Below, piece by piece: positions 1 through 64,000 of a DNA stretch of 64,000 bases. The DNA comes from Flavobacteriales bacterium (lineage in GTDB: Bacteria > Bacteroidota > Bacteroidia > Flavobacteriales_D > Crocinitomicaceae). The stretch covers positions 62,001 to 126,000 of the forward strand of contig JADFAL010000061.1 of NCBI GenBank assembly GCA_015665275.1. Reading direction: 5' to 3'. The notes beneath the pieces were generated by a model. It was not told the origin of the DNA, searched no databases, and saw nothing but the letters and a program-made list of their open reading frames with translations. The translations under genes and the position numbers were made by a program. The stretch's first letter is position 1; each line of letters starts with the position of its first letter.

Positions 1-217
1 TGTCTTCTATTGAACGAATCACATCAAACCCGGTTCCGTCCGGCATCTGAATATCTATAAATACAATGTCAGGCTGGTGATTTTCGATGGCAGCGATTGC
101 CGATTGCACGTTTTCTCCTTCCGGAATTGTTTCTACGTCGTATCCAAAAGAGTCGATCATTTTGGCGATCAATTCTCGCGTTCTGTTCTCATCATCGATA
201 ATCAGTACCTTCTTCAT
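1..217 (-). CDS. LytR/AlgR-type response regulator, receiver domain (partial)
   Basis: The gene starts with ATG at 217 and runs off the left edge, so only the first 72 residues are visible. They form the start of a CheY-like receiver domain. The acidic pair sits at residues 8-9 (VLIIDDE), and the likely phosphoacceptor aspartate lies in the strand IVFIDIQMPDG. The histidine kinase ends only 27 bases upstream on the same strand, so the two form one operon and a cognate pair. In Bacteroidota such receivers next to LytS-type kinases usually carry a C-terminal LytTR DNA-binding domain; that part is outside the window, so the output domain is inferred. Confidence 0.85.
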   Translation of the reverse strand, partial: MKKVLIIDDENRTRELIAKMIDSFGYDVETIPEGENVQSAIAAIENHQPDIVFIDIQMPDGTGFDVIRSIED

Positions 218-244
218 ATGCGTATTATTTGGTAATGTTTCGTA

Positions 245-2455
245 TCAGGCTTTGGAAGTGAAAGGTAATGAAATTAACACTTTTGTGCCCGTTTTTTCCT
301 CTTTATTATAGTCTTCAATATGTAGATATCCATCTGTGCGGAATTTCTTGTTCAGTTTTTCCACACGTTCTGCGGTAATTTCCATGGCCATACTTCTATG
401 AGCAGAACTTTTCTTTTTTGCTTTGGAGGCTTTACGACCAATACCATTGTCAATTATAGTGATGTGCAGCATCTTATCCACTTTGGTGAAAGAGACTTTG
501 ATAAATCCACCTTCAATGGTGTGCAATTGACCATGTTCAATGGAATTTTCAATAAATGGCTGGGTAATCATAGGTGGGATGTGTGCTGCTTCGGCAATGA
601 GTTCATCGTCAGCTTCGATTTCGTATTCAAAACGTTCCTGGAATCGTAGTTTTTGCATCGCGAGATACTTGCTTAGAATCTCCATTTCCGTTTCCATCGG
701 GATATGCTCTTTTGGCGAGTTTTCCAGAATCAATCGCATCAAACGAGAGAAATTTACAAGGAACTTGGACGAGTTTTCGGTGTCGTTGTCATAGATGTAG
801 CTTTGAATCACGGACATGGCATTGAAGACAAAATGCGGATTCATCTGCGTTCGTAAAAGTGTCTGTGACATTTCAGCTTCCCGCTGTCGTTGTTTTATGT
901 TTGTTTGATTCCAGCGGTAGAACAAGATCAATCCGGCCATCACCATAATGATAATAAAGGCGATGATGATATACATCTGGAAATTGTTCCGGAGTTGACT
1001 GTATTCCAAACGTGCGGTGGTCATCTCGCGTTCCTGACGCTGTCGTTGAATGGAATCTGCCTGGTCATTAATCAATCGCTCGCGCTGTTCAGATCGATAG
1101 GATTCGCTCAATTCCGCAATTCGCGTTGCTGCTTGAACGGTAGTATTAATGTCGACGTAATCCAAATACTTTTCCATGTACTCAAGCGCAAGAGTGCTGT
1201 TGTTCAGTTCTTTGTAAACATCTGCAATCACGCGATAGGTCTGATAAATTTGGCTTTTCGCTTTGTATTGTTCCCGAATTTCAATAGAACGATTGAGGTG
1301 TTTCAGTGCATTTTGATAGCGCTTTTGTTCCTTAAAAACGGTTCCTACGTTATGGTATACTTCCGCAATTTCTTGCTTATTACTGGCAGATTCGTAAAAA
1401 ACTAGGGCTTGGTTAAAATTGATCGAAGCCTCGCTATAATTCTCCTGCTCTTTGTACACCATTCCAAGAACATTGTGGGTTAAACCCAATCCGTTCAAGT
1501 CGTTCAATGCCGTTAAATAAATGATGGAGCGATTGGCATTCTTGACGGCTTTATCGTATTGATCACGATCCAGTTGCACTGTTGCCAGGTACGTCAATGC
1601 AAGCGCCATTTGACGTTTGTCGTTAATGGCTTGCGAATATCCCAGAGATCGTCTGAAATAGTACTCAGCATCATCCAAATTGAGGATGTCACGTTGCGTA
1701 ACCCCCACCTCCCTGCAATATCTAGCTAATAATAAGGTATTCCCTGCTCCTTGAGCCAAATTAAGAGCCACAAGATTTTTTGCAACCCCTAATTCCGCTT
1801 GGCCGAAGAAGCTGTAGATCTCCGCAAAGGTATTAAAGGATTGTGCAAGTTCCGTTTTGTTTCCACTTCGGCGCCCTGAGTTAATGGCTTTGTTTGCATA
1901 AAATAGGGAGGAGTCCTTCTCATTGAAGCGCATGAAGTTCAAGGCAATGTGGCGATACGCTTCAGATTGTTTTGCGATATCTCTTAAGCGCTTGGCTTTT
2001 TTCAATGCAAGTTTCAAATAGGACTTCGCCGTTTCAAATTCCTGCATTTTACTGTGGTAGAAGCCAAGATGTCGATAAATGGTAAACTGAACTTTATCGC
2101 CCTTTAACTTATTCAGAAAAGGTTGACACGCAAGAATAGTACTGAAGTAGGAATCCAAATCACCGCGAATTAGATACACCTCTGCACTGTACATCAAAGC
2201 GGAAAACCGGAGAGAATCTTCAAATTTTCGGCTATCAGTGAGTATTTCTTTTCGCAGAGAATCGGCCTTATCAATATTCTTGGCTTTGTAGTAATCTCCG
2301 AGTTCCAACATGGATTCAAATCGCTGTTGGGAGGAATTAGCTGCTGTAACTGCGCGAATTAGCTGTTCTTCCTTTGCTTGCGACTGAGCATGAGCTGGCG
2401 CGCTGTAGCCAAGTACAACAAGAAGAACCAGAAAAAGGAAAAGCGTTTTTCGCAT
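245..2455 (-). CDS. TPR-containing sensor histidine kinase, LytS/His_kinase family
   Basis: A 736-residue kinase. An N-terminal signal peptide (about 1-23, ending AHA) is followed by a long periplasmic array of tetratricopeptide-like helices (about 40-440), a short coiled coil, one transmembrane helix (about 493-516) and a cytoplasmic His_kinase plus HATPase module. The phosphoacceptor region reads QMNPHFVFN near residue 538. The ATP-binding N box (QPFIENSIEHG) is near 630 and the G box (IDNGIGRKAS) near 669. This layout is common in Bacteroidota, where the TPR part is thought to sense a protein or envelope signal. The ligand cannot be read from sequence. The response regulator follows 27 bases downstream, and leuS is divergent upstream. 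Confidence 0.9.
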   Translation of the reverse strand: MRKTLFLFLVLLVVLGYSAPAHAQSQAKEEQLIRAVTAANSSQQRFESMLELGDYYKAKNIDKADSLRKEILTDSRKFEDSLRFSALMYSAEVYLIRGDLDSYFSTILACQPFLNKLKGDKVQFTIYRHLGFYHSKMQEFETAKSYLKLALKKAKRLRDIAKQSEAYRHIALNFMRFNEKDSSLFYANKAINSGRRSGNKTELAQSFNTFAEIYSFFGQAELGVAKNLVALNLAQGAGNTLLLARYCREVGVTQRDILNLDDAEYYFRRSLGYSQAINDKRQMALALTYLATVQLDRDQYDKAVKNANRSIIYLTALNDLNGLGLTHNVLGMVYKEQENYSEASINFNQALVFYESASNKQEIAEVYHNVGTVFKEQKRYQNALKHLNRSIEIREQYKAKSQIYQTYRVIADVYKELNNSTLALEYMEKYLDYVDINTTVQAATRIAELSESYRSEQRERLINDQADSIQRQRQEREMTTARLEYSQLRNNFQMYIIIAFIIIMVMAGLILFYRWNQTNIKQRQREAEMSQTLLRTQMNPHFVFNAMSVIQSYIYDNDTENSSKFLVNFSRLMRLILENSPKEHIPMETEMEILSKYLAMQKLRFQERFEYEIEADDELIAEAAHIPPMITQPFIENSIEHGQLHTIEGGFIKVSFTKVDKMLHITIIDNGIGRKASKAKKKSSAHRSMAMEITAERVEKLNKKFRTDGYLHIEDYNKEEKTGTKVLISLPFTSKA

Positions 2456-2539
2456 GAAAAGCTAAGTTAAGAAAATCTACGAATTCCATCAGAATTTGAA
2501 TGGTCTGAATTCCTTGTCTTTACTCGCTTCCAAAGTGGT

Positions 2540-2567
2540 TTGTTTCTGTCTGCATTTACTATCTTTG
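2540..2567 (+). promoter_or_regulatory. leuS promoter (Bacteroidota type)
   Basis: TTG at 2540-2542 and TATCTTTG at 2560-2567 are separated by 17 nt. The second box is an exact match to the Bacteroidota -7 consensus TAnnTTTG. It lies 23 bases before the leuS ATG, giving a short leader. Confidence 0.7.
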
Positions 2568-2589
2568 GCGCTTCAAAAGACTGAAAGCA

Positions 2590-5562
2590 ATGGAATACGA
2601 TTTTCGACAAATAGAGAAGAACTGGCGCGAGTTTTGGGCCGAGAATAAGACCTTTAAGGCAGAAGATTTCTCGGATAAACCCAAGTATTACGTTCTGGAC
2701 ATGTTCCCTTATCCTTCGGGAGCAGGGCTGCACGTAGGACACCCGCTGGGGTACATTGCTTCTGATATTTTCTCTCGCTACAAGCGTTTGCAAGGGTACA
2801 ACGTTTTGCACCCAATGGGATACGATTCGTTTGGTCTTCCGGCGGAGCAATATGCCATTCAAACAGGGCAGCATCCTGAGAAAACAACGAAAGAAAACAT
2901 TGCGCGATATCGTGGTCAAATGGATAAGATTGGCTTTTCATTCGATTGGGACCGTGAAGTGCGCACGTCCTCTCCAGAATATTACAAATGGACCCAGTGG
3001 ATTTTCAAGCAGTTGTTTGATTGCTGGTACAACAAAGAAGCAGACAAAGCAATTCGCATTTCTGAGTTGGTTTCTATTTTCGAGGCAGAAGGGAATACTG
3101 GTGTGAACGCAGAACATGATTTTGAAGGAACCTTTTCTTCAGAGGAGTGGAAGGCAATGTCAGAAAAAGAACAAAGCACCGTCTTGATGTCTTACCGATT
3201 GACATATTTGGCTGATTCGTGGGTGAACTGGTGTCCGGCTTTGGGAACCGTTTTGGCCAATGATGAAGTAGTGAACGGCGTTTCCGAACGCGGAGGTCAT
3301 CCGGTAGAACAGAAATTAATGCGTCAGTGGTCGATGCGTATAAAAGCATATGCGGAACGACTGTTAACAGGGTTGGACACCATTGATTGGACCGATTCCA
3401 TTAAAGATCAACAACGCAATTGGATTGGGAAATCACAAGGTGCTTCGGTAATCTTCCCCCTTTGGAGGGGGGTAGAGGGGGAGGACAATAACGAGCTCGC
3501 GCCAATTGAAGTCTTCACCACACGACCTGATACAATTTACGGAGTATCATTTATGGTACTAGCGCCTGAACATCCATTGGTGGACCAAATTACCACAGAA
3601 GAATATAAAGAAAGTGTAGCCGAGTACAAGCGCCAAGCATCCTTGAAATCGGAGCGAGATCGTCAATCAGACGTGAAAAACATTTCCGGACAAAATACCG
3701 GAGCCTTTGCGGTGCATCCATTTACGGGTGAGAAAGTGCAAATTTGGATCGGAGACTACGTGTTGGCTTCGTACGGAACAGGTGCTGTGATGGCAGTTCC
3801 ATGTGGAGATCAGCGCGATTGGGATTTTGCCAAACACTTTGGAATTGAGATCATCAATATTTTCGATAACGTAGATATTTCAGAAGCGGCGTATACTGAG
3901 AAAGATGCCGTAATTGCGAATTCGGACTTCTTGAATGGATTGCCGGCAAAAAAGGCGATCAAAACTGCGATTCACGAAATTGAAAAACAAGGATTTGGGA
4001 AAGGAAAAACGCAGTATCGTTTGCGTGATGCCGTATTCTCTCGTCAGCGTTATTGGGGAGAACCGTTCCCGGTGTATTACAAAGATGAAATTCCACATTT
4101 GGTATCGGACGCCGATTTACCAATTACGCTACCAGAAGTAGATAAATATTTGCCAACAGAAGATGGAGAGCCGCCGCTGGCGCGTGCTGAAAAAAGTGCG
4201 TGGAACTATCACGGAGGCGATCGTATGGAATATAATACGATGCCAGGTTGGGCAGGAAGCTCGTGGTATTTTCTACGTTATATGGACCCTAACAATGAGG
4301 GTCAGTTTGTAGCACGTGAGAAAGTAGATTATTGGAACAATGTCGATTTATACATCGGTGGTTCTGAGCACGCAACCGGACACTTGTTGTACGCACGTTT
4401 CTGGACAAAATTCCTATATGATTTGGATTATATTCCTTTCGAGGAACCGTTCCAAAAGATGATCAATCAAGGGATGATTTTGGGGAATAGTGCATTTATG
4501 ACAGAAGTGAAACTTGAATTCAATATCTGGATGGAGGATATTGACGGTTCGGGTGAGTCGCATGAAGAAACTGGAGCTGAACAAATGGTTTACCTTTCGG
4601 AAGGAGTTTCAGGTGTAAAGCAAGAAGATGTTGAGGAAGACCTCAAGGAAATATTAATGAATGCCATTTGTCAGCGTAACGATATTGAAGTTGTTGCGGA
4701 TTGGAGTATTGAAATTACGAATTGGACAAAACGACTCGTCCATGTCTATATTAATACACTGAAGAATCAAGAAGAACTTGATTTGGACCAAGTGCAAGAA
4801 TGGCGCGATGAATTTAAAGATGCGTTGTTTGTTGAAGAAGAAGAGGATGTTTTTAAAGTGCGCCGCGAGGTTGAAAAAATGTCCAAATCAAAATACAACG
4901 TGCAAACACCTGATGACTTGTGCGATGATTTCGGAGCCGATACGCTTCGGATGTACGAGATGTTCTTAGGCCCGTTGGAGCAAAGCAAGCCTTGGGATAC
5001 TAAAGGAATTAATGGGGTGCATAATTTCTTGCGCAAAATGTGGCGATTGTTCCATAATGAGAATAACGAGGTAAGTTTGGACATGGGCGAGCCGTCCAAA
5101 GATGCATTGAAAACCCTGCACAAAACCATTAAGAAAGTAGGCGACGATTTGGATCGATTCTCCTTCAATACAGGAGTTTCCAATTTTATGATTTGTGTGA
5201 ACGAATTGACCGATCAGAAGTGTAATAACAAACATGTTTTGGAGCAATTAACCATTTTGGTTTCCCCATATGCGCCGCACATTGCTGAAGAATTGTGGGT
5301 GCGATTGGGTAACCAAGCCGGAACTATTTCTTATGCAAAATTCCCGGAATTCAACGAAGAACATTTGGTGGAGTCCAGTCACGAATACCCCATTTCTTTC
5401 AACGGTAAAATGCGCTTCAAGCTGGAGTTCCCGTTGGATATGAGCAAGGATCAAATCGAGAAGGAAGTCTTGGCGAATGAAAATTCGATGAAATGGTTGG
5501 AAGGAAAAGATCCTAAGAAAGTGATCGTGGTTCCCGGTAAAATTGTGAACGTAGTGATCTGA
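2590..5562 (+). CDS. leuS: Leucine--tRNA ligase
   Basis: Class I aminoacyl-tRNA synthetase charging tRNA-Leu in the cytoplasm. The HIGH motif is HVGH at residues 48-51, and KMSKS is at about 763-767. The CP1 editing domain has the threonine-rich TTRPDTIYG (about 309) and the GTGAVMAVP...D motif, so post-transfer editing should work. At 990 residues it is longer than the E. coli enzyme (about 860). Part of the excess is the Bacteroidota-type leucine-specific insert before KMSKS. Part is an in-frame REP-like element encoding FPLWRGVEGEDNN at residues 289-301, just before the editing motif. The start fits the -7 box at 2560-2567. The stop overlaps the next gene (TGATG), implying coupling. Confidence 0.97.
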   Translation: MEYDFRQIEKNWREFWAENKTFKAEDFSDKPKYYVLDMFPYPSGAGLHVGHPLGYIASDIFSRYKRLQGYNVLHPMGYDSFGLPAEQYAIQTGQHPEKTTKENIARYRGQMDKIGFSFDWDREVRTSSPEYYKWTQWIFKQLFDCWYNKEADKAIRISELVSIFEAEGNTGVNAEHDFEGTFSSEEWKAMSEKEQSTVLMSYRLTYLADSWVNWCPALGTVLANDEVVNGVSERGGHPVEQKLMRQWSMRIKAYAERLLTGLDTIDWTDSIKDQQRNWIGKSQGASVIFPLWRGVEGEDNNELAPIEVFTTRPDTIYGVSFMVLAPEHPLVDQITTEEYKESVAEYKRQASLKSERDRQSDVKNISGQNTGAFAVHPFTGEKVQIWIGDYVLASYGTGAVMAVPCGDQRDWDFAKHFGIEIINIFDNVDISEAAYTEKDAVIANSDFLNGLPAKKAIKTAIHEIEKQGFGKGKTQYRLRDAVFSRQRYWGEPFPVYYKDEIPHLVSDADLPITLPEVDKYLPTEDGEPPLARAEKSAWNYHGGDRMEYNTMPGWAGSSWYFLRYMDPNNEGQFVAREKVDYWNNVDLYIGGSEHATGHLLYARFWTKFLYDLDYIPFEEPFQKMINQGMILGNSAFMTEVKLEFNIWMEDIDGSGESHEETGAEQMVYLSEGVSGVKQEDVEEDLKEILMNAICQRNDIEVVADWSIEITNWTKRLVHVYINTLKNQEELDLDQVQEWRDEFKDALFVEEEEDVFKVRREVEKMSKSKYNVQTPDDLCDDFGADTLRMYEMFLGPLEQSKPWDTKGINGVHNFLRKMWRLFHNENNEVSLDMGEPSKDALKTLHKTIKKVGDDLDRFSFNTGVSNFMICVNELTDQKCNNKHVLEQLTILVSPYAPHIAEELWVRLGNQAGTISYAKFPEFNEEHLVESSHEYPISFNGKMRFKLEFPLDMSKDQIEKEVLANENSMKWLEGKDPKKVIVVPGKIVNVVI
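3455..3485 (+). repeat. REP-like GC-rich element inside leuS
   Basis: A palindromic core, CCCCCTTTGGAGGGGG, is followed by a G-rich tail (GTAGAGGGGGAGGAC). The same architecture occurs in intergenic copies at 14006-14032, 14626-14657 and 37969-38001. Here it is read in frame as part of leuS and introduces no stop codon. Confidence 0.8.
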
Positions 5563-6185
5563 TGTTTTATACAACCGATGATATCGTTGTTGTTGTCGAC
5601 ATTGTCGGAACCCTTGTATTTGCTATTTCTGGTGCATTAGCCGCGGGCGAAAAACGTTTCGATTTGATGGGAGTTGCCATTATTGCTTTTGTAACGGCGG
5701 TGGGCGGTGGAACCATTCGAGATTTGCTTATTGGGTCACATCCAGTAGGGTGGATGCAGAGTTATCACTACGTAGTAATTACCATTATTGGAGTGTTGCT
5801 CGTTTTCTTTTTGCACAAACAATTGCAACGTTTTCGTACCTCGTTCTTCCTGTTTGACGCTATTGGATTGGGCACCTTTGCCATTGCGGGAATGGAAAAA
5901 GCGTTGAGTTACAACATTAATCCGGGATACGCGATACTTTGTGGTATGATATCGGGGTGTTTTGGAGGGTTAATTCGCGATGTGTTGTGTAATGAAATTC
6001 CGCTGATTTTCCGAAAAGAAGTGTATGCATTACCTGCTTTGGCTGGCGCTTCCGCCTATCTTGGCTTGGATTATCTGGGTGTAATTCCCGAAGTCAGCTT
6101 CCCGATCACCATAGTTCTGGTTATTCTCTTTCGGGTATTTGCAGTTCGCTACAATTGGCAATTGCCTCAAATTCGAATGGATTAA
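5562..6185 (+). CDS. TRIC/UPF0126 family membrane channel
   Basis: A 207-residue protein with about seven hydrophobic helices in two internally homologous halves. Each half carries the family glycine signature before an Arg-Asp: GGGTIRDLLIG near residue 48 and GGLIRDVLCNE near 133. These are hallmarks of the bacterial trimeric intracellular cation channel family (formerly UPF0126, e.g. YadS), which forms cation-permeable trimers in the inner membrane. The start overlaps the leuS stop codon, so it is probably translated from the leuS transcript. Its physiological ion and link to leucyl-tRNA synthesis are unknown; the pairing may just be operon convenience. Confidence 0.88.
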   Translation: MFYTTDDIVVVVDIVGTLVFAISGALAAGEKRFDLMGVAIIAFVTAVGGGTIRDLLIGSHPVGWMQSYHYVVITIIGVLLVFFLHKQLQRFRTSFFLFDAIGLGTFAIAGMEKALSYNINPGYAILCGMISGCFGGLIRDVLCNEIPLIFRKEVYALPALAGASAYLGLDYLGVIPEVSFPITIVLVILFRVFAVRYNWQLPQIRMD

Positions 6186-6327
6186 CTATACGGTTTTAGT
6201 GTTAAGTCGCTCATTTTTCGTGCCTTACCGTTCATCACATTTTCACGAATCACGTCGTTTTAAAGAATTGAATATCAGATAAATGTAATTATTTATGATT
6301 TCGATTACTAATTTTAACAAAAACCAG

Positions 6328-6359
6328 TTGTATCTGATAAAATTTCGGTTGTACCTTCG
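6328..6359 (+). promoter_or_regulatory. Promoter of the giant T9SS protein gene
   Basis: TTG at 6328-6330 and TACCTTCG at 6352-6359 (one mismatch to TAnnTTTG) are separated by 21 nt and lie 24 bases before the ATG at 6384. They close the 198-base spacer after the TRIC gene, in which nothing else was recognised. Confidence 0.6.
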
Positions 6360-6383
6360 CGCGATTACTAATTTATAACTTAT

Positions 6384-9300
6384 ATGAAGAATTTTACTAA
6401 AACCTTAATGCTCTTGTGTGTTGCGGTTTCCTTTAGTGCTACCAATGCGCTAGCTCAATTTGGCTGTGGTTCAGCTGTTGTGTTATCGAATGGGTATACA
6501 GCTGCGGGAATAACGACTCCAGGAACCGCAGGACCTGAAGATTGGAACATAAATCCAACAGGAACATCTATTACCGCATCATACTGGGATGACGACGTGT
6601 ATTTGTTCGAATACACCGCTGGAGGAACAGCAGAACAAATTTCAATGACCATTTTTACGCGAAACTCGTGGAATGGAATTGGAATTTTTGATGATTGCAC
6701 AGGCACAACCTTTAGCACAGAATTGGATGCTATCGGATCTGGAGGATCATCTTCCGTTTCGCAAACAGTTACAGCCACAATCAGCGCTGGTAACACTGTT
6801 TACATTGCTGTAGGTCAATGGGGAACACCAAATGATTTGGATTTTGACGTAACGGCATTTACTGTTGTACCGATCAGTTGTCCGGATCCTTCTTTCGGAG
6901 TTGCGACAAACGTTACTGCTACATCTGCAGATATCGGATGGACAGAAAACGGAACGGCAACATCTTGGAACATTGAATGGGGTGCCACTGGATTTACTCC
7001 AACTGGAACACCGACTATCGCTGGAACTTCAAACAATCCAGAGCCTTTGACAGGCCTTACAGCTGACTCTGGTTACGAATTTTACGTACAGTCAGACTGT
7101 GGAGGTTCAGGAACAAGCGGATGGGCTGGCCCTTTCTCTTTTTCAACTCCGTGTGCGACTATTACACCGGATTATTTGGAAGCGTTTGCTTCATTTGTTC
7201 CAACTTGTTGGGAAGAAGCCGGAGATGGTGACCTAGCATCTGGACCTACTGCACTTGGCGGTGGTGAATGGGGACATACTGATTTCGTAAATGCTGGTGG
7301 TGCAAATAATGCAGCAAAAGTGAACTTGTATAACACAGGTTCGAACGAATGGATTTTGTCACCGTTATTTGATTTATCTGCCGGTGGATATGAATTGAGA
7401 TATAATGTTGGAGTAACTACTTATAATGGAACAGGTTCAATTACGATGGGATCTGATGACCAAGTTCAAGTGCTTTACACAACTGATGGAGGAGCAACGT
7501 GGACAAACTTGGAAACGTACGACGCTTCAAATTCACCTTCGAATACAGGAGACGCAGTTACACTTGATATTTCTGCAATTACAGGAACAAGCGTGCAGTT
7601 CGCTATCTGGGCTACAGAAGGTACTGTCGATGATGCAGAAGATTTCGACTTCCATGTTACGAATTTCGAGATTCGTACGCCACCAAGTTGTATAGAGCCT
7701 GCTGCTTTGGCCGTAGCCAACGTAACAGCAACTACCGCAGATGTATCTTGGACAGCAGGAAACGTTACGCAATTGGGTTGGGAAGTGTCTATTGTTCCAA
7801 CTGGTAACATGCCAATGGGAGGAACAGCTGGAACTTCTACATACAATGCAACAGGGTTAACAGACAACACAACTTACGATGCTTATGTTCGTGAGATTTG
7901 TGCTGTTGGTGACACAACTGCATGGTTAGGGCCGATTACATTTGCAACTGAATGTTTACCATTTGACGGAGATGATGCAACGACACCGATCGTATTGACG
8001 GGTCTTACAGCGTCTGATGCTGGTAACTCAAGTTCATGTTTTACAGATCAGTCTGTAGGGGGTGGTTTCTCTCACGATGCTCCTGATGTTTGGTACGAGT
8101 ACACATTGGATACATGTACAGATTCATTGATTGTTTCATTGTGTGGTTCGGCGTTCGATACCTATTTGACTATTTATGCGTCGAACGGTACAACGGTTAT
8201 TACCACTAACGATGATAACTTCGGTGCATGTGGTTCAGGAGGAAACTCACACCTTGAGTTAGACCTTAATGCTACTGCTGGTATCGCAGGTGGAGATTTG
8301 ATCTACATCGTAGTTGATGGTTACAATTCTGGACAAGGTGCTTATTCTTTGAACGTAGAGCAAATTGAAAGCCCAACAGCTATTATCGATGCACAAACGG
8401 CTTGTGATTCGTTACTTTGGAATGGAACAACATATACAACTTCTGGACAATACGATTGGTTAGGAACAGATGCTAACGGATGTGATTCATTGGTGACATT
8501 GGATTTAACGATTAGTAATGCTACCGTTGGAACAGATGTAATTACTGCATGTGATTCATTAACTTGGGTTGATGGTATCACTTACTATGCATCAATTAAC
8601 ACACCGACGTTTACATTGGTAAACAGCTTAGGATGTGATTCAACGCTAACGCTTGATTTGACAATCATTCCGAACGCTGCTCCAATTGCAGATTCAACAT
8701 CACTTCCGGATGTAACGGATGAATGTTCTGTAGCTTCGATTACAGCTCCAACAGCAACAGACGCTTGTTCTGGAGTGATTACAGGAACACCGGATGTGAC
8801 TTTCCCAATTACAGCGCAAGGTACAACGGTAGTGACATGGACATTTGACGATGGCGCGGGACTATCTACTACGCAAACACAGAATGTAATTATTACGGAT
8901 GTTACGCCTCCGACAGCGAGTAACCCACCAACATTGACAGTCCAGTGTATTTCAGATGTTCCAACGGCAACGCCAGGATCAGTAACAGATGAAGCGGATA
9001 ACTGTGGAACACCAACAGTTGCATTTGTGGGTGAAGTTTCTGACGGTCAAACATGTCCGGAAACATTAACACGTACGTACAGTGTAACAGATGCAGGTGG
9101 TAACTCTATTTCAGTGACACAGACAATCATTGTTAACGATAACGTTGTTCCAATCTTGGATGCGACATCATTGCCAACTGAAACTGGTTTCTGTGACGTA
9201 ACACCAACAGCTCCAACTGCAACAGATAACTGTGCTGGATCTATTAACGGTGTTCCTGATGTAACATTCCCAATCAACACACCGGGAACGACGACAGTAA

Positions 9301-9836
9301 CATGGACGTTCACAGATGATTGTGGTAACTCAGTTACACAAACACAAGATGTAGTAATTGAAGACATCGATGTGAGCACTTCTTTTGCAGGTGATGGAAT
9401 CACAATTCTTGCTTCGAACAACGATCCAGGAGTTACGTATCAGTGGTACAATTGTACAGAAGATACAGTGATGACAGGTGAAACAAACTTCAACTTTACA
9501 CCAACATTCAGCGCTGATTTTGCGGTAATCATTACGCAAGATGGATGTGTTGATACTTCGGATTGTGTGACGATTACAGAAGTTGGAATTGAAGCGATTC
9601 TTCTTAACTCTGTTGAGGTATATCCAAACCCAGTTAGTGATTTCGTAAATGTTGATCTAGCCGGATTGGAAAATGCACATGTTCGTTTGCTTGACATGAG
9701 TGGTAAAGTTCTTCGTGATGAGGAATGTAAAACAACTCAGTTGTTCACAATGGAAATGAACGAAGCACCAGGTGCTTACATAATTGAATTACAATCAAAT
9801 GAATTCATAAGACAATTCAAGTTGATTAAGGAGTAA
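6384..9836 (+). CDS. Large secreted multidomain protein with T9SS sorting domain
   Basis: An 1150-residue exported protein. It has a signal peptide (about 1-24, ending ALA), then an N-terminal beta domain and a fibronectin type III repeat starting CPDPSFGVATNV. A choice-of-anchor-J/MAM-like domain (about 260-435), a second FN3 domain and a PPC-like domain (about 525-665) follow. Next come two copies of an ACDSL-W...GCDSL-TLDLTI repeat, then three HYR/Ig-like modules with the phrase DVTFPI..GTT.VTWTF. The C-terminal ~75 residues form a type A sorting domain (VYPNPVSDFVNVDL...FKLIKE). No catalytic motif was seen, so an adhesive or structural surface role is inferred. The gene stands alone between its own promoter and a strong terminator. 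Confidence 0.9.
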   Translation: MKNFTKTLMLLCVAVSFSATNALAQFGCGSAVVLSNGYTAAGITTPGTAGPEDWNINPTGTSITASYWDDDVYLFEYTAGGTAEQISMTIFTRNSWNGIGIFDDCTGTTFSTELDAIGSGGSSSVSQTVTATISAGNTVYIAVGQWGTPNDLDFDVTAFTVVPISCPDPSFGVATNVTATSADIGWTENGTATSWNIEWGATGFTPTGTPTIAGTSNNPEPLTGLTADSGYEFYVQSDCGGSGTSGWAGPFSFSTPCATITPDYLEAFASFVPTCWEEAGDGDLASGPTALGGGEWGHTDFVNAGGANNAAKVNLYNTGSNEWILSPLFDLSAGGYELRYNVGVTTYNGTGSITMGSDDQVQVLYTTDGGATWTNLETYDASNSPSNTGDAVTLDISAITGTSVQFAIWATEGTVDDAEDFDFHVTNFEIRTPPSCIEPAALAVANVTATTADVSWTAGNVTQLGWEVSIVPTGNMPMGGTAGTSTYNATGLTDNTTYDAYVREICAVGDTTAWLGPITFATECLPFDGDDATTPIVLTGLTASDAGNSSSCFTDQSVGGGFSHDAPDVWYEYTLDTCTDSLIVSLCGSAFDTYLTIYASNGTTVITTNDDNFGACGSGGNSHLELDLNATAGIAGGDLIYIVVDGYNSGQGAYSLNVEQIESPTAIIDAQTACDSLLWNGTTYTTSGQYDWLGTDANGCDSLVTLDLTISNATVGTDVITACDSLTWVDGITYYASINTPTFTLVNSLGCDSTLTLDLTIIPNAAPIADSTSLPDVTDECSVASITAPTATDACSGVITGTPDVTFPITAQGTTVVTWTFDDGAGLSTTQTQNVIITDVTPPTASNPPTLTVQCISDVPTATPGSVTDEADNCGTPTVAFVGEVSDGQTCPETLTRTYSVTDAGGNSISVTQTIIVNDNVVPILDATSLPTETGFCDVTPTAPTATDNCAGSINGVPDVTFPINTPGTTTVTWTFTDDCGNSVTQTQDVVIEDIDVSTSFAGDGITILASNNDPGVTYQWYNCTEDTVMTGETNFNFTPTFSADFAVIITQDGCVDTSDCVTITEVGIEAILLNSVEVYPNPVSDFVNVDLAGLENAHVRLLDMSGKVLRDEECKTTQLFTMEMNEAPGAYIIELQSNEFIRQFKLIKE

Positions 9837-9860
9837 TCACTCCCAATAAAAATACGAAGA

Positions 9861-9889
9861 GGGCTGTCTGGATAAGACAGCCCTTTTTT
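9861..9889 (+). terminator. Intrinsic terminator of the 6384-9836 gene
   Basis: A perfect 8-bp stem, GGGCTGTC / GACAGCCC (9861-9868 and 9876-9883), has a 7-base loop and is followed at once by six T residues. It starts 24 bases after the stop codon. Confidence 0.93.
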
Positions 9890-9923
9890 CGTTTGGTAAG
9901 GTCGGTTATACAATAGCCTGGGA

Positions 9924-9931
9924 TATTTTTG
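9924..9931 (+). promoter_or_regulatory. -7 box upstream of the DUF3108 gene
   Basis: TATTTTTG is an exact TAnnTTTG match. No good TTG was found at the usual distance. It lies upstream of the ATG codons at 9977 and 9986, and it argues against a start at 9929, which would fall inside the box. Confidence 0.5.
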
Positions 9932-9985
9932 CGTTTAATTTGGCACAGCCTTTGTATTATTCCGGTAACGGTTAAAATGTTAGTG

Positions 9986-10777
9986 ATGAAAAAGTATCTA
10001 TATTTTTTGGGCCTTGCCACCATCCTTTTTGCGATGAGCAGCGCATCTTCCTCCTCTACGACGTATCCTTACGTAAGAAACAGTTCCTTTAAAACAGGGG
10101 AGAAGTTAAAGTATCGTGTTACCTACGGATTTGTTGATGCCGGAGAAGCTACGATAGAAGTGAAATCGACTTCGAAGAAAGGACAAGGCCGTGAATTACA
10201 GCATGTAGTTGCAACGGGTAAAACACTCGGAAGCTTCAATAATATTTACAAGGTGAATGATGTGTACGAGAGTTATATCGATAAGAAATCAATGATGCCT
10301 TGGTTCTTCGTTCGAAACGTTGACGAGGGAGGATTTACGATCAATCAGAATTACACCTTTAAGCACCATGTGAAAAAGGTGAACAATGGAGAGAAGGATT
10401 TCAATATCACCATGGGAATGCAAGACATGATTTCGTCTTTCTACAAAGCACGTACGCTGAATATGAAAGGAATGAAACCAGGGAAAGTGTTTTCTTTCAA
10501 GTGTTTCATGGACGATGAGATTTATGACTTGAAAATCAAGTATAAAGGAAAAGAGAAGATCAAAATTCGAAAGGGCGAATTTCAGTGTTACAAGTTTGTG
10601 CCAGTGGTTCAAACGGGGCGCTATTTCGAAAACGAAGAAGATGTACAATTCTGGGTTACTGCAGATCAAAATCGCATCCCAGTATTGATTAAAGCAAAGA
10701 TACCGGTTGGTACGGTAAAGATGCACCTTATAGAATGGAATGGTTTGAAGAATGAGTTGAGTAGTAAGGTGGATTGA
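9986..10777 (+). CDS. DUF3108 family exported protein
   Basis: About 263 residues. The start chosen is ATG 9986, which gives MKKYLYFLGLATILFA, a good signal peptide. ATG 9977 would add three residues, and an ATG further upstream overlaps the -7 box. The body begins FKTGEKLKYRVTYGFVDAG, the typical DUF3108 opening, and continues as a beta-rich protein to WNGLKNELSSKVD. DUF3108 proteins are periplasmic or outer-membrane-associated proteins of unknown function, common in Bacteroidota and Proteobacteria. It has its own promoter-like box and is insulated from the preceding gene by a strong terminator, so it is probably monocistronic. Confidence 0.85.
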   Translation: MKKYLYFLGLATILFAMSSASSSSTTYPYVRNSSFKTGEKLKYRVTYGFVDAGEATIEVKSTSKKGQGRELQHVVATGKTLGSFNNIYKVNDVYESYIDKKSMMPWFFVRNVDEGGFTINQNYTFKHHVKKVNNGEKDFNITMGMQDMISSFYKARTLNMKGMKPGKVFSFKCFMDDEIYDLKIKYKGKEKIKIRKGEFQCYKFVPVVQTGRYFENEEDVQFWVTADQNRIPVLIKAKIPVGTVKMHLIEWNGLKNELSSKVD

Positions 10778-10851
10778 TTACCGAAATCATCCGAATGCAT
10801 CGCTGACCACTTTGAAGTCAGACTCAGAGTACGCGATCTAGCGAAGCAAAG

Positions 10852-10884
10852 AAAAGAGGGGGCGCGCAATCGTCCCTTTTTTTG
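10852..10884 (+). terminator. Probable terminator after the DUF3108 gene
   Basis: AAAGAGGGGGCG and CGTCCCTTTTTTT can pair imperfectly around a short CGCAAT loop, ending in a T-run. It lies about 75 bases after the stop codon. The stem is weaker than the one at 9861. Confidence 0.5.
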
Positions 10885-10946
10885 CGTTAAAGTGAACCGT
10901 GGCCCAAAATTTGCGATTCCTTAAGTGAACTTAAATACAACTTATT

Positions 10947-11312
10947 ATGAAAAAGATTTTACTAGCGGTAGCGCTTGGATTGTTCTCATTTTCTGGGAAT
11001 TCACAGGTTGTGGTTGTTGGCCTAGACATCAACGATATGGACGATCTGCAATACGTAGAATTGGTAGGGCAAACACGTTTTGTAAACCTTACGAAAATCA
11101 AAGTTTTTGTGGATTACGGACAGAATTTCTCTTGGCGCCAGCAAACGATTTAGGATCTAAATGGAGAACGCACTTCCTTTAACAGCATGGTGGACGCGTT
11201 GAACTTTATGTACGAAAACGGATGGGAATTCGTAAGTAACTATCACATCGATAACGACGGAAGTTTGACCTATCACTGCATCTTACAGCGACAAGAGGAT
11301 TTGGACGAATAG
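10947..11312 (+). pseudogene. Small secreted protein interrupted by an in-frame TAG
   Basis: ATG 10947 opens a signal peptide (MKKILLAVALGLFSFSGNSQ) and a domain reading DLQYVELVGQTRF...VFVDYGQNF. Codon 69 (11151-11153) is TAG. The same frame then continues uninterrupted for 52 codons (DLNGERTSFNSMVDALNFM, then ENGWEFVSNYHI, ending QRQEDLDE) to a TAG at 11310-11312. Together the two halves form a 121-codon protein. From memory it resembles a small Bacteroidota exported family with an FNSMVDALNFM-GWEF core. The second half has no plausible start of its own. It is therefore a recent nonsense pseudogene, a read-through gene or a sequencing error. Function is unknown. Confidence 0.78.
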
Positions 11313-11360
11313 AAGAATGGTTCAGCTTAAATTCCGATAATCATGTCTTTCGCAGGATTT

Positions 11361-12050
11361 TCAACAAATTAGCAGCAATCGTTTTTCGTTTTGTTCATTT
11401 GGAGCGCGATGAATACACGGCAGAACTTCACTTTTTGGATGGTCTACTGCCAATTTCCATAAGTTGCCCACACCTAAATTGATTGCTTGGGCCCCTTGCT
11501 TTTCTTGATAATGAAGATCAAAAAAATATTCCTCTAGGAAGGCTTCAAATGCTTCGTCAGTTCCATAGAAGAGCTTTTTAAGTTCTGCACGAACTTCTGG
11601 AATTGCTATTTTTTGCTCCGCCTGTTTGTTGGGCAAAATAGCACTCGATGCGCCAAGATAAGTGCATAAAAATGTAGCTGTGGGAATAGGGGATCGATCA
11701 ACGTGAAACGAATAAACATCTGTTGGAAAAAAGGAAGCGTCTCTTTCGTAGCGCGTAATCAAGTTAAGAACTGGGGCAGCGCCATAGTCTTTTAAGAGTT
11801 GCAGGTCTTCTAAAATTACCTTTCGCGCAAGCTGGCCTTGTTCGCTTAGTTCAAGTGCGCGAAGTTCGTCTTGACCGATTTCTATAATGTCATCCCTACC
11901 TTCAATTGTATCAGCAATTTCGGAAAAGTTACCTTTTAAACTGCGCTTCCAAGCGAGCGCATTTGTGTTTCCAGAGAACGGAACGGAAATTAATTGTTGG
12001 AAATTTTCGACCTCATGAATTTGATGTTCATTACCTGATCTATCATTCAT
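11361..12050 (-). CDS. DUF1826-like protein
   Basis: A 229-residue soluble protein without signal peptide or membrane helix. Visible landmarks are WKR near the N terminus, FHVDRSPIPTATFLCTYLG (about 115), and a C-terminal IHRAPNEQNEKRLLLIC. This order (a D-x-x-P-x-R/T-like strand, a cTYxG strand, and a terminal HR-P...RLLL strand) recalls the DUF1826 family, sometimes linked to metal-dependent proline-hydroxylase-like folds. The assignment is from memory of the pattern and is only moderately secure. It is co-oriented with lepA, which ends 78 bases away, but no operon signal is visible. Confidence 0.6.
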   Translation of the reverse strand: MNDRSGNEHQIHEVENFQQLISVPFSGNTNALAWKRSLKGNFSEIADTIEGRDDIIEIGQDELRALELSEQGQLARKVILEDLQLLKDYGAAPVLNLITRYERDASFFPTDVYSFHVDRSPIPTATFLCTYLGASSAILPNKQAEQKIAIPEVRAELKKLFYGTDEAFEAFLEEYFFDLHYQEKQGAQAINLGVGNLWKLAVDHPKSEVLPCIHRAPNEQNEKRLLLIC

Positions 12051-12127
12051 ACAAACTGAGTTGTCAATGAAGAAAACGAAACAGAACAGTTGTTAAAGCA
12101 ACAAACGCATTTCTGCACTGAATCCTG

Positions 12128-13924
12128 CTAGTCATTCAATTTTAAAACTGCCAAGAATGCTTCCTGCGGAATTTCAACTTTTCCTACCTGACGCATTCTT
12201 TTCTTACCAGCTTTCTGCTTTTCGAGAAGTTTACGCTTTCGTGAAATATCACCACCGTAACATTTCGCGGTTACGTCTTTACGCAGGGCTTTGATCGTTT
12301 CACGCGCGATTACCTTGGCTCCAATTGCTGCCTGAATAGGAATTTCGAATTGTTGGCGTGGGATCAACTCCTTCAACTTGATACAAATTCTCTTACCCAA
12401 ATCGAAGGCATTGCTGCGGTGAACGAGTGCAGAAAGTGCATCGACTTGCTCGCCATTGAGAAGCAAGTCCATTTTGATCAAATCTGATTTCTTATATCCA
12501 ATTGGATGGTAATCGAACGAGGCGTAACCACGAGAAACGGTTTTCAATCGATCGTAGAAATCAAATACGATTTCACCCATTGGCATTTCGAAACTCAATT
12601 CTACTCGGTCTTGCGTCAAATAAACCTGATTGGTCAATTCACCGCGCTTCTCGATACATAAGGTCATTATTTGACCAACATATTCCGATTTCGTAATGAC
12701 TTGTGCCTTGATATATGGCTCTTCGATCATTTCCATTCCAGATGGATCTGGCAATTCCGAAGGGTTGTTTACGATCAGTGCCTGTTCTGGCGTTTTTTTC
12801 ATGTATGCCTTGTAGGATACGTTCGGAACCGTCGTAATTACGGTCATCCCGAATTCGCGCTCCAAGCGTTCCTGGATTATCTCCATGTGCAACATCCCAA
12901 GGAATCCACAACGGAATCCAAATCCGAGTGCTGCGGAAGATTCTGGCTCAAACACCAAAGAGGAATCGTTCAATTGCAATTTCTCCATGGAGTAACGCAA
13001 TTCTTCGTAATCTTCTGTGTCTACTGGGTAGATACCGGAGAATACCATTGGTTTTACATCTTCAAATCCTTGAATGGCAGTCGGGCATGGGTTGTCTAAA
13101 AGCGTAATTGTGTCTCCCACTTTTACTTCAGCGGCCTTCTTTATTCCAGAGATGATATACCCAACATCACCAGCACGCACTTCCTTTTGTGGACTCAGGT
13201 CCATTTTTAAGACGCCTATTTCTTCAGCACCGTAGCTTTTCCCTGTGTTGAAAAATTTGACTTTATCTCCTTTACGAATCACGCCGTTTTTCACGCGGTA
13301 ATACGCAATAATACCTCGAAAAGAATTAAAAACAGAATCAAAAATCATGGCTTCTAGAGGAGCATCTTCGTCTCCTTCCGGCGCTGGAATACGATTGATT
13401 ACAGCATCTAAAATTTTATCTACACCCAAACCTGTTTTACCGGATGCAGGGATTACGTCATCTGGGCTACAGCCAATTAATTCAACAATTTGATCGGTAA
13501 CTTCCTCGGGCATAGCACCTGGAAGGTCCATTTTGTTTAGGATTGGAATGATCTCAAGATCGTGTTCCAAGGCTAGATATAAATTGGAAATGGTTTGTGC
13601 TTCAATTCCTTGAGCAGCATCTACAATTAACAAGGCTCCTTCACAAGCCGCTATTGAACGTGACACTTCGTAGGAGAAATCCACATGTCCAGGAGTATCA
13701 ATAAGATTCAATATGTACTCTTCTCCCTCGTGGGTGTAGTTCATTTGAATTGCGTGGCTTTTGATAGTGATCCCACGTTCACGCTCCAAATCCATATCGT
13801 CCAATGCTTGATTTTGCATTTCACGGTCAGAAATGGTTCCGGTTGTTTGAAGCAATCGATCGGCCAAAGTGCTTTTACCGTGGTCGATGTGTGCGATAAT
13901 ACAAAAGTTGCGAATGTTCTTCAT
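12128..13924 (-). CDS. lepA: Elongation factor 4 (LepA) GTPase
   Basis: A 598-residue translational GTPase, the normal LepA length. G1 is AHIDHGKST (residues 11-19). G2/G3 include [10 protein letters not shown] and DTPGHVDF, and G4 is NKMDLPGA. LepA-specific C-terminal features are [12 protein letters not shown] and the basic end [22 protein letters not shown]4 acts on ribosomes, affecting back-translocation and 30S assembly or initiation. The start is supported by a -7 box (TACTTTTG, minus strand) at 13956-13963, about 32 bases upstream. The gene is intact. Confidence 0.97.
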
Positions 13925-13955
13925 AAAGGGCTTATCTCGCTGTGGATACAGCCTA

Positions 13956-13963
13956 CAAAAGTA
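13956..13963 (-). promoter_or_regulatory. lepA -7 box
   Basis: On the minus strand this reads TACTTTTG, an exact match to TAnnTTTG, 32 bases before the lepA start. The -33 TTG is not clear. Confidence 0.6.
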
Positions 13964-14005
13964 CAGGAAAATACTGAACTCATGCCAGTATGGAGGGATT
14001 TTATT

Positions 14006-14032
14006 CCCCTTTTAGAGGGGCCTAGGGGGAGG
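14006..14032 (+). repeat. REP-like GC-rich element, intergenic copy 1
   Basis: CCCCTTTTAGAGGGG is followed by CCTAGGGGGAGG. It has the same palindrome-plus-G-tail structure as the element inside leuS. It ends 33 bases before the TATAAA box of hairpin unit 1. Confidence 0.75.
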
Positions 14033-14065
14033 AGTTGAACAACGATCGAATTAGATTCAAAAGGC

Positions 14066-14292
14066 TATAAACAATGAACGGGAAAGACTAGCGTCCTTCC
14101 CGTTCAATACCTAAACTACTACTACTTATGAAAACTAACTTCTACTTAGTTGATAAGAGTAATTCAAATCCCGTGCCAAAAAGTTATGCGCGCATTAAAA
14201 TGTTGTTTATTAGTGGATTGGTGAAGGTTGTTTGTAAAGCAGGTCTTGGCTGCTTTTTTCAAGTTATAAAAATGGATGGATTTAAATTTTGA
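14066..14292 (+). ncRNA. Hairpin-leader module, unit 1
   Basis: Order of parts: TATAAA (14066-14071), 4 nt, a 30-nt palindrome (14076-14105; GAACGGGAA pairs with TTCCCGTTC, then an A/C mismatch, then GAC/GTC closing loop TAGC). A 22-nt unstructured linker with CCTAAACTACTACTACTT follows, then ATG at 14128. The ATG opens a 54-codon frame beginning MKTNFYLV and ending at TGA 14290-14292. The first ~24 coding bases and the linker are almost identical in all three units, while the 3' halves differ. Selection therefore seems to act on the RNA leader rather than on the whole peptide. Whether it is a structured RNA, a leader peptide or both is unresolved. Confidence 0.6.
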
Positions 14293-14324
14293 AAGGCCAA
14301 TCTGCTCGATACGGATCGTTAGCA

Positions 14325-14488
14325 TGTAAAAGTAGAAAGGGAGAGGCTGGCGCCTCTCCCTTTCAAAACCTAAACTACTACTACTTATGAAAACTAACTT
14401 TTACTTAGTTGCTAGTTACAGTTCAAATTGTATGCCAATTATGTTACTGCTTTTCGCAACCGTATCGTTACTTATACAACGAAGGTAG
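14325..14488 (+). ncRNA. Hairpin-leader module, unit 2
   Basis: TGTAAA (14325-14330) and 4 nt precede a perfect 13-bp stem, GAAAGGGAGAGGC with its complement, around the loop TGGC (14335-14364). The 22-nt linker differs from unit 1 at one base. ATG 14387 opens a 33-codon frame, MKTNFYLVASYSSN to QRR, ending at TAG 14486-14488. Relative to unit 1 the stem has paired changes on both arms (CGGG to AGGG with CCCG to CCCT; AA to AG with TT to CT), which is covariation supporting a real RNA hairpin. Confidence 0.62.
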
Positions 14489-14625
14489 GGACTCTTTATT
14501 ATGTACGCATTGTTTTTAACTTTTTTTTAGCATCATTTTGTGGTGAGTGGCGTGAGGAAAGTATAAGCGTAGTTAAGAGACGTTAATGACGCGAAATAAA
14601 TTACTCTTTCGTTTTGTATTTGAAG

Positions 14626-14657
14626 TCCTCCCACTTTGGAGGAGCTGGGGGGAGGGG
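14626..14657 (+). repeat. REP-like GC-rich element, intergenic copy 2
   Basis: TCCTCCCACTTTGGAGGA is followed by GCTGGGGGGAGGGG. It is the same family as 3455-3485 but a degenerate copy. It ends 37 bases before the TATAAA box of hairpin unit 3. Confidence 0.65.
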
Positions 14658-14694
14658 CCTGCTATTTTCTCCACTCTGACTGATCCACCATTTT

Positions 14695-14906
14695 TATAAA
14701 TGAAGAAAGGGAGAGACTGGCGTCCCTCCCTTTCAATACCTAAACTACTACTACTTATGAAAACTAACTTCTACTTAGTTGTTGATTACAGTTCAAATCG
14801 TGTGCCAATTTTTTCTGTTTCTACAACCGTATCGTTACTTATAAGAACGCGCATTGCTCTAATAAATTACATGCTTAATTGGTTTTTAACATATTTTCTC
14901 AATTGA
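14695..14906 (+). ncRNA. Hairpin-leader module, unit 3
   Basis: TATAAA (14695-14700), 4 nt, then a 30-nt palindrome (14705-14734) with stem GAAAGGGAG / CTCCCTTTC, one A/C mismatch and GAC/GTC closing the loop TGGC. The 22-nt linker is identical to unit 1. ATG 14757 opens a 49-codon frame beginning MKTNFYLVVDYSSN and ending at TGA 14904-14906, hydrophobic in its second half. Units 2 and 3 also share a stretch CCGTATCGTTACTTATA farther downstream. From 14907 to 15185 no gene or element was recognised. Confidence 0.62.
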
Positions 14907-15185
14907 TAATCAAAAGGATACGCGATTTGAACGAAATGGATGAGGTGGTAACTAATTGATATTCAAGGAAATTCTTTTTAGAATATCTAATTATGCACGC
15001 ACATGAAAAATCAATAAAATTTCCCCAAAATATTTAATCGAACAATACAGAGGTGACCTTTTGAATTTGACGTTGATGATTCGGTGCTACGAATCCATTT
15101 TCAATTTGATAAAGAAGTCTGTCAAAATGCATATAAAAACGCCAATGTGACACGCTATAATTCTGACGTTTTGTCGATTCCGACC

Positions 15186-15515
15186 TTACTTTCTTCGTGA
15201 ACGTTTGACAATTAGTATGGTCACAATAACCATTAAAAGGCCAGGAATGAGCCACGAGCCAATTTGGTAGCCAACTTTGTAACCTACACTCTCTTTGTCA
15301 ACGTCGTCCTCCTTTGACTTGTTCGGCTTCACCACTGGAGAATCCAATTCTTGTCCTGCAATCGAATCGGTAATTGTATCCGAAATAATTGAATCAGATT
15401 CAAGCGCAACAGCCGGTTGGAAAGTGTCGTTTGCTGGCAATTGTTTAGGTATTGTTCGAGAAAACCCAAAATTTATCCAGAAAAGGAATGTAAGTACAAG
15501 AAGAAATCGAAACAT
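15186..15515 (-). CDS. Small membrane protein, unknown function
   Basis: The ATG at 15515 gives a signal peptide or first helix (MFRFLLVLTFLFWINFGFS). A 12-codon upstream extension would lack sense as an export signal. A polar, acidic middle (SDSIISDTITDSIAG, KPNKSKEDDVDKES) and a C-terminal hydrophobic helix (SWLIPGLLMVIVTILIV) follow, ending in the basic tail KRSRRK. About 109 residues. The layout suggests an inner-membrane protein with an exposed periplasmic segment. It is divergent from dinB, with only 46 bases between the starts. No family was recognised. Confidence 0.65.
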   Translation of the reverse strand: MFRFLLVLTFLFWINFGFSRTIPKQLPANDTFQPAVALESDSIISDTITDSIAGQELDSPVVKPNKSKEDDVDKESVGYKVGYQIGSWLIPGLLMVIVTILIVKRSRRK

Positions 15516-15520
15516 GTGGG

Positions 15521-15528
15521 TACTTTTG
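15521..15528 (+). promoter_or_regulatory. dinB -7 box
   Basis: TACTTTTG is an exact TAnnTTTG match, 33 bases before the dinB ATG at 15562. This excludes the much longer upstream start at 15295. No LexA-type palindrome was recognised nearby. Confidence 0.6.
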
Positions 15529-15561
15529 GTAAAGATAGAATTTCCCAATTTTTATAGTTCT

Positions 15562-16644
15562 ATGGATTTCCCCATTCGAAAAATCATACATATCGACATG
15601 GATGCCTTCTATGCCTCTGTGGAGCAGATGGACAATTCTGAATTGATAGGGAAACCAATAGCGGTGGGTGGAAATAGAGAACGTGGTGTTGTGGCTGCTG
15701 CAAGTTACGAAGCGCGAAAGTTCGGGGTTCGTTCTGCCATGTCTTCGAAAATGGCGGCGTTAAAGTGTCCCGATTTGATTTTCGTTCCACCGCGATTTGA
15801 ACGCTACAAGGAAATTTCCATTAAAATTCGGGAAGTTTTTCAACGCTATACAGATTTGGTGGAGCCTCTTTCATTAGATGAAGCATTTCTGGATGTCACG
15901 GAGAATAAAATCGGTCATCCTTCTGCTACTTTGCTAGCTTCCGAAATTCGATACCGCATCAAGCAAGAAGTCGGATTGAACGCATCGGCGGGAATTTCCA
16001 TTAATAAGTTCACTGCGAAAATTGCATCAGACATTAACAAACCTAACGGACAGAAAACGATTCCGCCCGAAGAAGTGTTATCCTTTTTAGAACAATTGCC
16101 CATTCGAAAATTCTTCGGAGTAGGGAAGGTAACCGCTGAGAAAATGAAGCTGCACGGCATTCATTATGGAATGGATTTGAAACGCTTCTCTCAGGAATAT
16201 CTGGAAGAACATTTTGGAAAATCAGGAGCGCATTTTTACAATATCGTTCGAGGTATTCAACATAGCGAGGTGAAACCTGATCGAATCCGAAAATCTATTG
16301 CAGCGGAGCGAACATTGGATAAAGACATCTCTCAGGAAGACTTTATGTTGGAGCATTTGGAACGCATCGCCGATACGCTGGAGGGGCGCATGAAAAAATC
16401 AAAAGTGAATGCGAAAACAATCACCTTGAAATTGAAGTACAGCGACTTTACGATTCAAACGCGAAGCAAAACGATTGATCGTTACGTATCAGAGAAAGAG
16501 GATTTCTTCCCAATTGTGAAGGAACTCTTAGCCCAAGAACCGGTGAAAGATTCGGTGCGCTTGCTGGGAATTTCAATGTCGAAATTGGATGCTGAAAATC
16601 CACCTAGTGAAGCAATGGACGAACAGTTGGAGATGGAATTTTAG
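15562..16644 (+). CDS. dinB: DNA polymerase IV (Y family)
   Basis: A 360-residue translesion polymerase, matching the usual DinB length of about 350. The start at 15562 (MDFPIRKIIHIDMDAFYASVE) is chosen because the catalytic first strand sits at residues 10-20 as in the family. A TAnnTTTG box lies 33 bases upstream. Catalytic carboxylates are D12 (IDMDAFYA) and the DE of SLDEAFLDVT (about 103-109). A helix-hairpin-helix region (FFGVGKVTAEKMK) and the little-finger domain (LKLKYSDFTIQTRS) follow. The C terminus, EQLEMEF, could be a beta-clamp contact (inference). Its stop overlaps the stop of the convergent lipoprotein gene by three bases. Confidence 0.95.
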   Translation: MDFPIRKIIHIDMDAFYASVEQMDNSELIGKPIAVGGNRERGVVAAASYEARKFGVRSAMSSKMAALKCPDLIFVPPRFERYKEISIKIREVFQRYTDLVEPLSLDEAFLDVTENKIGHPSATLLASEIRYRIKQEVGLNASAGISINKFTAKIASDINKPNGQKTIPPEEVLSFLEQLPIRKFFGVGKVTAEKMKLHGIHYGMDLKRFSQEYLEEHFGKSGAHFYNIVRGIQHSEVKPDRIRKSIAAERTLDKDISQEDFMLEHLERIADTLEGRMKKSKVNAKTITLKLKYSDFTIQTRSKTIDRYVSEKEDFFPIVKELLAQEPVKDSVRLLGISMSKLDAENPPSEAMDEQLEMEF

Positions 16645-17192
16645 TAGTGAATGCTCAATATTGGATGCAGTTCCATTTCATTGTCTGCTGCGTTTCTAGG
16701 ATACTTGTGGTCAATATCTATAAAACCAACACCAGTGATGGTAACTGTTTTGCCCACCACATCGTTCTTGTTCGCTTCGATCCATTCTCGAACGTTTAAA
16801 AACGCATCGTAAAAATTGGATTCTTTCGCATACGAGCAGCCAGGATTTGGATTCTCGCAGTTGACGAACTTGTCGTTTCCATTGGTCAGTTTTACTTTCC
16901 AATCGCCATCTCGATGCTTGCTGAGTTTGTGTACGGTAGCTGTTATGGTATATACTTTTTTCTCCGCTTCTTGTCGTGGATCGTTTTTATCAATTTCAGG
17001 AACCTCCAACGCACCGATACTTTCTACATCAATAGTAATGGGGGTCAAATCGATTTGATTCGCGGCCTCGTCAATACAAATTTTGACATCCCGCCGAGTT
17101 GAAGATCCATTGCAAGACTTGGTGTTGTCTTTTCCCTTGTTGCACGCTAAGAGAATGCTTGAAATGGCAAAGAAGAGGAGAACCGTTCGCAT
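16641..17192 (-). CDS. Putative lipoprotein with OB-fold-like C-terminal domain
   Basis: 183 residues. A lipobox ILLAC (Cys at 17) follows a short hydrophobic signal, so it should be lipidated. The middle has a VYTITATVHKLSKHRDGDWKVKL segment (read in two parts in the protein: VYTITATVHKL, then GDWKVKLTNG) and paired cysteines in NCENPNPGCSYA. The end, VVGKTVTITGVGFIDIDH to MELHPILSIHY, looks like the closing strands of the small OB-fold nucleic-acid-binding-like proteins found in many Bacteroidota. Ligand and function are unknown. It is convergent with dinB, with overlapping stop codons. Confidence 0.72.
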   Translation of the reverse strand: MRTVLLFFAISSILLACNKGKDNTKSCNGSSTRRDVKICIDEAANQIDLTPITIDVESIGALEVPEIDKNDPRQEAEKKVYTITATVHKLSKHRDGDWKVKLTNGNDKFVNCENPNPGCSYAKESNFYDAFLNVREWIEANKNDVVGKTVTITGVGFIDIDHKYPRNAADNEMELHPILSIHY

Positions 17193-17244
17193 ACCGCTAA
17201 AGATAAGCGGATGGATTCATTTATGGAAGTGACGCCGAACTAAA

Positions 17245-18453
17245 TCAATCTGTTAGGGTGGTGTCGACTACCACTTCGCCGTGCAGTGTGCGGTGTACAG
17301 GGCAACGATCAGCAATTTGCATCAATCGTTTCTTTTGCGTTTCGTCTAGGTCGCCTTCTATTTCAATGATGCGTTCAATGTGATCAATTTGAGCTTTGTT
17401 TCCTGCGTCAGGATCGGAATCAACATCATAACGTTTGCTGCGTTCTAAGTGCACTTTCACTTCTTCCAGCGGCCATTGTTTTCTATTGGCATACATACGC
17501 ATGGTCATTGCCGTGCAAGCGCCCAAGGAAGCAAGTAATAAATCATATGGATTGGGGCCGAAGTTATTTCCTCCCACCGATTCTGGTTCGTCTGCCCTGA
17601 GTGCGTGCTTTCCTGCCATGATATCGGTTGTATACCCATCTGTTCCAATACGTACAGAAACTTGATTTTCGGATCGTAGTTTTTCATTCTCAGAAAGATC
17701 CAAATAGCGCTCTGACCAACCTGCAATTACGCTTCCTACGTACAAAGAGTCTTCCTTTTTTGACGGGAGATGGTCGGCTCCGTCCAGTGAAATGAAGCTT
17801 TTTAGGTGCATGGCCGCCTCGTAAATTTTCGCTGCGTTATAAATACCAACGATAGTATCCTGAGGAGAGTGCATTACGAGAATGGGTTTGCGCAACGACT
17901 TCACCACGTCTGCCATATCGCGATCTTGAAGGTCTTGTACGAACTGTTTTTTAATAGTGAAATCGCGTCCTCCGATATTTACCAAAGCGCTGTCGTTCTC
18001 TTCAATTTCTTCAATGTTCTCCTGAAAAAGGTTTTGTACATGCTCGGGATCCGCCGGACTTCCAATAGTAACAACAGCGCGAATGGATTGAATTTCACTC
18101 GCTGCGAAAACTGCTGCCGCTCCACCTAATGAATGCCCAATAATGAGTTGTGGTGCTTCATAGGCTTCAGTTAACGCCTTTGCGGCATAGATCAAATCCT
18201 GAACATTGGAGGAGAAATTTGAATCGGCAAAATCACCGCTGCTTTGTCCTAATCCTGTGAAGTCAAAACGCAAGACACCAATGCCTTCTTCGGTTAACGA
18301 ACGACTAATGTTTCGGACCGCCGACAAATCTTTACTACACGTAAAACAATGTGCAAAAAGGGCAAATGCCGCAGGTTTCTGATTGGATGGAAGCTCAATA
18401 CGTGCGGATAGCTCAAGTCCAGAACTATTTTTGAAGTTAAATCGGAGGCTCAT
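17245..18453 (-). CDS. Alpha/beta hydrolase-OsmC fusion protein
   Basis: A 402-residue two-domain protein. Residues about 1-250 are an alpha/beta hydrolase: oxyanion-region HCFTCSKD, nucleophile serine in GHSLGGAAAV (near 107), acid in HSPQDTIVG and histidine in GADHLPS. Residues about 260-400 are an OsmC/Ohr domain with both redox cysteines, LASLGACTAMT (about 311) and DRCPVHRTLHG (about 385). OsmC proteins reduce organic hydroperoxides using the two cysteines. The fused hydrolase may release or process an acyl substrate first (inference). This fusion is a known architecture. The gene is co-oriented with the PPK2 genes but separated by about 60 bases. Confidence 0.92.
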   Translation of the reverse strand: MSLRFNFKNSSGLELSARIELPSNQKPAAFALFAHCFTCSKDLSAVRNISRSLTEEGIGVLRFDFTGLGQSSGDFADSNFSSNVQDLIYAAKALTEAYEAPQLIIGHSLGGAAAVFAASEIQSIRAVVTIGSPADPEHVQNLFQENIEEIEENDSALVNIGGRDFTIKKQFVQDLQDRDMADVVKSLRKPILVMHSPQDTIVGIYNAAKIYEAAMHLKSFISLDGADHLPSKKEDSLYVGSVIAGWSERYLDLSENEKLRSENQVSVRIGTDGYTTDIMAGKHALRADEPESVGGNNFGPNPYDLLLASLGACTAMTMRMYANRKQWPLEEVKVHLERSKRYDVDSDPDAGNKAQIDHIERIIEIEGDLDETQKKRLMQIADRCPVHRTLHGEVVVDTTLTD

Positions 18454-18514
18454 GATTCAGATTTTGGTTACACCTAGGACGAAAAAGATACCAAAAGCTT
18501 ACCGGTCTAATTTC

Positions 18515-19327
18515 CTAAGTTGCGACCTGATTTGTTTGTACAGCATCTTCGCTTTCGTAAGGAATCTTATCAAGAATGTAGCTTAACGCTTCAATGCGTG
18601 CATCCGTTTTTTTATTGGCGTCAATCACTTTCCAAGGAGATTCCTTTAGGTCCGTGTGTTCAAACATCCGAAGCTTATATTCGGTGTACTTATCCCAGAG
18701 TTCCTGCGCTTTTTCATTCACAGGTGTGATTTTCCATTTTTTCAGTGAATTTGACTTGATGTCCTTAAAGCGTTTCTCCTGTTCTTCTTTAGAAATCGAA
18801 AAGTAGAGTTTAATCAGGTAGCTCTCAGATTCAACTATCATGCGTTCGAAATCATTTACCTGTCCCATGAAAATCTCGTATTCTTTTTCTGTACAGAAAC
18901 CATTTACGGGTTCTACTACTGCTCTGTTGTACCAGCTTCGATCGAGAAAGACAATTTCCCCGGCTTTGGGAAGTTGTTTCACGTAACGCTGAAAGTACCA
19001 TTGACCTTCTTCTACCTGTGATGGTTTCGGCAATGCGACGATGCGATAATGTCTGGGATTGATGTGTGCAGAGATTCTGCGGATTGCTCCTCCTTTACCT
19101 GCTGCATCGCGGCCTTCAAACAGAATGATTACTTTTTGACCTTTCCGAATCACCCATTCCTGCAATTTGATTAATTCTGCCTGTAATTCTCGGAGTTGTA
19201 TTTCGTAGCGTGTCAGGCGCAAAGCTTTTTCAAGATTCACGCGATTTTCAGCAAATAGGTGTTTGAGACCAATTTTGGTGTTGAGAAGAGCCACATCTTC
19301 ATCAGTCAATTCAGTTTCTTGTTTCAT
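18515..19327 (-). CDS. ppk2: Polyphosphate kinase 2, second of a tandem pair
   Basis: 270 residues. Walker A is GRDAAGKGGAIRR (about 71-83). Walker B and its surroundings read IVFLDRSWYNRAVVEPVNGFC. The lid region includes EEQEKRFKDI and KWKITPVN. These are PPK2 signatures; the single-domain length fits class I enzymes, which transfer phosphate between polyphosphate and nucleoside diphosphates. It lies 3 bases downstream of the stop codon of a paralogous gene, so the two are co-transcribed. The N-terminal ~40 residues (ELTDEDVALLNTKIGLKHLF) differ from the partner, suggesting divergence in assembly or substrate choice. Confidence 0.93.
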   Translation of the reverse strand: MKQETELTDEDVALLNTKIGLKHLFAENRVNLEKALRLTRYEIQLRELQAELIKLQEWVIRKGQKVIILFEGRDAAGKGGAIRRISAHINPRHYRIVALPKPSQVEEGQWYFQRYVKQLPKAGEIVFLDRSWYNRAVVEPVNGFCTEKEYEIFMGQVNDFERMIVESESYLIKLYFSISKEEQEKRFKDIKSNSLKKWKITPVNEKAQELWDKYTEYKLRMFEHTDLKESPWKVIDANKKTDARIEALSYILDKIPYESEDAVQTNQVAT

Positions 19328-19330
19328 GAC

Positions 19331-20176
19331 TTAGATATCTATTTGTTCAATTTGTCTGTAGTAACGTGCTATCACATTGGGATCAGGTAACAAAGTCGTT
19401 TTTGATCGAGACTTTCCTGTATAGTCAAACTGTGATAAGACGTAACGAATACTTTCCAGTCGAGCTGTGCGTTTGTCGTTTGTTTTGACAATAATCCAAG
19501 GGCTGAAGGTAGAATGCGTTTTCGCAAACATTTCCTCTTTAAAAAAGGTATAGCGCTTCCAGAGTTGTTGCCCTTTCAAATCCACGGGGCTGAATTTCCA
19601 TAGTTTCAGTGGATTCTCTAAACGTGAGGAAAATCGTTTTTGCTGCTCTTGCTTCGATATAGAAAACCAAAACTTAATAAGAATGATGCCATCTTCATAC
19701 AGCATGTGTTCAAACTCATTCACTTGGCTCATGAACCGATTGTATTGATCTTTGTTGCAAAATCCCATCACAGGCTCTACAACGGCACGGTTGTACCAAC
19801 TTCGATCGAAAAAAACGATTTCACCTGGGTTTGGAAGTCTTTTGATGTATCGGCGAAAGTACCATTGTCCTTGTTCTATTTCAGTAGGCCTGGCTAGAGC
19901 AACTACGCGCATCGAACGCGGATTCAAATGTTCCGTAAATCGTTTTATGGAGTCGCCTTTCCCCGCAGCATCGCGCCCTTCAAATAAAACTGCTACACGC
20001 AATCCTTTTTTAGCGACCCATTGCTGTAGGTTCACCAATTCGGCTTGTAATCTTTTCAACTCCTCTTCATACCGCAAATTTGGATACGTTTTTTTGATGT
20101 CATAGCGTTTTTCTTCAGCAATGCGGACCAAATCCTTACGTTTCCTTGCTTCAAGAAATTCTTCTTTAGTGTACAT
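19331..20176 (-). CDS. ppk2: Polyphosphate kinase 2, first of a tandem pair
   Basis: 281 residues. Walker A is GRDAAGKGDSIKR, and the Walker B region is IVFFDRSWYNRAVVEPVMGFC. The lid contains KQEQQKRFSSRLENPLKLW. It is clearly a paralogue of the downstream gene: the RSWYNRAVVEP block and the YFxRYxKxLPxxGEIVF block match. All catalytic motifs are present in both copies, so neither looks decayed. Possible readings are two isozymes with different nucleotide preference or a hetero-oligomer; sequence alone does not decide. No TAnnTTTG box was found in the ~110-base spacer before the ABC permease gene. Confidence 0.93.
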   Translation of the reverse strand: MYTKEEFLEARKRKDLVRIAEEKRYDIKKTYPNLRYEEELKRLQAELVNLQQWVAKKGLRVAVLFEGRDAAGKGDSIKRFTEHLNPRSMRVVALARPTEIEQGQWYFRRYIKRLPNPGEIVFFDRSWYNRAVVEPVMGFCNKDQYNRFMSQVNEFEHMLYEDGIILIKFWFSISKQEQQKRFSSRLENPLKLWKFSPVDLKGQQLWKRYTFFKEEMFAKTHSTFSPWIIVKTNDKRTARLESIRYVLSQFDYTGKSRSKTTLLPDPNVIARYYRQIEQIDI

Positions 20177-20289
20177 GAGTTCGTTCTTATTATTGCATAA
20201 TCCAAATCCAATCGGACTAGTTAAAAATAGGAACAGGAATTTGATAGAAGAATGACTTACGTCATGTTTGAGAGGCGTTTACACCATTT

Positions 20290-21093
20290 TTACCCGGCGA
20301 TATCTTTCTTTTCGAACAATCGAAATGCGACGTAAAGAAGTCCTGAGGAAATGAGCAACAGCCCAACAACTCCAATCCAATTAATGCTATACTCTGGGTT
20401 CAGCGGATCGAAATCCATATAACGGAACGGTGAGATGTATCCCATCCATTCAATCGATTCAGCTGCCCTGGAAACTGCATTCAGGAAATAGCTTCCAAAA
20501 ATAATTCCGACGACCATTCCCATAAAGTTCTTTTTGGGTTGGAAGAAGAAGGAAATTAGAACGCCTAGGCATGTGAAAAAGAGAATCAGAACGAGTCCGT
20601 GCACGTGCATCGTAGCAAAGGCTGACCAACGTACATTCGAACCGAAAATCGCGACCAAAACGATGGCAATTATCGTTTGAATGAGGAAGATCATGAAGGT
20701 TAATGTCAACATGGCCATCATCTTTTCTTTAAAGATTTGTTTCCGCGATAAGGGGCGTGTCAATAGGAATTCCGATGTGCGATCGCGTTCTTCCTTAGAA
20801 ACAATGGTGGCTCCGGTAGACATGCAGAAAATTCCAACTAGCAGAATGATGTAGATGCCGTAGTACGTGCTGTAGAAACCAAGAATGTTCGTCCACGTTT
20901 CGGCATCCATTCCCATGGCTTTTGATAGTTCCGCGGGCATTTTATCCATTAGGGCCACGAGGTCTTTACCCATGTCTCCCATGGTAGGAAAAATAGCTAT
21001 GACCAAAGCGGTAAATCCAACGGCAATTAAGGACCAGGTGATGAGGTTTTTACGATTTCGTTTTACCTCAGTGAAATATAAGTTCAAGTTCAT
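20290..21093 (-). CDS. ABC-2 type transporter permease
   Basis: 267 residues with about six hydrophobic helices and a short cytoplasmic N terminus (MNLNLYFTEVKRNRKNLITWS). The conserved cytoplasmic segment EERDRTSEFLLTRPLSRKQIFKEK (two parts: EERDRTSEFLLTRP and LSRKQIFKEK) is typical of ABC-2 permeases with an external cargo. It starts one base after the stop of the ATPase gene, completing a TetR-ATPase-permease operon. Such systems usually export drugs, lipids or peptides and are induced by their substrate through the TetR repressor; the actual cargo is unknown. Confidence 0.9.
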   Translation of the reverse strand: MNLNLYFTEVKRNRKNLITWSLIAVGFTALVIAIFPTMGDMGKDLVALMDKMPAELSKAMGMDAETWTNILGFYSTYYGIYIILLVGIFCMSTGATIVSKEERDRTSEFLLTRPLSRKQIFKEKMMAMLTLTFMIFLIQTIIAIVLVAIFGSNVRWSAFATMHVHGLVLILFFTCLGVLISFFFQPKKNFMGMVVGIIFGSYFLNAVSRAAESIEWMGYISPFRYMDFDPLNPEYSINWIGVVGLLLISSGLLYVAFRLFEKKDIAG

Positions 21094-21094
21094 A

Positions 21095-21973
21095 TCAACG
21101 TTTGTAATAGTTCATAAATATTGTTTCCAAATCGGGTTCATCTAGAGTTACGTCTTGAAGGTCCTGCGTTTGCATCCAGTCTATTAAGGGGCGGATGTTT
21201 CCAACGTAGTTGAAATGCAATTTTTTCCCATGCCACTGAAGGTCATTCATGCCGCTTATTTTCTCAATCTCCTTTTTATTTTCAAAGGTGATTCGTGCGC
21301 GTTTTACTTGTTTCGCCATCAGTTCGTTGATGTTCTCAATGGCAATGATTTCACCTTGTTTAATGACTGCCGCCCGGTCGCACATGCGTTGCACTTCTGA
21401 AAGAATGTGAGAACTAAAGAAAATGGTGGTTCCTTGCTTGTTTCGTTCTTCCAAGTGTTCGAAAAATCGGTTCTGCATCAAAGGATCGAGACCGGACGTG
21501 GGTTCGTCTAGAATGAGCAAGTCCGGATCGTGTAGTAGGGATTGAAGGATCGCACATTTCTTCTTATTCCCGAAGGATAAATCGGTGATTTTCTTCTGCA
21601 GGTCCAATTCAAAGTAGGCAGCCAATTCTTCAATTTTCGACGGGTCACTTTGCCCGTAGAAACGCATGTGATATTCCAACAATTCCATGGAACTCATTTC
21701 CTCGTAATAGTTTACTTCTGAAGGAAGGTAACCGATACGTGCGCGTACCTTTTCGCCTTTTGTGATGTCTTCACCAAACAAGGTTCCCGATCCAGAAGTG
21801 GGGTGTAGGAGACCGAGCAGGGTTCGAATTGCAGTTGATTTCCCAGCTCCGTTGGGGCCTACAAAGCCAAAAACTTCTCCTTCCTTAATTTCAAGGGAAA
21901 CGTCTTTCATCCCCACATGTTCTCCGTAGAGCTTGGTAAGGTTGTGTGTTTCTATTCCGTTCATAATGTTCAT
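21095..21973 (-). CDS. ABC transporter ATP-binding protein
   Basis: 292 residues. Walker A is GPNGAGKST (39-47). The signature region is DLSFGNKKKCAILQ, Walker B is LLILDEPTSGLDP, and the switch histidine lies in FSSHILSEV. The C-terminal ~80 residues form the small extra domain of CcmA/DrrA-like exporter ATPases. The first ATG (21973) overlaps the TGA of the tetR gene (ATGA), indicating translational coupling. An alternative ATG at 21964 would remove only three residues. With the permease immediately downstream it forms an exporter. Confidence 0.93.
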   Translation of the reverse strand: MNIMNGIETHNLTKLYGEHVGMKDVSLEIKEGEVFGFVGPNGAGKSTAIRTLLGLLHPTSGSGTLFGEDITKGEKVRARIGYLPSEVNYYEEMSSMELLEYHMRFYGQSDPSKIEELAAYFELDLQKKITDLSFGNKKKCAILQSLLHDPDLLILDEPTSGLDPLMQNRFFEHLEERNKQGTTIFFSSHILSEVQRMCDRAAVIKQGEIIAIENINELMAKQVKRARITFENKKEIEKISGMNDLQWHGKKLHFNYVGNIRPLIDWMQTQDLQDVTLDEPDLETIFMNYYKR

Positions 21974-22632
21974 TTTTTGTCGAGCGCAGCACTCAATAGC
22001 TTAAAATTCTGATCAACGATATTGAAAAGCAAGTCTTCGTTACCGTCTGCGAGCAATGGACGGCCTGCCTCAATACGTTCTTTGAAATCATTTAAGTTGG
22101 TCATTCTAAGTTGGTCAATGATTTGTTTTCCCATACTCATAAAGAACATGGCTGCAGATTCCAATGGAATGTCGTCTCTGAAATTCCCCGCGTCGATTTC
22201 TGCTTTCACAAATGTTTTGATCGTTTCAAAACCTTCTTTTTGCCACTTTAAAAAAGTTTCTTGAACCGTCGGTGAATTCATATTCTCATTCAAACAATAG
22301 CTGAAATTACTCATCAGCGGATGGTCACGATCGAAACCCAAACCGTGTTCGTACATGGCTCTAGAGTACTTCCAAAATGAATCATATTCTTCGCGTTTCA
22401 CCGCCATGACGTATTGGTATTTTGTTTCAAATACCTGTTTTGTCAAATAATCAAACAGTGCGCGTTTGTTCTCGAAATATTGGTAGAAGCTGCCTTTGGC
22501 CATTCCGAGATCCTTCAAAATGGTACTGATAGAGGCATCGTCGTAAGAGTTCAAGGTAAACTCACGAAATGCACGATCTAGAAAGGTCTTCTGTCGATCT
22601 TCTGGTAAGTTCAAAAACGTTTTCTTTGCCAT
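21970..22632 (-). CDS. TetR/AcrR family regulator of the ABC exporter
   Basis: 220 residues. The N-terminal ~55 residues form the TetR helix-turn-helix: RAFREFTLNSYDDASIS, then ILKDLGMAKGSFYQYFENK, with the canonical GSFYQYF recognition helix. The remainder is a ligand-binding helical domain. It is the first gene of the operon with the ABC ATPase and permease, overlapping the former by 4 bases. Two TGAC-N6-GTCA palindromes flank its own -7 box just upstream, which makes autorepression, and so ligand-controlled export, the most likely circuit. Confidence 0.92.
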   Translation of the reverse strand: MAKKTFLNLPEDRQKTFLDRAFREFTLNSYDDASISTILKDLGMAKGSFYQYFENKRALFDYLTKQVFETKYQYVMAVKREEYDSFWKYSRAMYEHGLGFDRDHPLMSNFSYCLNENMNSPTVQETFLKWQKEGFETIKTFVKAEIDAGNFRDDIPLESAAMFFMSMGKQIIDQLRMTNLNDFKERIEAGRPLLADGNEDLLFNIVDQNFKLLSAALDKK

Positions 22633-22635
22633 AAA

Positions 22636-22653
22636 TGTGACTATGTGGTCACA
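22636..22653 (-). promoter_or_regulatory. Putative TetR operator, start-proximal
   Basis: A perfect inverted repeat, TGTGAC-N6-GTCACA, lies 3 bases upstream of the tetR ATG. It covers the expected transcription start, about 7 nt after the TATATTTG box. Confidence 0.7.
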
Positions 22654-22659
22654 AATATA
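22652..22659 (-). promoter_or_regulatory. -7 box of the tetR-ABC operon
   Basis: On the minus strand this reads TATATTTG, an exact TAnnTTTG match. It is sandwiched between the two TGAC-N6-GTCA palindromes. The transcript would have a leader of only about 10-15 nt. Confidence 0.6.
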
Positions 22660-22669
22660 ATAATAAGTA

Positions 22670-22683
22670 TGACTGGGCGGTCA
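22670..22683 (-). promoter_or_regulatory. Putative TetR operator, distal
   Basis: TGAC-N6-GTCA, with the same half-sites and spacing as the proximal site. The two centres are 32 bp apart, about three helical turns, so two dimers could bind on one face. The remaining spacer to 22814 showed nothing else. Confidence 0.6.
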
Positions 22684-22814
22684 CTTTCGGTGTGAGAATT
22701 GGGTCGGGAGTCAGAAGGGCTTGGTCGCTGCTGCCTCAGGAAACCTCTATGCAATATCGATTTAAGAAAGAATAAATAGTTTCTCACCCCAAATCGGATG
22801 AACCATTTGCAGAG

Positions 22815-24590
22815 TTAATCTTCTACGATCTTCATTTTTCGGAGGAGGAAAGACGCGTTCATGTTTTGGCAAATACCGTCTTTGAAGCGATAGTCGAAGA
22901 AGAGTTCGTCGTTGACAATTTCTGCATCGAAGTAGTGATTTTGGATTTCAGAGTACTTGTCCGCGAGTGTGCACAGACTCAAATCGTGTGTGGCAATTAG
23001 CCCCGTAGATTTTGATTTCACCAAGCGTTCAACGAACTTCCTTGATCCTTCCGCCTTATCCACACTGTTGGTTCCTTTGAGGATTTCATCCAGAATAATG
23101 AAATAGGTTCCTGACTCTATTTTGTTGACGATATACTTCAATCGTTTCAATTCTGAGAAGAAATACGATTCGTCATTGACCAATGAATCGCTCGTACGCA
23201 TGCTGGAAATCAGTTTTACAGGACTATATTCAAAGGATTCAGCGCAAACCGGAAGTCCCGAGTTCGCCATTACGATATTCATAGCCACCGTGCGTAAGAA
23301 GGTACTTTTTCCTGCCATGTTGGCTCCTGTAATAATGAAGAAATCTTCCTGATTTAGTGAGATATCGTTGGTGATCATTTTCGCTGGATTAAGCAGCGGA
23401 TGCCCCAATGATTTCGCAGACAACTGCATTTTCTTATCGGAAGAAACGGTTGGGTAGATGTAATTCGGGTGGTTGAATGCGTAATTCGCCAAAGAGTTCA
23501 TGGAATCGAACTTTTCTACTGCCACAAACCATTGTACCAGTGCTCCATCAAAACCTTTGATCCATTGTTCAATTCGATAGGTAAAGCGCAAATCCCAAAG
23601 AAAGAAAAGGTTGGCAATGATGCCGAAGAGCATGATGTTTCTATTACCGAGTGCCTCAATATGTTTTGAGATTTCATTCAAAGAAGTGGAAGCTGGTGTT
23701 CCATTAGTAAGGATCTCGTTCTTCCAACCTTGCAGTCGAGTACTCTTGAATTCCGCACCCTCAATCTGCGCTAATAACTTAGAATACTGTCTGAGTAAAT
23801 CGTCGATTTTACTTGTCTTGTTATAGACCTCCGTTACTCGCTTTACATATGGACTCGTGAAAAATGCTCCGATCATCATCCAGATGAATAAAGGAATCCA
23901 GTTGATAAGCCCTACGCTTAAAACTGCAATCAATCCTATGGAAACAATTGAAAAGGCAATTGGAAACCACGCGTGAATTTTCGGAACAAATGCGGTATGG
24001 TTTTGCATCCATTCGTTCACATCTTCCGATTGCATTTCCGATTTAATCATGGCGGCTGTAGCCGTATATTCCTGGCGCCATTCTGCCCAGTCTTTTAATT
24101 CCTGAACGGCTTCTTGTTTCTCTTCAATATCCGAAATGTCGTTACTATTGAACCAATCAGCGAGGGTTTTACGACCGTTTTTTAGAGCTGTACGATCCAT
24201 CCATTGAAACAAGGATCCTTCACCGAATAAGTCGATGTCTTGGTTGAAATCGTGTTCTTCAAAGATGAATTTGTTGCCTGTATCCGCGCCGCTCAAGTCA
24301 CCATGCGAACGTTTGATTTCAGTCTCGTTGATTTTCCGCAGTTCGTCCACAAACTGGAACTTTCGTTGGACATTTGCATAGCGATTGAGTAGGAATAAGA
24401 AGGTAACAATCCCAAGACCGATAGTGGCCAACACCCATCCCCATTGACCGAAGAAGAAATAGATTCCGAATCCAATGGAAATAAATACGATTAAACGCAA
24501 ACTCCCAAGTAGGCGCAGATGAGATTTTAAGGATTTTAAATCAGTGTTAATCGCGTCGAGACGCTGTTGATAGAATGCGTTTGGTTCCAT
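22815..24590 (-). CDS. Membrane-anchored MutS-like ATPase
   Basis: About 591 residues from ATG 24590 (MEPNAFYQQRLDAINTDL), preferred because a TATTTTTG box sits just upstream at 24606-24613. The longer start at 24656 would overlap it. The C-terminal ~200 residues are a MutS domain V ATPase: Walker A GANMAGKSTFLRT, Walker B FIILDEILKGTNSVDK, signature region TSDSLVNDESYFFSELK and the ATHD loop. The N-terminal half has hydrophobic helices near residues 30-70 and a second pair near 215-255, and no MutS mismatch-recognition domain. So it is not a classical mismatch repair protein. Such MutS-related membrane proteins recur in Bacteroidota with unknown function. Confidence 0.85.
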   Translation of the reverse strand: MEPNAFYQQRLDAINTDLKSLKSHLRLLGSLRLIVFISIGFGIYFFFGQWGWVLATIGLGIVTFLFLLNRYANVQRKFQFVDELRKINETEIKRSHGDLSGADTGNKFIFEEHDFNQDIDLFGEGSLFQWMDRTALKNGRKTLADWFNSNDISDIEEKQEAVQELKDWAEWRQEYTATAAMIKSEMQSEDVNEWMQNHTAFVPKIHAWFPIAFSIVSIGLIAVLSVGLINWIPLFIWMMIGAFFTSPYVKRVTEVYNKTSKIDDLLRQYSKLLAQIEGAEFKSTRLQGWKNEILTNGTPASTSLNEISKHIEALGNRNIMLFGIIANLFFLWDLRFTYRIEQWIKGFDGALVQWFVAVEKFDSMNSLANYAFNHPNYIYPTVSSDKKMQLSAKSLGHPLLNPAKMITNDISLNQEDFFIITGANMAGKSTFLRTVAMNIVMANSGLPVCAESFEYSPVKLISSMRTSDSLVNDESYFFSELKRLKYIVNKIESGTYFIILDEILKGTNSVDKAEGSRKFVERLVKSKSTGLIATHDLSLCTLADKYSEIQNHYFDAEIVNDELFFDYRFKDGICQNMNASFLLRKMKIVED

Positions 24591-24605
24591 GAGCTTGTTA
24601 CCACC

Positions 24606-24613
24606 CAAAAATA
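24606..24613 (-). promoter_or_regulatory. -7 box of the MutS-like gene
   Basis: The minus strand reads TATTTTTG, an exact TAnnTTTG match, 15 bases before the ATG at 24590. Confidence 0.55.
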
Positions 24614-24709
24614 CCAAAGTTCTTCGTTTGATGTTGGTAAAAAATGTGAACGACACAAAATCGTTTACATCCGGCGCGGTAATTGAAGCGGGCGTTTAAA
24701 ACTTGGTGG

Positions 24710-26298
24710 TTATTGCTTTTCAATTTTGAAAGTCCTGGAATAATGTTCGGATTCAAGATGCAATAGGTATAATCCGGAGCTATATCGTGACAGATCCAAC
24801 ACGAATGATGCTTCTTTAGATGTTGAGAGCAATGTTTTTCCATTGAGATCTGATAGTTTAATAGTCAATGGCCTTTCATTTTTGAGCATAATATTAACTA
24901 TATCCGTTGTTGGATTTGGAAATACTAAAAGATCATCTCCAGGCGGGTTTTCCGATAATCCGATAGAAGTGATTTGGACACAATCGGAAGTATCAACACA
25001 TCCATTTACTGTAAGTTCTAGCGCATAGTCACCATTTGCACTTGGAGTATAAGTAGCATTTGTTGCACCAGGAATTGGAGTGAAATTGTTATCACAATCA
25101 AGCCATTGATAATCGGCAAATTCTGTAACGTTGAGTTTAGAGTTGCCCCAAGTGACGTAAGGATATTGAGTGATGTAACGTATTCGCAATTGCATAATTC
25201 CAGAACTTCGACCACTGTTGAATCTGCCATTCCAAAAAATTCGGTGTGATAGGAATAAGCAAACTGAACACAATTAAATTCATCTACCGCGAGATCATAT
25301 GCAACTGGATGCTCTATTGGATGACCGAAATAGATCTGCCCTCCATATTTTAACAACCTCGTTTCTGCATCGTATGAGAGGAAGTTATAATCGTTCCAGC
25401 CTAGGTCGCATGTGTGATAGAAAACATGGGGGTCGGCAAGACTGTCCGTGATAACCCTCAAATTGAAAGCCTGACCGAATCCAATAGTGTATTCATCAAT
25501 AAAATCAGGTTGTCCTTGATTGATGAGGAACAGTTCAATCGTTGAAAACCCAGTTTGAGCATGCTCAATGTTGTCCACGATGTATATTGCATCGTGCTTA
25601 CTAACTGAAAAGTCAGGTTCTGAGAGTCCCCAGTATGGATTTCCAGAAATCGTTGCGGAATCAAGGTACATCCAACTATTCCCGTCGTACATTTCTAGAT
25701 AATAGGTTCTGGTCTCAGAGCCGATAGTCAGGTCATCAACCGTACTTAACGCAATCAGTTCATTGGTAGTTAAAAAGTCCAGTTGCCCCTTGGCCTCGCC
25801 GATGTGTGTCCAAACATTATTGTCATAAGAGAACATTAATGTTGTATCCTGCCCCTCGTATTGCACGTATAATTCTTGATTGTTCCCTTCGTGCAGGAGT
25901 AGCTTACTTGTGAAGTTGTTGTATTGCAAACCAAATCCAGAGGTTGACGAAGTCCAAAGTGGCTGTCCTAGGTGATCTTTACCGGTCAATTTAAGGTTTC
26001 CGTTGTCTACAGATACAAAAACGAGATCACCATTAGCCGATGCAATAAACACGCTTTCGGTCAAGTTTGTATCCAGATTTCCCCAATTGGTTCCTTCTAG
26101 GTACATCGTGTCCACGCGATACCCGGGTGTATTATCGATTGGGTGTGTGAGGGTATAAAATCGATTGTGAAAAGCTGAATATTGTAATCTGGGTTAAACA
26201 AAATGACTGTCCGCAGGAAGACCTGTGCCATTGATGGACCATTGAGAATAAGACGTTTGACAAATTAGGGCAAGCAATAATACAAGTTGATAGCGCAT
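24710..26298 (-). pseudogene. T9SS-sorted secreted protein with a nonsense codon and a frameshift
   Basis: ATG 26298 starts a signal peptide (MRYQLVLLLALICQTSYSQ). Codon 35 (26196-26194) is TAA. The same frame then continues (PRLQYSAFHNRFYTL, TPGYRVDTMYLEGTNWGN) through about 340 residues of beta-rich sequence. Around 25130-25140 the reading frame must change by one base: the upstream frame turns into unlikely sequence, while the other frame continues as VTEFADYQWLDCDNNFTPIP. It ends in a good type A sorting domain (VFPNPTTDIVNIML...FKIEKQ). One missing base restores a continuous protein. Two independent lesions make a decaying gene more likely than a single read error. Before decay it was probably a surface or secreted protein of unknown role. 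Confidence 0.82.
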
Positions 26299-26415
26299 GT
26301 AGTAGTTTCTTTCAAATGGTAGTAATTCGAAAGTAAGTAAATTTAAAGAAGGACTTAGTCCAATTGATCTATCATACTTGTTTTTTGAATGAATAGGGTA
26401 AGAGATTGAACAAAC

Positions 26416-26453
26416 AAAAAAAGCGCCGAATCCCGAAATTTCGGGACGCGACG
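26416..26453 (-). terminator. Terminator of the odhA-odhB transcript
   Basis: The 16-bp perfect palindrome TCCCGAAATTTCGGGA (26431-26446) is extended by an imperfect outer stem (GGCGTCG with CGGCGCT). On the minus strand a run of seven T follows (26422-26416). It begins about 30 bases after the odhB stop. Confidence 0.8.
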
Positions 26454-26482
26454 CCTGGTTTATTTTTCCTTGCACAGGACTT

Positions 26483-27763
26483 TTATAGTCCTAATAATAC
26501 TTCGTATGGATCTTTTGAACCGAAGATCATGCGCTCCGGATTCTCTAACATTTCTTTCACTTTCACAAGGAAGCTTACGGATTCCTTACCATCAATAATA
26601 CGGTGATCGTAAGATAAGGCCACGTACATGATTGGTCTAATTTCTACTTTCCCATCAATAGCAACGGGGCGCTGTACGATGTTGTGCATTCCCAATATTG
26701 CTGATTGTGGTGGGTTGATAATCGGCGTCGATAGCATCGAGCCGAAAACACCTCCATTGGTGATAGTAAATGTACCTCCTGCCATCTCATCTGGAGTGAT
26801 TTTTCCATCACGAGCTTTGATCGCCAATCGTTTGATTTCACGCTCAATTTCCGCCAAAGTCATTTGCTCTGCGTTGCGCACAACGGGAACCATTAATCCT
26901 TTTGGTGATGAAACTGCAATTCCGATATCTGCATAATCGTGAAAGATCATTTCCTTATCATCGATTTGTGCATTCACGGATGGATACAGATTCAAGGCTT
27001 CTGTTACCGCTTTCGTAAAGAAGGACATAAATCCTAAGTTCACTTCGTGGTGTTCAGCGAAGGCTTTCTTGTATTTCGTACGAAGATCCATGATAGGTTT
27101 CATGTCTACTTCATTGAAGGTCGTCAGCATGGCTGTTTCGTTCTTCACAGAAACCAAACGCTCTGCAATTTTACGACGCAACATTTTCATTTTCTCACGC
27201 TTTTGATCGCGTGTTCCTCCCCAACCTGCAGCATCTGCAGCAGAGAATCCACCAGCCATTGCAGCAACTACGTCCTGCTTTGTGATACGGCCATCTTTCC
27301 CGGTTCCGTTCACATGGTTGGCACTAACTCCATTTTCAGCCATTATTTTAGCGGCTGCTGGAGACGGCGTTCCTGTTGCATAATTTGTAGCTGAGGTTCT
27401 CGAAGCCACGGGATCCGGACTAACTGTCGCTGCATTGTTTGCTACAGGCGCAGGTGCTGCTTCTTTCGCAGGTGCCGGAGCTTCTTCAACCGCCGCTGGA
27501 GCATCGAATCCTTCCGGTCGTTCTGCCGAAGTATCTATCAAACAAACCACTGCTCCTACTGCAACTGTATCTCCGTCTTCTGCTTTCAAAGTAATTGTTC
27601 CGCTTTCTTCCGCTGGCAACTCTAAAGTCGCCTTATCAGAATCTACTTCTGCAATTGCCTGATCTTTTTCTACATAATCTCCGTCAGATACCAACCACTG
27701 AGCAATTTCCACTTCGGAGATTGATTCTCCCGGGCTTGGTACTTTCATTTCTAATACTGACAT
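26483..27763 (-). CDS. odhB: Dihydrolipoyllysine succinyltransferase (2-oxoglutarate dehydrogenase E2)
   Basis: A 426-residue E2 enzyme of the TCA-cycle 2-oxoglutarate dehydrogenase complex. It has an N-terminal lipoyl domain with the lipoylated lysine K44 in [13 protein letters not shown], then an Ala/Pro-rich linker. A peripheral subunit-binding domain ([20 protein letters not shown]) and a catalytic domain ending with the active site [16 protein letters not shown] (His-x-x-x-Asp-Gly) follow. The E1 gene lies upstream, 119 bases away, on the same strand, and a terminator follows. Length and domain order are typical of odhB/sucB. The E3 gene is not in the window. Confidence 0.96.
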
Positions 27764-27776
27764 ACTTCTGTAATTG

Positions 27777-27880
27777 TGAATAATGAATAATGAATATTGA
27801 ATTGAGACGTTTTTTAGTTATTGACCAGACGTCTATCAATTACCCCTTATTCTGCATTCTTTATTATTTATTATTTATTT
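27777..27880. repeat. Low-complexity inverted repeat in the odhA-odhB spacer
   Basis: TGAATAATGAATAATGAAT (from 27777) and ATTCTTTATTATTTATTATT (from 27856) can pair imperfectly across the 119-base spacer. Related GAATGATGAAT stretches occur at 37940-37956, 54280-54300 and 57453-57475. A folded spacer could lower E2 expression relative to E1 or protect mRNA ends (inference). Confidence 0.5.
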
Positions 27881-27882
27881 CC

Positions 27883-30612
27883 TTAAGCTTTAACCTTCGC
27901 TTTTCCGTATTCAAATAATTCGCTGAACAAGCGCTCCAAACGACGTTTGTGTAAGTCATGCGATCCTTCTGCTGCGGCTGCTGATGAATAACGACAGATT
28001 CCCGTTAGATTCAAATCGCGCAACTGCATTGCCATGTAACGCCAAGCCCCCATATTCTCTGGTTCTTCTTGAGCCCAAAGAATGTTCTTCGCATTTTTGT
28101 ACTTTTTCAAAATCGCATCAATTTGCGGTCTAGGAAGTGGGTACAATTGCTCTACACGAACAAAGGCTATATTCGTAACTCCGAGTTCTGCTGCTTTTTC
28201 CTTTGCTTCGTAATAGAACTTACCGGAACAGAATGCTACCGTATCGATATCCGCTACTTTCGTATCTACATCGTCGATAACTTCTTGGAATCCGCCTTTG
28301 GACATTTCCTCCAATGAAGATGTTGCACTCGGGTGACGTAAGATCATTTTCGGAGAGAAGACCACCAATGGTTTTCTAAACTCGCGTTTCATCTGACGAC
28401 GCAATAAATGGAAGTGGTTCGCTGGTGTTGATGTGTTCACTACCTGAATATTTGTGTCGGCACATTGTTGCAAGAAGCGTTCAATACGACCACTTGAGTG
28501 TTCTGCTCCCTGACCTTCATATCCGTGAGGGAGTAACATGACCAATCCACTTTGCGTAGCCCATTTGTCTTCACCGGCTGTGATAAATTGATCCACCATG
28601 ATTTGCGCTCCGTTGTAGAAGTCACCGAATTGCGCCTCCCAGATAGTTAATCCGTTTGGACTTGCCAATGAGTACCCATATTCATATCCAAGCACTCCGT
28701 ACTCAGATAGCAAGGAGTTATAGATAGAGAAGTTTGCCTGACCGTCTTCCAACATGTTCAAGGTCACAACCTCTTCTTCTGCATCTTCTGTTTTCACCAC
28801 TGCATGGCGGTGGGAGAATGTTCCTCGTTCGATATCTTGTCCCGACATTCGAATCGGATGACCTTCCACCAATAACGTAGCATACGCCAACATTTCGGCA
28901 GATCCCCAATCCAATCGGTCTTCCTCGATGGCAGCCAATCGTTCTTTAAAGACTTTTGTGGTCTTGCGATAATATTTTTTCCCTTCCGGGAGTGTGGCCA
29001 ATTTTCGTCCCAATTCCAGGAGACGTTTTTTAGCGATGCCTGTTTCTGGAGATGTAAGAAAGTCTTCATCAGAACCAAATCGATATCCTTTCCAATCATC
29101 CTCCAGGAAGTCGTATACCAACGCTTTATTGCGAGTTTTTGACTCCGCGAATTCTTCTTCCAAATACGCGCTGTATTCGTCCGACATTTTCTTTGCTTCA
29201 GCTGCCGACATAACGCCTTCGCCTACCAATTGATCCAAATAGATTTTGGCTGGGTTGGGGTGATTTTTAATGGCACTGTACAATTTTGGTTGCGTGTACA
29301 TTGGTTCATCCCCCTCATTGTGCCCGTATTTACGGTATCCTAGAAGGTCGATGAAAATATCACTGCTAAAGTGCTGGCGGTACTCCATGGCGATTTCCAT
29401 CACCTGAATCACTGCCTCTGCATCGTCCCCGTTTACATGGAATACCGGACACAAAGTTGTTTTGGCAACATCGGTACAGTATGTAGATGAACGCCCGTCC
29501 AAATAATTGGTTGTAAATCCAACCTGATTGTTGGTGACAATGTGTATCGTTCCGCCTGTTTTGTATCCGTCTAACTGCGCCATTTGAACCGTTTCATAAA
29601 CGACTCCTTGCCCAGCGATGGCAGCATCTCCGTGAATCAATACGGTACAGATGCGTTTATAATCGTTCTCTAAGGCTTGATCTGCTTTTGCTCGTGCTAT
29701 TCCTCCAACTACTGGATTTACGGCTTCGAGGTGAGAAGGATTTGGTGATAATGTTAATGTAACGTCCTTTCCGTTTTCTGACTTAATATTGGAGGTAAAT
29801 CCTTGATGGTATTTTACGTCTCCATCGAAACGTTGCTCCATGTCGAATTCTTTTCCTTCAAATTCGCGAAAAATATCTCGAGGTCGTTTTTCAAAAATGT
29901 TGGTCAATGTATTCAATCGACCGCGGTGTGCCATTCCGACTACGAATTGCTCCACACCACTATCGGATCCTTTTTGCACCAAAGCATCTAGGGCAGGCAC
30001 CAATACTTCCAAACCTTCAATCGAAAAACGCTTCTGTCCAACGAATTTCTTACCAAGGAAGGATTCAAATCCTGAAGTGATGGCGAGTTTTCGATAGATT
30101 TCTCGTTTGGTCTCTTTGTCGTATTTCGGACGGTTTTTTAGCTCGATTGCGTTCTTGAACCATTCCAATTGTTCTGGCTCACGCATGTACATGTACTCGA
30201 TTCCTATCGATTGACAGTACGTTTCTTCGAGTTCTTTAATGATGTCACGAAGTGTTGTAGGTCCTAAGCCAATTTCTTCTCCAGCCTGAAAAACGGTATC
30301 CAGATCACTTTCTTCCAATCCAAAGTTGGCGATATCCAAAGTCGGGGCATATTTACGCCGCTCACGCACCGGATTCGTTGAAGTGAACAAATGTCCACGA
30401 GAACGATAGCCATCGATCAAGTTGATTACTTTGAATTCTTTCTGGAAGTTTTCGGGAACGCCACCGTCCTCGTAACTCGTTCTGGAAAATTCAAATCCTT
30501 CGAAGAATTTCTGCCACCCAATATCTACACTTTCAGGGTCTTGTAGATACATTTTGTACAAATGGTCAATTGCATTTACATCTGCATTTCCCACGTATGA
30601 TACTTTATCCAT
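27883..30612 (-). CDS. odhA: 2-Oxoglutarate dehydrogenase E1 component
   Basis: A 909-residue thiamine diphosphate-dependent decarboxylase (also called sucA). It carries the N-terminal YVGNADVNAIDHLYKMYLQDP helix region (first part YVGNADVNAIDHLYK) used to bind E2. Other landmarks are GMAHRGRLNTL, the thiamine-binding GDAAIAGQGVVYET, and HGYEGQGAEHSSGRIERFL (GYEGQGAEHSS) in the transketolase-like domain. Length matches the family (about 900-930). The start is supported by a -7 box at 30635-30642. It forms an operon with odhB. Upstream, 30643-30790 shows no gene. Confidence 0.97.
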   Translation of the reverse strand: MDKVSYVGNADVNAIDHLYKMYLQDPESVDIGWQKFFEGFEFSRTSYEDGGVPENFQKEFKVINLIDGYRSRGHLFTSTNPVRERRKYAPTLDIANFGLEESDLDTVFQAGEEIGLGPTTLRDIIKELEETYCQSIGIEYMYMREPEQLEWFKNAIELKNRPKYDKETKREIYRKLAITSGFESFLGKKFVGQKRFSIEGLEVLVPALDALVQKGSDSGVEQFVVGMAHRGRLNTLTNIFEKRPRDIFREFEGKEFDMEQRFDGDVKYHQGFTSNIKSENGKDVTLTLSPNPSHLEAVNPVVGGIARAKADQALENDYKRICTVLIHGDAAIAGQGVVYETVQMAQLDGYKTGGTIHIVTNNQVGFTTNYLDGRSSTYCTDVAKTTLCPVFHVNGDDAEAVIQVMEIAMEYRQHFSSDIFIDLLGYRKYGHNEGDEPMYTQPKLYSAIKNHPNPAKIYLDQLVGEGVMSAAEAKKMSDEYSAYLEEEFAESKTRNKALVYDFLEDDWKGYRFGSDEDFLTSPETGIAKKRLLELGRKLATLPEGKKYYRKTTKVFKERLAAIEEDRLDWGSAEMLAYATLLVEGHPIRMSGQDIERGTFSHRHAVVKTEDAEEEVVTLNMLEDGQANFSIYNSLLSEYGVLGYEYGYSLASPNGLTIWEAQFGDFYNGAQIMVDQFITAGEDKWATQSGLVMLLPHGYEGQGAEHSSGRIERFLQQCADTNIQVVNTSTPANHFHLLRRQMKREFRKPLVVFSPKMILRHPSATSSLEEMSKGGFQEVIDDVDTKVADIDTVAFCSGKFYYEAKEKAAELGVTNIAFVRVEQLYPLPRPQIDAILKKYKNAKNILWAQEEPENMGAWRYMAMQLRDLNLTGICRYSSAAAAEGSHDLHKRRLERLFSELFEYGKAKVKA

Positions 30613-30634
30613 GCTTTACGGAAGTTGTAATTAT

Positions 30635-30642
30635 CAAAGTTA
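30635..30642 (-). promoter_or_regulatory. odhA -7 box
   Basis: The minus strand reads TAACTTTG, an exact TAnnTTTG match, 22 bases before the ATG at 30612. Confidence 0.6.
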
Positions 30643-30799
30643 GGGAAAGATTGGGAATTGAGGATGGCAAATTGGAGGGAATTCGGTCAATAAGTATACA
30701 AGTCGCACGAATGCCTATTTTTTTCAGATGATTGAAGGCTAAAAGTAATAATTACACGGTTTTTTTTCGTTGGCAGTGAACGGACTTGTTGGATATAAA

Positions 30800-30831
30800 A
30801 GTAACGCCCATCAACTAAGGTCAACGGGCGT
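30800..30831 (-). terminator. Possible weak terminator of the glycine-rich protein gene
   Basis: On the minus strand ACGCCC (30831-30826) pairs with GGGCGT (30809-30804) across a 16-base loop and is followed by TACTTTTA. The stem is short and the T-run interrupted. Confidence 0.35.
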
Positions 30832-30853
30832 CAATTATGGTATTTAATTACCT

Positions 30854-32629
30854 CTAATTTTTAATTAGTGTAACGCTTTTTGTTGCGGTTTCGCTTCGAA
30901 GTTGAAGGATGTAATATCCCTTCGGTTCGTTACTTAAATCAATCGTCAGGTTTTCTTCAAGTTCAAACGCACCTTGATGAATCAATCGACCGTCAACATT
31001 AGTTACAACAAAGTCTGCTTGACCCGCATTCGTGCTTGTCGCAATGATAAATACTCCGTTTGATGGGTTGGGGTAAACGCTCAACTGATCGAAAGGATTT
31101 AACTCATTAATGTTTGCACACCCATGCACGATAATCATAGAAGAATCGGATGCTGTACAACCCAAGGAATCCGAATAGGTATAAGTGATATAGAAAGTTC
31201 CATCGCCGCTTACTGCTGGATCAAAATCTCCTCCGCTGACACCAGTTCCAGAATATGAACCTGCAGTTGGTGTACCAATTGGAAGCGAGACAGGAGAGCT
31301 ATAATTACATAAAGAATCTACGCTAAACGGAGCTAATGTTACTGTTGGCGAAGGGTTCACAAACACTGAAATAGAACAGGAATCTTGATTTCCTGTAGAG
31401 TCTGTGGCAATATACCATACAGTAGTTGTACCTGGGTTGAATATTGTGCTCGCGATAGAATCTGAACCACTAATTGTAGTTGCACCGGAGGTATTATAAG
31501 AAAGCGTTGGCGAAGAACAATTGTCTGCCATGGCTGGTGCAGGAATCGAAACAGCGACCCCTTCACAAACTTCAATGTTATTTCCGGTACAGGAGATGGA
31601 AGGTGCTTCCGTATCTTCCACAGTAATAACGAAAGAACAGGTATCTAAAGTTCCGTTGACTTCTGCGGTAAATGTATTCGTAGTAGTTCCGATGGGAAAA
31701 GTTGAACCGCTTGCCAGTCCTGCGATTTGCGTAACAATTGGTGATCCACCGTTCCAAGAAATGGTAATCGATCCGTGGCCTGATTGGTTTCCTTGTGTAT
31801 GTATCACATTGGTAGCAGAAGGGTCGGTATAACTGCTTCCACCACCGCCACCGCGACAGTTTCCACTTCCGGCACCTCCGTACCATCCGCCACCACCACC
31901 ATAGCCTTCACAACCACAGCCTGAGGGCACACCACCAAATCCAAAACCTCCTGAAACAGCAGGGTTGTTCAATGAGATGCAGGTTCCATTTCCAGATGCA
32001 GCTTGAGTTCCACCTTCTCCTCCAGGAGAAGCAACATAGCTAGTTCTATATCCATTTCCTCCGACGAGTCCGCCTCCGAGTCCTCCGTGGACTTCCTCGC
32101 CATTCCAGAAACCGCCACCGCCGCCACCGCCGGCTACGATTAAACGATCGGTTAAGGTTGTTCCTCCAATACGGATATCGGAAGCACCTCCGCCTCCTTG
32201 TCCTAAAGTTTCACCATTTCCACCACCGTTCCAGCCTCCAGTTAAGCCGTTTGGTTGTTCACCGACATAAATGTAGATAGTTGTTCCGGGTGTCACGGGA
32301 AGGTCTGCTTGAACACGACCGCCGTAGTTTACATTTGTTGCTGAATTCGATCCTCCTTGAGCTCCAGAAGCGTCTACATTGATGCTTGTTACTCCAGCTG
32401 GAACTACCCATGTTTGTTGTGCTCCAGTGTAGTTAAATGTAAATCCGCCAGCACTGCACGTATCAGTTGCAAGAGGCGAAGCAAAGTTAATTACTGCTGA
32501 ACATGCAGCAGAATCGGTGCTTACGGTTGTGTCACTAACACATAAAATTGTTGGACATTGAGCCTGTGCAGTCTGTCCAAAAGCAATCAAGGAAAGTCCA
32601 AACGTAAGTTTGAGTAATTGTTTTCTCAT
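30854..32629 (-). CDS. Secreted glycine-rich protein with HYR domain and T9SS sorting domain
   Basis: 591 residues. The signal peptide spans 1-23 (ending AQA). A short N-terminal region with spaced cysteines follows, then a ~215-residue glycine-rich domain beginning FNYTGAQQTWVVPAGV. This domain contains GQGGGGASDIRIGG, LIVAGGGGGGGFW, GGGGGWYGGAGSGN and GGGGGSSYTD, and ends HGSITISW. The pattern closely recalls the ALK/LTK-type glycine-rich domain also found in bacterial surface proteins. An HYR-like domain (EDTEAPSISCTGNNIEVCEG) and a short beta segment follow. The last ~75 residues are a type A sorting domain (VYPNPSNGVFII...SVTLIKN). It should be displayed or released through T9SS; its partner is unknown. 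Confidence 0.88.
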   Translation of the reverse strand: MRKQLLKLTFGLSLIAFGQTAQAQCPTILCVSDTTVSTDSAACSAVINFASPLATDTCSAGGFTFNYTGAQQTWVVPAGVTSINVDASGAQGGSNSATNVNYGGRVQADLPVTPGTTIYIYVGEQPNGLTGGWNGGGNGETLGQGGGGASDIRIGGTTLTDRLIVAGGGGGGGFWNGEEVHGGLGGGLVGGNGYRTSYVASPGGEGGTQAASGNGTCISLNNPAVSGGFGFGGVPSGCGCEGYGGGGGWYGGAGSGNCRGGGGGSSYTDPSATNVIHTQGNQSGHGSITISWNGGSPIVTQIAGLASGSTFPIGTTTNTFTAEVNGTLDTCSFVITVEDTEAPSISCTGNNIEVCEGVAVSIPAPAMADNCSSPTLSYNTSGATTISGSDSIASTIFNPGTTTVWYIATDSTGNQDSCSISVFVNPSPTVTLAPFSVDSLCNYSSPVSLPIGTPTAGSYSGTGVSGGDFDPAVSGDGTFYITYTYSDSLGCTASDSSMIIVHGCANINELNPFDQLSVYPNPSNGVFIIATSTNAGQADFVVTNVDGRLIHQGAFELEENLTIDLSNEPKGYYILQLRSETATKSVTLIKN

Positions 32630-32782
32630 AGATGTAGGATTTGGTTAGCATTTTGAGAATGATGTCGCTAATAATTTAGGTTTGAATTAATAATGATTCT
32701 CCGTTTCTCAGGGACTAAGATAATGATTTATGATCCTTTCATGTAGTTCGGATTCAGGAAAATAAACAATTGCTTTTACTTC

Positions 32783-33133
32783 TTATAAAACAGAACGTAA
32801 GTGTACTTTTTGAGCTTCTCTTTTTATAATGAGTTCGGCACCTTTGGTTAGAAAATGTAGGTCGGTGGTGAGCGCCAGAAATTGCTGCTGTGGAATATCG
32901 ATGGTGTACAGTAATTGAAGTGTTTGAGACTCACCTAATTTTACAACGTCAATCAGCATATCTGCGACGGCATCAATGAGGTCTTCAAAAGACAAAGCTG
33001 TATTTTTCAAATTGTCAGGAGTCTCATAACCCAAACGTTCGAAATCCTTAGCGATTTGCGCCTGCGTTTTTAAAACGAAATCCGTGTTTTGGAAGCGTTC
33101 TAAGAGTTGTTGGTCTGTGAGGTGATATGTCAT
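32783..33133 (-). CDS. Small helical protein, unknown function
   Basis: About 116 residues from ATG 33133; a TTG three bases upstream is less likely. No signal peptide or membrane helix is seen. It is predicted largely alpha-helical (YHLTDQQLLERFQNT, FEDLIDAVADMLIDVVKLG) and rich in Gln and Leu. The start codon overlaps the stop of the upstream gene (TGATG), so it was designed to be translated together with that gene, which is frameshifted here. This could reduce its expression. No family was recognised. The 153 bases between it and the glycine-rich protein gene hold only that gene's promoter region (a TATCTTAG near-consensus box, minus strand). Confidence 0.6.
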   Translation of the reverse strand: MTYHLTDQQLLERFQNTDFVLKTQAQIAKDFERLGYETPDNLKNTALSFEDLIDAVADMLIDVVKLGESQTLQLLYTIDIPQQQFLALTTDLHFLTKGAELIIKREAQKVHLRSVL

Positions 33134-33982
33134 CAATTACTTGAAAAGGAATATGTAAGCGGAACGTCTGGTGCTGGTATCACTTCTGGTACTGGGGTTA
33201 CATAACCGGTTTCCATACTATTCAATTTGGCATAGTTTAAGTCGAATATTTTCAATGGAAACAACTTATCGATTGCTTCTAAACGAGATTTATCATTTGA
33301 CTTGATTTCCCTTGATCCGCGAAAATATAACTCCTCGTAAGAAATCCCGAAATACTTTCGAGAAGCATAATTACGCACCAGAATCATTCCTTCAATCGCG
33401 GCAAAGGTTAAAGGTGAGAGTCCCTTTTTGCAGCCTTTAAAATCCCACAATCCGCCTGCTGTAAATGAAATGCCCACGGTAAAAACAGGTATTGCGTAGT
33501 TCATGTTCAACGGAACAGCCGCCCATGTATTGACGGCGCATGCCTTCCCAGCGAATTCCGAATTCAAAAGAATTTTGATAGAGGTAATTGTTCGTGTAAA
33601 CAGCAGAATCGACAAGGGCTCTTGAAACATATTGTGATCGACCAAATCCTGAGTGAATTCCCACTCCATTTTCGAATCCAGTACCGAGCTTCACACTGTA
33701 ATTCCAACCGGCAAGTGGTGCAGTAACGATCTCTCCACGAATCTCTCCCATTACTTTGATGCGCTGAAAATTAATAGGTGCATACCGCAGTTTTGCATGT
33801 CCGCCAGGAACCAAAATAAAGATGTGTCCGCCACCTCCAATTTCGAAATGATCGTAGATGTATTCGTTGACTTCAAAATCCATGGATGGATCGAAGGAAT
33901 TAGATGTTCGGTAGCGACTCAACTGCGCGTTAAGCTGGCTAGATGAAACTAAAAAGAGGATAAAAATCAGCAAATTGCGCAT
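33133..33982 (-). pseudogene. Secreted protein of unknown function, frameshifted
   Basis: The ATG at 33982 gives a signal peptide (MRNLLIFILFLVSSSQLNAQ) and a beta-rich domain (HFEIGGGGHIFILVPGGHA, GTGFENGVGIHSGFG). That frame ends in implausible sequence after WEGMRRQYMG. A different frame resumes at 33517-33525 with AVPLNMNYAIPVFTVGISF and continues to a natural end (PDVPLTYSFSSN). Removing one extra base in the GGGCGGC run near 33520 rejoins the two into about 282 residues. The rejoined protein resembles an outer-membrane or exported Bacteroidota protein of unknown function. Either a genuine frameshift mutation or a read error in a G/C run is possible. Confidence 0.78.
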
Positions 33983-34050
33983 GCTGTAAATTAGAGCATT
34001 CTTTCTTCAAAGAAATGAAGCAAACATCAAGAAATTGTTAGGAATGAAAA

Positions 34051-35796
34051 TCAGAGGTTCGGTCTGTTCACTTCTTTCCCTCCCCATTCCACAACAGTGA
34101 AGCCCTTGCGTTCTTTTCTAAGCGCCTCTATGTCTTGTTTTGGAATCGAAACGGGAGATTTCAATGGCTGGAAAACCATCATCACTCGAATCAACGTCTC
34201 GGGTTGAGGTTGAATGTCTAGCGCAGCCATCTCCTCATATTCGTCTGTTGAGAAATGAATTAGATTGTAGGCGTTATCTTCCATCTTCGGTAACCAATAC
34301 ATAATGAATTCATTCGCTTCTCTGCGATTCAATCCGAGCGTTTCGAGTGATTCCTCCAGGAAGGTCGTTGTCTCCTTACCAGTAACAATAGAGCCTTCAT
34401 TCAACGTAAAAGGTTCGCTGTTATCACCTTCCCAATACAATGCATAATATTCCTGACCAGCTTCGTCAAACAAGGTTCCGTCAGGATGAGCCGTCACCTT
34501 CCATTCATTTTTATACTTAGGATACGTATGCGTCAATTCACCTTCAAAATCCAACGTTACAATGAGTTCTGTTGTGCCTTCGGGATAGAAATAAATGATA
34601 GGTTTTGCGACACCGTCCATGTCATCAGTATTAATCACAAAGACAGTTTCGGTAAGGTCTCCTTCATCAAAAATTTCATGCAAAGTCATTCCGAAAAACT
34701 CCGAGAAGACCTTGATATCGCCGTGCAACATTCCTCCTTTAAAGTTCAATTCAAAACGCTGGAACTCCTCTCTATTTGTTGTCCAGTTGTAGGCAATTAG
34801 CTTACCTGTGTATTTTTTATCGTTTACCGTAAATGGTCGCGAATAGCTTGATTTATCTAAAATGTCGTCATAGTTTGCTCCTCTTTGCAAAGAAGGGATC
34901 AATGAAATTATCTTAACTCCGTTTTGCACGGACTGCCCATTTTTTAAATCGTTTATGGACAAATTGGATCTATCTTGGTTGTAATGCCAATCGGCACAGG
35001 CAGGAGATTTTACGTTTTTGATCCACTTACCCTTGTTGTATTTCCGTTCGACCAAAACACGACCTTTCGGCGTGTATACAATTGCCGTTCCTTCTACATT
35101 CCCATTCTTCGTTTGAAAGGTTGCTGCTTTGTGTCGCTTTTCTTTGTCGTAGAACAAGATTACTTCCCCCGTGAATTCTTCAAAGATGCCATAAAGTCCA
35201 AAGTTGTCTTCAACGATGGTATTCATAAAACGAGCAATTCCGTCTGGCTCCAGATAACTAGGAATGATATGAAGCATGTTAAATGCCGGTAACTCATCCA
35301 TACTTTTTATAGTTCCATCTTCAGTGGTTACATAAACCTGCTCAAAATAGCCGTCACCAATCCCCCGGGCAGTATACACTTTTTTCGAGTCTTTCGTTTC
35401 AGTCGGTGTCGGATCTGTTTGTTGATACCATTGAAGGCGTTTTTCACCTAGGAAAAGCGAAAACCCGTCTGATACCTGAACAATTTCATACAGTTTATTG
35501 GACGCTCCTTTGAAATAGACGGCTTCCAAACCGTCAACAATTTTGACCTCAAGTTCTACCGTGTCTGGCTTCTTATCGGTCCAATAAAACCATTGTCGTT
35601 CCCCGTTGTCACCGGGAACCAATTTCATGTATTCGGTTGGAGAATTCTCATCGGAAGTATAGACGGTTTCCTTAGATTCAGCTTTGAGTTCCTGTGATTT
35701 GGATGCTTCCTTTTTATTCGGTTTCTCCTTGTTTTCTGATTGACACGATGCAATTAGGCAAAGTGCTCCAGCAAGAATGAGTACGGTCTTTTTCAT
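34051..35796 (-). CDS. Lipoprotein with conserved C-terminal KPIIYFYP domain
   Basis: About 581 residues from ATG 35796 (MKKTVLILAGALCLIASC), with lipobox Cys at 18. A longer start at 35862 would overlap metG and spoil the signal. The first ~380 residues contain toxin-antitoxin-unrelated, MORN-like beta repeats (FTGEVILFYDKEKRHK; KGGMLHGDIKVFSEFFG). The last ~190 residues begin AKPIIYFYPEGTTELIVTL and include EYYALYWEGDNSEPF and REANEFIMYWLPKMEDN, a block I recall as widespread in bacterial hypothetical proteins of unknown function. It sits 19 bases downstream of metG on the same strand, so it may be co-transcribed with it. Confidence 0.78.
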   Translation of the reverse strand: MKKTVLILAGALCLIASCQSENKEKPNKKEASKSQELKAESKETVYTSDENSPTEYMKLVPGDNGERQWFYWTDKKPDTVELEVKIVDGLEAVYFKGASNKLYEIVQVSDGFSLFLGEKRLQWYQQTDPTPTETKDSKKVYTARGIGDGYFEQVYVTTEDGTIKSMDELPAFNMLHIIPSYLEPDGIARFMNTIVEDNFGLYGIFEEFTGEVILFYDKEKRHKAATFQTKNGNVEGTAIVYTPKGRVLVERKYNKGKWIKNVKSPACADWHYNQDRSNLSINDLKNGQSVQNGVKIISLIPSLQRGANYDDILDKSSYSRPFTVNDKKYTGKLIAYNWTTNREEFQRFELNFKGGMLHGDIKVFSEFFGMTLHEIFDEGDLTETVFVINTDDMDGVAKPIIYFYPEGTTELIVTLDFEGELTHTYPKYKNEWKVTAHPDGTLFDEAGQEYYALYWEGDNSEPFTLNEGSIVTGKETTTFLEESLETLGLNRREANEFIMYWLPKMEDNAYNLIHFSTDEYEEMAALDIQPQPETLIRVMMVFQPLKSPVSIPKQDIEALRKERKGFTVVEWGGKEVNRPNL

Positions 35797-35815
35797 GAAA
35801 AGAAAGATAGGTAAA

Positions 35816-37882
35816 TTACCGCACTTCCCCTCCTTGTCCAAAATCTTTCTCAGGAGACACAAAACTCAAGTTCCCTTCAGCATCTTCAGCCATCAAAATC
35901 ATTCCTTGAGATTCTACGCCTCGAATTTTTCGTGGTGCTAGATTCATCAATACAGTAACTGTTTTCCCAATTACTTCTTCCGGTGAATAGTGCTGTGCAA
36001 TTCCAGATACAATGGTGCGTTTATCGATGCCAGTATCAACTAGGAGTTTTAGCAGTTTGTCTGCTTTCTTCACCTTTTCTGCCTCCAGTATTTTTCCAAG
36101 ACGGATATCCATCTTCGTGAAATCGTCAAATGAAGTTTCCTCCTTCTGCGGTGGAAAGTTAGTCGCAGCTTCAGATGCTTTTGTAGCATTCAATTTTTCT
36201 ACTTCTTTTTCTACCAATTCGTCTTCAATTTTCGGGAACAAAATGGAGGGTTTGCTTGTTCCATGTCCAGCAGCTAGTAAATCAGAAGCGCCGGCTTTCG
36301 TCCAGTCGTTCGATTCGAAATTCAAGAATGCGGAGAGTTTACTCGCTGTAGCAGGAAGGAAGGGTTTCAAAACGATGCTGAGGTTTGCCGTAATTTGCAA
36401 AGCAATGTTCATGATGGTTTTCACACGATCTGAATTCGCTTCATCCTTTACCAATTTCCATGGTTCGGTATCTGCCAAATATTTGTTTCCAAGTCGTGCC
36501 AGATTCATCGCTTCAGCCTGAGCCTCACGCAATTTATAATCGTACACCAACTTTGAAATGCGTTGAGGAATGGCAGCAACTTCGTCCAGAATCTTCTGGT
36601 CATTTGCTGTTACATTTCCTTGCTCCGGTACCGCTCCGTCGTAGTATTTGTTGGTCAATACCAATGCACGATTCACAAAGTTCCCGAGGATATCTGCCAA
36701 CTCGCTATTTACACGTGTTTGGTATTCTTTCCAGGTAAATTCACTGTCTTTCGTTTCTGGTGCAATGGAAGTCAAAACGTATTTCAACTCATCCATTTTA
36801 TCTGGGTATGCCTCAATATACTCGTGCAACCAAACCGCCCAATTTCTTGACGTAGAGAATTTATCTCCTTCTAGATTCAAGAACTCGTACGCCGGCACGT
36901 TATCGGGAAGTACAAATCCTTCGTGCGCTTTCAGAAGTATCGGGAAAATGATCGCGTGGAAAACAATGTTGTCCTTACCAATAAAGTGAATCAATTTTCG
37001 ATCCCCGGTCCAGTAATCCTTCCAGTTTTTATCGTTGTCTGCTGCCCATTGTTTCGTCGCTGAAATATATCCAATGGGTGCATCCAACCACACGTACAAT
37101 ACTTTACCATCGCCACCTACAACCGGAACTTTTACACCCCAGTCTAAGTCACGCGTCATTGCTCGCGGACGCAATCCGTTATCAATCCAGGACATACATT
37201 GTCCAACTACCTGATTACGCCATTTTTTAGGATCGTGTTGTTGCACTCCTTCTAGCGTTCCTTCCTGAATCCAGTCCTTCAACCACTCTTCGTGACGCTC
37301 CATCGGCAGGTACCAATGTGAAGTTTCCTTCATGATTGGTGTTTTTCCGCTCAACGTCGATTTCGGTGCTTTCAAATCCGTTGGACTCAATGCAGTTCCA
37401 CAATTTTCGCACTGATCACCATACGCGTTTTCGTGTCCACAATTCGGACAAGTCCCTGTAATGTAGCGATCTGCTAAAAACTGCTGGAACTCTTGGTCGT
37501 AATACTGCTGACTGGTCTCTTTTGTGAAGTGTCCTTTTTCGTCGAGTACTTTAAAGAAGTCTTGGGCAGTGTCATGATGTATTTCTGCTGAGGTGCGGTG
37601 AAAAATATCAAATGAGATGTCAAAATCGCGGAAGGCCTTACCAATGATTTCGTTGTATTTATCTACAATTTCTTTCGGTGTTGTTCCCTCTTTTTTTGCT
37701 CGAAGCGTAATAGCAGCTCCGTGTTCATCACTTCCACAAATAAATGCAACGTCATGGTTGTTCATTCGAAGAAATCGAACGAAGATATCCGACGGAAGGT
37801 AAACTCCCGCTATGTGTCCTAAATGAAGGGGGCCGTTGGCGTAAGGAAGTGCGGCTGTAACGGTGTATTTTGCTTTTGACAT
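35816..37882 (-). CDS. metG: Methionine--tRNA ligase
   Basis: A 688-residue class I synthetase. HLGH is at 20-23. The zinc knuckle CPNCGHENAYGDQCENCG has four cysteines. The KMSKS equivalent is KFSTS, as in the MetG1 subtype. The C-terminal ~110 residues (FDDFTKMDIRLGKILEAEKV onward; core MDIRLGKI) form the tRNA-binding EMAPII-like domain that dimerises MetRS. The length agrees with the dimeric type. The start is supported by a TATCTTTG box at 37907-37914, minus strand. The gene is intact. Confidence 0.97.
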   Translation of the reverse strand: MSKAKYTVTAALPYANGPLHLGHIAGVYLPSDIFVRFLRMNNHDVAFICGSDEHGAAITLRAKKEGTTPKEIVDKYNEIIGKAFRDFDISFDIFHRTSAEIHHDTAQDFFKVLDEKGHFTKETSQQYYDQEFQQFLADRYITGTCPNCGHENAYGDQCENCGTALSPTDLKAPKSTLSGKTPIMKETSHWYLPMERHEEWLKDWIQEGTLEGVQQHDPKKWRNQVVGQCMSWIDNGLRPRAMTRDLDWGVKVPVVGGDGKVLYVWLDAPIGYISATKQWAADNDKNWKDYWTGDRKLIHFIGKDNIVFHAIIFPILLKAHEGFVLPDNVPAYEFLNLEGDKFSTSRNWAVWLHEYIEAYPDKMDELKYVLTSIAPETKDSEFTWKEYQTRVNSELADILGNFVNRALVLTNKYYDGAVPEQGNVTANDQKILDEVAAIPQRISKLVYDYKLREAQAEAMNLARLGNKYLADTEPWKLVKDEANSDRVKTIMNIALQITANLSIVLKPFLPATASKLSAFLNFESNDWTKAGASDLLAAGHGTSKPSILFPKIEDELVEKEVEKLNATKASEAATNFPPQKEETSFDDFTKMDIRLGKILEAEKVKKADKLLKLLVDTGIDKRTIVSGIAQHYSPEEVIGKTVTVLMNLAPRKIRGVESQGMILMAEDAEGNLSFVSPEKDFGQGGEVR

Positions 37883-37906
37883 TCTGAAATGATAGAATTA
37901 AAAACG

Positions 37907-37914
37907 CAAAGATA
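37907..37914 (-). promoter_or_regulatory. metG -7 box
   Basis: The minus strand reads TATCTTTG, an exact TAnnTTTG match, 24 bases before the metG ATG. A run of six T lies about 21 nt upstream in place of a TTG. Confidence 0.6.
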
Positions 37915-37968
37915 GTTTTAAGAATAAGGAATAAGAAAAAATGAATGATGAATTAAGCGGTAAGCTGC

Positions 37969-38001
37969 TTCCCCCTTTGGAGGGGGATTGAGGGGGTGGA
38001 C
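37969..38001 (+). repeat. REP-like GC-rich element, intergenic copy 3
   Basis: CCCCCTTTGGAGGGGG is followed by ATTGAGGGGGTGGAC. Its core is the closest intergenic match to the copy inside leuS. It lies between the stop of the 38011 gene and the metG promoter. Confidence 0.8.
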
Positions 38002-38010
38002 ACAAGCGAG

Positions 38011-38445
38011 CTATAACTTACCTTCTTCTCGCAACACTTGCGCGGCCCCTGCATTCAACTCGAAATCGTAATCGTTGATATAACTATTGATTGTACCCAA
38101 TTGTTTTTCGATAGCTGAATAAATGGCGCCAAGTTCTAGATGGTGTTCTCTGGCAGCGGGGTCTGCGACATCCACCCCCAATTGCTTACACCAAACTAGA
38201 AAATCTTCGCAGTCATTATAAAACTCTAGTGATCGTAATATCAAGCACAGATGTAGATCCGGATTGTCTATCTTGAAATCTTCGTATTCATCCTCAACGT
38301 ACATTTCATAGGATTGAGCCCCAATGTTCACATGAACTTTTGGGAACCAAGAATTGCTGCCAAGAACGGCATTAGTTACCTGAATAGATATAGTGAATTG
38401 TTTCCGAAGAGAGGCGAGTTGTGCTATTTCCGGATAGTTCTTCAC
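38011..38445 (-). CDS. Hypothetical protein, acidic, unknown function
   Basis: 144 residues, soluble, with no signal peptide. The first half looks beta-rich (FTISIQVTNAVLG, WFPKVHVNIGAQSYEMYVED) and the second helical (LHLCLILRSLEFYNDCEDF, AREHHLELGAIYSAIEKQL). It is acidic overall. No family was recognised. It lies 30 bases downstream of the saccharopine dehydrogenase-like gene on the same strand and may share its transcript; a metabolic link is speculative. Confidence 0.68.
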   Translation of the reverse strand: MKNYPEIAQLASLRKQFTISIQVTNAVLGSNSWFPKVHVNIGAQSYEMYVEDEYEDFKIDNPDLHLCLILRSLEFYNDCEDFLVWCKQLGVDVADPAAREHHLELGAIYSAIEKQLGTINSYINDYDFELNAGAAQVLREEGKL

Positions 38446-38475
38446 GCCTTTTTAGCAGTTACAGCGAGGTGAGGA

Positions 38476-39816
38476 TTAGTTCAAAACCAATTCCTTCTCA
38501 ATGAACTTTATGTTGAATGTTTCCAGTTCCTCGAGAATGGGTAGGTACAAATGTTTCTTAACAGGAAGCGTAACTCCTTTGTCGGTAATTTCTCCCGTAA
38601 GAATTTTCTTCGCACAAATCGCCACTGGCAATCCAACCGTATTAGACATAGAAGTATACATTTGATCTTCTCCAATATTCACCATGTGTGATACAATCTT
38701 GTGCGATTCGTTATTTAATTCGAATTCGAACTCGTGAATCATCACAATCATGTCTTTATCGCCATCGTTCAATGATAGTTTATCGACAAGAATTTTCTGA
38801 AGTACTTGTGCTGGTGAAGCATCTTTAATTCCTACTATCGGTTCATCTGCAAACAATCCAAGCCATTCGAATTTATCGTACAAATGCATACGGTCCTCAC
38901 GGATAAATTCTTTGAACTTTTGCTCTACCGTTTTGGAAGCGTGATAGGGAAGGAAGGTGTTTGCAAATTGACGGGGAGTCATGTTCTCCGTGCCCTCCAT
39001 TTTGTACGTGTCATCGGTCATTCCCAATTCAATGAAAACGTTCCAAGCTTCGCAATATCCCGGGCGACGTAAGGTCCCACGGAAAATAGTTGGAATGTTC
39101 TCCAAACCATAGGTGCTGCGATACTTTAACGAATCACGATTCGCGTATCCCACAAAATCACCGTAGCCTTCTACGGACATATAATCCAGTCTTCCGAAGA
39201 GTCGGTTGTAAGGAATGTGTTTGAATCGATGGTTTCTCAAAAACGATGCGGCTCCACCTTGACCGGCAAGAACCACGTTTCTCGGATTCCATGTGAATTT
39301 GTAATTCCAGGGATTATCGTCATTTTCTGGGGCAATCAAACCTCCGGTAAACGATTTAAAGCTGGTAATTTCTCCGCCTCGTTCTTTGATCTCATCAATG
39401 ACCTTCATGGCACTCATGTGATCAATTCCGGGATCTACGCCAATTTCGTTCATAATAACGATTCCGGCATCCTTTGCTTGTTGATCCAATGAACGCATTT
39501 CAGGAGAAATGTAGCTCGGTGTAATTAGGCTCTTTTTGAGTTCGATGCAATCTTCAGCAACCTCAATGTGGAAACGGGCTGGAAGCATGGATATCACTAA
39601 GTCGGCCTTTTCAATCTCCGGCTTTCTTTCGTTTCTATCCAGTGCATTAAACGACAATGCTACTCCATTCGAATGACCGTTAATTTTGCTCTCAACTGTT
39701 TCCAAATGCTGATCTACGATGCGAACCGTCCATTGTTGATCTTCAGAGTTTTCCAGCAGATAGCGAATCAAAGAAGAAGAGGATAATCCGGCACCAAGAA
39801 CGAGTATAGTTTGCAT
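38476..39816 (-). CDS. Saccharopine dehydrogenase-like oxidoreductase
   Basis: About 446 residues from ATG 39816 (MQTILVLGAGLSSSSLIRYL). A promoter with TACATTTG lies just upstream and the Rossmann GxGxxS motif starts at residue 8, so the 15-codon longer start is rejected. It matches the C-terminal reductase of the lysine-ketoglutarate reductase/saccharopine dehydrogenase family, with ISMLPARFHIEVAEDCIELK (core SMLPARFH), NEIGVDPGIDHMSA and KSFTGGLIAPENDDNPWNYKFTWNPRNV (core GGLIAPENDDNPWNYK). These enzymes cleave saccharopine to glutamate and aminoadipate semialdehyde in lysine degradation. No reductase partner gene is seen nearby, so the substrate is inferred. Confidence 0.88.
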   Translation of the reverse strand: MQTILVLGAGLSSSSLIRYLLENSEDQQWTVRIVDQHLETVESKINGHSNGVALSFNALDRNERKPEIEKADLVISMLPARFHIEVAEDCIELKKSLITPSYISPEMRSLDQQAKDAGIVIMNEIGVDPGIDHMSAMKVIDEIKERGGEITSFKSFTGGLIAPENDDNPWNYKFTWNPRNVVLAGQGGAASFLRNHRFKHIPYNRLFGRLDYMSVEGYGDFVGYANRDSLKYRSTYGLENIPTIFRGTLRRPGYCEAWNVFIELGMTDDTYKMEGTENMTPRQFANTFLPYHASKTVEQKFKEFIREDRMHLYDKFEWLGLFADEPIVGIKDASPAQVLQKILVDKLSLNDGDKDMIVMIHEFEFELNNESHKIVSHMVNIGEDQMYTSMSNTVGLPVAICAKKILTGEITDKGVTLPVKKHLYLPILEELETFNIKFIEKELVLN

Positions 39817-39837
39817 ATGTTGTCGTATAGTATTTCT

Positions 39838-39868
39838 CAAATGTAGCCAATGAATTGGCAAATAACAA
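39838..39868 (-). promoter_or_regulatory. Promoter of the saccharopine dehydrogenase-like gene
   Basis: On the minus strand TTG (39868-39866), 20 nt, then TACATTTG (39845-39838), an exact match to the Bacteroidota consensus. It starts 21 bases before the ATG. Confidence 0.68.
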
Positions 39869-39999
39869 TGTGAAATAAGAAACAGTTATCAAAAAGAGTT
39901 GTTAAAAAAAAGACGTAGCTAGGAAGCCTATTCGCATCAAGTACTGAGAATCAGTTTGAACAGAATTGTTATATTGTATCGCACAAATTAGAAACCACT

Positions 40000-41388
40000 A
40001 TGCTACTATTAGATAATGTCAGTGAGTATCTGGTCAGATTCGCCGATCGCCTTGAGGAAAAGGAGATCGTTTCAACCGATCAAGCCAGTAAAATCAGAAA
40101 ATATGTTCGTAGAGAGGAGAGTCCCTCGCTTTGGTACCTGTTTTTGGTGTTAAGTGGAATGCTAGGCGCAATTATTTTTTCCGCCGGCGTTTACTCCATT
40201 TCATCGCACAATTGGTACGATTACCCCGAATGGTTGCGAGTTACTTTAGGATTCATGCCTACCGTGGCCGGACTCTTTTTTTACTACAGGATGCTCACGA
40301 AACATCCGAATTCAACCGCGTGGATTGAAGGGACATCCTTATTCTTAATGTTGATGATCGGAGCGTCCATCGCTACCATTTCTAGGATTTATCACATGGG
40401 CGGCGATTACGAAGACTTCATTTTAACGATGTTATTCGCAACAGTTCCACTTTTTTATATCAAACGGGCCTCGGGAATTGCCTTTTTCTATTTGTTGCTA
40501 GCATTGCTATATCTAGCCTTGGATATTCGGGTAGATGTTTTTACCGGAACGTTAGACTTCGGCGGAAACAGCGTTTGGTTCTGGATTTTCATAGTGGCGT
40601 TGTTGCCTCATTATTACATGACCATGAATCGAGACGGGCGCGCACAAAGTTTGCGTTTTCGCTTTTTAACGCTCATTCTTTATTTTTCTATTTATGGAGC
40701 TTTGATGGCAAGTGTAGATGGAAACTTGCTAGTATGGGCGCTCGCATACAATGTCGGGTTCTATTTAATTACACAACGCTTTGCGAGTAAGAGTCTGGGT
40801 TCACTGCGACTAATGAGTTTCTTAACACAGCTTGGAATAGCAGTACTACTTATCGGGGCAACCATGCGTTTCATCATAATGCAAACGCTACGCAGAGACT
40901 CTTTCTTCAATATGGACGATTATGACGGAGGCGAATGGTATTATTTCTTGCTTTTATTGGTTGTTCTTGGCGGAATCTATTACAATTACTTCAAGACAAG
41001 AGATCATTACGAGAATAGTAACAAGTTGATGATTTTTGCTCCGCTACTTATAATAGCATTAATGATTTTGGATTTTCTCATTGACCTCGTATTCAATGAT
41101 ACCTGGTGGTGGCTCATTTCACTTATTATGAATGCCTACGTATTCTTCTTGGCGGTAACGGTAATGGTTTCTGGAAGCGAACAAGGAAGGTTCTTGAAAA
41201 TGATTTCTGGACTTTTCGTGCTAGCCATTCTAGTTACAATCCGATACTTTGATGTAGACATGGGCTTTATTTGGAAGGGACTTTTATTTATGTCTTTTGG
41301 AGTAGTATTCTTCCTTATCAACATGTTTGTCAAAGAGAAGGTAGATCAAGTTGAACGTAACAAAAAACGTACTATCGATGGAAAATAA
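40000..41388 (+). CDS. DUF2157 membrane protein
   Basis: 462 residues. A short cytoplasmic N-terminal helical domain (MLLLDNVSEYLVRFADRLEE, then IVSTDQASKIRKYVRR) is typical of DUF2157. At least ten transmembrane helices follow. DUF2157 proteins usually sit next to a GDYXXLXY/DUF4401 gene, and exactly such a gene overlaps its 3' end here. They are thought to form an inner-membrane unit of unknown function. The divergent spacer to the saccharopine dehydrogenase gene contains no convincing + strand TAnnTTTG box. Confidence 0.85.
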   Translation: MLLLDNVSEYLVRFADRLEEKEIVSTDQASKIRKYVRREESPSLWYLFLVLSGMLGAIIFSAGVYSISSHNWYDYPEWLRVTLGFMPTVAGLFFYYRMLTKHPNSTAWIEGTSLFLMLMIGASIATISRIYHMGGDYEDFILTMLFATVPLFYIKRASGIAFFYLLLALLYLALDIRVDVFTGTLDFGGNSVWFWIFIVALLPHYYMTMNRDGRAQSLRFRFLTLILYFSIYGALMASVDGNLLVWALAYNVGFYLITQRFASKSLGSLRLMSFLTQLGIAVLLIGATMRFIIMQTLRRDSFFNMDDYDGGEWYYFLLLLVVLGGIYYNYFKTRDHYENSNKLMIFAPLLIIALMILDFLIDLVFNDTWWWLISLIMNAYVFFLAVTVMVSGSEQGRFLKMISGLFVLAILVTIRYFDVDMGFIWKGLLFMSFGVVFFLINMFVKEKVDQVERNKKRTIDGK

Positions 41389-42031
41389 AAAGAAATGGAT
41401 ATTTATTGGGTATGCGGTTTTAGTGCTGCTTATTCCAATTTACATGGTGGGCTCATCTGCAAGTATTTTGAGCAATGGTAAACTATACAAATTCCGCATG
41501 GAAGGATACGACCCTTTTGATTTCTTTAGAGGAAACTATCTACGCGTCAATATTGATACACGTGGAATTCCAACGGACAAAGATGACTGGGTTTCCGGCG
41601 AAACGGTATATCTAAGCATTGATGTGGACCAAGACGGTTATGCATTCTTCGATGAAGCCTTAGAAGAACCACCGTCAACTGGAGATTATATGGTATCACG
41701 TATTGACCGTTTGAACGGATTCAGTCGATCTGTAACAAGAATGGTGACTGGAGATATGTTTGGTGGCGGTGGCGAGTACCGACGCAAAACGGTAGATGTA
41801 GAAATGCCGAATAACCTTGGGAAATACTTCATCACGGAAGATTATGCAACCGACGGTGAATATGCTTTGCGCAGGGCGAGAGGGTTTGCTACGGTGCATG
41901 TCCGCGTGCAAGGAGGCAGTGCCAGACTTCAAGATATTTACCTCGGAAAGACACCGATTATGGAATACCTGGAAGATGGAGGAGATGAGGATTTTGGCGA
42001 TCGAGGACGTGGTTCATTCTTGCAATTTTAG
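41378..42031 (+). CDS. GDYXXLXY-like membrane-anchored protein
   Basis: About 217 residues from ATG 41378 (MENKKKWIFIGYAVLVLLIP), which overlaps the end of the DUF2157 gene by 11 bases. One N-terminal membrane helix anchors a periplasmic domain. The family motif appears as DPFDFFRGNYLRVNID (GDY replaced by GNY). The C-terminal region (YALRRARGFATVHVRVQG, QDIYLGKTPIMEYL) matches the usual ARxxxATVxV-like end. The overlap and known co-occurrence point to a two-protein membrane complex with the DUF2157 protein; function unknown. Confidence 0.78.
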   Translation: MENKKKWIFIGYAVLVLLIPIYMVGSSASILSNGKLYKFRMEGYDPFDFFRGNYLRVNIDTRGIPTDKDDWVSGETVYLSIDVDQDGYAFFDEALEEPPSTGDYMVSRIDRLNGFSRSVTRMVTGDMFGGGGEYRRKTVDVEMPNNLGKYFITEDYATDGEYALRRARGFATVHVRVQGGSARLQDIYLGKTPIMEYLEDGGDEDFGDRGRGSFLQF

Positions 42032-42083
42032 TCGAGATTGTCGATTTCGGATACACAATCCAAAAATTCAATTTTCAAATTTT

Positions 42084-42091
42084 TACTTTTG
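42084..42091 (+). promoter_or_regulatory. -7 box of the yebC gene
   Basis: TACTTTTG is an exact TAnnTTTG match, 25 bases before the ATG at 42117. It also marks the end of the preceding operon. Confidence 0.62.
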
Positions 42092-42116
42092 CACGTATAG
42101 CTAAATAAAGTAAACT

Positions 42117-42827
42117 ATGGGCAGAGCATTCGAATATCGCAGGGCAGCGAAGGAGAAACGATGGGATAAAATGTCAAAGCTATTTCCAAAGCTGGGAAAA
42201 GCAATTACAATGGCAGCCAAAGAAGGCGGCACAGACCCTGACATGAATGCAACCTTGCGTACCGCAATTAAAAATGCGAAGGCGCAAAACATGCCCAAAG
42301 ACAATATCGAGGCGGCTATCAAACGCGCGAATGCGAAAGATGCTGACGACTACACAGAAATAGTGTACGAAGGAAAAGGCCCTCATGGCGTTTTGGTAAT
42401 CGTTGAATGTGCTACGGACAATCCGGGCCGAACAGTGGCAAACGTAAAATCATACTTCAACAAAGCCGGCGGCGGAGTGGTACCAAATGGATCCTTGGAA
42501 TACATGTTCAACCGCAAAGCAGTATTCGAATTCGAGAAAACCGAAGAAATGGACTTCGAAATGATGGAGTTGGAATTGATAGATGCCGGTTTGGAAGAAA
42601 TTGAACCCTCTGAAGATATGGTGTATGTGTACGGAGATTATACAGCATTCGGTTCGTTATCAGAAGCTTTGGAAGCAATGGAAATTGACGTGAAGAAATC
42701 GAATTTGCAGCGCATCCCGACTTCTCCGACAGAATTCTCAGAAGAACAATACGTGGATATTGAAAAGATGTTGGACAAAATCGAAGACGATGACGACATT
42801 CAACAAGTCTTCACAAACATCGCTTGA
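42117..42827 (+). CDS. yebC: YebC/PmpR family protein
   Basis: 236 residues, normal family length. The N terminus, [20 protein letters not shown], is the Bacteroidota variant of the universal MAGHSKWANIKHRK start. Next come [32 protein letters not shown] and [18 protein letters not shown]. YebC proteins were described as transcription regulators, and more recently as translation factors relieving ribosome stalling at proline stretches; which applies here cannot be told. The next gene begins 5 bases after the stop codon, suggesting co-transcription. Confidence 0.94.
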
Positions 42828-42832
42828 TTTTT

Positions 42833-43588
42833 ATGAAAAAGGTGACCTCCCTACTCGCACTGCTTTTGGTGTTTGCATCACAGGCTCAGTTAAATGATTT
42901 ACGTTCTCCTACATTGCAAGAATTGCCCGATTCATTGCACAAAAGAGATCTTATTGAATTATCGGAAATTTTCAACACAGATAAGCAACCATCATTGCAC
43001 AATTTCATTGATTTATACAATCGATACCTAACACCATTGCAGGATTCTGTGCACAGAATTCTTGAAATTGGAATCTTCAACGGCGCCTCGCACAAAATGT
43101 GGAAGTGCTATTTCGATAGTGCAGAAGTGTATGGTATTGATATCAGAGAAAAGCCATGGGTAGAGAAACTGGGTATTCATACCTATTTGGCAAACCAAGC
43201 AAATCGTGAAGATTTACAAACTTTTGTTGATTCATCTGGAGGCAACTTTGATGTAATTATCGACGATGGAGGTCATTACATGGATCATCAGCAGGTCTCA
43301 CTCGGCTTTTTGTTCGAGCACTTGAGCGAAGGAGGACTCTATATTATCGAAGATGTACACACTTCATTGCCAGCATACTATGATGGATTTGGAAGAGATT
43401 CTACCTTGAGCAATACAACGCTGAAAATCTTCACCGATTACATCATGAATGAAGATATTGAAAGTGTCTATATGACCAAGGAAGAGAAGGTTTATATGGA
43501 GACTTGGATCGAATACATCGAGATCTACAAGCGAAAGAATAGTATGCACAGCACAGCGGTTGTTATTCGCAAGAAAAAGAAACGCTAA
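42833..43588 (+). CDS. Class I SAM methyltransferase-like protein with a signal peptide
   Basis: About 251 residues from ATG 42833, 5 bases after the yebC stop; a TTG at 42824 is less likely. The N terminus, MKKVTSLLALLLVFASQAQL, is a clear signal peptide ending AQA-like. The body resembles O-methyltransferases of the macrocin/mycinamicin type. It has the glycine-rich motif I (RILEIGIFNGASHKMWK), motif II acid (VYGIDIREKPW), then FDVIIDDGGHYMDHQQ with an iron/metal-type Asp-Asp-x-x-His, and GGLYIIEDVHTS. An exported SAM-dependent enzyme is unexpected, since SAM is cytosolic. It may have been repurposed or may not catalyse methylation. Confidence 0.78.
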   Translation: MKKVTSLLALLLVFASQAQLNDLRSPTLQELPDSLHKRDLIELSEIFNTDKQPSLHNFIDLYNRYLTPLQDSVHRILEIGIFNGASHKMWKCYFDSAEVYGIDIREKPWVEKLGIHTYLANQANREDLQTFVDSSGGNFDVIIDDGGHYMDHQQVSLGFLFEHLSEGGLYIIEDVHTSLPAYYDGFGRDSTLSNTTLKIFTDYIMNEDIESVYMTKEEKVYMETWIEYIEIYKRKNSMHSTAVVIRKKKKR

Positions 43589-43593
43589 TTTTG
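43560..43593 (+). promoter_or_regulatory. Candidate promoter of porW/sprE
   Basis: TTG at 43560-43562 and TAATTTTG at 43586-43593 are separated by 23 nt. The box overlaps the stop codon of the preceding gene and leaves a leader of about 70 nt before ATG 43670. Confidence 0.5.
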
Positions 43594-43669
43594 TAGTGCA
43601 AATATTTGCATCAGAGGCAATAATATCAACAATTTTGAGTTCTTCTTCCAGAAGAACGATACGTTACAA

Positions 43670-46321
43670 ATGAAAACTACGGCAAAAATAGGAGGCTTAC
43701 TGGCGATCATGACGATATTTATCGTCGGGTGTTCTACAGAGAAAAACACCTGGATCAACAGAAATTACCATAGTCTTACCGCACATTACAACGGTTGGTA
43801 TAATGCAAATGAACTCATCGATGAAGGAATGTCGAGTTACCGCGATGGTCGAATCGAAGATTATTATGAGATTCTACCGATAGATCCGGTTCCAGATACA
43901 GCTGAAGTTTCTGCACTATACCCTTCCATTGATACGGCAATTGTGAAATGTAAAAAGGTGATTCAAAATCACTCAATGCCGAGTAACGATCGCCCAGCCC
44001 GAAAGAAATCAGAACACAATCGTTGGATCGATGAAAATTGGACCACCATTGGAATAGCATCCTATTACCGACGTGATTACGAAGGAGCCATGAAGAGCTT
44101 CAAGTTCGTTCGTAAATTCTACAGCAACGATCCATCTTTGTATGTCGGAGAGTTATGGATGGCAAAAACGAATATCGCAACCGGAAATCTCACTGACGCA
44201 AAATTCAACTTAGACAACCTTGATAAGGCCATTGCTAACGAGGAAAGTGATGATGAGGAAACATCAAAGAAAAAGCCCAGCAAATACGCCAAAAAGAAGA
44301 AAAAAGATGAAGATGATGAAACGGCGAAAGTGCCAAAGGACATCCGATTTGACTTAGAGAAAACCAAAGCACAATGGGCGTTAGAGAAAGACGAGCGCAC
44401 CAAAGCAATTGAGCATTTAGAGACGTCTTTAGACCACGCACAATTCAAGGATGATGTAGCAAGAGTGCACTTCATTTTGGGACAATTGTATGGGGAAGAA
44501 GGCGATAAAGAAAAAGCAACGGAGCATTTTACGAAAGTCATTAAAGGCCGCGCGAAGTACGAAATGGTTTTCAATGCTCGATTGAAACGTGCTTTTCTCG
44601 GAACAGGAGATAAAGTAAAAAAGGACCTTAATAAAATGTTGAAGGATCCGAAAAACGCTGAGTTCAAGGATCAAATTTATTACGCTCTGGCTGAAATCGA
44701 ATTCAACGAAGGAAACGATGTAGCGGCTATTGACAATCTTCACAAATCCACATTTTATTCTACGAAGAACACACGTCAGAAAGGAATGTCTTACGAGCGA
44801 TTGGGAGATTATCGCTTCGACCGCAGAGAATACGTTCAAGCACAGAAATACTATGATACGTGTGCACGTGTAATCACGGATGCTTATCCAAATGCGGATG
44901 GGATTAGAGGAAAAGCACAGAGTTTAGCAAAACTTGTAGTAGCAGTTGAAACGGCTAGTCGAGAAGATAGCCTTCAGCGTATCGCCATGATGGATGAGTC
45001 TTCACGTGAGAAGTTTGTGAAAGATGAAATCAAACGAATTCAGAAAGCGGAAGAAGAGCGTAAGCGTCGAGACGCTGAAAGGTTACGAGAGTTGCAGGAG
45101 AATCAAAATTTAAGCGCCGACGTTGGTAACGGTTCGAAATGGTACTGGAATAACCCAAAAGTGGTGCGTGAAGGAACAGAAGAGTTCCGAAAGTTGTGGG
45201 GACAGCGTGAAGACGAAGATAATTGGCGTAGATCCAATAAACTGGACATCAACATTAATATTGACACGAGCGATATTGTGGATGGCGAAGAGCCGCAGGA
45301 ATTGGAAGACACACTTACCGTCGATCATCTGATGAGTTTTGTGCCGTTGACGGACTCCATGATGGATGCTTCCAATACACGATTGATGAAAGCCTTGTTC
45401 GATGCAGGTCGAATCTACAACGATCAATTGAAAGAGCCAGAAATGGCGCGCAAGCAATTCGAAACAGCATTGGATAAGAACATCATGTCGGATCCGCACG
45501 ACTTGTTAAGTGCATACCAACTGTACGACATGGCAAAGGGCAAAGATGCCGTGAAGGCAGACGTTTACAAACAGTACATATTGGTCAATTACCCAAGCAG
45601 TGACTTTGCAAATTACCTGCGCGATCCGGATTACTTCATCAAGAAGAAAGAACGCGATGCATTGGCAATTCAGGAGTACGTGAAAGTCTTGGAGCGCTAC
45701 GAAAGAGCACTGTATTACCCTGTAATGTCGAAAGCGGACAAGGTGATTGGCGAGGAACCAGAAAACATTTACCGTTCGAAATACATGTTGTTGAAGGCAA
45801 TGTGTTTGGGGAAAACCGAATCCGACAAGAAGAAGTTGTTACCAGTTTTGGAGATGTTGGTAGAGGAATACCCTGAAACGGAAGAAGCAGAACGCGGTCG
45901 TGAAATGATCGATATCATCAATAACGGATATTCAGACAATGTGGAATTCGTAGACAATTCTGGAGTGTATCAATTTGATGAAAGAGCTATGATGCGGGTA
46001 ATCGTATTCCTGCCAGAAGGAGTTTCTTCGCAAGCAGGGGTTTCTAGAGTTTCTTCTTTTAATAACGAGTACTTCAATTTAGAAGGCTTGTCGTTGGATA
46101 CTAAATTGTTCGGAAAAGATCAGCAGGCTGTCGTAATGATCAAAGATTTTGAAGACGAAATCAAAGCATCCACTTATATTACAGCATTCAAAAACACGAC
46201 AAAGCACCTACAAAGTCTTAATGAAGCTAAAATTTTCATGATCTCTAAAGAAAATATGGCAACTTTGTTTAAACGAATGAGCCTGAAGGAATACGAGGAC
46301 TTTTATAAAGAATATTATTAA
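43670..46321 (+). CDS. sprE: T9SS lipoprotein PorW/SprE
   Basis: 883 residues. The lipobox is IFIVGC (Cys near 21). The family opening TEKNTWINRNYHSLTAHYNG (cut: NTWINRNYHSLTAHYNGWYN) is strongly conserved in PorW/SprE. Repeated TPR-like helices run through the middle (about 110-450). There is a Lys-rich linker (KKKPSKYAKKKKKDEDDE) and a basic coiled coil near 445-480, and the C-terminal SPOR-like region ends EYEDFYKEYY. PorW/SprE is an outer-membrane-associated lipoprotein needed for type IX secretion and gliding in Flavobacteriia, linking the PorLM motor to the translocon. It is followed 3 bases later by the bactofilin gene. Confidence 0.93.
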   Translation: MKTTAKIGGLLAIMTIFIVGCSTEKNTWINRNYHSLTAHYNGWYNANELIDEGMSSYRDGRIEDYYEILPIDPVPDTAEVSALYPSIDTAIVKCKKVIQNHSMPSNDRPARKKSEHNRWIDENWTTIGIASYYRRDYEGAMKSFKFVRKFYSNDPSLYVGELWMAKTNIATGNLTDAKFNLDNLDKAIANEESDDEETSKKKPSKYAKKKKKDEDDETAKVPKDIRFDLEKTKAQWALEKDERTKAIEHLETSLDHAQFKDDVARVHFILGQLYGEEGDKEKATEHFTKVIKGRAKYEMVFNARLKRAFLGTGDKVKKDLNKMLKDPKNAEFKDQIYYALAEIEFNEGNDVAAIDNLHKSTFYSTKNTRQKGMSYERLGDYRFDRREYVQAQKYYDTCARVITDAYPNADGIRGKAQSLAKLVVAVETASREDSLQRIAMMDESSREKFVKDEIKRIQKAEEERKRRDAERLRELQENQNLSADVGNGSKWYWNNPKVVREGTEEFRKLWGQREDEDNWRRSNKLDININIDTSDIVDGEEPQELEDTLTVDHLMSFVPLTDSMMDASNTRLMKALFDAGRIYNDQLKEPEMARKQFETALDKNIMSDPHDLLSAYQLYDMAKGKDAVKADVYKQYILVNYPSSDFANYLRDPDYFIKKKERDALAIQEYVKVLERYERALYYPVMSKADKVIGEEPENIYRSKYMLLKAMCLGKTESDKKKLLPVLEMLVEEYPETEEAERGREMIDIINNGYSDNVEFVDNSGVYQFDERAMMRVIVFLPEGVSSQAGVSRVSSFNNEYFNLEGLSLDTKLFGKDQQAVVMIKDFEDEIKASTYITAFKNTTKHLQSLNEAKIFMISKENMATLFKRMSLKEYEDFYKEYY

Positions 46322-46323
46322 TC

Positions 46324-46731
46324 ATGAAAAAACGTACAGCAGTAGCACCAGACAGTCCAGATCGATTGAACGTAATCGTGGAAGGATCCAAAGTGATCGG
46401 AGATATGATCACGGAATCCAATTTGCGTATTGATGGAGTAGTAGAAGGTAATGTTACTGTTGCTGCTAAAATTGTGATTGGTAGAACGGGTCAAATCAAA
46501 GGAAACCTTACGTGCGGTGATGCCGACATTGAAGGCAATGTTGATGGACTTATCAAAGTAGAAGGATTGCTATCACTTCGTTCTACGGCGCTAATTGTAG
46601 GCGAGATCACAACTAGCAAACTTCAGGTAGAAGAAGGTGCCAACTTCTCCGGTAATTGTAAAATGAGCAATGCAGGATCAAAAGTTACGCCAAGACCGGC
46701 GGCTCAACCGGAAGAAAACGTGGTGTATTAG
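46324..46731 (+). CDS. Bactofilin (polymer-forming cytoskeletal protein)
   Basis: 135 residues. The central right-handed beta-helix domain has regular hexapeptide-like repeats (NVIVEGSKVIGDMITES, RIDGVVEGNVTVAAKIVIG, GDADIEGNVDGLIKVEG) and is flanked by short polar tails. Bactofilins self-assemble into membrane-associated filaments that position cell-envelope enzymes. The gene starts 3 bases after porW/sprE, and its stop overlaps the GTG start of atpZ by one base. It therefore bridges the secretion gene and the ATP synthase operon. This gene order is, to my recollection, common in Flavobacteriales. Confidence 0.92.
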   Translation: MKKRTAVAPDSPDRLNVIVEGSKVIGDMITESNLRIDGVVEGNVTVAAKIVIGRTGQIKGNLTCGDADIEGNVDGLIKVEGLLSLRSTALIVGEITTSKLQVEEGANFSGNCKMSNAGSKVTPRPAAQPEENVVY

Positions 46732-46979
46732 TGAATGACAAGAAGAAGAAAGCGAAAGGTCCCAAAAATCGATTTCTAAGACTTTCCGGGATTGGAGCTC
46801 AAATGGGAGTGACAATTTTTCTTGGTGCCTACATCGGAAGATGGCTGGACGCTACCTATCCTTCAGACAAAAAATGGTGGACTATTGGTCTAACAATTTT
46901 CGCGGTCGTAGTAGCGCTATACAGCGTCCTAAAACAAGTCAACAGATTAAACGAAATTGAGGATGAAGATTCTGATTAA
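46731..46979 (+). CDS. atpZ: AtpZ/AtpI-family protein
   Basis: 82 residues starting at GTG 46731, which overlaps the TAG of the bactofilin gene (TAGTG). The only nearby ATG is in another frame. A basic N terminus (KKKKAKGPKNRFLRL) is followed by two transmembrane helices (GAQMGVTIFLGAYIGRWLD and TIGLTIFAVVVALYSVLKQ) with the AtpI/AtpZ family glycine pattern. These proteins assist c-ring assembly or form a cation channel with AtpI. It is the first ATP-synthase-associated gene of the cluster. Confidence 0.85.
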   Translation: MNDKKKKAKGPKNRFLRLSGIGAQMGVTIFLGAYIGRWLDATYPSDKKWWTIGLTIFAVVVALYSVLKQVNRLNEIEDEDSD

Positions 46980-47340
46980 AAACCTAGGAATTCTTACGGT
47001 AGTTTTGATGGCAGCCTTCGCTGTCAATTTTTTTGCTGTTAATTCTTGGCAAAAAGATGCGCTCAACACCTTGCTTCTGACGTATTCTATGAACTTTATT
47101 TTAACTGCATTAATCCTAGCGGGCTTTTATGTGGTATCGAAGAACAATCCAAAACAGTTGGGGTATACCTTTTTGCTTTCCAGTTTTATCAAGTTTGGAA
47201 TTTTCTTTGCAGTAATTAAGCCGAACTTGCATATGGAAGGAACCGTAAAATCAGCTGCGTTTGCAGCATTTTTCATCCCGTATGCGATTTGCATGCTCTT
47301 CGAAGTGCTCATAGCGATGAAAATGTTAAAAGAGCAGTAG
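46963..47340 (+). CDS. Putative ATP synthase accessory membrane protein (AtpI-like)
   Basis: About 125 residues from ATG 46963, overlapping the end of atpZ by 17 bases. Four transmembrane helices are visible (ILTVVLMAAFAVNFFAV, LLTYSMNFILTALILAG, LLSSFIKFGIFFAVIK, FFIPYAICMLFEVLIAM). Position and topology match the subunit-I-like gene found between atpZ and atpB in Bacteroidota; sequence identity to AtpI proper is not obvious. It probably belongs to the F0 assembly group. Confidence 0.7.
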   Translation: MKILIKNLGILTVVLMAAFAVNFFAVNSWQKDALNTLLLTYSMNFILTALILAGFYVVSKNNPKQLGYTFLLSSFIKFGIFFAVIKPNLHMEGTVKSAAFAAFFIPYAICMLFEVLIAMKMLKEQ

Positions 47341-47418
47341 TTTTTTTAATTTCCTAACGTCTTTTCAACGTTGATTAAAGAATTACCAACATTCTTTTTT
47401 CAAATCTAATTTTATATG

Positions 47419-47426
47419 TACTTTTG
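47419..47426 (+). promoter_or_regulatory. atpB -7 box (internal operon promoter)
   Basis: TACTTTTG is an exact TAnnTTTG match, with a T6 run 18 nt upstream (47395-47400). It lies 33 bases before ATG 47459 and marks the start of the core atp transcript. Confidence 0.65.
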
Positions 47427-47458
47427 CGGCGGATTTAGACAACTAGAAATCCTCAATT

Positions 47459-48616
47459 ATGCAAAAAGTGGTAAGATTTTTACTTGTGTTGGCCTTGGTG
47501 TTGCCAACGGCTGTTTTAGCTAGTTCTGAAGGGCATAACGATCACGATGTTGATCATGACACGAAGGACTTGACACCTGAAGAAGAGGCAGAACGCAAAG
47601 CGGAGCGCGAAAAGAATCATCGTAAGCACTACGTAATTCATCACACGCAAGATTCGCATGATTTCGGTCTTTTCACAAACGAAACAGAAGGAAAGCACTA
47701 CGGCTTCCCTCTTCCAGTGATTCTTTGGGATGACGGAATTCACTTTTTTATGTCTTCCAAGTTCGGTCACGGTCACAAGACGGCATCCTCTAATGGGAAG
47801 TACTTCAAGTTGGATTACAACAATGGGAAGGTTTACCAGGCAGATGCCGAAGGACATTTTCTCAAGAAAAAAGTTTGGGATAAAGAATTGAAAGAGTTCG
47901 TTTCAGAGCGAGTGGAGGTGCTTGACTTCTCAATCACTAAGAATGTTTTGGTTACGATGTTGATGGTTGTCTTAATGTTCTTCTTGTTCCGTTCAATAGC
48001 ACGTTCATACAAAAACGGGTTGGCACCGACAGGAGCAGCAAAGTTCTTTGAGCCTATTATCATTTACGTACGTGATGAAATTGCTCGTCCTAACATAGGA
48101 GAGAAGCACTACAAGAAATATATGGTATACCTATTAACGGTATTCTTCTTTATTTGGTTCTTGAACCTTTCTGGAATGACTCCACTTGGAATCAACGTTA
48201 CTGGTAACATTGCCTTTACAGCGGCATTGGCCTTGATGACATATTTGATTACAACATTTACAGGAAAGAAAGATTACTGGATGCACATTTTCTGGATGCC
48301 TGGAGTTCCATGGCCGATGAAGATTGTTTTAGCACCAATTGAATTACTTGGGACTATTATTAAGCCATTCGCCTTGATGATTCGTTTGTATGCGAACATG
48401 TTGGCAGGACACATTGTTCTTGGAATGTTGATTTTAGCTGCTTATGGATTTAGCAACTATTTCGCATCAGGAGCATTTATCGGATTGACGTTCTTTATGA
48501 ACATCATCGAACTTTTGGTAGCGTTGCTACAAGCGTACATTTTCACAATGTTAACAGCATTGTATTTTGGAGCGGCAGCTGAAGAGCATGATCACGAACA
48601 TGCAGCAGCACATTAA
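47459..48616 (+). CDS. atpB: F0F1 ATP synthase subunit a
   Basis: 385 residues, against about 270 in E. coli. The essential arginine is in MIRLYANMLAGHIVLGM (about residue 306). The C-terminal helices FFMNIIELLVALLQAYIFTML (core IIELLVALLQAYIFTML) carry the expected Glu and Gln. The extra length is an N-terminal signal peptide (VLPTAVLASSEG) plus a ~130-residue polar domain. That domain is rich in His, Asp and Lys (GHNDHDVDHDTKD, HHTQDSHDFG). A second His cluster ends the protein (EEHDHEHAAAH). This extended form is typical of Bacteroidota. The subunit forms the proton half-channels facing the c-ring. Confidence 0.95.
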   Translation: MQKVVRFLLVLALVLPTAVLASSEGHNDHDVDHDTKDLTPEEEAERKAEREKNHRKHYVIHHTQDSHDFGLFTNETEGKHYGFPLPVILWDDGIHFFMSSKFGHGHKTASSNGKYFKLDYNNGKVYQADAEGHFLKKKVWDKELKEFVSERVEVLDFSITKNVLVTMLMVVLMFFLFRSIARSYKNGLAPTGAAKFFEPIIIYVRDEIARPNIGEKHYKKYMVYLLTVFFFIWFLNLSGMTPLGINVTGNIAFTAALALMTYLITTFTGKKDYWMHIFWMPGVPWPMKIVLAPIELLGTIIKPFALMIRLYANMLAGHIVLGMLILAAYGFSNYFASGAFIGLTFFMNIIELLVALLQAYIFTMLTALYFGAAAEEHDHEHAAAH

Positions 48617-48653
48617 TTAAGTAAATTTTTTAACCAACAAATAAATACACATC

Positions 48654-48845
48654 ATGGAAATTCCAACTATTGTAGGTGCAGGATTGGTTGTTATCGGAGT
48701 AGGTATCGGTATCGGACGTATCGGTGGATCTGCTATGGAGGCGATTGCTCGTCAGCCAGAAGCAACTAACAAAATTCAAACTGCGATGTTGATCGCTGCA
48801 GCCTTGATCGAGGGTATCGGTTTTGCTGCATTGTTCGCTGCGTAA
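48654..48845 (+). CDS. atpE: F0F1 ATP synthase subunit c
   Basis: 63 residues, two transmembrane helices. Helix 1 has the glycine-rich GAGLVVIGVGIGIGRIGG. The polar loop is ARQPEA. Helix 2 has the ion-binding glutamate in AALIEGIGFAALF. The residue after Glu is Gly, and the Ser/Thr-Gln pattern of sodium-binding rings is absent, which suggests proton coupling (family knowledge). A strong hairpin with a T-run follows the stop codon, before atpF. Confidence 0.95.
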   Translation: MEIPTIVGAGLVVIGVGIGIGRIGGSAMEAIARQPEATNKIQTAMLIAAALIEGIGFAALFAA

Positions 48846-48855
48846 TTAGAATTGA

Positions 48856-48899
48856 AAACCAGGAACCGCAACGGTTGGTTGCGGTGCTGGTTTCTTTTT
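48856..48899 (+). terminator. Terminator-like hairpin between atpE and atpF
   Basis: AAACCAG-GA-ACCGCAAC (48856-48872) pairs with GTTGCGGT-G-CTGGTTT (48878-48893) around the loop GGTTG, and TTTTT follows at 48895-48899. It starts 10 bases after the atpE stop. The paired arms are 7 and 8 bp with a small internal loop. It may act as a partial terminator or 3'-end protector that raises atpE over downstream genes. Confidence 0.75.
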
Positions 48900-48925
48900 G
48901 AGGTTAAAAGAGAAAAAAGTAAAAA

Positions 48926-49423
48926 ATGGGATTATTAGAAGAATTTTCGATTGGGTTGTTTTTCTGGCAGTCAGTTTTGTTTCTGGCGCTATTGTTCTTG
49001 CTACGCAAGTTTGCATGGAAACCAATCCTAGACTCAGTTAACGAACGTGAGCAAAAAATTTCCGACTCTTTGGAATTGGCTGAAAAGACAAAGGAAGAGA
49101 TGGAGTCTTTGAAAGCGTCGAACGAAAACCTTTTGAAAGAAGCACGTGCTGAGCGTGATGCAATGATCAAAGATGCCAAAGAAACAGCGTCTAGAATGGT
49201 TGCAGAAGCGAAGGACAAAGCGAAAGAAGAAGGAAACAAAATGTTGGCTTCAGCGAAAGATTCAATCAACGCTGAAAAAGCAGCAGCAATTTCAGAATTG
49301 AAAACGCAAGTAGCTGCATTCTCTATTGAAATCGCTGAGAAAGTGGTTCGCGGAGAATTGTCGTCTGCAGATAAGCAAAAAGCTTTAGCAGACAAGTTGG
49401 TGGAAGACATTAACATGAACTAA
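48926..49423 (+). CDS. atpF: F0F1 ATP synthase subunit b
   Basis: 165 residues. One N-terminal transmembrane helix (SIGLFFWQSVLFLALLFLL) is followed by KFAWKPILDSVNEREQKI, the usual junction. A long charged helix rich in Ala, Lys and Glu then forms the peripheral stalk. The end (IAEKVVRGELSSADKQKALA) is the delta-binding region. Length is standard. It lies downstream of the atpE hairpin and 6 bases before atpH. Confidence 0.95.
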   Translation: MGLLEEFSIGLFFWQSVLFLALLFLLRKFAWKPILDSVNEREQKISDSLELAEKTKEEMESLKASNENLLKEARAERDAMIKDAKETASRMVAEAKDKAKEEGNKMLASAKDSINAEKAAAISELKTQVAAFSIEIAEKVVRGELSSADKQKALADKLVEDINMN

Positions 49424-49429
49424 GAAAGC

Positions 49430-49963
49430 ATGAAGAGTACTAAAGTAGCTGCACGTTACGCGAAAGCACTTCTTGAATTAGCGATCGAACAAAAGAACGT
49501 TGATTCAGTGCTCGGCGATATGCAGTTTTTGCTTCAAGTGAACAACGAGACTCGTGACTTCGAGCTCTTGATCGCAAGCCCTATTGTAAAGGCAGACAAG
49601 AAATTGGCCATCTTCAAACAAGTTTTTGAACAGTTTGAAACAGTGTCCATGTCTTTTGTCGAACTGATCACGAAGAACAGACGTGAGAGTTACTTACCAT
49701 CAATTGCAGCAGCATTTGAAGCACAAGTAAAAGAATACAAAGGAATTGTTCCAATGACATTGGTGTCAGCCACAGCATTGGATGCTAAAACCAAAGACGC
49801 TATCGTTGCCAAAGTGCAAAGTGGTGTCAATGGAACTTTGGAAATAACAGAAGTTATCGATGAGGAGTTAATCGGTGGCTTCGTGGTGAAAATGGGAGAT
49901 GTTCAAATAGACGCTTCTGTTTCCAGCCAGTTTAATAATTTGAAACAACGTTTAACACGATAA
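49430..49963 (+). CDS. atpH: F0F1 ATP synthase subunit delta
   Basis: 177 residues. The N-terminal helical bundle begins TKVAARYAKALLELAIEQK, the family signature, and the C-terminal domain contains ITEVIDEELIGGFVVKMGD. It connects the peripheral stalk to the alpha subunits. It is tightly spaced after atpF. A 60-base spacer with no clear signal separates it from atpA. Confidence 0.95.
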   Translation: MKSTKVAARYAKALLELAIEQKNVDSVLGDMQFLLQVNNETRDFELLIASPIVKADKKLAIFKQVFEQFETVSMSFVELITKNRRESYLPSIAAAFEAQVKEYKGIVPMTLVSATALDAKTKDAIVAKVQSGVNGTLEITEVIDEELIGGFVVKMGDVQIDASVSSQFNNLKQRLTR

Positions 49964-50023
49964 TTTTTTGTAATCGTTCTTCGAACTTGTTGAGAAGCAC
50001 GTTACACTTAAAAACAACACAAG

Positions 50024-51598
50024 ATGGCAGATGTAAAACCAGCAGAAGTTTCTGCAATATTGCGAGAGCAACTTTCAGGGTTCCGTTCGGAAGCTGAATT
50101 GCAAGAGGTGGGTACCGTACTCGAGATTGGTGACGGTATTGCACGTATTTATGGTCTTAAAGGAGTACAATACGGTGAATTGATTGAGTTCGATGGTGGA
50201 CTACAAGGAATCGCATTGAACCTTGAGGAAGACAATGTAGGTGCCGTACTTCTTGGTCGTTCTACGGAAGTAAAAGAAGGAGACACTGTAAAGCGTCTTG
50301 GACGAATCGCTTCTGTGAAAGTTGGAGAAGGATTGGTAGGACGTGTAATTGATACACTTGGTAACCCAATTGATGGTAAAGGACCAATTGACGGTGAATT
50401 GTTCGAAATGCCAATCGAGCGTAAAGCACCAGGGGTTATCTTCCGTCAGCCAGTAAACGAACCACTTCAAACAGGAGTTAAGGCGGTAGATGCCATGATT
50501 CCAATTGGACGTGGACAACGTGAGTTGGTTATTGGTGACCGTCAAACTGGTAAAACAACAGTTTGTATTGATACAATCATCAACCAGAAAGAATTTTACG
50601 ATGCTGGCGAACCAGTATTCTGTATATATGTTGCAATTGGTCAGAAAGGATCAACAGTAGCAGGAATCGTTAAGAAATTGGAAGATGCAGGAGCAATGGC
50701 TTACACAGTTGTTGTAGCTTCAAATGCTTCTGATCCAGCACCAATGCAGTTCTACGCGCCAATGACAGGTGCTGCTGTAGGTGAGTACTTCCGTGATACA
50801 GGTCGTCCGGCATTGATCGTATTTGATGATTTGTCTAAGCAAGCAGTAGCATATCGTGAGGTATCACTACTATTGCGTCGTCCGCCGGGTCGTGAGGCAT
50901 ACCCTGGAGATGTATTCTACTTACACTCGCGCTTATTAGAGCGTGCAGCAAAAGTGATCAACGATGACGCGATTGCAGCACAAATGAACGACCTTCCGGA
51001 ATCTTTGAAAGGAAAAGTAAAAGGAGGTGGATCATTGACAGCACTACCAATTATTGAAACACAAGCAGGTGACGTATCTGCATATATCCCAACGAACGTA
51101 ATTTCGATTACTGACGGTCAGATCTTCTTGGAAGGTGACTTGTTTAACTCAGGAATCCGTCCAGCGATTAACGTAGGTATCTCTGTATCACGTGTAGGAG
51201 GTTCGGCGCAAATTAAATCCATGAAGAAAGTAGCAGGTACTTTGAAATTGGATCAAGCACAATACCGTGAGTTGGAAGCGTTCGCGAAATTTGGTTCCGA
51301 CCTTGATGCTGCAACTAAGTCTGTTTTGGACAAAGGAGCACGTAACGTTGAGATCTTGAAGCAAATGGAAGGAGACCCTTACCCAGTAGAGAATCAAATT
51401 GCGATTATCTACGTAGGTACAAAAGGATTAATCCAAAACGTACCAGTGGATAAGGTGAAAGCTTTCGAATCCGAGTACCTTGATTACTTGAACGCGAAGC
51501 ACCGTGATACGCTAGATTCATTGAAAGCTGGAAAGTACACAGACGCTGAGACAGATGTTCTTGCACAGGTAGCTAAGGAATTGGCAGCGAAATACTAA
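50024..51598 (+). CDS. atpA: F0F1 ATP synthase subunit alpha
   Basis: 524 residues. The P-loop is [13 protein letters not shown] (about 170-182). Walker B is [12 protein letters not shown], and the signature [17 protein letters not shown] is near 377. It forms the noncatalytic alpha subunits of F1. Length is normal and the frame intact. A pair of overlapping hairpins lies between its stop codon and atpG. Confidence 0.98.
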
Positions 51599-51610
51599 GA
51601 GAAAAGTTTA

Positions 51611-51652
51611 AAGTAGAAGGTGGAAGGCTTCCTTCTACTTTCTACCTTCCAC
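51611..51652 (+). promoter_or_regulatory. Two mutually exclusive hairpins between atpA and atpG
   Basis: Stem 1: AAGTAGAAGG (51611-51620) with CCTTCTACTT (51631-51640), 10 bp perfect. Stem 2: GTGGAAGG (51620-51627) with CCTTCCAC (51645-51652), 8 bp perfect. The stems share base 51620 and interleave, so only one can form at a time unless as a pseudoknot. A related sequence lies at 62897-62973. Confidence 0.6.
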
Positions 51653-51667
51653 TTATAATTAAATAAG

Positions 51668-52543
51668 ATGGCAAATCTTAAAGAAATAAAAAACCGGATC
51701 ACCTCGATTTCATCGACAATGCAGATTACTTCTGCGATGAAGATGGTATCGGCAGCGAAATTGAAACGTGCACAAGATGCTATTACGCAAATGCGCCCGT
51801 ATGCAGAGAAGCTACAGGAGATTCTCGGAAACTTGAGCGCAACGCTTGATCTTTCTGAAAACGCATATTCACACCAACGTGAAGTGAAGAATGCTTACAT
51901 CGTAGCGATTACATCAAATCGTGGTCTTTGTGGAGGATTCAACAACAACGTTATCAAACGAGTGAATGCTTTGTTGAAAGACGAATATGCTGGATACAAC
52001 ACGAAAGTAATTAGTGTTGGTAAGAAGGTTAACGATGCCTTCAAACGCAGCGATAAAAGCTTCCGCCCAGATGGAATTGGAGCAGCGGAAGACATGTTCA
52101 ACGATTTGACGTTTGAGCGTTCTTCTGAATTGGCTCAATTCTTAATGGATGAGTTCGAAGCAGGTAAGGTGGACAAAGTCGTAATCGTTTACAATAAGTT
52201 CATCAATGCGGCGTCTCAAGAGGTTTTAACAGAGCAATTCTTACCAATCGTTCCTGCAGAAGCAGATGAGAATGCATCAGCTGGAGATTACATTTACGAG
52301 CCATCTAAATCAGAAATCGTAGATGACTTAATTCCTAAGTCTTTGAAAACACAATTGTTTAAAGGGTTGTTGGATTCGAATGCATCAGAACATGGAGCGC
52401 GAATGACGGCAATGCACAAAGCAACGGACAACGCATCAGATTTGAAACGTACATTGACGCTAGAGTACAACAAAGCTCGTCAGGCGGCAATTACCAACGA
52501 AATTTTGGAAATTGTTGGTGGAGCAGAAGCCCTCAACAATTAG
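51668..52543 (+). CDS. atpG: F0F1 ATP synthase subunit gamma
   Basis: 291 residues. The N terminus, KEIKNRITSISSTMQITSAM, and the C terminus, ALTLEYNKARQAAITNEILE (present as TLTLEYNKARQAAITNEIL), are the two coiled-coil helices of the rotor shaft. The Rossmann-like middle has AITSNRGLCGGFNN. It is the last atp gene here: a strong terminator follows, and atpD and atpC must be elsewhere, as usual in Bacteroidota. Confidence 0.97.
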   Translation: MANLKEIKNRITSISSTMQITSAMKMVSAAKLKRAQDAITQMRPYAEKLQEILGNLSATLDLSENAYSHQREVKNAYIVAITSNRGLCGGFNNNVIKRVNALLKDEYAGYNTKVISVGKKVNDAFKRSDKSFRPDGIGAAEDMFNDLTFERSSELAQFLMDEFEAGKVDKVVIVYNKFINAASQEVLTEQFLPIVPAEADENASAGDYIYEPSKSEIVDDLIPKSLKTQLFKGLLDSNASEHGARMTAMHKATDNASDLKRTLTLEYNKARQAAITNEILEIVGGAEALNN

Positions 52544-52566
52544 TCAGAATAAACTTTTATATGCAG

Positions 52567-52598
52567 ACTCCCGTTTCTTACGAAGCGGGAGTTTTTTT
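52567..52598 (+). terminator. Terminator of the atp operon
   Basis: ACTCCCG (52567-52573) pairs with CGGGAGT (52586-52592), with an inner TTC/GAA extension. A run of seven T follows. It begins 24 bases after the atpG stop. Confidence 0.9.
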
Positions 52599-52633
52599 AT
52601 TCAAGTCGGAATTTAGAGTACCCACCAATTACT

Positions 52634-52852
52634 ATGGAAAATCATACAGTTACAGGACGTGTTTATGTCTCTTTCGTTGTTGAGAAGGATGGAAGTATTA
52701 CCAACGTTCATGTAGTTAAGGGAATGGACGAAGATTATAATGAAAGGGCGATAGCATGTGTCCGTAAAATGCCAAACTGGGTTGCAGCAGAGCACGGCAA
52801 CGAAAAGGTGCGCAGTCAGGTTAGTCTACCCATTCATTTTGAATTGCAATAG
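52634..52852 (+). CDS. Standalone TonB C-terminal domain protein
   Basis: 72 residues: TGRVYVSFVVEKDGSITNVH, VVKGMDEDYNERAIACVRKM, PNWVAAEHGNEKVRSQVSLP, IHFELQ. This covers most of a TonB C-terminal domain (two strands, helix, two strands) but has no signal peptide, membrane anchor or proline-rich arm. The atp operon terminator ends 35 bases upstream, leaving no room for missing N-terminal sequence. It is either a truncated remnant or a soluble mini-protein. A longer relative with a signal peptide is encoded at 57519-57953. Confidence 0.65.
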   Translation: MENHTVTGRVYVSFVVEKDGSITNVHVVKGMDEDYNERAIACVRKMPNWVAAEHGNEKVRSQVSLPIHFELQ

Positions 52853-52915
52853 ACGAGGTGTTAAGAATTCTTTTTTAGTACAATACTAGATTTCGTTCAA
52901 CAGGAATGTTAAAGA

Positions 52916-52948
52916 TTTGGATTGCAGCAAGAAATCGATGTAACTTTC
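52916..52948 (+). promoter_or_regulatory. Promoter of the thioredoxin-like T9SS gene
   Basis: TTTG at 52916-52919 and TAACTTTC at 52941-52948 (one mismatch) are separated by 21 nt and lie 19 bases before ATG 52968. Confidence 0.55.
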
Positions 52949-52967
52949 GTTTTATCAGCGAATACGC

Positions 52968-53750
52968 ATGAAAACAATGAAAAATATACTTCTCATTTTC
53001 GCATTGATCCTAAGTGCACAGTCACATGCGCAATTAGCAGATGGCTCAACAGCTCCAGACTTTACTTTAGAAGACATAGTGGACAGCAATACTTATAATC
53101 TGTACGATTACCTGGATCAGGGAAAAACGTGTTTTGTAGAGATTTTTGCTGCGCATTGTCCTGGTTGTTGGGCGTATCATCAACAGGAAACGCTGAAGGA
53201 TTTGTACAACACCTATGGCCCCGATGGCACGGATGAAGTCATGGTATTTGCTCTTGAATACGACGAGTACAATTTTTACGATGCGTTTATTGGAATTGGT
53301 CCTGCTTGGGTAACAGCTGGAAATTGGTTAGAAGGAACACCGTATCCCATATTTCAGGTAGAAGGGGGGGACAGAACCGTTTTCGAAGATTATGAAGTGA
53401 CATTTTACCCCGTTGTATACATGGTTTGTCCGAACAAATCATTGAAACGTGTGTCTACGGCTTTGAATGCTACAGAATTGTATGATGGCATGTCGGATTG
53501 CTCTTTCCTTTCGGTTGATGAAGAAGTACTCTCAGGCAAGGTGTATGTTGATGGCAATAAGAATTTGATCGTTGAGAATTATCAAGATGTTGTATCCATT
53601 GAAGTGACGAATCTATCAGGACAAAATGTGCTCACTGTAGACGCGGTTGAAAGTGAGATGACTTCACTTGAATCTTTAGAAACTGGTGTCTATTTGTTCT
53701 TAATCAATACCGGGAGGGGTGCGGTTGTAGAGCGTTTTGTGGTGGAGTAA
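52968..53750 (+). CDS. Secreted thioredoxin-like protein with T9SS sorting domain
   Basis: 260 residues. A signal peptide of about 22 residues (ending SHAQ) is followed by a thioredoxin/TlpA-like fold: GSTAPDFTLEDIVDS, then CFVEIFAAHCPGCWAYHQQ with the redox motif CPGC, and the cis-Pro region VTFYPVVYMVCPN. The last ~75 residues resemble a T9SS type A sorting domain (VDGNKNLIVENYQDVVSIEV, LSGQNVLTV, GVYLFLINTGRGAVVERFVV). It should be an extracellular or surface disulfide oxidoreductase; the CPGC dipeptide does not fix its direction. It has its own promoter. Confidence 0.88.
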   Translation: MKTMKNILLIFALILSAQSHAQLADGSTAPDFTLEDIVDSNTYNLYDYLDQGKTCFVEIFAAHCPGCWAYHQQETLKDLYNTYGPDGTDEVMVFALEYDEYNFYDAFIGIGPAWVTAGNWLEGTPYPIFQVEGGDRTVFEDYEVTFYPVVYMVCPNKSLKRVSTALNATELYDGMSDCSFLSVDEEVLSGKVYVDGNKNLIVENYQDVVSIEVTNLSGQNVLTVDAVESEMTSLESLETGVYLFLINTGRGAVVERFVVE

Positions 53751-53757
53751 GACAGTT

Positions 53758-54285
53758 TCATTCCATCACTTCAGCGAATTTACTGAATGCCTTATCGTTA
53801 TCCTCACGCAATCTTTCGAGGTAGGCACGTAGTTCGATTTTTAACTCAGGATATTTTTCAACTAAGCTTAGCAAGACTTTAATCGCACGTGTTTTCGTCG
53901 TGATGTTGATTTCATTGGATGCAAGCCAGGTGGACAGTTGATTGATGCAAACAGATTCCATTTCTATCGGTACGCCACAAATAAGCCATTGATTGACAAT
54001 GGAGGCTTCTCCTCCTCGTATATGTTTTGAAGTAAAAGCATTGTAAATGGCCGGTAGCTGTGGTTGCATACAGTTTGGATCTTCCAAAGCAATTTGAGAG
54101 AGTAACCATAGTGTTCTCGACGCGACTTTGTACTCCAAAGACAGTAATGGAATTAATTCAGAAAGCGAAATTTCGTTGCTGACTACTTGTTTTGCCCAGA
54201 CATCACGATCCTGACTGGAACTATTCGGAAGTTCTCGAATTAACCGTGCAATGTTGTGAGAACCTATTCTCTGTTGACAATTCAT
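53758..54285 (-). CDS. Helical repeat protein, unknown function
   Basis: 175 residues, all helical by appearance with HEAT-like pairs (LSELIPLLSLEYKVASRTLW, LLSQIALEDPNCMQPQLPAI, TTKTRAIKVLLSLVEKYPEL). It has no signal peptide and is cytoplasmic. Bacteroidota genomes often carry such short HEAT/armadillo-like proteins without known role. The start at 54285 lies in a TTCATTATTC low-complexity stretch, 9 bases downstream of the stop codon of the large BNR-repeat gene on the same strand, so co-transcription is likely. Confidence 0.7.
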   Translation of the reverse strand: MNCQQRIGSHNIARLIRELPNSSSQDRDVWAKQVVSNEISLSELIPLLSLEYKVASRTLWLLSQIALEDPNCMQPQLPAIYNAFTSKHIRGGEASIVNQWLICGVPIEMESVCINQLSTWLASNEINITTKTRAIKVLLSLVEKYPELKIELRAYLERLREDNDKAFSKFAEVME

Positions 54286-54294
54286 TATTCAGAA

Positions 54295-57200
54295 TTAGTC
54301 ATTCTTAACCCCAATGACATCTACTTTCTCAGTACGAATCAGCTCATTGTATTTTGGAATATCGTTTTGCTGAATCGAATACCATTTCGCCAATTCCGCA
54401 TCGATTTTTTCCGTGATATCTTTCGCTACACCAATCATTTGTTCCGTTGGACGATAAATTCCCATACTTGCCAGTGATGCAACGTGTGCCAATTTGTTGT
54501 TGAGCATAATCGGGAAATTCAGCATATCCTGATTACTTTTCAATTTGGTTTGATACAGTACTTTTTCAATATCTGTCATCAATGAATCCAAACGTTTCCC
54601 TTCTTCAATTACCGCCTCGAATTGATCATTATCTATCCGCGACTTCAATGCAGAAATTTGAGCTTTTAAATCGCGCATTGCTCGAATAGCATCATGCGTT
54701 TCATCTAGTTTGTTCCGAATCTGTAGTAGAAATGCGAATTGTGCTTGCCGGTCTTCAGCAGTTCCTTCTGTTCTTGGGTCTAGAAGAATTTGGAAAGAAA
54801 CATCCACACTATCGCTTTCTGAAATTAACCGGGCGGTGTAATTGCCAGGAGGTGCTTTAGGGCCTTGCAAGGTTCCCCACCATAGTAACATGCCTTCAAA
54901 CTTATCTGCTTTTTCGTAGCGCGTGTCCCAATCAAAAGTATTCATACCGGTTTCTGCGTCGAATTGATTGTCTTTGTCTCCTGCATTGGTCGTAAATACT
55001 CGAATAAGATATCCTTCGGAATCCAGGAATTTTAGCGTAAGCTTTTCTTCTCCGTCAGGCACATTGAAGTAAAAACGGACTCCTTCTGGATGATTCGTTC
55101 CGGCCCGTAAGGATGTTCGGCTGGAACCACCATAACCAACGGTTGGATGCGTTGAAAACAAGCGTAATTCATCTTCTTTTGTAGGGCTCTTTATCTCGTC
55201 CCAGATGACATTCAAATCATCGAAAATCCAAAAACTTCTTCCTTGCGTGGCTACAATTAGATCATTATCCTTTAAAGCCAAATCGGTAATGGGAACGGGA
55301 GGAAGGTTGAGTTGAAAGGGCTTCCAGTTGGTTCCATTGTCACTACTTATATACATGCCGAATTCTGTTCCGCAATAGAGCAATCCTTCAACGTGCTGAT
55401 CCGCTCGAATTACCCGCGTAAAATGTTCAGAAGGGATTCCATTTGTAATCAACGTCCAGGTTTTTCCATAGTCTTTCGTATGATATAAGTAAGGGGTATA
55501 ATCTCCCATGCGATACATGGTAGCGGCTATATACAACCCTCCTTTGTTGAATGGATCTGCCTCGATACTATTGATCTGGGCCCATTCCGGAAGTTTCTTT
55601 GGAGTAACATTGTTCCAGTTCTTCCCGCCATCTTGAGATACATGAATCAAGCCATCATCCGATCCGCACCATAGCAAGTCTTTCTCGTATGGAGATTCCA
55701 GCGCGGCGAAAATGGTTGCATAGTACTCAACTCCCGTATTGTCTTTCGTAATCGGACCACCGGACGAAACCAATTTGGTGCTGTCGTTACGACTTAAGTC
55801 TGGGGAAATAATTTCCCAATTCTGTCCGCCATTGGTGGAAACATGCAGGAATTGAGAACAGGTATATAGTTTGTTGTCATCATGAGGTGAAAAGAATAGC
55901 GGGAAATTCCACTGGAATCGGTAGCGCATTCCTTCTGCACCATATCCAATTGGATTGTCTGGCCAAACATTAATCGCGCGATTCATATCTGTATGATGAT
56001 TGTAGCGCGTCAAGAATCCTCCGTAGCTTCCACCATATACAATTTCGTTGTCCTTTGGATCTGGTGCTATATGAGCACTTTCACCCCCCGCTGTTGATTC
56101 CCAGTTGTCATTTCCAATCATGCCCCATTGAGCGCGTGAGTCAATTCGAATTGTAGAATTGTCTTGCTGTGCCCCATAAATTCGGTAGGGGAAATGATCA
56201 TCTGTAGTTACGCGGTAAAATTGCGACGTGGGCTGATTCATATAGGTCGTCCAGCTTTCGCCTCCATCGTAGGAAACCTGACCGCCGCCGTCGTCTGCAA
56301 TGACCAATCGGTTCGGATCTTCCGGTGCCACCCAAAGATCGTGATGATCACCATGCGGTGCATTGTGCGATGAGAACGTTTTACCACCATCCGTTGATTT
56401 ATGATACGAAACGTTCATCACATATACCTTATTTGGATCTTGAGAATCGGCATAAATGCGTGAGTAATACCACGCGCGCTGACGTAAACTTCGATCTGAA
56501 TTCGTTTTCTCCCAGTTTTCACCGCCATCGTCGGATCGGAAGACGCCACCATCCTCGTTTTCTATGATCGCCCAAACTCTATCCGGATTGGCAGGAGATA
56601 CGGTTACTCCAATAATTCCCAAAGTGCCTTCTGGCATTCCTTTTTTTTCTGAAAGAGCTTCCCAGGTTTCACCGCCATCATTCGATTTCCAAAGTTGTGA
56701 GCCCTCTCCGCCTGATGAGAAATCGTAAGGCGTTCTGCGAACGTTCCAAGTGCTTGCGTACATCACTTCGGGATTCACAGGGTCCAAGATTAAATCCACG
56801 GCACCCGCGCGATTGTTAGCAAAAAGCACTCGACCCCACGTTTTACCTCCATCTGTTGACTTGTAAACTCCACGTTCTTCGGTATCCTTGAATAGATCTC
56901 CTAAAACTGCTGCATATACAATATCCGGATTGGTAGGATGTACTCGAATACGAGGAATATGTCTCGAATTCTTCAACCCGATTTGCATCCAACTTCTTCC
57001 TCCATCAATAGACTTATACATGCCAGTTCCAGGCGAAACATTTCCTCGAACGGTAACTTCTCCGCCTCCAACGTAAATTACATTGTTGTGTGATTTGGAA
57101 ACTTCCACGGCCCCAATCGACCCGCCGAAATAGCCATCTGAAATATTCTCCCAAGTTGTCCCGCCATTCTCTGTGCGCCAGACTCCACCTCCAGTAGTAC

Positions 57201-57396
57201 CCATATAGAACAACATTGGCTTGCCTTCCACACCAGTTACTGCAGCGGATCTACCGCCTCGAAACGGGCCAATACAACGGTATTCTAATCCGTCGTTAAT
57301 AGTTGGAAATGCATCTCGGATATCTAGTTTTTGGGCATGTGAGGAGAAGATAGTTCCCAATGCTACGACAAGCGTAAACACTTTGATGGCTTTCAT
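54295..57396 (-). CDS. Exported VPS10/BNR-repeat beta-propeller protein
   Basis: About 1033 residues from ATG 57396 (MKAIKVFTLVVALGTIFSSH), which gives a signal peptide. The 14-codon longer start is rejected. The body holds many sialidase-type Asp boxes, for example MYKSIDGGRSW, VYKSTDGGKTWG, LWKSNDGGETWE, VFRSDDGGENWE and IHVSQDGGKNWN. These build one or two beta-propellers of the sortilin/VPS10 type. An Ig-like region and a helical C-terminal ~150 residues (RNKLDETHDAIRAMRDLKAQ) follow. No T9SS domain is seen. Related proteins are annotated as glycosyl hydrolases or exo-alpha-sialidase-like; catalytic residues cannot be assigned, so a binding or hydrolytic role outside the inner membrane is inferred. 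Confidence 0.85.
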   Translation of the reverse strand: MKAIKVFTLVVALGTIFSSHAQKLDIRDAFPTINDGLEYRCIGPFRGGRSAAVTGVEGKPMLFYMGTTGGGVWRTENGGTTWENISDGYFGGSIGAVEVSKSHNNVIYVGGGEVTVRGNVSPGTGMYKSIDGGRSWMQIGLKNSRHIPRIRVHPTNPDIVYAAVLGDLFKDTEERGVYKSTDGGKTWGRVLFANNRAGAVDLILDPVNPEVMYASTWNVRRTPYDFSSGGEGSQLWKSNDGGETWEALSEKKGMPEGTLGIIGVTVSPANPDRVWAIIENEDGGVFRSDDGGENWEKTNSDRSLRQRAWYYSRIYADSQDPNKVYVMNVSYHKSTDGGKTFSSHNAPHGDHHDLWVAPEDPNRLVIADDGGGQVSYDGGESWTTYMNQPTSQFYRVTTDDHFPYRIYGAQQDNSTIRIDSRAQWGMIGNDNWESTAGGESAHIAPDPKDNEIVYGGSYGGFLTRYNHHTDMNRAINVWPDNPIGYGAEGMRYRFQWNFPLFFSPHDDNKLYTCSQFLHVSTNGGQNWEIISPDLSRNDSTKLVSSGGPITKDNTGVEYYATIFAALESPYEKDLLWCGSDDGLIHVSQDGGKNWNNVTPKKLPEWAQINSIEADPFNKGGLYIAATMYRMGDYTPYLYHTKDYGKTWTLITNGIPSEHFTRVIRADQHVEGLLYCGTEFGMYISSDNGTNWKPFQLNLPPVPITDLALKDNDLIVATQGRSFWIFDDLNVIWDEIKSPTKEDELRLFSTHPTVGYGGSSRTSLRAGTNHPEGVRFYFNVPDGEEKLTLKFLDSEGYLIRVFTTNAGDKDNQFDAETGMNTFDWDTRYEKADKFEGMLLWWGTLQGPKAPPGNYTARLISESDSVDVSFQILLDPRTEGTAEDRQAQFAFLLQIRNKLDETHDAIRAMRDLKAQISALKSRIDNDQFEAVIEEGKRLDSLMTDIEKVLYQTKLKSNQDMLNFPIMLNNKLAHVASLASMGIYRPTEQMIGVAKDITEKIDAELAKWYSIQQNDIPKYNELIRTEKVDVIGVKND

Positions 57397-57518
57397 AAAT
57401 TGCAGTTTTAGAGTTAGTAAGTTACTCAATACGTCCAAGTTTGGGTTGTGGAAATGATGAATGATGAATAATTGATATGAATGGTTCGTTCTGGAATAGA
57501 TTTTGATGCAATGATAGC

Positions 57519-57953
57519 ATGAGATTGCTTCTATTTTTCTGTTTTATTCAATTTGGCACACTTGGTCAGGAAATCGCAAAGCCCGAGAAAGCCCCAGATA
57601 TTATTGATCCAAATCGTACAGGTAAGGTTCAAGTAATTGAATTCGGAGGTCCAGAAATCGAATATGTTGGAGGAATGGATTCGCTAGCTGCTTTTATTGT
57701 TCGGAATTGTATTTATCCTCCAGAGGCAATCGAAAAGGGGATAGAGGGAAAGGTATTGATGCGTTTTGTCGTTGAAGGTGACGGGAGATTAAGTAACATT
57801 GAGGTAGCTAGATATGCACATCCATTGTTAGATGCGGAAGCCATTCGATTGATCTCTATAATGCCTAAATGGGAGCCACTGGAGCATAAAGGAAAACCAA
57901 TTAGAATGGCGGGCGGACTTCCTATTATTTTCAAGTTACAAAAAGACGAATAG
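57519..57953 (+). CDS. Exported TonB C-terminal domain protein
   Basis: 144 residues. A signal peptide (MRLLLFFCFIQFGTLGQ) and a short acidic linker lead into a TonB C-terminal-like domain: LAAFIVRNCIYPPEAIEKGI, then EGKVLMRFVVEGDGRLSNIE, PLLDAEAIRLISIMPKWEPL and GGLPIIFKLQKDE. Because it is exported and lacks a membrane anchor and Pro-rich arm, it cannot act as a normal energy-transducing TonB. Such exported TonB-C proteins are frequent in Bacteroidota. It is divergent from the BNR-repeat gene, with a 122-base spacer containing a GAATGATGAAT-type low-complexity stretch. Confidence 0.8.
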   Translation: MRLLLFFCFIQFGTLGQEIAKPEKAPDIIDPNRTGKVQVIEFGGPEIEYVGGMDSLAAFIVRNCIYPPEAIEKGIEGKVLMRFVVEGDGRLSNIEVARYAHPLLDAEAIRLISIMPKWEPLEHKGKPIRMAGGLPIIFKLQKDE

Positions 57954-57974
57954 ATTTTACTATAACTTCGCTTT

Positions 57975-58724
57975 GTGGATTCCATGTATGCTTTTCTGGT
58001 ATTACTTCCTTTTGTGGCATTCTTATATGCTTCTGTTGGGCATGGGGGAGCAAGTGGCTATTTAGCTTTAATGGCGCTGTTTGCATTCTCCCCGGAAGTA
58101 ATGAAGCCCACTGCGTTGCTCTTGAATCTTTTTGTCGCGGGAATATCTTTTGCTCAGTTTGCACGTGCAGGACACTTTAATGGGTGGCTATTTTTAGTGT
58201 TTGCAGGAGTTTCCGTGCCCCTATCTTTTTTTGGTGGAACTATGGAAATCGATTCAGGGGTGTATAAAATAATCCTGGGGATTTTATTGATTTTTGCGAT
58301 TATAAGAATGCTTGGCTGGCAAAAGAGAGAAAACAAATTGTCGTCTTTCAAGAGATCACCAGAGCATTTAATGCTCGGCTTTGCCATTGGGGGAGCCATC
58401 GGATTTATCTCTGGACTCATTGGTATTGGAGGCGGCATTATTTTAAGCCCTGTTATCTTATTGCTTCGATGGGGGAGTGTGAAAGAAGCGGCTGCTGTCT
58501 CGGCGTTGTTTATTTGGGTAAATTCTGCCGCGGGATTGGCAGGTCAATGGACTTCAGGCTTAACGCTCTCACCCGACGTATGGTTTTTCGTATTGCTCGC
58601 TGTAATAGGGGGTCTCGCAGGAGGATATTTTGGAAGTCAGCAATTGAATGGCAAAGTATTGCGCTTTGTGCTTGCCGGCGTTTTAGTACTCGCCAGTATC
58701 AAGTTGATTGGGGCTGGATTTTAG
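57975..58724 (+). CDS. TauE/SafE family sulfite exporter-like permease
   Basis: 249 residues if GTG 57975 is used, or 246 from ATG 57984 (MYAFLVLLPFVAFLYASVGH). About eight transmembrane helices form two repeated halves. Each has a glycine signature: SVGHGGASGYLALMALF near the N terminus and GLIGIGGGIILSPVILLL after the middle. These are the TauE/SafE (DUF81) marks. The family exports small organosulfur or other anions, but substrates differ widely. A TAACTTCG box at 57963-57970 is a possible promoter, though it would leave a very short leader. Confidence 0.9.
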   Translation: MDSMYAFLVLLPFVAFLYASVGHGGASGYLALMALFAFSPEVMKPTALLLNLFVAGISFAQFARAGHFNGWLFLVFAGVSVPLSFFGGTMEIDSGVYKIILGILLIFAIIRMLGWQKRENKLSSFKRSPEHLMLGFAIGGAIGFISGLIGIGGGIILSPVILLLRWGSVKEAAAVSALFIWVNSAAGLAGQWTSGLTLSPDVWFFVLLAVIGGLAGGYFGSQQLNGKVLRFVLAGVLVLASIKLIGAGF

Positions 58725-59299
58725 GCGTACTTTGCAACATATACCATGGAAATGACTGATGCGGAGACCAACAAACTTAGTATCATACTAATGAACAAGC
58801 GAAGGTCCTTTGTTTTCATTGCAACAAATGAAAGTGTAATTTGAATTCCAAGAAATAGGAACCACATCGGCAAGGAAATGCTTGATACCTCTCGCGGTGT
58901 TGTGTAGGTCTTCAAACTTAAGTTCACCAGCCAGGCTTAAATTTAAGAGATAGAATTGATTTTTATACTTGGCTGTTTGGTTCCAAATATCAATCTGATC
59001 CTCAAGATAATCCAAGGCCGAACGTCTCTATTAGCTTTTCGTAACTTTTCCAGTTTCCATAGTCTTAACGTTTGCAACTGCAATGATGAAATAACCTGTA
59101 CGAAAAAGAGGGCCGAATGTTTCCGGATTAGGCGGTTTTCAATGAATAGCAGTATATAAACCTTCGTTAATCTATGAAAAAAAACGTGCAGAAAGGAACA
59201 CAACCGAGATTTTAAGTACAAATCTCTCGTTGTGCGTACATGTATCATTTTCACTCAGAACCGAGGGGAAAACATTTAAAATACTGAAGATGAAAGGGG
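58725..59299. other. Gap with possible degenerate minus-strand coding remnant
   Basis: No gene is convincing in these 575 bases. On the minus strand, 58927-58721 can encode a 68-residue peptide with two hydrophobic helices (SISLPMWFLFLGIQITLSF, LFISMILSLLVSASVISMVY) and host-like codons, overlapping the TauE stop codon by a few bases. The same frame upstream is broken by two TAA codons around 58937-58945. Another frame holds YLEDQIDIWNQTAKYKNQFY at about 59010-58950. This mixture of natural-looking pieces in different frames suggests a decayed membrane protein gene. Confidence 0.35.
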
Positions 59300-60982
59300 T
59301 TAGCTTAGCCCTGAAATCTTACCGTCCTTATCAATATGCATTCCTTCAGAAGCAGGTATTGCAGGAAGTCCTGGCATACGCATCATGTTTCCTAGAATTG
59401 GGATTACGAATCCGGCACCCGCGGCAAATTCGAATTCACGAATGGTGATTCGGAAGTCATCCGGACGGCCCAACAACGCATCGTTATCACTGAAAGATTT
59501 TTGCGTTTTCGCCATACAAACGGGTAATTCCGATAGTCCAAGCTGCTCGATTTTTTTCAAATCTGCAATCGCTCGTTTTGAGTAATCTATGCCATCAGCA
59601 CCGTAAATTTCACGAGCAATGGTTTCAATTTTATCTTGAATGGAAATGTTCCAGTCGTAAAGTGACTTGAAATTGTTCTTTCCAGCATCGATTTCTGCAA
59701 CCACGGCTTCGGCCAAATCTTTCATTCCTTCTCCTCCTTCGGCCCATCCTCGAGCTACAATTGCCTTCACGCCCATTTTTTCACATTTGCGCTGCACCAA
59801 TTGTACTTCATCGTTCGTGTCCGTTGGGAAGGTATTAATAGCTACCACTGGATTCAATCCAAATTTCTTAACGTTTTCGATGTGCTTTTCCAGATTGGCA
59901 AATCCGGCAGAAACACGTTCTACAGAAGCTGTATTATATTCATCTTTGTGGGCTCCTCCATGATGACGAAGTGCACGGACTGTTGCTACCAAAACTACAG
60001 CTTCGGGTTTCAATCCGGCCGATACACATTTGATGTCGAGGAATTTCTCAGCCCCTAAATCAGCTCCGAATCCTGCTTCCGTAACCACATATTCTGAAAG
60101 GGATAATCCAGTTTTTGTTGCGATTACAGTATTGGTTCCTTGGGCAATATTCGCAAATGGTCCACCGTGAATAATCGCAGGATTTCCTTCCATGGTCTGA
60201 ACCATATTCGGTTTGATGGCATCCTTCAAAAGAATAGCCATTGCATTTTCAGCTTTCAGGTCACGCGCGTAGATCGGTTTCTTATCCATTGTCATACCCA
60301 CGTAAATATTTCCGAGGCGTGTTTTCAAATCTTCGAAATTCTCTGCCATACAAAGAATCGCCATTACCTCCGAAGCGGGTGTAATGTTGAATCCGTCCTG
60401 ACGTGGAATTCCGTTTGCAGTTCCTCCTAAGCCAATTGTGATATCGCGCAAAGCACGATCGTTCATATCCATCACGCGTTTCCAGGCAATGGTTCTTGGG
60501 TCAATTCCCAAGCTGCGTGTTTTGCTTTGGATGTTATTGTCGATCAGTGCGGATAGCAAGTTGTTCGCTTTTTCAATTGCTGAGAAATCTCCGGTAAAGT
60601 GCAAGTTGATGTCTTCCATTGGAACTACTTGCGAATAACCACCTCCGGCAGCTCCTCCTTTGATTCCGAATACGGGTCCAAGAGAAGGCTCACGCAAAAC
60701 AACCGTCGTTTGTTTACCAATCTTATTCATTCCCTCTGTTAGGCCGATAGATGTGGTTGTTTTACCTTCGCCAGCAGGTGTTGGCGTCATTGCCGTTACC
60801 AAAATCAAATGGTTTTTAGCAATCTTGCTTTCATCTATCAATGCTAATGGAAGTTTTGCTTTGTACTTGCCGTACAATTCCAAATGATCACTATCAAGGT
60901 TTAACTTCTCAGCAATCGTGTTGATGTGACGCATTTCGCAATTCTGCGCGATTTCAATATCAGAGGGTACTTTTTTATTCAT
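59300..60982 (-). CDS. fhs: Formate--tetrahydrofolate ligase
   Basis: 560 residues, the usual size. The P-loop is TPTPAGEGKTTTSIGL (about 66-81). It is followed by REPSLGPVFGIKGGAAGGGY and NLHFTGDFSAIEKANNLL (core HFTGDFSAIEKANNL), all family hallmarks. The C terminus is GNMMRMPGLPAIPASEGMHI (core MRMPGLPAIPASE). The enzyme makes 10-formyl-THF from formate and ATP in one-carbon metabolism. A near-consensus TATATTTA box lies at 61003-61010 on the minus strand. The gene stands alone. Confidence 0.97.
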   Translation of the reverse strand: MNKKVPSDIEIAQNCEMRHINTIAEKLNLDSDHLELYGKYKAKLPLALIDESKIAKNHLILVTAMTPTPAGEGKTTTSIGLTEGMNKIGKQTTVVLREPSLGPVFGIKGGAAGGGYSQVVPMEDINLHFTGDFSAIEKANNLLSALIDNNIQSKTRSLGIDPRTIAWKRVMDMNDRALRDITIGLGGTANGIPRQDGFNITPASEVMAILCMAENFEDLKTRLGNIYVGMTMDKKPIYARDLKAENAMAILLKDAIKPNMVQTMEGNPAIIHGGPFANIAQGTNTVIATKTGLSLSEYVVTEAGFGADLGAEKFLDIKCVSAGLKPEAVVLVATVRALRHHGGAHKDEYNTASVERVSAGFANLEKHIENVKKFGLNPVVAINTFPTDTNDEVQLVQRKCEKMGVKAIVARGWAEGGEGMKDLAEAVVAEIDAGKNNFKSLYDWNISIQDKIETIAREIYGADGIDYSKRAIADLKKIEQLGLSELPVCMAKTQKSFSDNDALLGRPDDFRITIREFEFAAGAGFVIPILGNMMRMPGLPAIPASEGMHIDKDGKISGLS

Positions 60983-61109
60983 GGCTTGTATGTTACGCTG
61001 TTAAATATAGCTGCATTCTGTCAAATAAAGAGATAGTGCTGTGAAGATTCTACTAAATCTATGTGAAGAGAGGTGACTGTGCTCCTGTATGCCTTGATAT
61101 GTTTGGGGG

Positions 61110-61862
61110 CTACCAAATTTTTGGCAAAAACGCTTTTCGATCTTTAGGATAGTCTTCGAACGATTCGTGATACCATTCGTGGTGATTCAAGGCACGTGGA
61201 GCCAAATTGCAGAAGGTCCAAATGGCAAATGTTGCACTCGGAACGCTCCATGCTGCGATAGCAAATCCGGTCCATTCAATGATCTCTCCAAAATGATTGG
61301 GGCAGGATATGTATTTGAACAACCAGCCACGCGGAATCTGATATCCACTTTGTTTTTTCCGCAGTGCAATCAAACGGCTATCAGTGCTCATGTTGATGTA
61401 CATACCGGTAAAGAACAGTATCACTCCTAATATAACTAGAATTGAAACGGGTCCGTCTTTTGGTGCAAGGAACCCCAACCAATAACCGTTGAGAAAACCA
61501 TTCATGCCATTGAAAAATAGGGCACTGAAGACTATGGTCAATGGCATTTTCTTTCCTCGAGTTCGCAAACGGAACGGAAAGATAATTGTGCGATTGAGAT
61601 AGTGTAAACTCCACAATCCAACAAGAATCCATGTCAGAAGATCTTTATCTCTTGGGCCTAAAATTGTCAATACTGGAAAGAGCAAAAATGCGGGTAATTC
61701 CATCCAAAACCAACCCCAATGATTGGAAATCATCTTTCCCCACTTCTCATTTGCGTGACGACCGTAAGGTGCTCTAATGTTGAAGATGATCAAGGAGAGA
61801 AAGGTGATTACGGCCACACCAATCCAAATGAAATTAAGTTCTATGAAATATGTATCCATCAT
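61110..61862 (-). CDS. Steroid 5-alpha-reductase-like membrane protein
   Basis: 250 residues with six or more transmembrane helices. The conserved C-terminal part of the 3-oxo-5-alpha-steroid 4-dehydrogenase/DUF1295 family is clear: MYINMSTDSRLIALRKK, YQIPRGWLFKYISCPNHFGE (core FKYISCPNHFGEIIEW), then NLAPRALNHHEWYHESF and YPKDRKAFLPKIW. The N/H-rich NHFGE and HHEWY motifs contribute to NADPH binding in the family. Its start overlaps the stop codon of the 3-beta-HSD-like gene by 4 bases, so the two are translationally coupled. The natural substrate in this bacterium is unknown: a sterol, another enone lipid or an isoprenoid. Confidence 0.88.
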   Translation of the reverse strand: MMDTYFIELNFIWIGVAVITFLSLIIFNIRAPYGRHANEKWGKMISNHWGWFWMELPAFLLFPVLTILGPRDKDLLTWILVGLWSLHYLNRTIIFPFRLRTRGKKMPLTIVFSALFFNGMNGFLNGYWLGFLAPKDGPVSILVILGVILFFTGMYINMSTDSRLIALRKKQSGYQIPRGWLFKYISCPNHFGEIIEWTGFAIAAWSVPSATFAIWTFCNLAPRALNHHEWYHESFEDYPKDRKAFLPKIW

Positions 61863-62893
61863 TTTTCAATTACTCCAAAATAGAATTTAATACGCTCTTT
61901 GTCTCCTTGTTTGTATGCTTTGAGAGGTTTTGATAAGCGGGTTAGGAACCACTTGATAATTCCGGCAAAAGGACGTGTTACGATGCGCTGGAGGGGAGGG
62001 ACAGAAGCCCGAAACCGTTCAAAGTACGTGTCAATAGTATCCGATCTGAAATGAAGAATTTCTTCTAAGTCATCTCCATCAGCATAATAACCGCAATGAA
62101 AATTTTGTCTAGCGAAGGCGTATTCTGGAAAGTTAACTGCTCCCATCCCAAATGCGTTGAACGCACGACTCATAAATTCCTTGTAGCTGATTCTGCAGGA
62201 TTTACCACCACCAAGATTATAAACTGTTCTTTCCAACTGTTCTTGCTGATCTAAAGAGTTCACATAGGCTCTGGCAGTATCACGAATCGTGCAAATCTCC
62301 ATGGGAGTGTCTAGGGGAACGATGAACATGATTCCCGAAATTTCGTGGTTTCCAATTCCCATGATTGCCGTTAATCGGAAAATGGACCAACGCAAAGAAC
62401 TGTTTTGAAGTATCGATTCTGCCTCAATTTTGGCAAGACCGTAATGGTCGTTGTGCACCTTTTCCAGCGGATCGCTAACGGTTATATTCGGAGTTTTTAA
62501 TCTGTCGCCATACACAACTACCGAGGAGCTAAACATGAAAAATGCATCAGGTGAATGCGTTTCCACGGCTTTTATCAAATTTCGAGTTCCTTCAATATTG
62601 ACTCTTCGTCCCAACTCAGGATTGTCTTCTGATAATGGCGGAATGATTCCTGCAAGATGAATAACAACACTCACGTTCTGGCATGCTTCAGCGAGAGACT
62701 CGGGTTTGGTAACATCGCCGTAGTGAAGTGTGATTTGGCCTTCAAATGGCTTTAGTTTTTTGCGTGTTTTTTTTGAATCACGAACTAATACAACCACTTC
62801 AGAAAGTCGGTTTTGTGACTTCAGCTGTTTGAGGATTTCGGTTCCTATGGCTCCGGTTGCGCCTGTGAGGAGTATTTTTTTGGTGAGAGACAA
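61859..62893 (-). CDS. NAD-dependent epimerase/3-beta-HSD-like short-chain dehydrogenase
   Basis: About 344 residues if TTG 62893 is the start (MSLTKKILLTGATGAIGTEI with TTG read as Met). No ATG occurs before residue ~130, and the alternative TTG at 62941 would translate part of the upstream inverted repeat. The Rossmann motif TGATGAIG, acidic VVVLVRDSKK, HYGDV, VVIHLAGIIPP and the catalytic YGLAKIE (Tyr-x-x-x-Lys) are present, with SSSVVVYG as the serine strand. It is coupled by a 4-base overlap to a 5-alpha-reductase-like gene, a pairing that fits steroid-type enone/alcohol chemistry (inference). Confidence 0.85.
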   Translation of the reverse strand: MSLTKKILLTGATGAIGTEILKQLKSQNRLSEVVVLVRDSKKTRKKLKPFEGQITLHYGDVTKPESLAEACQNVSVVIHLAGIIPPLSEDNPELGRRVNIEGTRNLIKAVETHSPDAFFMFSSSVVVYGDRLKTPNITVSDPLEKVHNDHYGLAKIEAESILQNSSLRWSIFRLTAIMGIGNHEISGIMFIVPLDTPMEICTIRDTARAYVNSLDQQEQLERTVYNLGGGKSCRISYKEFMSRAFNAFGMGAVNFPEYAFARQNFHCGYYADGDDLEEILHFRSDTIDTYFERFRASVPPLQRIVTRPFAGIIKWFLTRLSKPLKAYKQGDKERIKFYFGVIEK

Positions 62894-62896
62894 ATT

Positions 62897-62973
62897 GGAA
62901 GAAGGTTGAAAGTAGAAAGTTAGGAATAAATATCTAACCAAAATCTTCCTTCCGCTTTCAGTCTTCTACCAAC
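62897..62973. repeat. Purine/pyrimidine inverted repeat upstream of the 3-beta-HSD-like gene
   Basis: GGAAGAAGGTTGAAAGTAGA (from 62897) and TCTTCCTTCCGCTTTCAGTC (from 62944, plus CTTCTACC) are imperfect complements. A perfect inner stem GTTAG / CTAAC (62919-62923, 62934-62938) closes the loop. It resembles the element before atpG in composition and position. Confidence 0.5.
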
Positions 62974-62995
62974 ACATAGAACATAGAAATCCACC

Positions 62996-63586
62996 TCACA
63001 CTTCCCTACGATGCATTTGAAACGGCTTAAACAAAAGCAATTCAAAGATAAAACGTACGATTACCATAATCATGAGGACATAAACGAAGACTTTATTTTC
63101 AAAACTGATCACTGCAAACATCCCTCCTAAATTTAGAATAGTGAGCAAGACGAAATTCATCAAGAATCGATCGCGCATGTCGTCCACAATTTTTGATAGC
63201 GGTTTTTTAATCACTCCGAGCAAATAGAAGAAGAGGATCAGAACTCCGGCGATCCAAAGTGGCCATTCGGAAAACAATTCCGGAATGGTAGGCGTGTTAT
63301 CTCCCAAATCGGTTTCGGATAGTATGTATCGGCCAAACATGAATTGGACAAAAATCATGGTTCCACCCACAAAGATGCTTTGAATAGCCAATGGATGATT
63401 CTCGTACTTTTTGGGATTTCGAAAACCATCGATTATTCGCGATACCCCGTACAATACGAGTAGAATGATTAATTCCAGCGCGAACGAAACGAAAACACCA
63501 AATCCACTTGACCCGAAATAGACGCTTACAAGAAGCCAGACGTAGATGAAAAGGATTCCTAAAAAGTGACGTCCGCTTTCCGACAT
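62996..63586 (-). CDS. Integral membrane protein, DUF6498-like
   Basis: 196 residues with about six transmembrane helices (FLGILFIYVWLLVSVYFG, GVFVSFALELIILLVLYGV, SIFVGGTMIFVQFMFG and others). A conserved-looking charged loop, RIIDGFRNPKKYENHP, lies after helix 2. The overall pattern is like DUF6498 proteins, small bacterial membrane proteins of unknown function, but the match is from memory only. It begins 4 bases after the end of the S9 peptidase gene, suggesting an operon. Confidence 0.65.
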   Translation of the reverse strand: MSESGRHFLGILFIYVWLLVSVYFGSSGFGVFVSFALELIILLVLYGVSRIIDGFRNPKKYENHPLAIQSIFVGGTMIFVQFMFGRYILSETDLGDNTPTIPELFSEWPLWIAGVLILFFYLLGVIKKPLSKIVDDMRDRFLMNFVLLTILNLGGMFAVISFENKVFVYVLMIMVIVRFIFELLLFKPFQMHRREV

Positions 63587-63590
63587 CCTT

Positions 63591-64000
63591 TTACAAGGTT
63601 TCTCCTAACCACTTATAAAACTCGGTATGCCAGATCAAACTATTTTGATAATCGAGTACCCAATGGTTCTCTTCTGGGAAGAAAAGCAAACGACTCTTGA
63701 TCCCCTGCAATTGCGCTGCTTGGAATGCTTCCAATCCTTGTCCAATGGGAACTCGGAAATCCAAACCTCCTTGAATAATCATGATTGGGGTATCCCAATC
63801 TTCAACGCGTTCGGATGGATTGAAAATCGTGTGACTTGCCCAAGCATCTTTGTTGTTTTTGTCCCAGTATGGTCCGCCCAAATCCCAGTTCAAGAAGAAC
63901 AATTCTTCGGTGGTTCCATACATGCTTTTCCAATTGAAGATTCCATCGTGTGCAATGAAGCTTTTGAATCGACCATTGTGAATAGCAGCCAGATAAAATG
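63591..64000 (-). CDS. S9-family (prolyl oligopeptidase-like) peptidase, C-terminal part
   Basis: The reading frame is open to the right edge, so only the last ~135 residues are present. It shows the end of the alpha/beta-hydrolase catalytic domain. A helix FKSFIAHDGIFNWKSMYG and TPIMIIQGGLDFRVPIGQGL with the catalytic Asp are followed by SRLLFFPEENHWVLDYQN with the catalytic His. The Ser lies outside the window. S9 enzymes of this type (DPP/acylaminoacyl peptidases) cleave short peptides, often in the periplasm of Bacteroidota. Residues HW after EEN and the short tail FYKWLGETL are typical. Confidence 0.88.
   Translation of the reverse strand, partial: FYLAAIHNGRFKSFIAHDGIFNWKSMYGTTEELFFLNWDLGGPYWDKNNKDAWASHTIFNPSERVEDWDTPIMIIQGGLDFRVPIGQGLEAFQAAQLQGIKSRLLFFPEENHWVLDYQNSLIWHTEFYKWLGETL

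Follow-up and report, generated by a model that had tools for sequence, protein, structure and literature searches.

Three repeated units lying upstream of the lepA gene look like tandem sRNA genes read from the minus strand, each predicted to give a transcript of about 87 nt and each provided with its own promoter-like box and terminator. They were found in a 64-kb stretch of Flavobacteriales DNA (hereafter the window). The units belong to a new sRNA family that occurs in tandem copies, and the strand and anatomy of the family are firmly established from the sequence. The explanation that we favour, and regard as probable, is that these minus-strand genes are driven by a sigma54-type promoter, end at an intrinsic terminator, and yield sRNAs that prevent the initiation of translation, secreted proteins being the candidate targets.

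On the plus strand, direct reading and a repeat finder placed TATAAA, TGTAAA and TATAAA at 14066, 14325 and 14695, each 4 nt ahead of a 30-nt palindrome (14076-14105, 14335-14364 and 14705-14734 in units 1, 2 and 3). Each palindrome is followed by 22 nt containing CCTAAACTACTACTACTT and then by ATGAAAACTAACTT, at 14128, 14387 and 14757. The 25-mer CTAAACTACTACTACTTATGAAAAC occurs three times in the window, against a mean of 0.00 in 100 shuffles. The coordinates, spacings and three-unit layout reported in the initial annotation were therefore right. Conservation reaches beyond the eight codons that it had marked, since TTCAAATNNNRTGCCAA recurs at 14163-14179, 14422-14438 and 14792-14808. From the end of lepA (13924) to the ORF at 15186, the only ORFs of 80 aa or more overlap lepA. 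A DNA search of the window's own genome matched the three units and no further copies. On the minus strand, the predicted 87-nt RNAs extend from 14152 to about 14066 for copy 1, and over 14325..14411 and 14695..14781 for copies 2 and 3. All three are matched by R1, a covariance model built from 66 sequences (E values of 6.9e-17, 7.3e-17 and 6.1e-17, respectively), whose alignment also includes these copies. In transcript order, copy 1 is predicted to consist of a 5′ CAACUAAGUAGAAGUUAG, the core UUUUCAUAAGUAGUAGUAGUUUAGG, the terminator hairpin and a T-tract.

The aligned copies indicate which strand is read. At least 5 T within some 6-nt window after the hairpin are present on the minus strand in 53 of 65 aligned copies and on the plus strand in none of the 65, one of the 66 aligned rows having been dropped for its short end. 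Read on the minus strand, the wobble cells of the stem are G-U in 107 cases and A-C in 16. Folded as single sequences, the three minus RNAs reached -28.3, -31.9 and -27.5 kcal/mol, and the plus stretches -19.4, -26.6 and -19.0 kcal/mol; these values are supporting only, as the minus sequences are longer (87-88 versus 76 nt) and both strands beat their shuffles. The assignment of the minus strand and of the terminator is firm. Because the units are read on this strand, the apparent TATAAA box is the complement of the terminator T-tract, and what looked like a start codon is complementary to a CAU of the RNA. The initial annotation had chosen the plus strand, with the TATAAA box as promoter and the hairpin as a 5′ leader. 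The T-tracts and the wobbles, mostly valid on the minus strand, reverse this orientation and place the hairpin at the 3′ end.

In copies 1, 2 and 3 the palindromes thus form the terminator hairpins of the minus strand and are followed by ATTGTTTATA, TACTTTTACA and TTCATTTATA, respectively. On the RNA strand, a stable hairpin at the 3′ end with a U-tract behind it is the arrangement of an intrinsic terminator. Over the 66 aligned copies, the hairpin changes on both sides at 14 of 14 pairs, which bears out the covariation of the stem arms noticed from the three units alone. Pairing holds in 93.5% of stem cells, whereas shuffles give 73.2% and sliding yields no more than 61.0%; double-changed cells number 247 compared to 68.8 in shuffles. 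None of 500 shuffles reached the observed pairing or the observed number of double changes. The loop, mostly GCCA or GCCC, varies less than the stem.

The core of the RNA, UUUCAUAAGUAGUAGU, is nearly invariant, and its sequence is the antisense of a translation start (ACUACUACUUAUGAAA). It occupies 14110..14134 in copy 1 (TTTTCATAAGTAGTAGTAGTTTAGG), where it is antisense to an AUG start site, and 14369..14393 and 14739..14763 in copies 2 and 3, all on the minus strand. Ahead of the loop hairpin, TTTCATA and AGTAGT make up 13 invariant columns out of 104 in the 66 copies, an invariance inflated by the gathering of the copies with a related core motif (4 differences allowed). The letters of the hairpin vary freely. 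Single-sequence folds leave most, but not all, of the core unpaired. The conserved sequence lies outside the hairpin, could act as a seed and is a candidate for pairing.

On the minus strand, TTGGCACRNNNTTTGAA stands upstream of the predicted RNA. The segments that recur at one fixed distance upstream of the three copies resemble the -24/-12 element of sigma54 promoters: TTGGCACGGGATTTGAA at 14163..14179 matches 14 of 14 scored positions and lies 32 nt before CATAAG, while TTGGCATACAATTTGAA (14422..14438) and TTGGCACACGATTTGAA (14792..14808) match 12 and 13 of 14 positions at the same distance. We scanned 123 distinct copies for which 220 nt upstream were available. A box scoring at least 11 of 14 was present in 73 of them, whereas 20 shuffles averaged 0.4 and never exceeded 2; the other 50 have no good box. 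In the 33 copies of the modal distance class, the TTGGCAC and TTTGA islands hardly vary, the spacer holds little information, and the sequence becomes conserved again at CAACTAAG, the place expected for a sigma54 +1. Under standard sigma54 numbering, with +1 counted 11 nt downstream of the -12 box, all three copies would start at the C of CAACTAAG (14152, 14411 and 14781). A sigma54 promoter classically has a GG and a GC separated by 10 bp. At the -12 position, 61 of the 73 boxes have GA and 4 the classical GC, the GG and the -24/-12 spacing being present in 73 of 123 copies. Some distant copies have TTTGC- (L090, TTGGTACATTATTTGCA). Among 13 box-like sites collected from two 400-kb stretches and the window, the three described here included, the letter at this position is A in 8, C in 2, T in 2 and G in 1. 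A further candidate sigma54 site, TTGGCACAGCCTTTGTA, was noticed at 9940-9956 (plus strand) of the window, 20 nt ahead of the ATG of a secreted-looking 266-aa frame.

The window's own genome gave one RpoN match and ten PF00158 matches, three of them strong, so that it encodes both RpoN and enhancer-binding proteins, as expected for a sigma54 promoter. The presence of rpoN was uninformative as a co-occurrence test, because nearly all genomes of the family carry it (195 of 200 have the RpoN domain). Among the clustered neighbours of the sRNA copies, with 30 single neighbours set aside, no gene could be recognised as an activator. Candidate activator sites are provided by TGCNNGCA dyads, located at 14186..14195 upstream of copy 1 (ATGCGCGCAT) and at 14993..15002 upstream of copy 3 (ATGCACGCAC), with no strand assigned. 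Such dyads lie upstream of 22 of the 123 copies, compared to a mean of 2.95 in 20 shuffles. In box-bearing copies, 21 dyads start 14-139 nt before the box, with groups at 21-25 nt (9 dyads) and 136-139 nt (6 dyads) that are perhaps partly due to descent. Taken together, sigma54 control of the sRNA copies is likely. In each of five loci (L031, L033, L056, L064 and L085) one copy has no sigma54 box; several of these have, upstream, a distal block that resembles a promoter as well as a GCGTATTACATATAACAATACGC-like dyad, and may represent a differently regulated leading copy.

The initial annotation had named a lack of homologues outside this locus as an outcome that would refute it, and this outcome did not occur. 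By DNA search, 107 of the 200 genomes sampled from the family carry matches, as do 13 of 24 genera and 30 of 34 genomes of the same genus, the window's own genome counted. In GTDB genomes, an exact 24-mer was located in 55 stretches, many of them from records titled Fluviicola, Crocinitomicaceae or Flavobacteriales. With R1, 164 of 399 sampled genomes of the order matched at E <= 0.01, each with 1 to 9 matches, weak ones included. At E < 1e-8 the matches fall in 14 genera of the family, apart from one contig that is probably a contaminant (G228). In a sample of the phylum, 22 of 395 genomes matched, none better than E 1.1e-4 outside the window's own genome, and these weak matches were taken for ordinary terminators. 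Strong matches are thus confined to one family, by record titles the Crocinitomicaceae. Whether the units belong to an already named RNA motif, a caveat of the initial annotation, was checked against Rfam 15: no match rose above its gathering score in the window, and on six loci all 17 matches were below theirs. No publication was recognised as describing this RNA in a literature search that covered open-licence papers only. The 22-mer AAACTACTACTACTTATGAAAA had no exact match in viral contigs, which is a weak test of phage origin.

Several records deserve separate mention. Contig G228:C127 (L167), from a genome of another family, carries two copies, contains the same stretch as L085 and has a lepA 86% identical to that of the window; it is likely to be contamination. 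The sRNA is also carried by records titled Glaciecola (L079, CP034120, Glaciecola amylolytica), Chryseobacterium, Chitinophaga or Actinomyces (L079, L075, L083 and L050). L079, L075 and L083 correspond to G096, G029 and G082 of the window's family, and their record labels look wrong. A second, related RNA lies beside the main one in Fluviicola-type loci (L034, L035, L038, L067, L079, L081 and L090); it has the core ATAAGTAGTAGTAGTTAGGTTTAG and a terminator, without the preceding CAT and without a good sigma54 box. In the window's own genome, a weak R1 match at G000:C45:9053-9118 (L214; E 0.0047), reading GTAGTTTAGGTATAGAGAGTG...CACTCTCTCTTTTTT, may be a fourth, divergent relative.

The search for targets suggests, from complementarity, a pairing of the core at the starts of secreted-protein messages; statistically this is modestly supported, and several of the control comparisons came out negative. 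Long core complements showed no excess in the window's own genome (6 versus 5 in the control), nor did core complements outside the sRNA copies of the 34 genus genomes (24 versus 70 for the pattern read backwards). From the 24 near-matches to CTACTACTTATGAAA outside sRNA copies in these 34 genomes, 20 were fetched, and 12 of the 20 start ORFs of at least 60 aa. All 12 have a signal peptide or lipoprotein look, judged by eye, and 3 of 6 complements in the window's own genome are at gene starts that look secreted. Most MK (AUG-AAA) starts, 63 of 93, belong to secreted proteins in any case, so that 12 secreted-looking starts out of 12 are only mildly unusual.

Duplex energies were then compared with those of cores shuffled outside their AUG-pairing part, for 372 genes from G052 and the window, gene calls and classes being set by simple script rules. 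A control with fully shuffled cores (0/60 shuffles) was set aside: it had lost the AUG complement, and secreted and cytosolic genes both beat it. Over all 372 genes there was no excess of pairing at or below -14 kcal/mol (29 SP genes versus 27.4 with shuffled cores). At or below -21 kcal/mol, the extreme tail of the distribution is marginal, with 4 genes versus 2.05 and 19 of 150 shuffles reaching this number. With the tail alone upstream of the AUG, secreted genes averaged -6.12 versus -6.38 in shuffles, 75 of 80 shuffles being as strong or stronger; three secreted genes nonetheless reached -14, a number that none of the 80 shuffles matched. Genes with a type IX-like tail, classed by a simple motif that we assume to mark such tails (23 of the 372), pair better than other secreted genes (p 0.004). 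The difference was -2.58 observed and -1.82 with shuffled cores, so that most of it is also present with shuffled cores, and 5 of 150 shuffles reached the observed value. The comparison was repeated in a second species, G175 (16 of 321 genes), with the statistic fixed beforehand, and gave -1.48 versus -0.74, reached by 3 of 150 shuffles. The plain mean of the type IX-tail genes was reached by 7 of 150 shuffles in G052 plus the window and by 19 of 150 in G175, a moderate effect. No gene of G175 attained -21, and its top two hits are outside the secreted class. The second-best hit in G052 has a type IX-like tail (PNPSNG) that the rule missed. Finally, one surface protein that was a hit in two species was followed across the genus: over its 26 start sites, 0 of 300 shuffles did as well as the core. 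When the four start sites that had suggested it were removed, the mean was -13.9 versus -12.3 (22 usable start sites from 24 loci), reached by 3 of 498 shuffles, which is no clean probability for this single set of related orthologues.

These results have to be weighed against other explanations. The initial annotation proposed a plus-strand structured leader with a conserved start codon, acting as a leader peptide or a portable initiation cassette. Indeed, ATGAAAACTAACTT is kept in all three copies, and the frame stays open for at least 30 codons in 27 of 123 copies (22%), compared to 12% in shuffled sequence. However, the plus-strand ATG frame (ATGAAAAC) is not kept. In 42 of 123 copies a stop comes within 10 codons, copies such as ATGAAAACTAACCTCTAA end at once, and the distance from box to core is spread over all three frames (41, 25 and 7 of 73 copies). 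The plus strand also lacks the T-tract, and the stem wobbles would be A-C mismatches on it. Neither the defined start codon with its micro-frame nor the initiation cassette is supported, a coding or leader-peptide reading is rejected on the frame, T-tract and wobble tests, and the plus-strand leader as a whole is extremely improbable. What stands is a structured, covarying, multi-copy RNA family found far beyond the locus, a small-RNA family being among the options that had been named. A second possibility is a cis-acting attenuator or leader of lepA, in which RNA is made upstream of lepA and the terminator controls read-through. The next gene downstream of the units on the same strand, at 12128..13924 (minus), is one that we take from its protein sequence to be lepA (EF4), and lepA follows in the same orientation in 68 of 125 distinct copies and in 33 of the 55 GTDB loci. 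Against this, 45 of the remaining copies show no lepA within 600-1500 nt and 6 none within at least 1500 nt (6 are too short), and among the GTDB loci 11 show none in at least 2 kb (11 are too short), so that the units are not always in a lepA leader. A leader for lepA only is therefore unlikely. Several tandem copies, each with its own box and terminator, also fit poorly with attenuation, as does the separate TACTTTTG (TAnnTTTG) box that the window's lepA carries some 35 nt ahead of its ATG; we consider the attenuator quite improbable. In ten loci, Fluviicola records among them, the divergent upstream gene resembles what we take to be metF.

Two further alternatives accept a minus-strand sRNA. 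Its transcription may depend on a distal promoter and the primary sigma factor, in which case TTGGCAC-TTTGAA would be an RNA element. A distal block, GTTAA[AT]-13..24-TAAT with variants, is indeed found upstream of 41 of 123 copies compared to 2.8 on average in shuffles, both with the box (25 of 73) and without it (16 of 50). But this block is absent from 48 of the 73 box-bearing copies, and the box consists of two conserved islands spaced like -24/-12 and followed by an unconserved spacer, which makes transcription from a distal promoter unlikely. Alternatively, the sRNA may bind a protein, as a decoy or sponge, through its GUAGUAGUAG repeats or its mostly GCCA/GCCC loop, with no pairing to mRNA. 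The short repeats, a loop less variable than the stem, multi-copy arrays suited to titration and the absent or weak genome-wide enrichment of pairing all agree with such a role. Yet CAU, antisense to AUG, is part of the conserved stretch, and the core beats shuffled cores on the type IX-tail genes of two genomes and on one orthologue set. We therefore rate protein binding as rather improbable.

In the sRNA mechanism that we favour, each unit would comprise, on the minus strand, a sigma54-type promoter, an RNA of about 87 nt and an intrinsic terminator. Sigma54-bound RNA polymerase, acting with an enhancer-binding protein encoded in the genome, would transcribe the copies together, and copy number would set the dose of sRNA. 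The core UUUUCAUAAGUAGUAGUAGUUUAGG, predicted to be largely single-stranded, would pair around the AUG of messages of the form CUAAAC...ACUUAUGAAAA and block ribosome entry. The AUG-AAA shape of such targets is typical of signal-peptide genes, and the most likely targets would be secreted and surface proteins, the cargo of type IX secretion first. Translation-blocking of secreted proteins by these sRNAs is plausible on this evidence.

To our knowledge, the sRNA biology of Bacteroidota comes mainly from Bacteroides and a few Flavobacteriaceae. In Vibrio, the Hfq-dependent Qrr sRNAs, under LuxO-type control, are several near-identical, sigma54-dependent RNAs per genome that act together. The present family resembles them in its several near-identical copies and its candidate sigma54 control, but it belongs to another phylum and has another sequence. 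It is possible, though we hold this only tentatively, that a Qrr-like module evolved separately in Bacteroidota, with tandem, dosage-amplified, sigma54-driven anti-start-codon sRNAs forming the noncoding, repressing arm of an envelope or type IX secretion response. The FopS/GibS sRNAs of Bacteroides are also multi-copy paralogues, of about 65-70 nt; FopS are reported to pair beside the start codon and block translation of SusC-like outer-membrane proteins, and to have canonical sigma-ABfr promoters (PMC11697453). Multiple copies are common to both Bacteroidota families, and start-codon pairing, reported for FopS, is a candidate feature here. Unlike FopS, the copies described here are tandem with sigma54-like boxes, and R1 gave no strong match in the 395-genome phylum sample outside the window's own genome. 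For Flavobacterium psychrophilum, the sRNA Rfp36 is listed with a sigma54 (SM4) promoter, and the -24/-12 motif heads chaperone, envelope and gliding genes as well as one listed sRNA (PMC9723704). Rfp36 is likewise a Bacteroidota sRNA under a -24/-12 promoter, which is sigma54-like in our family. The F. psychrophilum genome also has three PF00158 proteins (PMC9723704), like the window's own genome with its three strong matches.

The locus is a clear case of an antisense core taken for a start codon. It reveals an sRNA family that is well conserved in another lineage of Bacteroidota, numbers 123 distinct copies in the examined set and has no match in Rfam; its strand, promoter, terminator and candidate seed can be given at single-base precision. 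Should both sigma54 control and the proposed targets be borne out, the family would provide a noncoding arm for the sigma54 regulon of the phylum, which could dampen the synthesis of secreted proteins.
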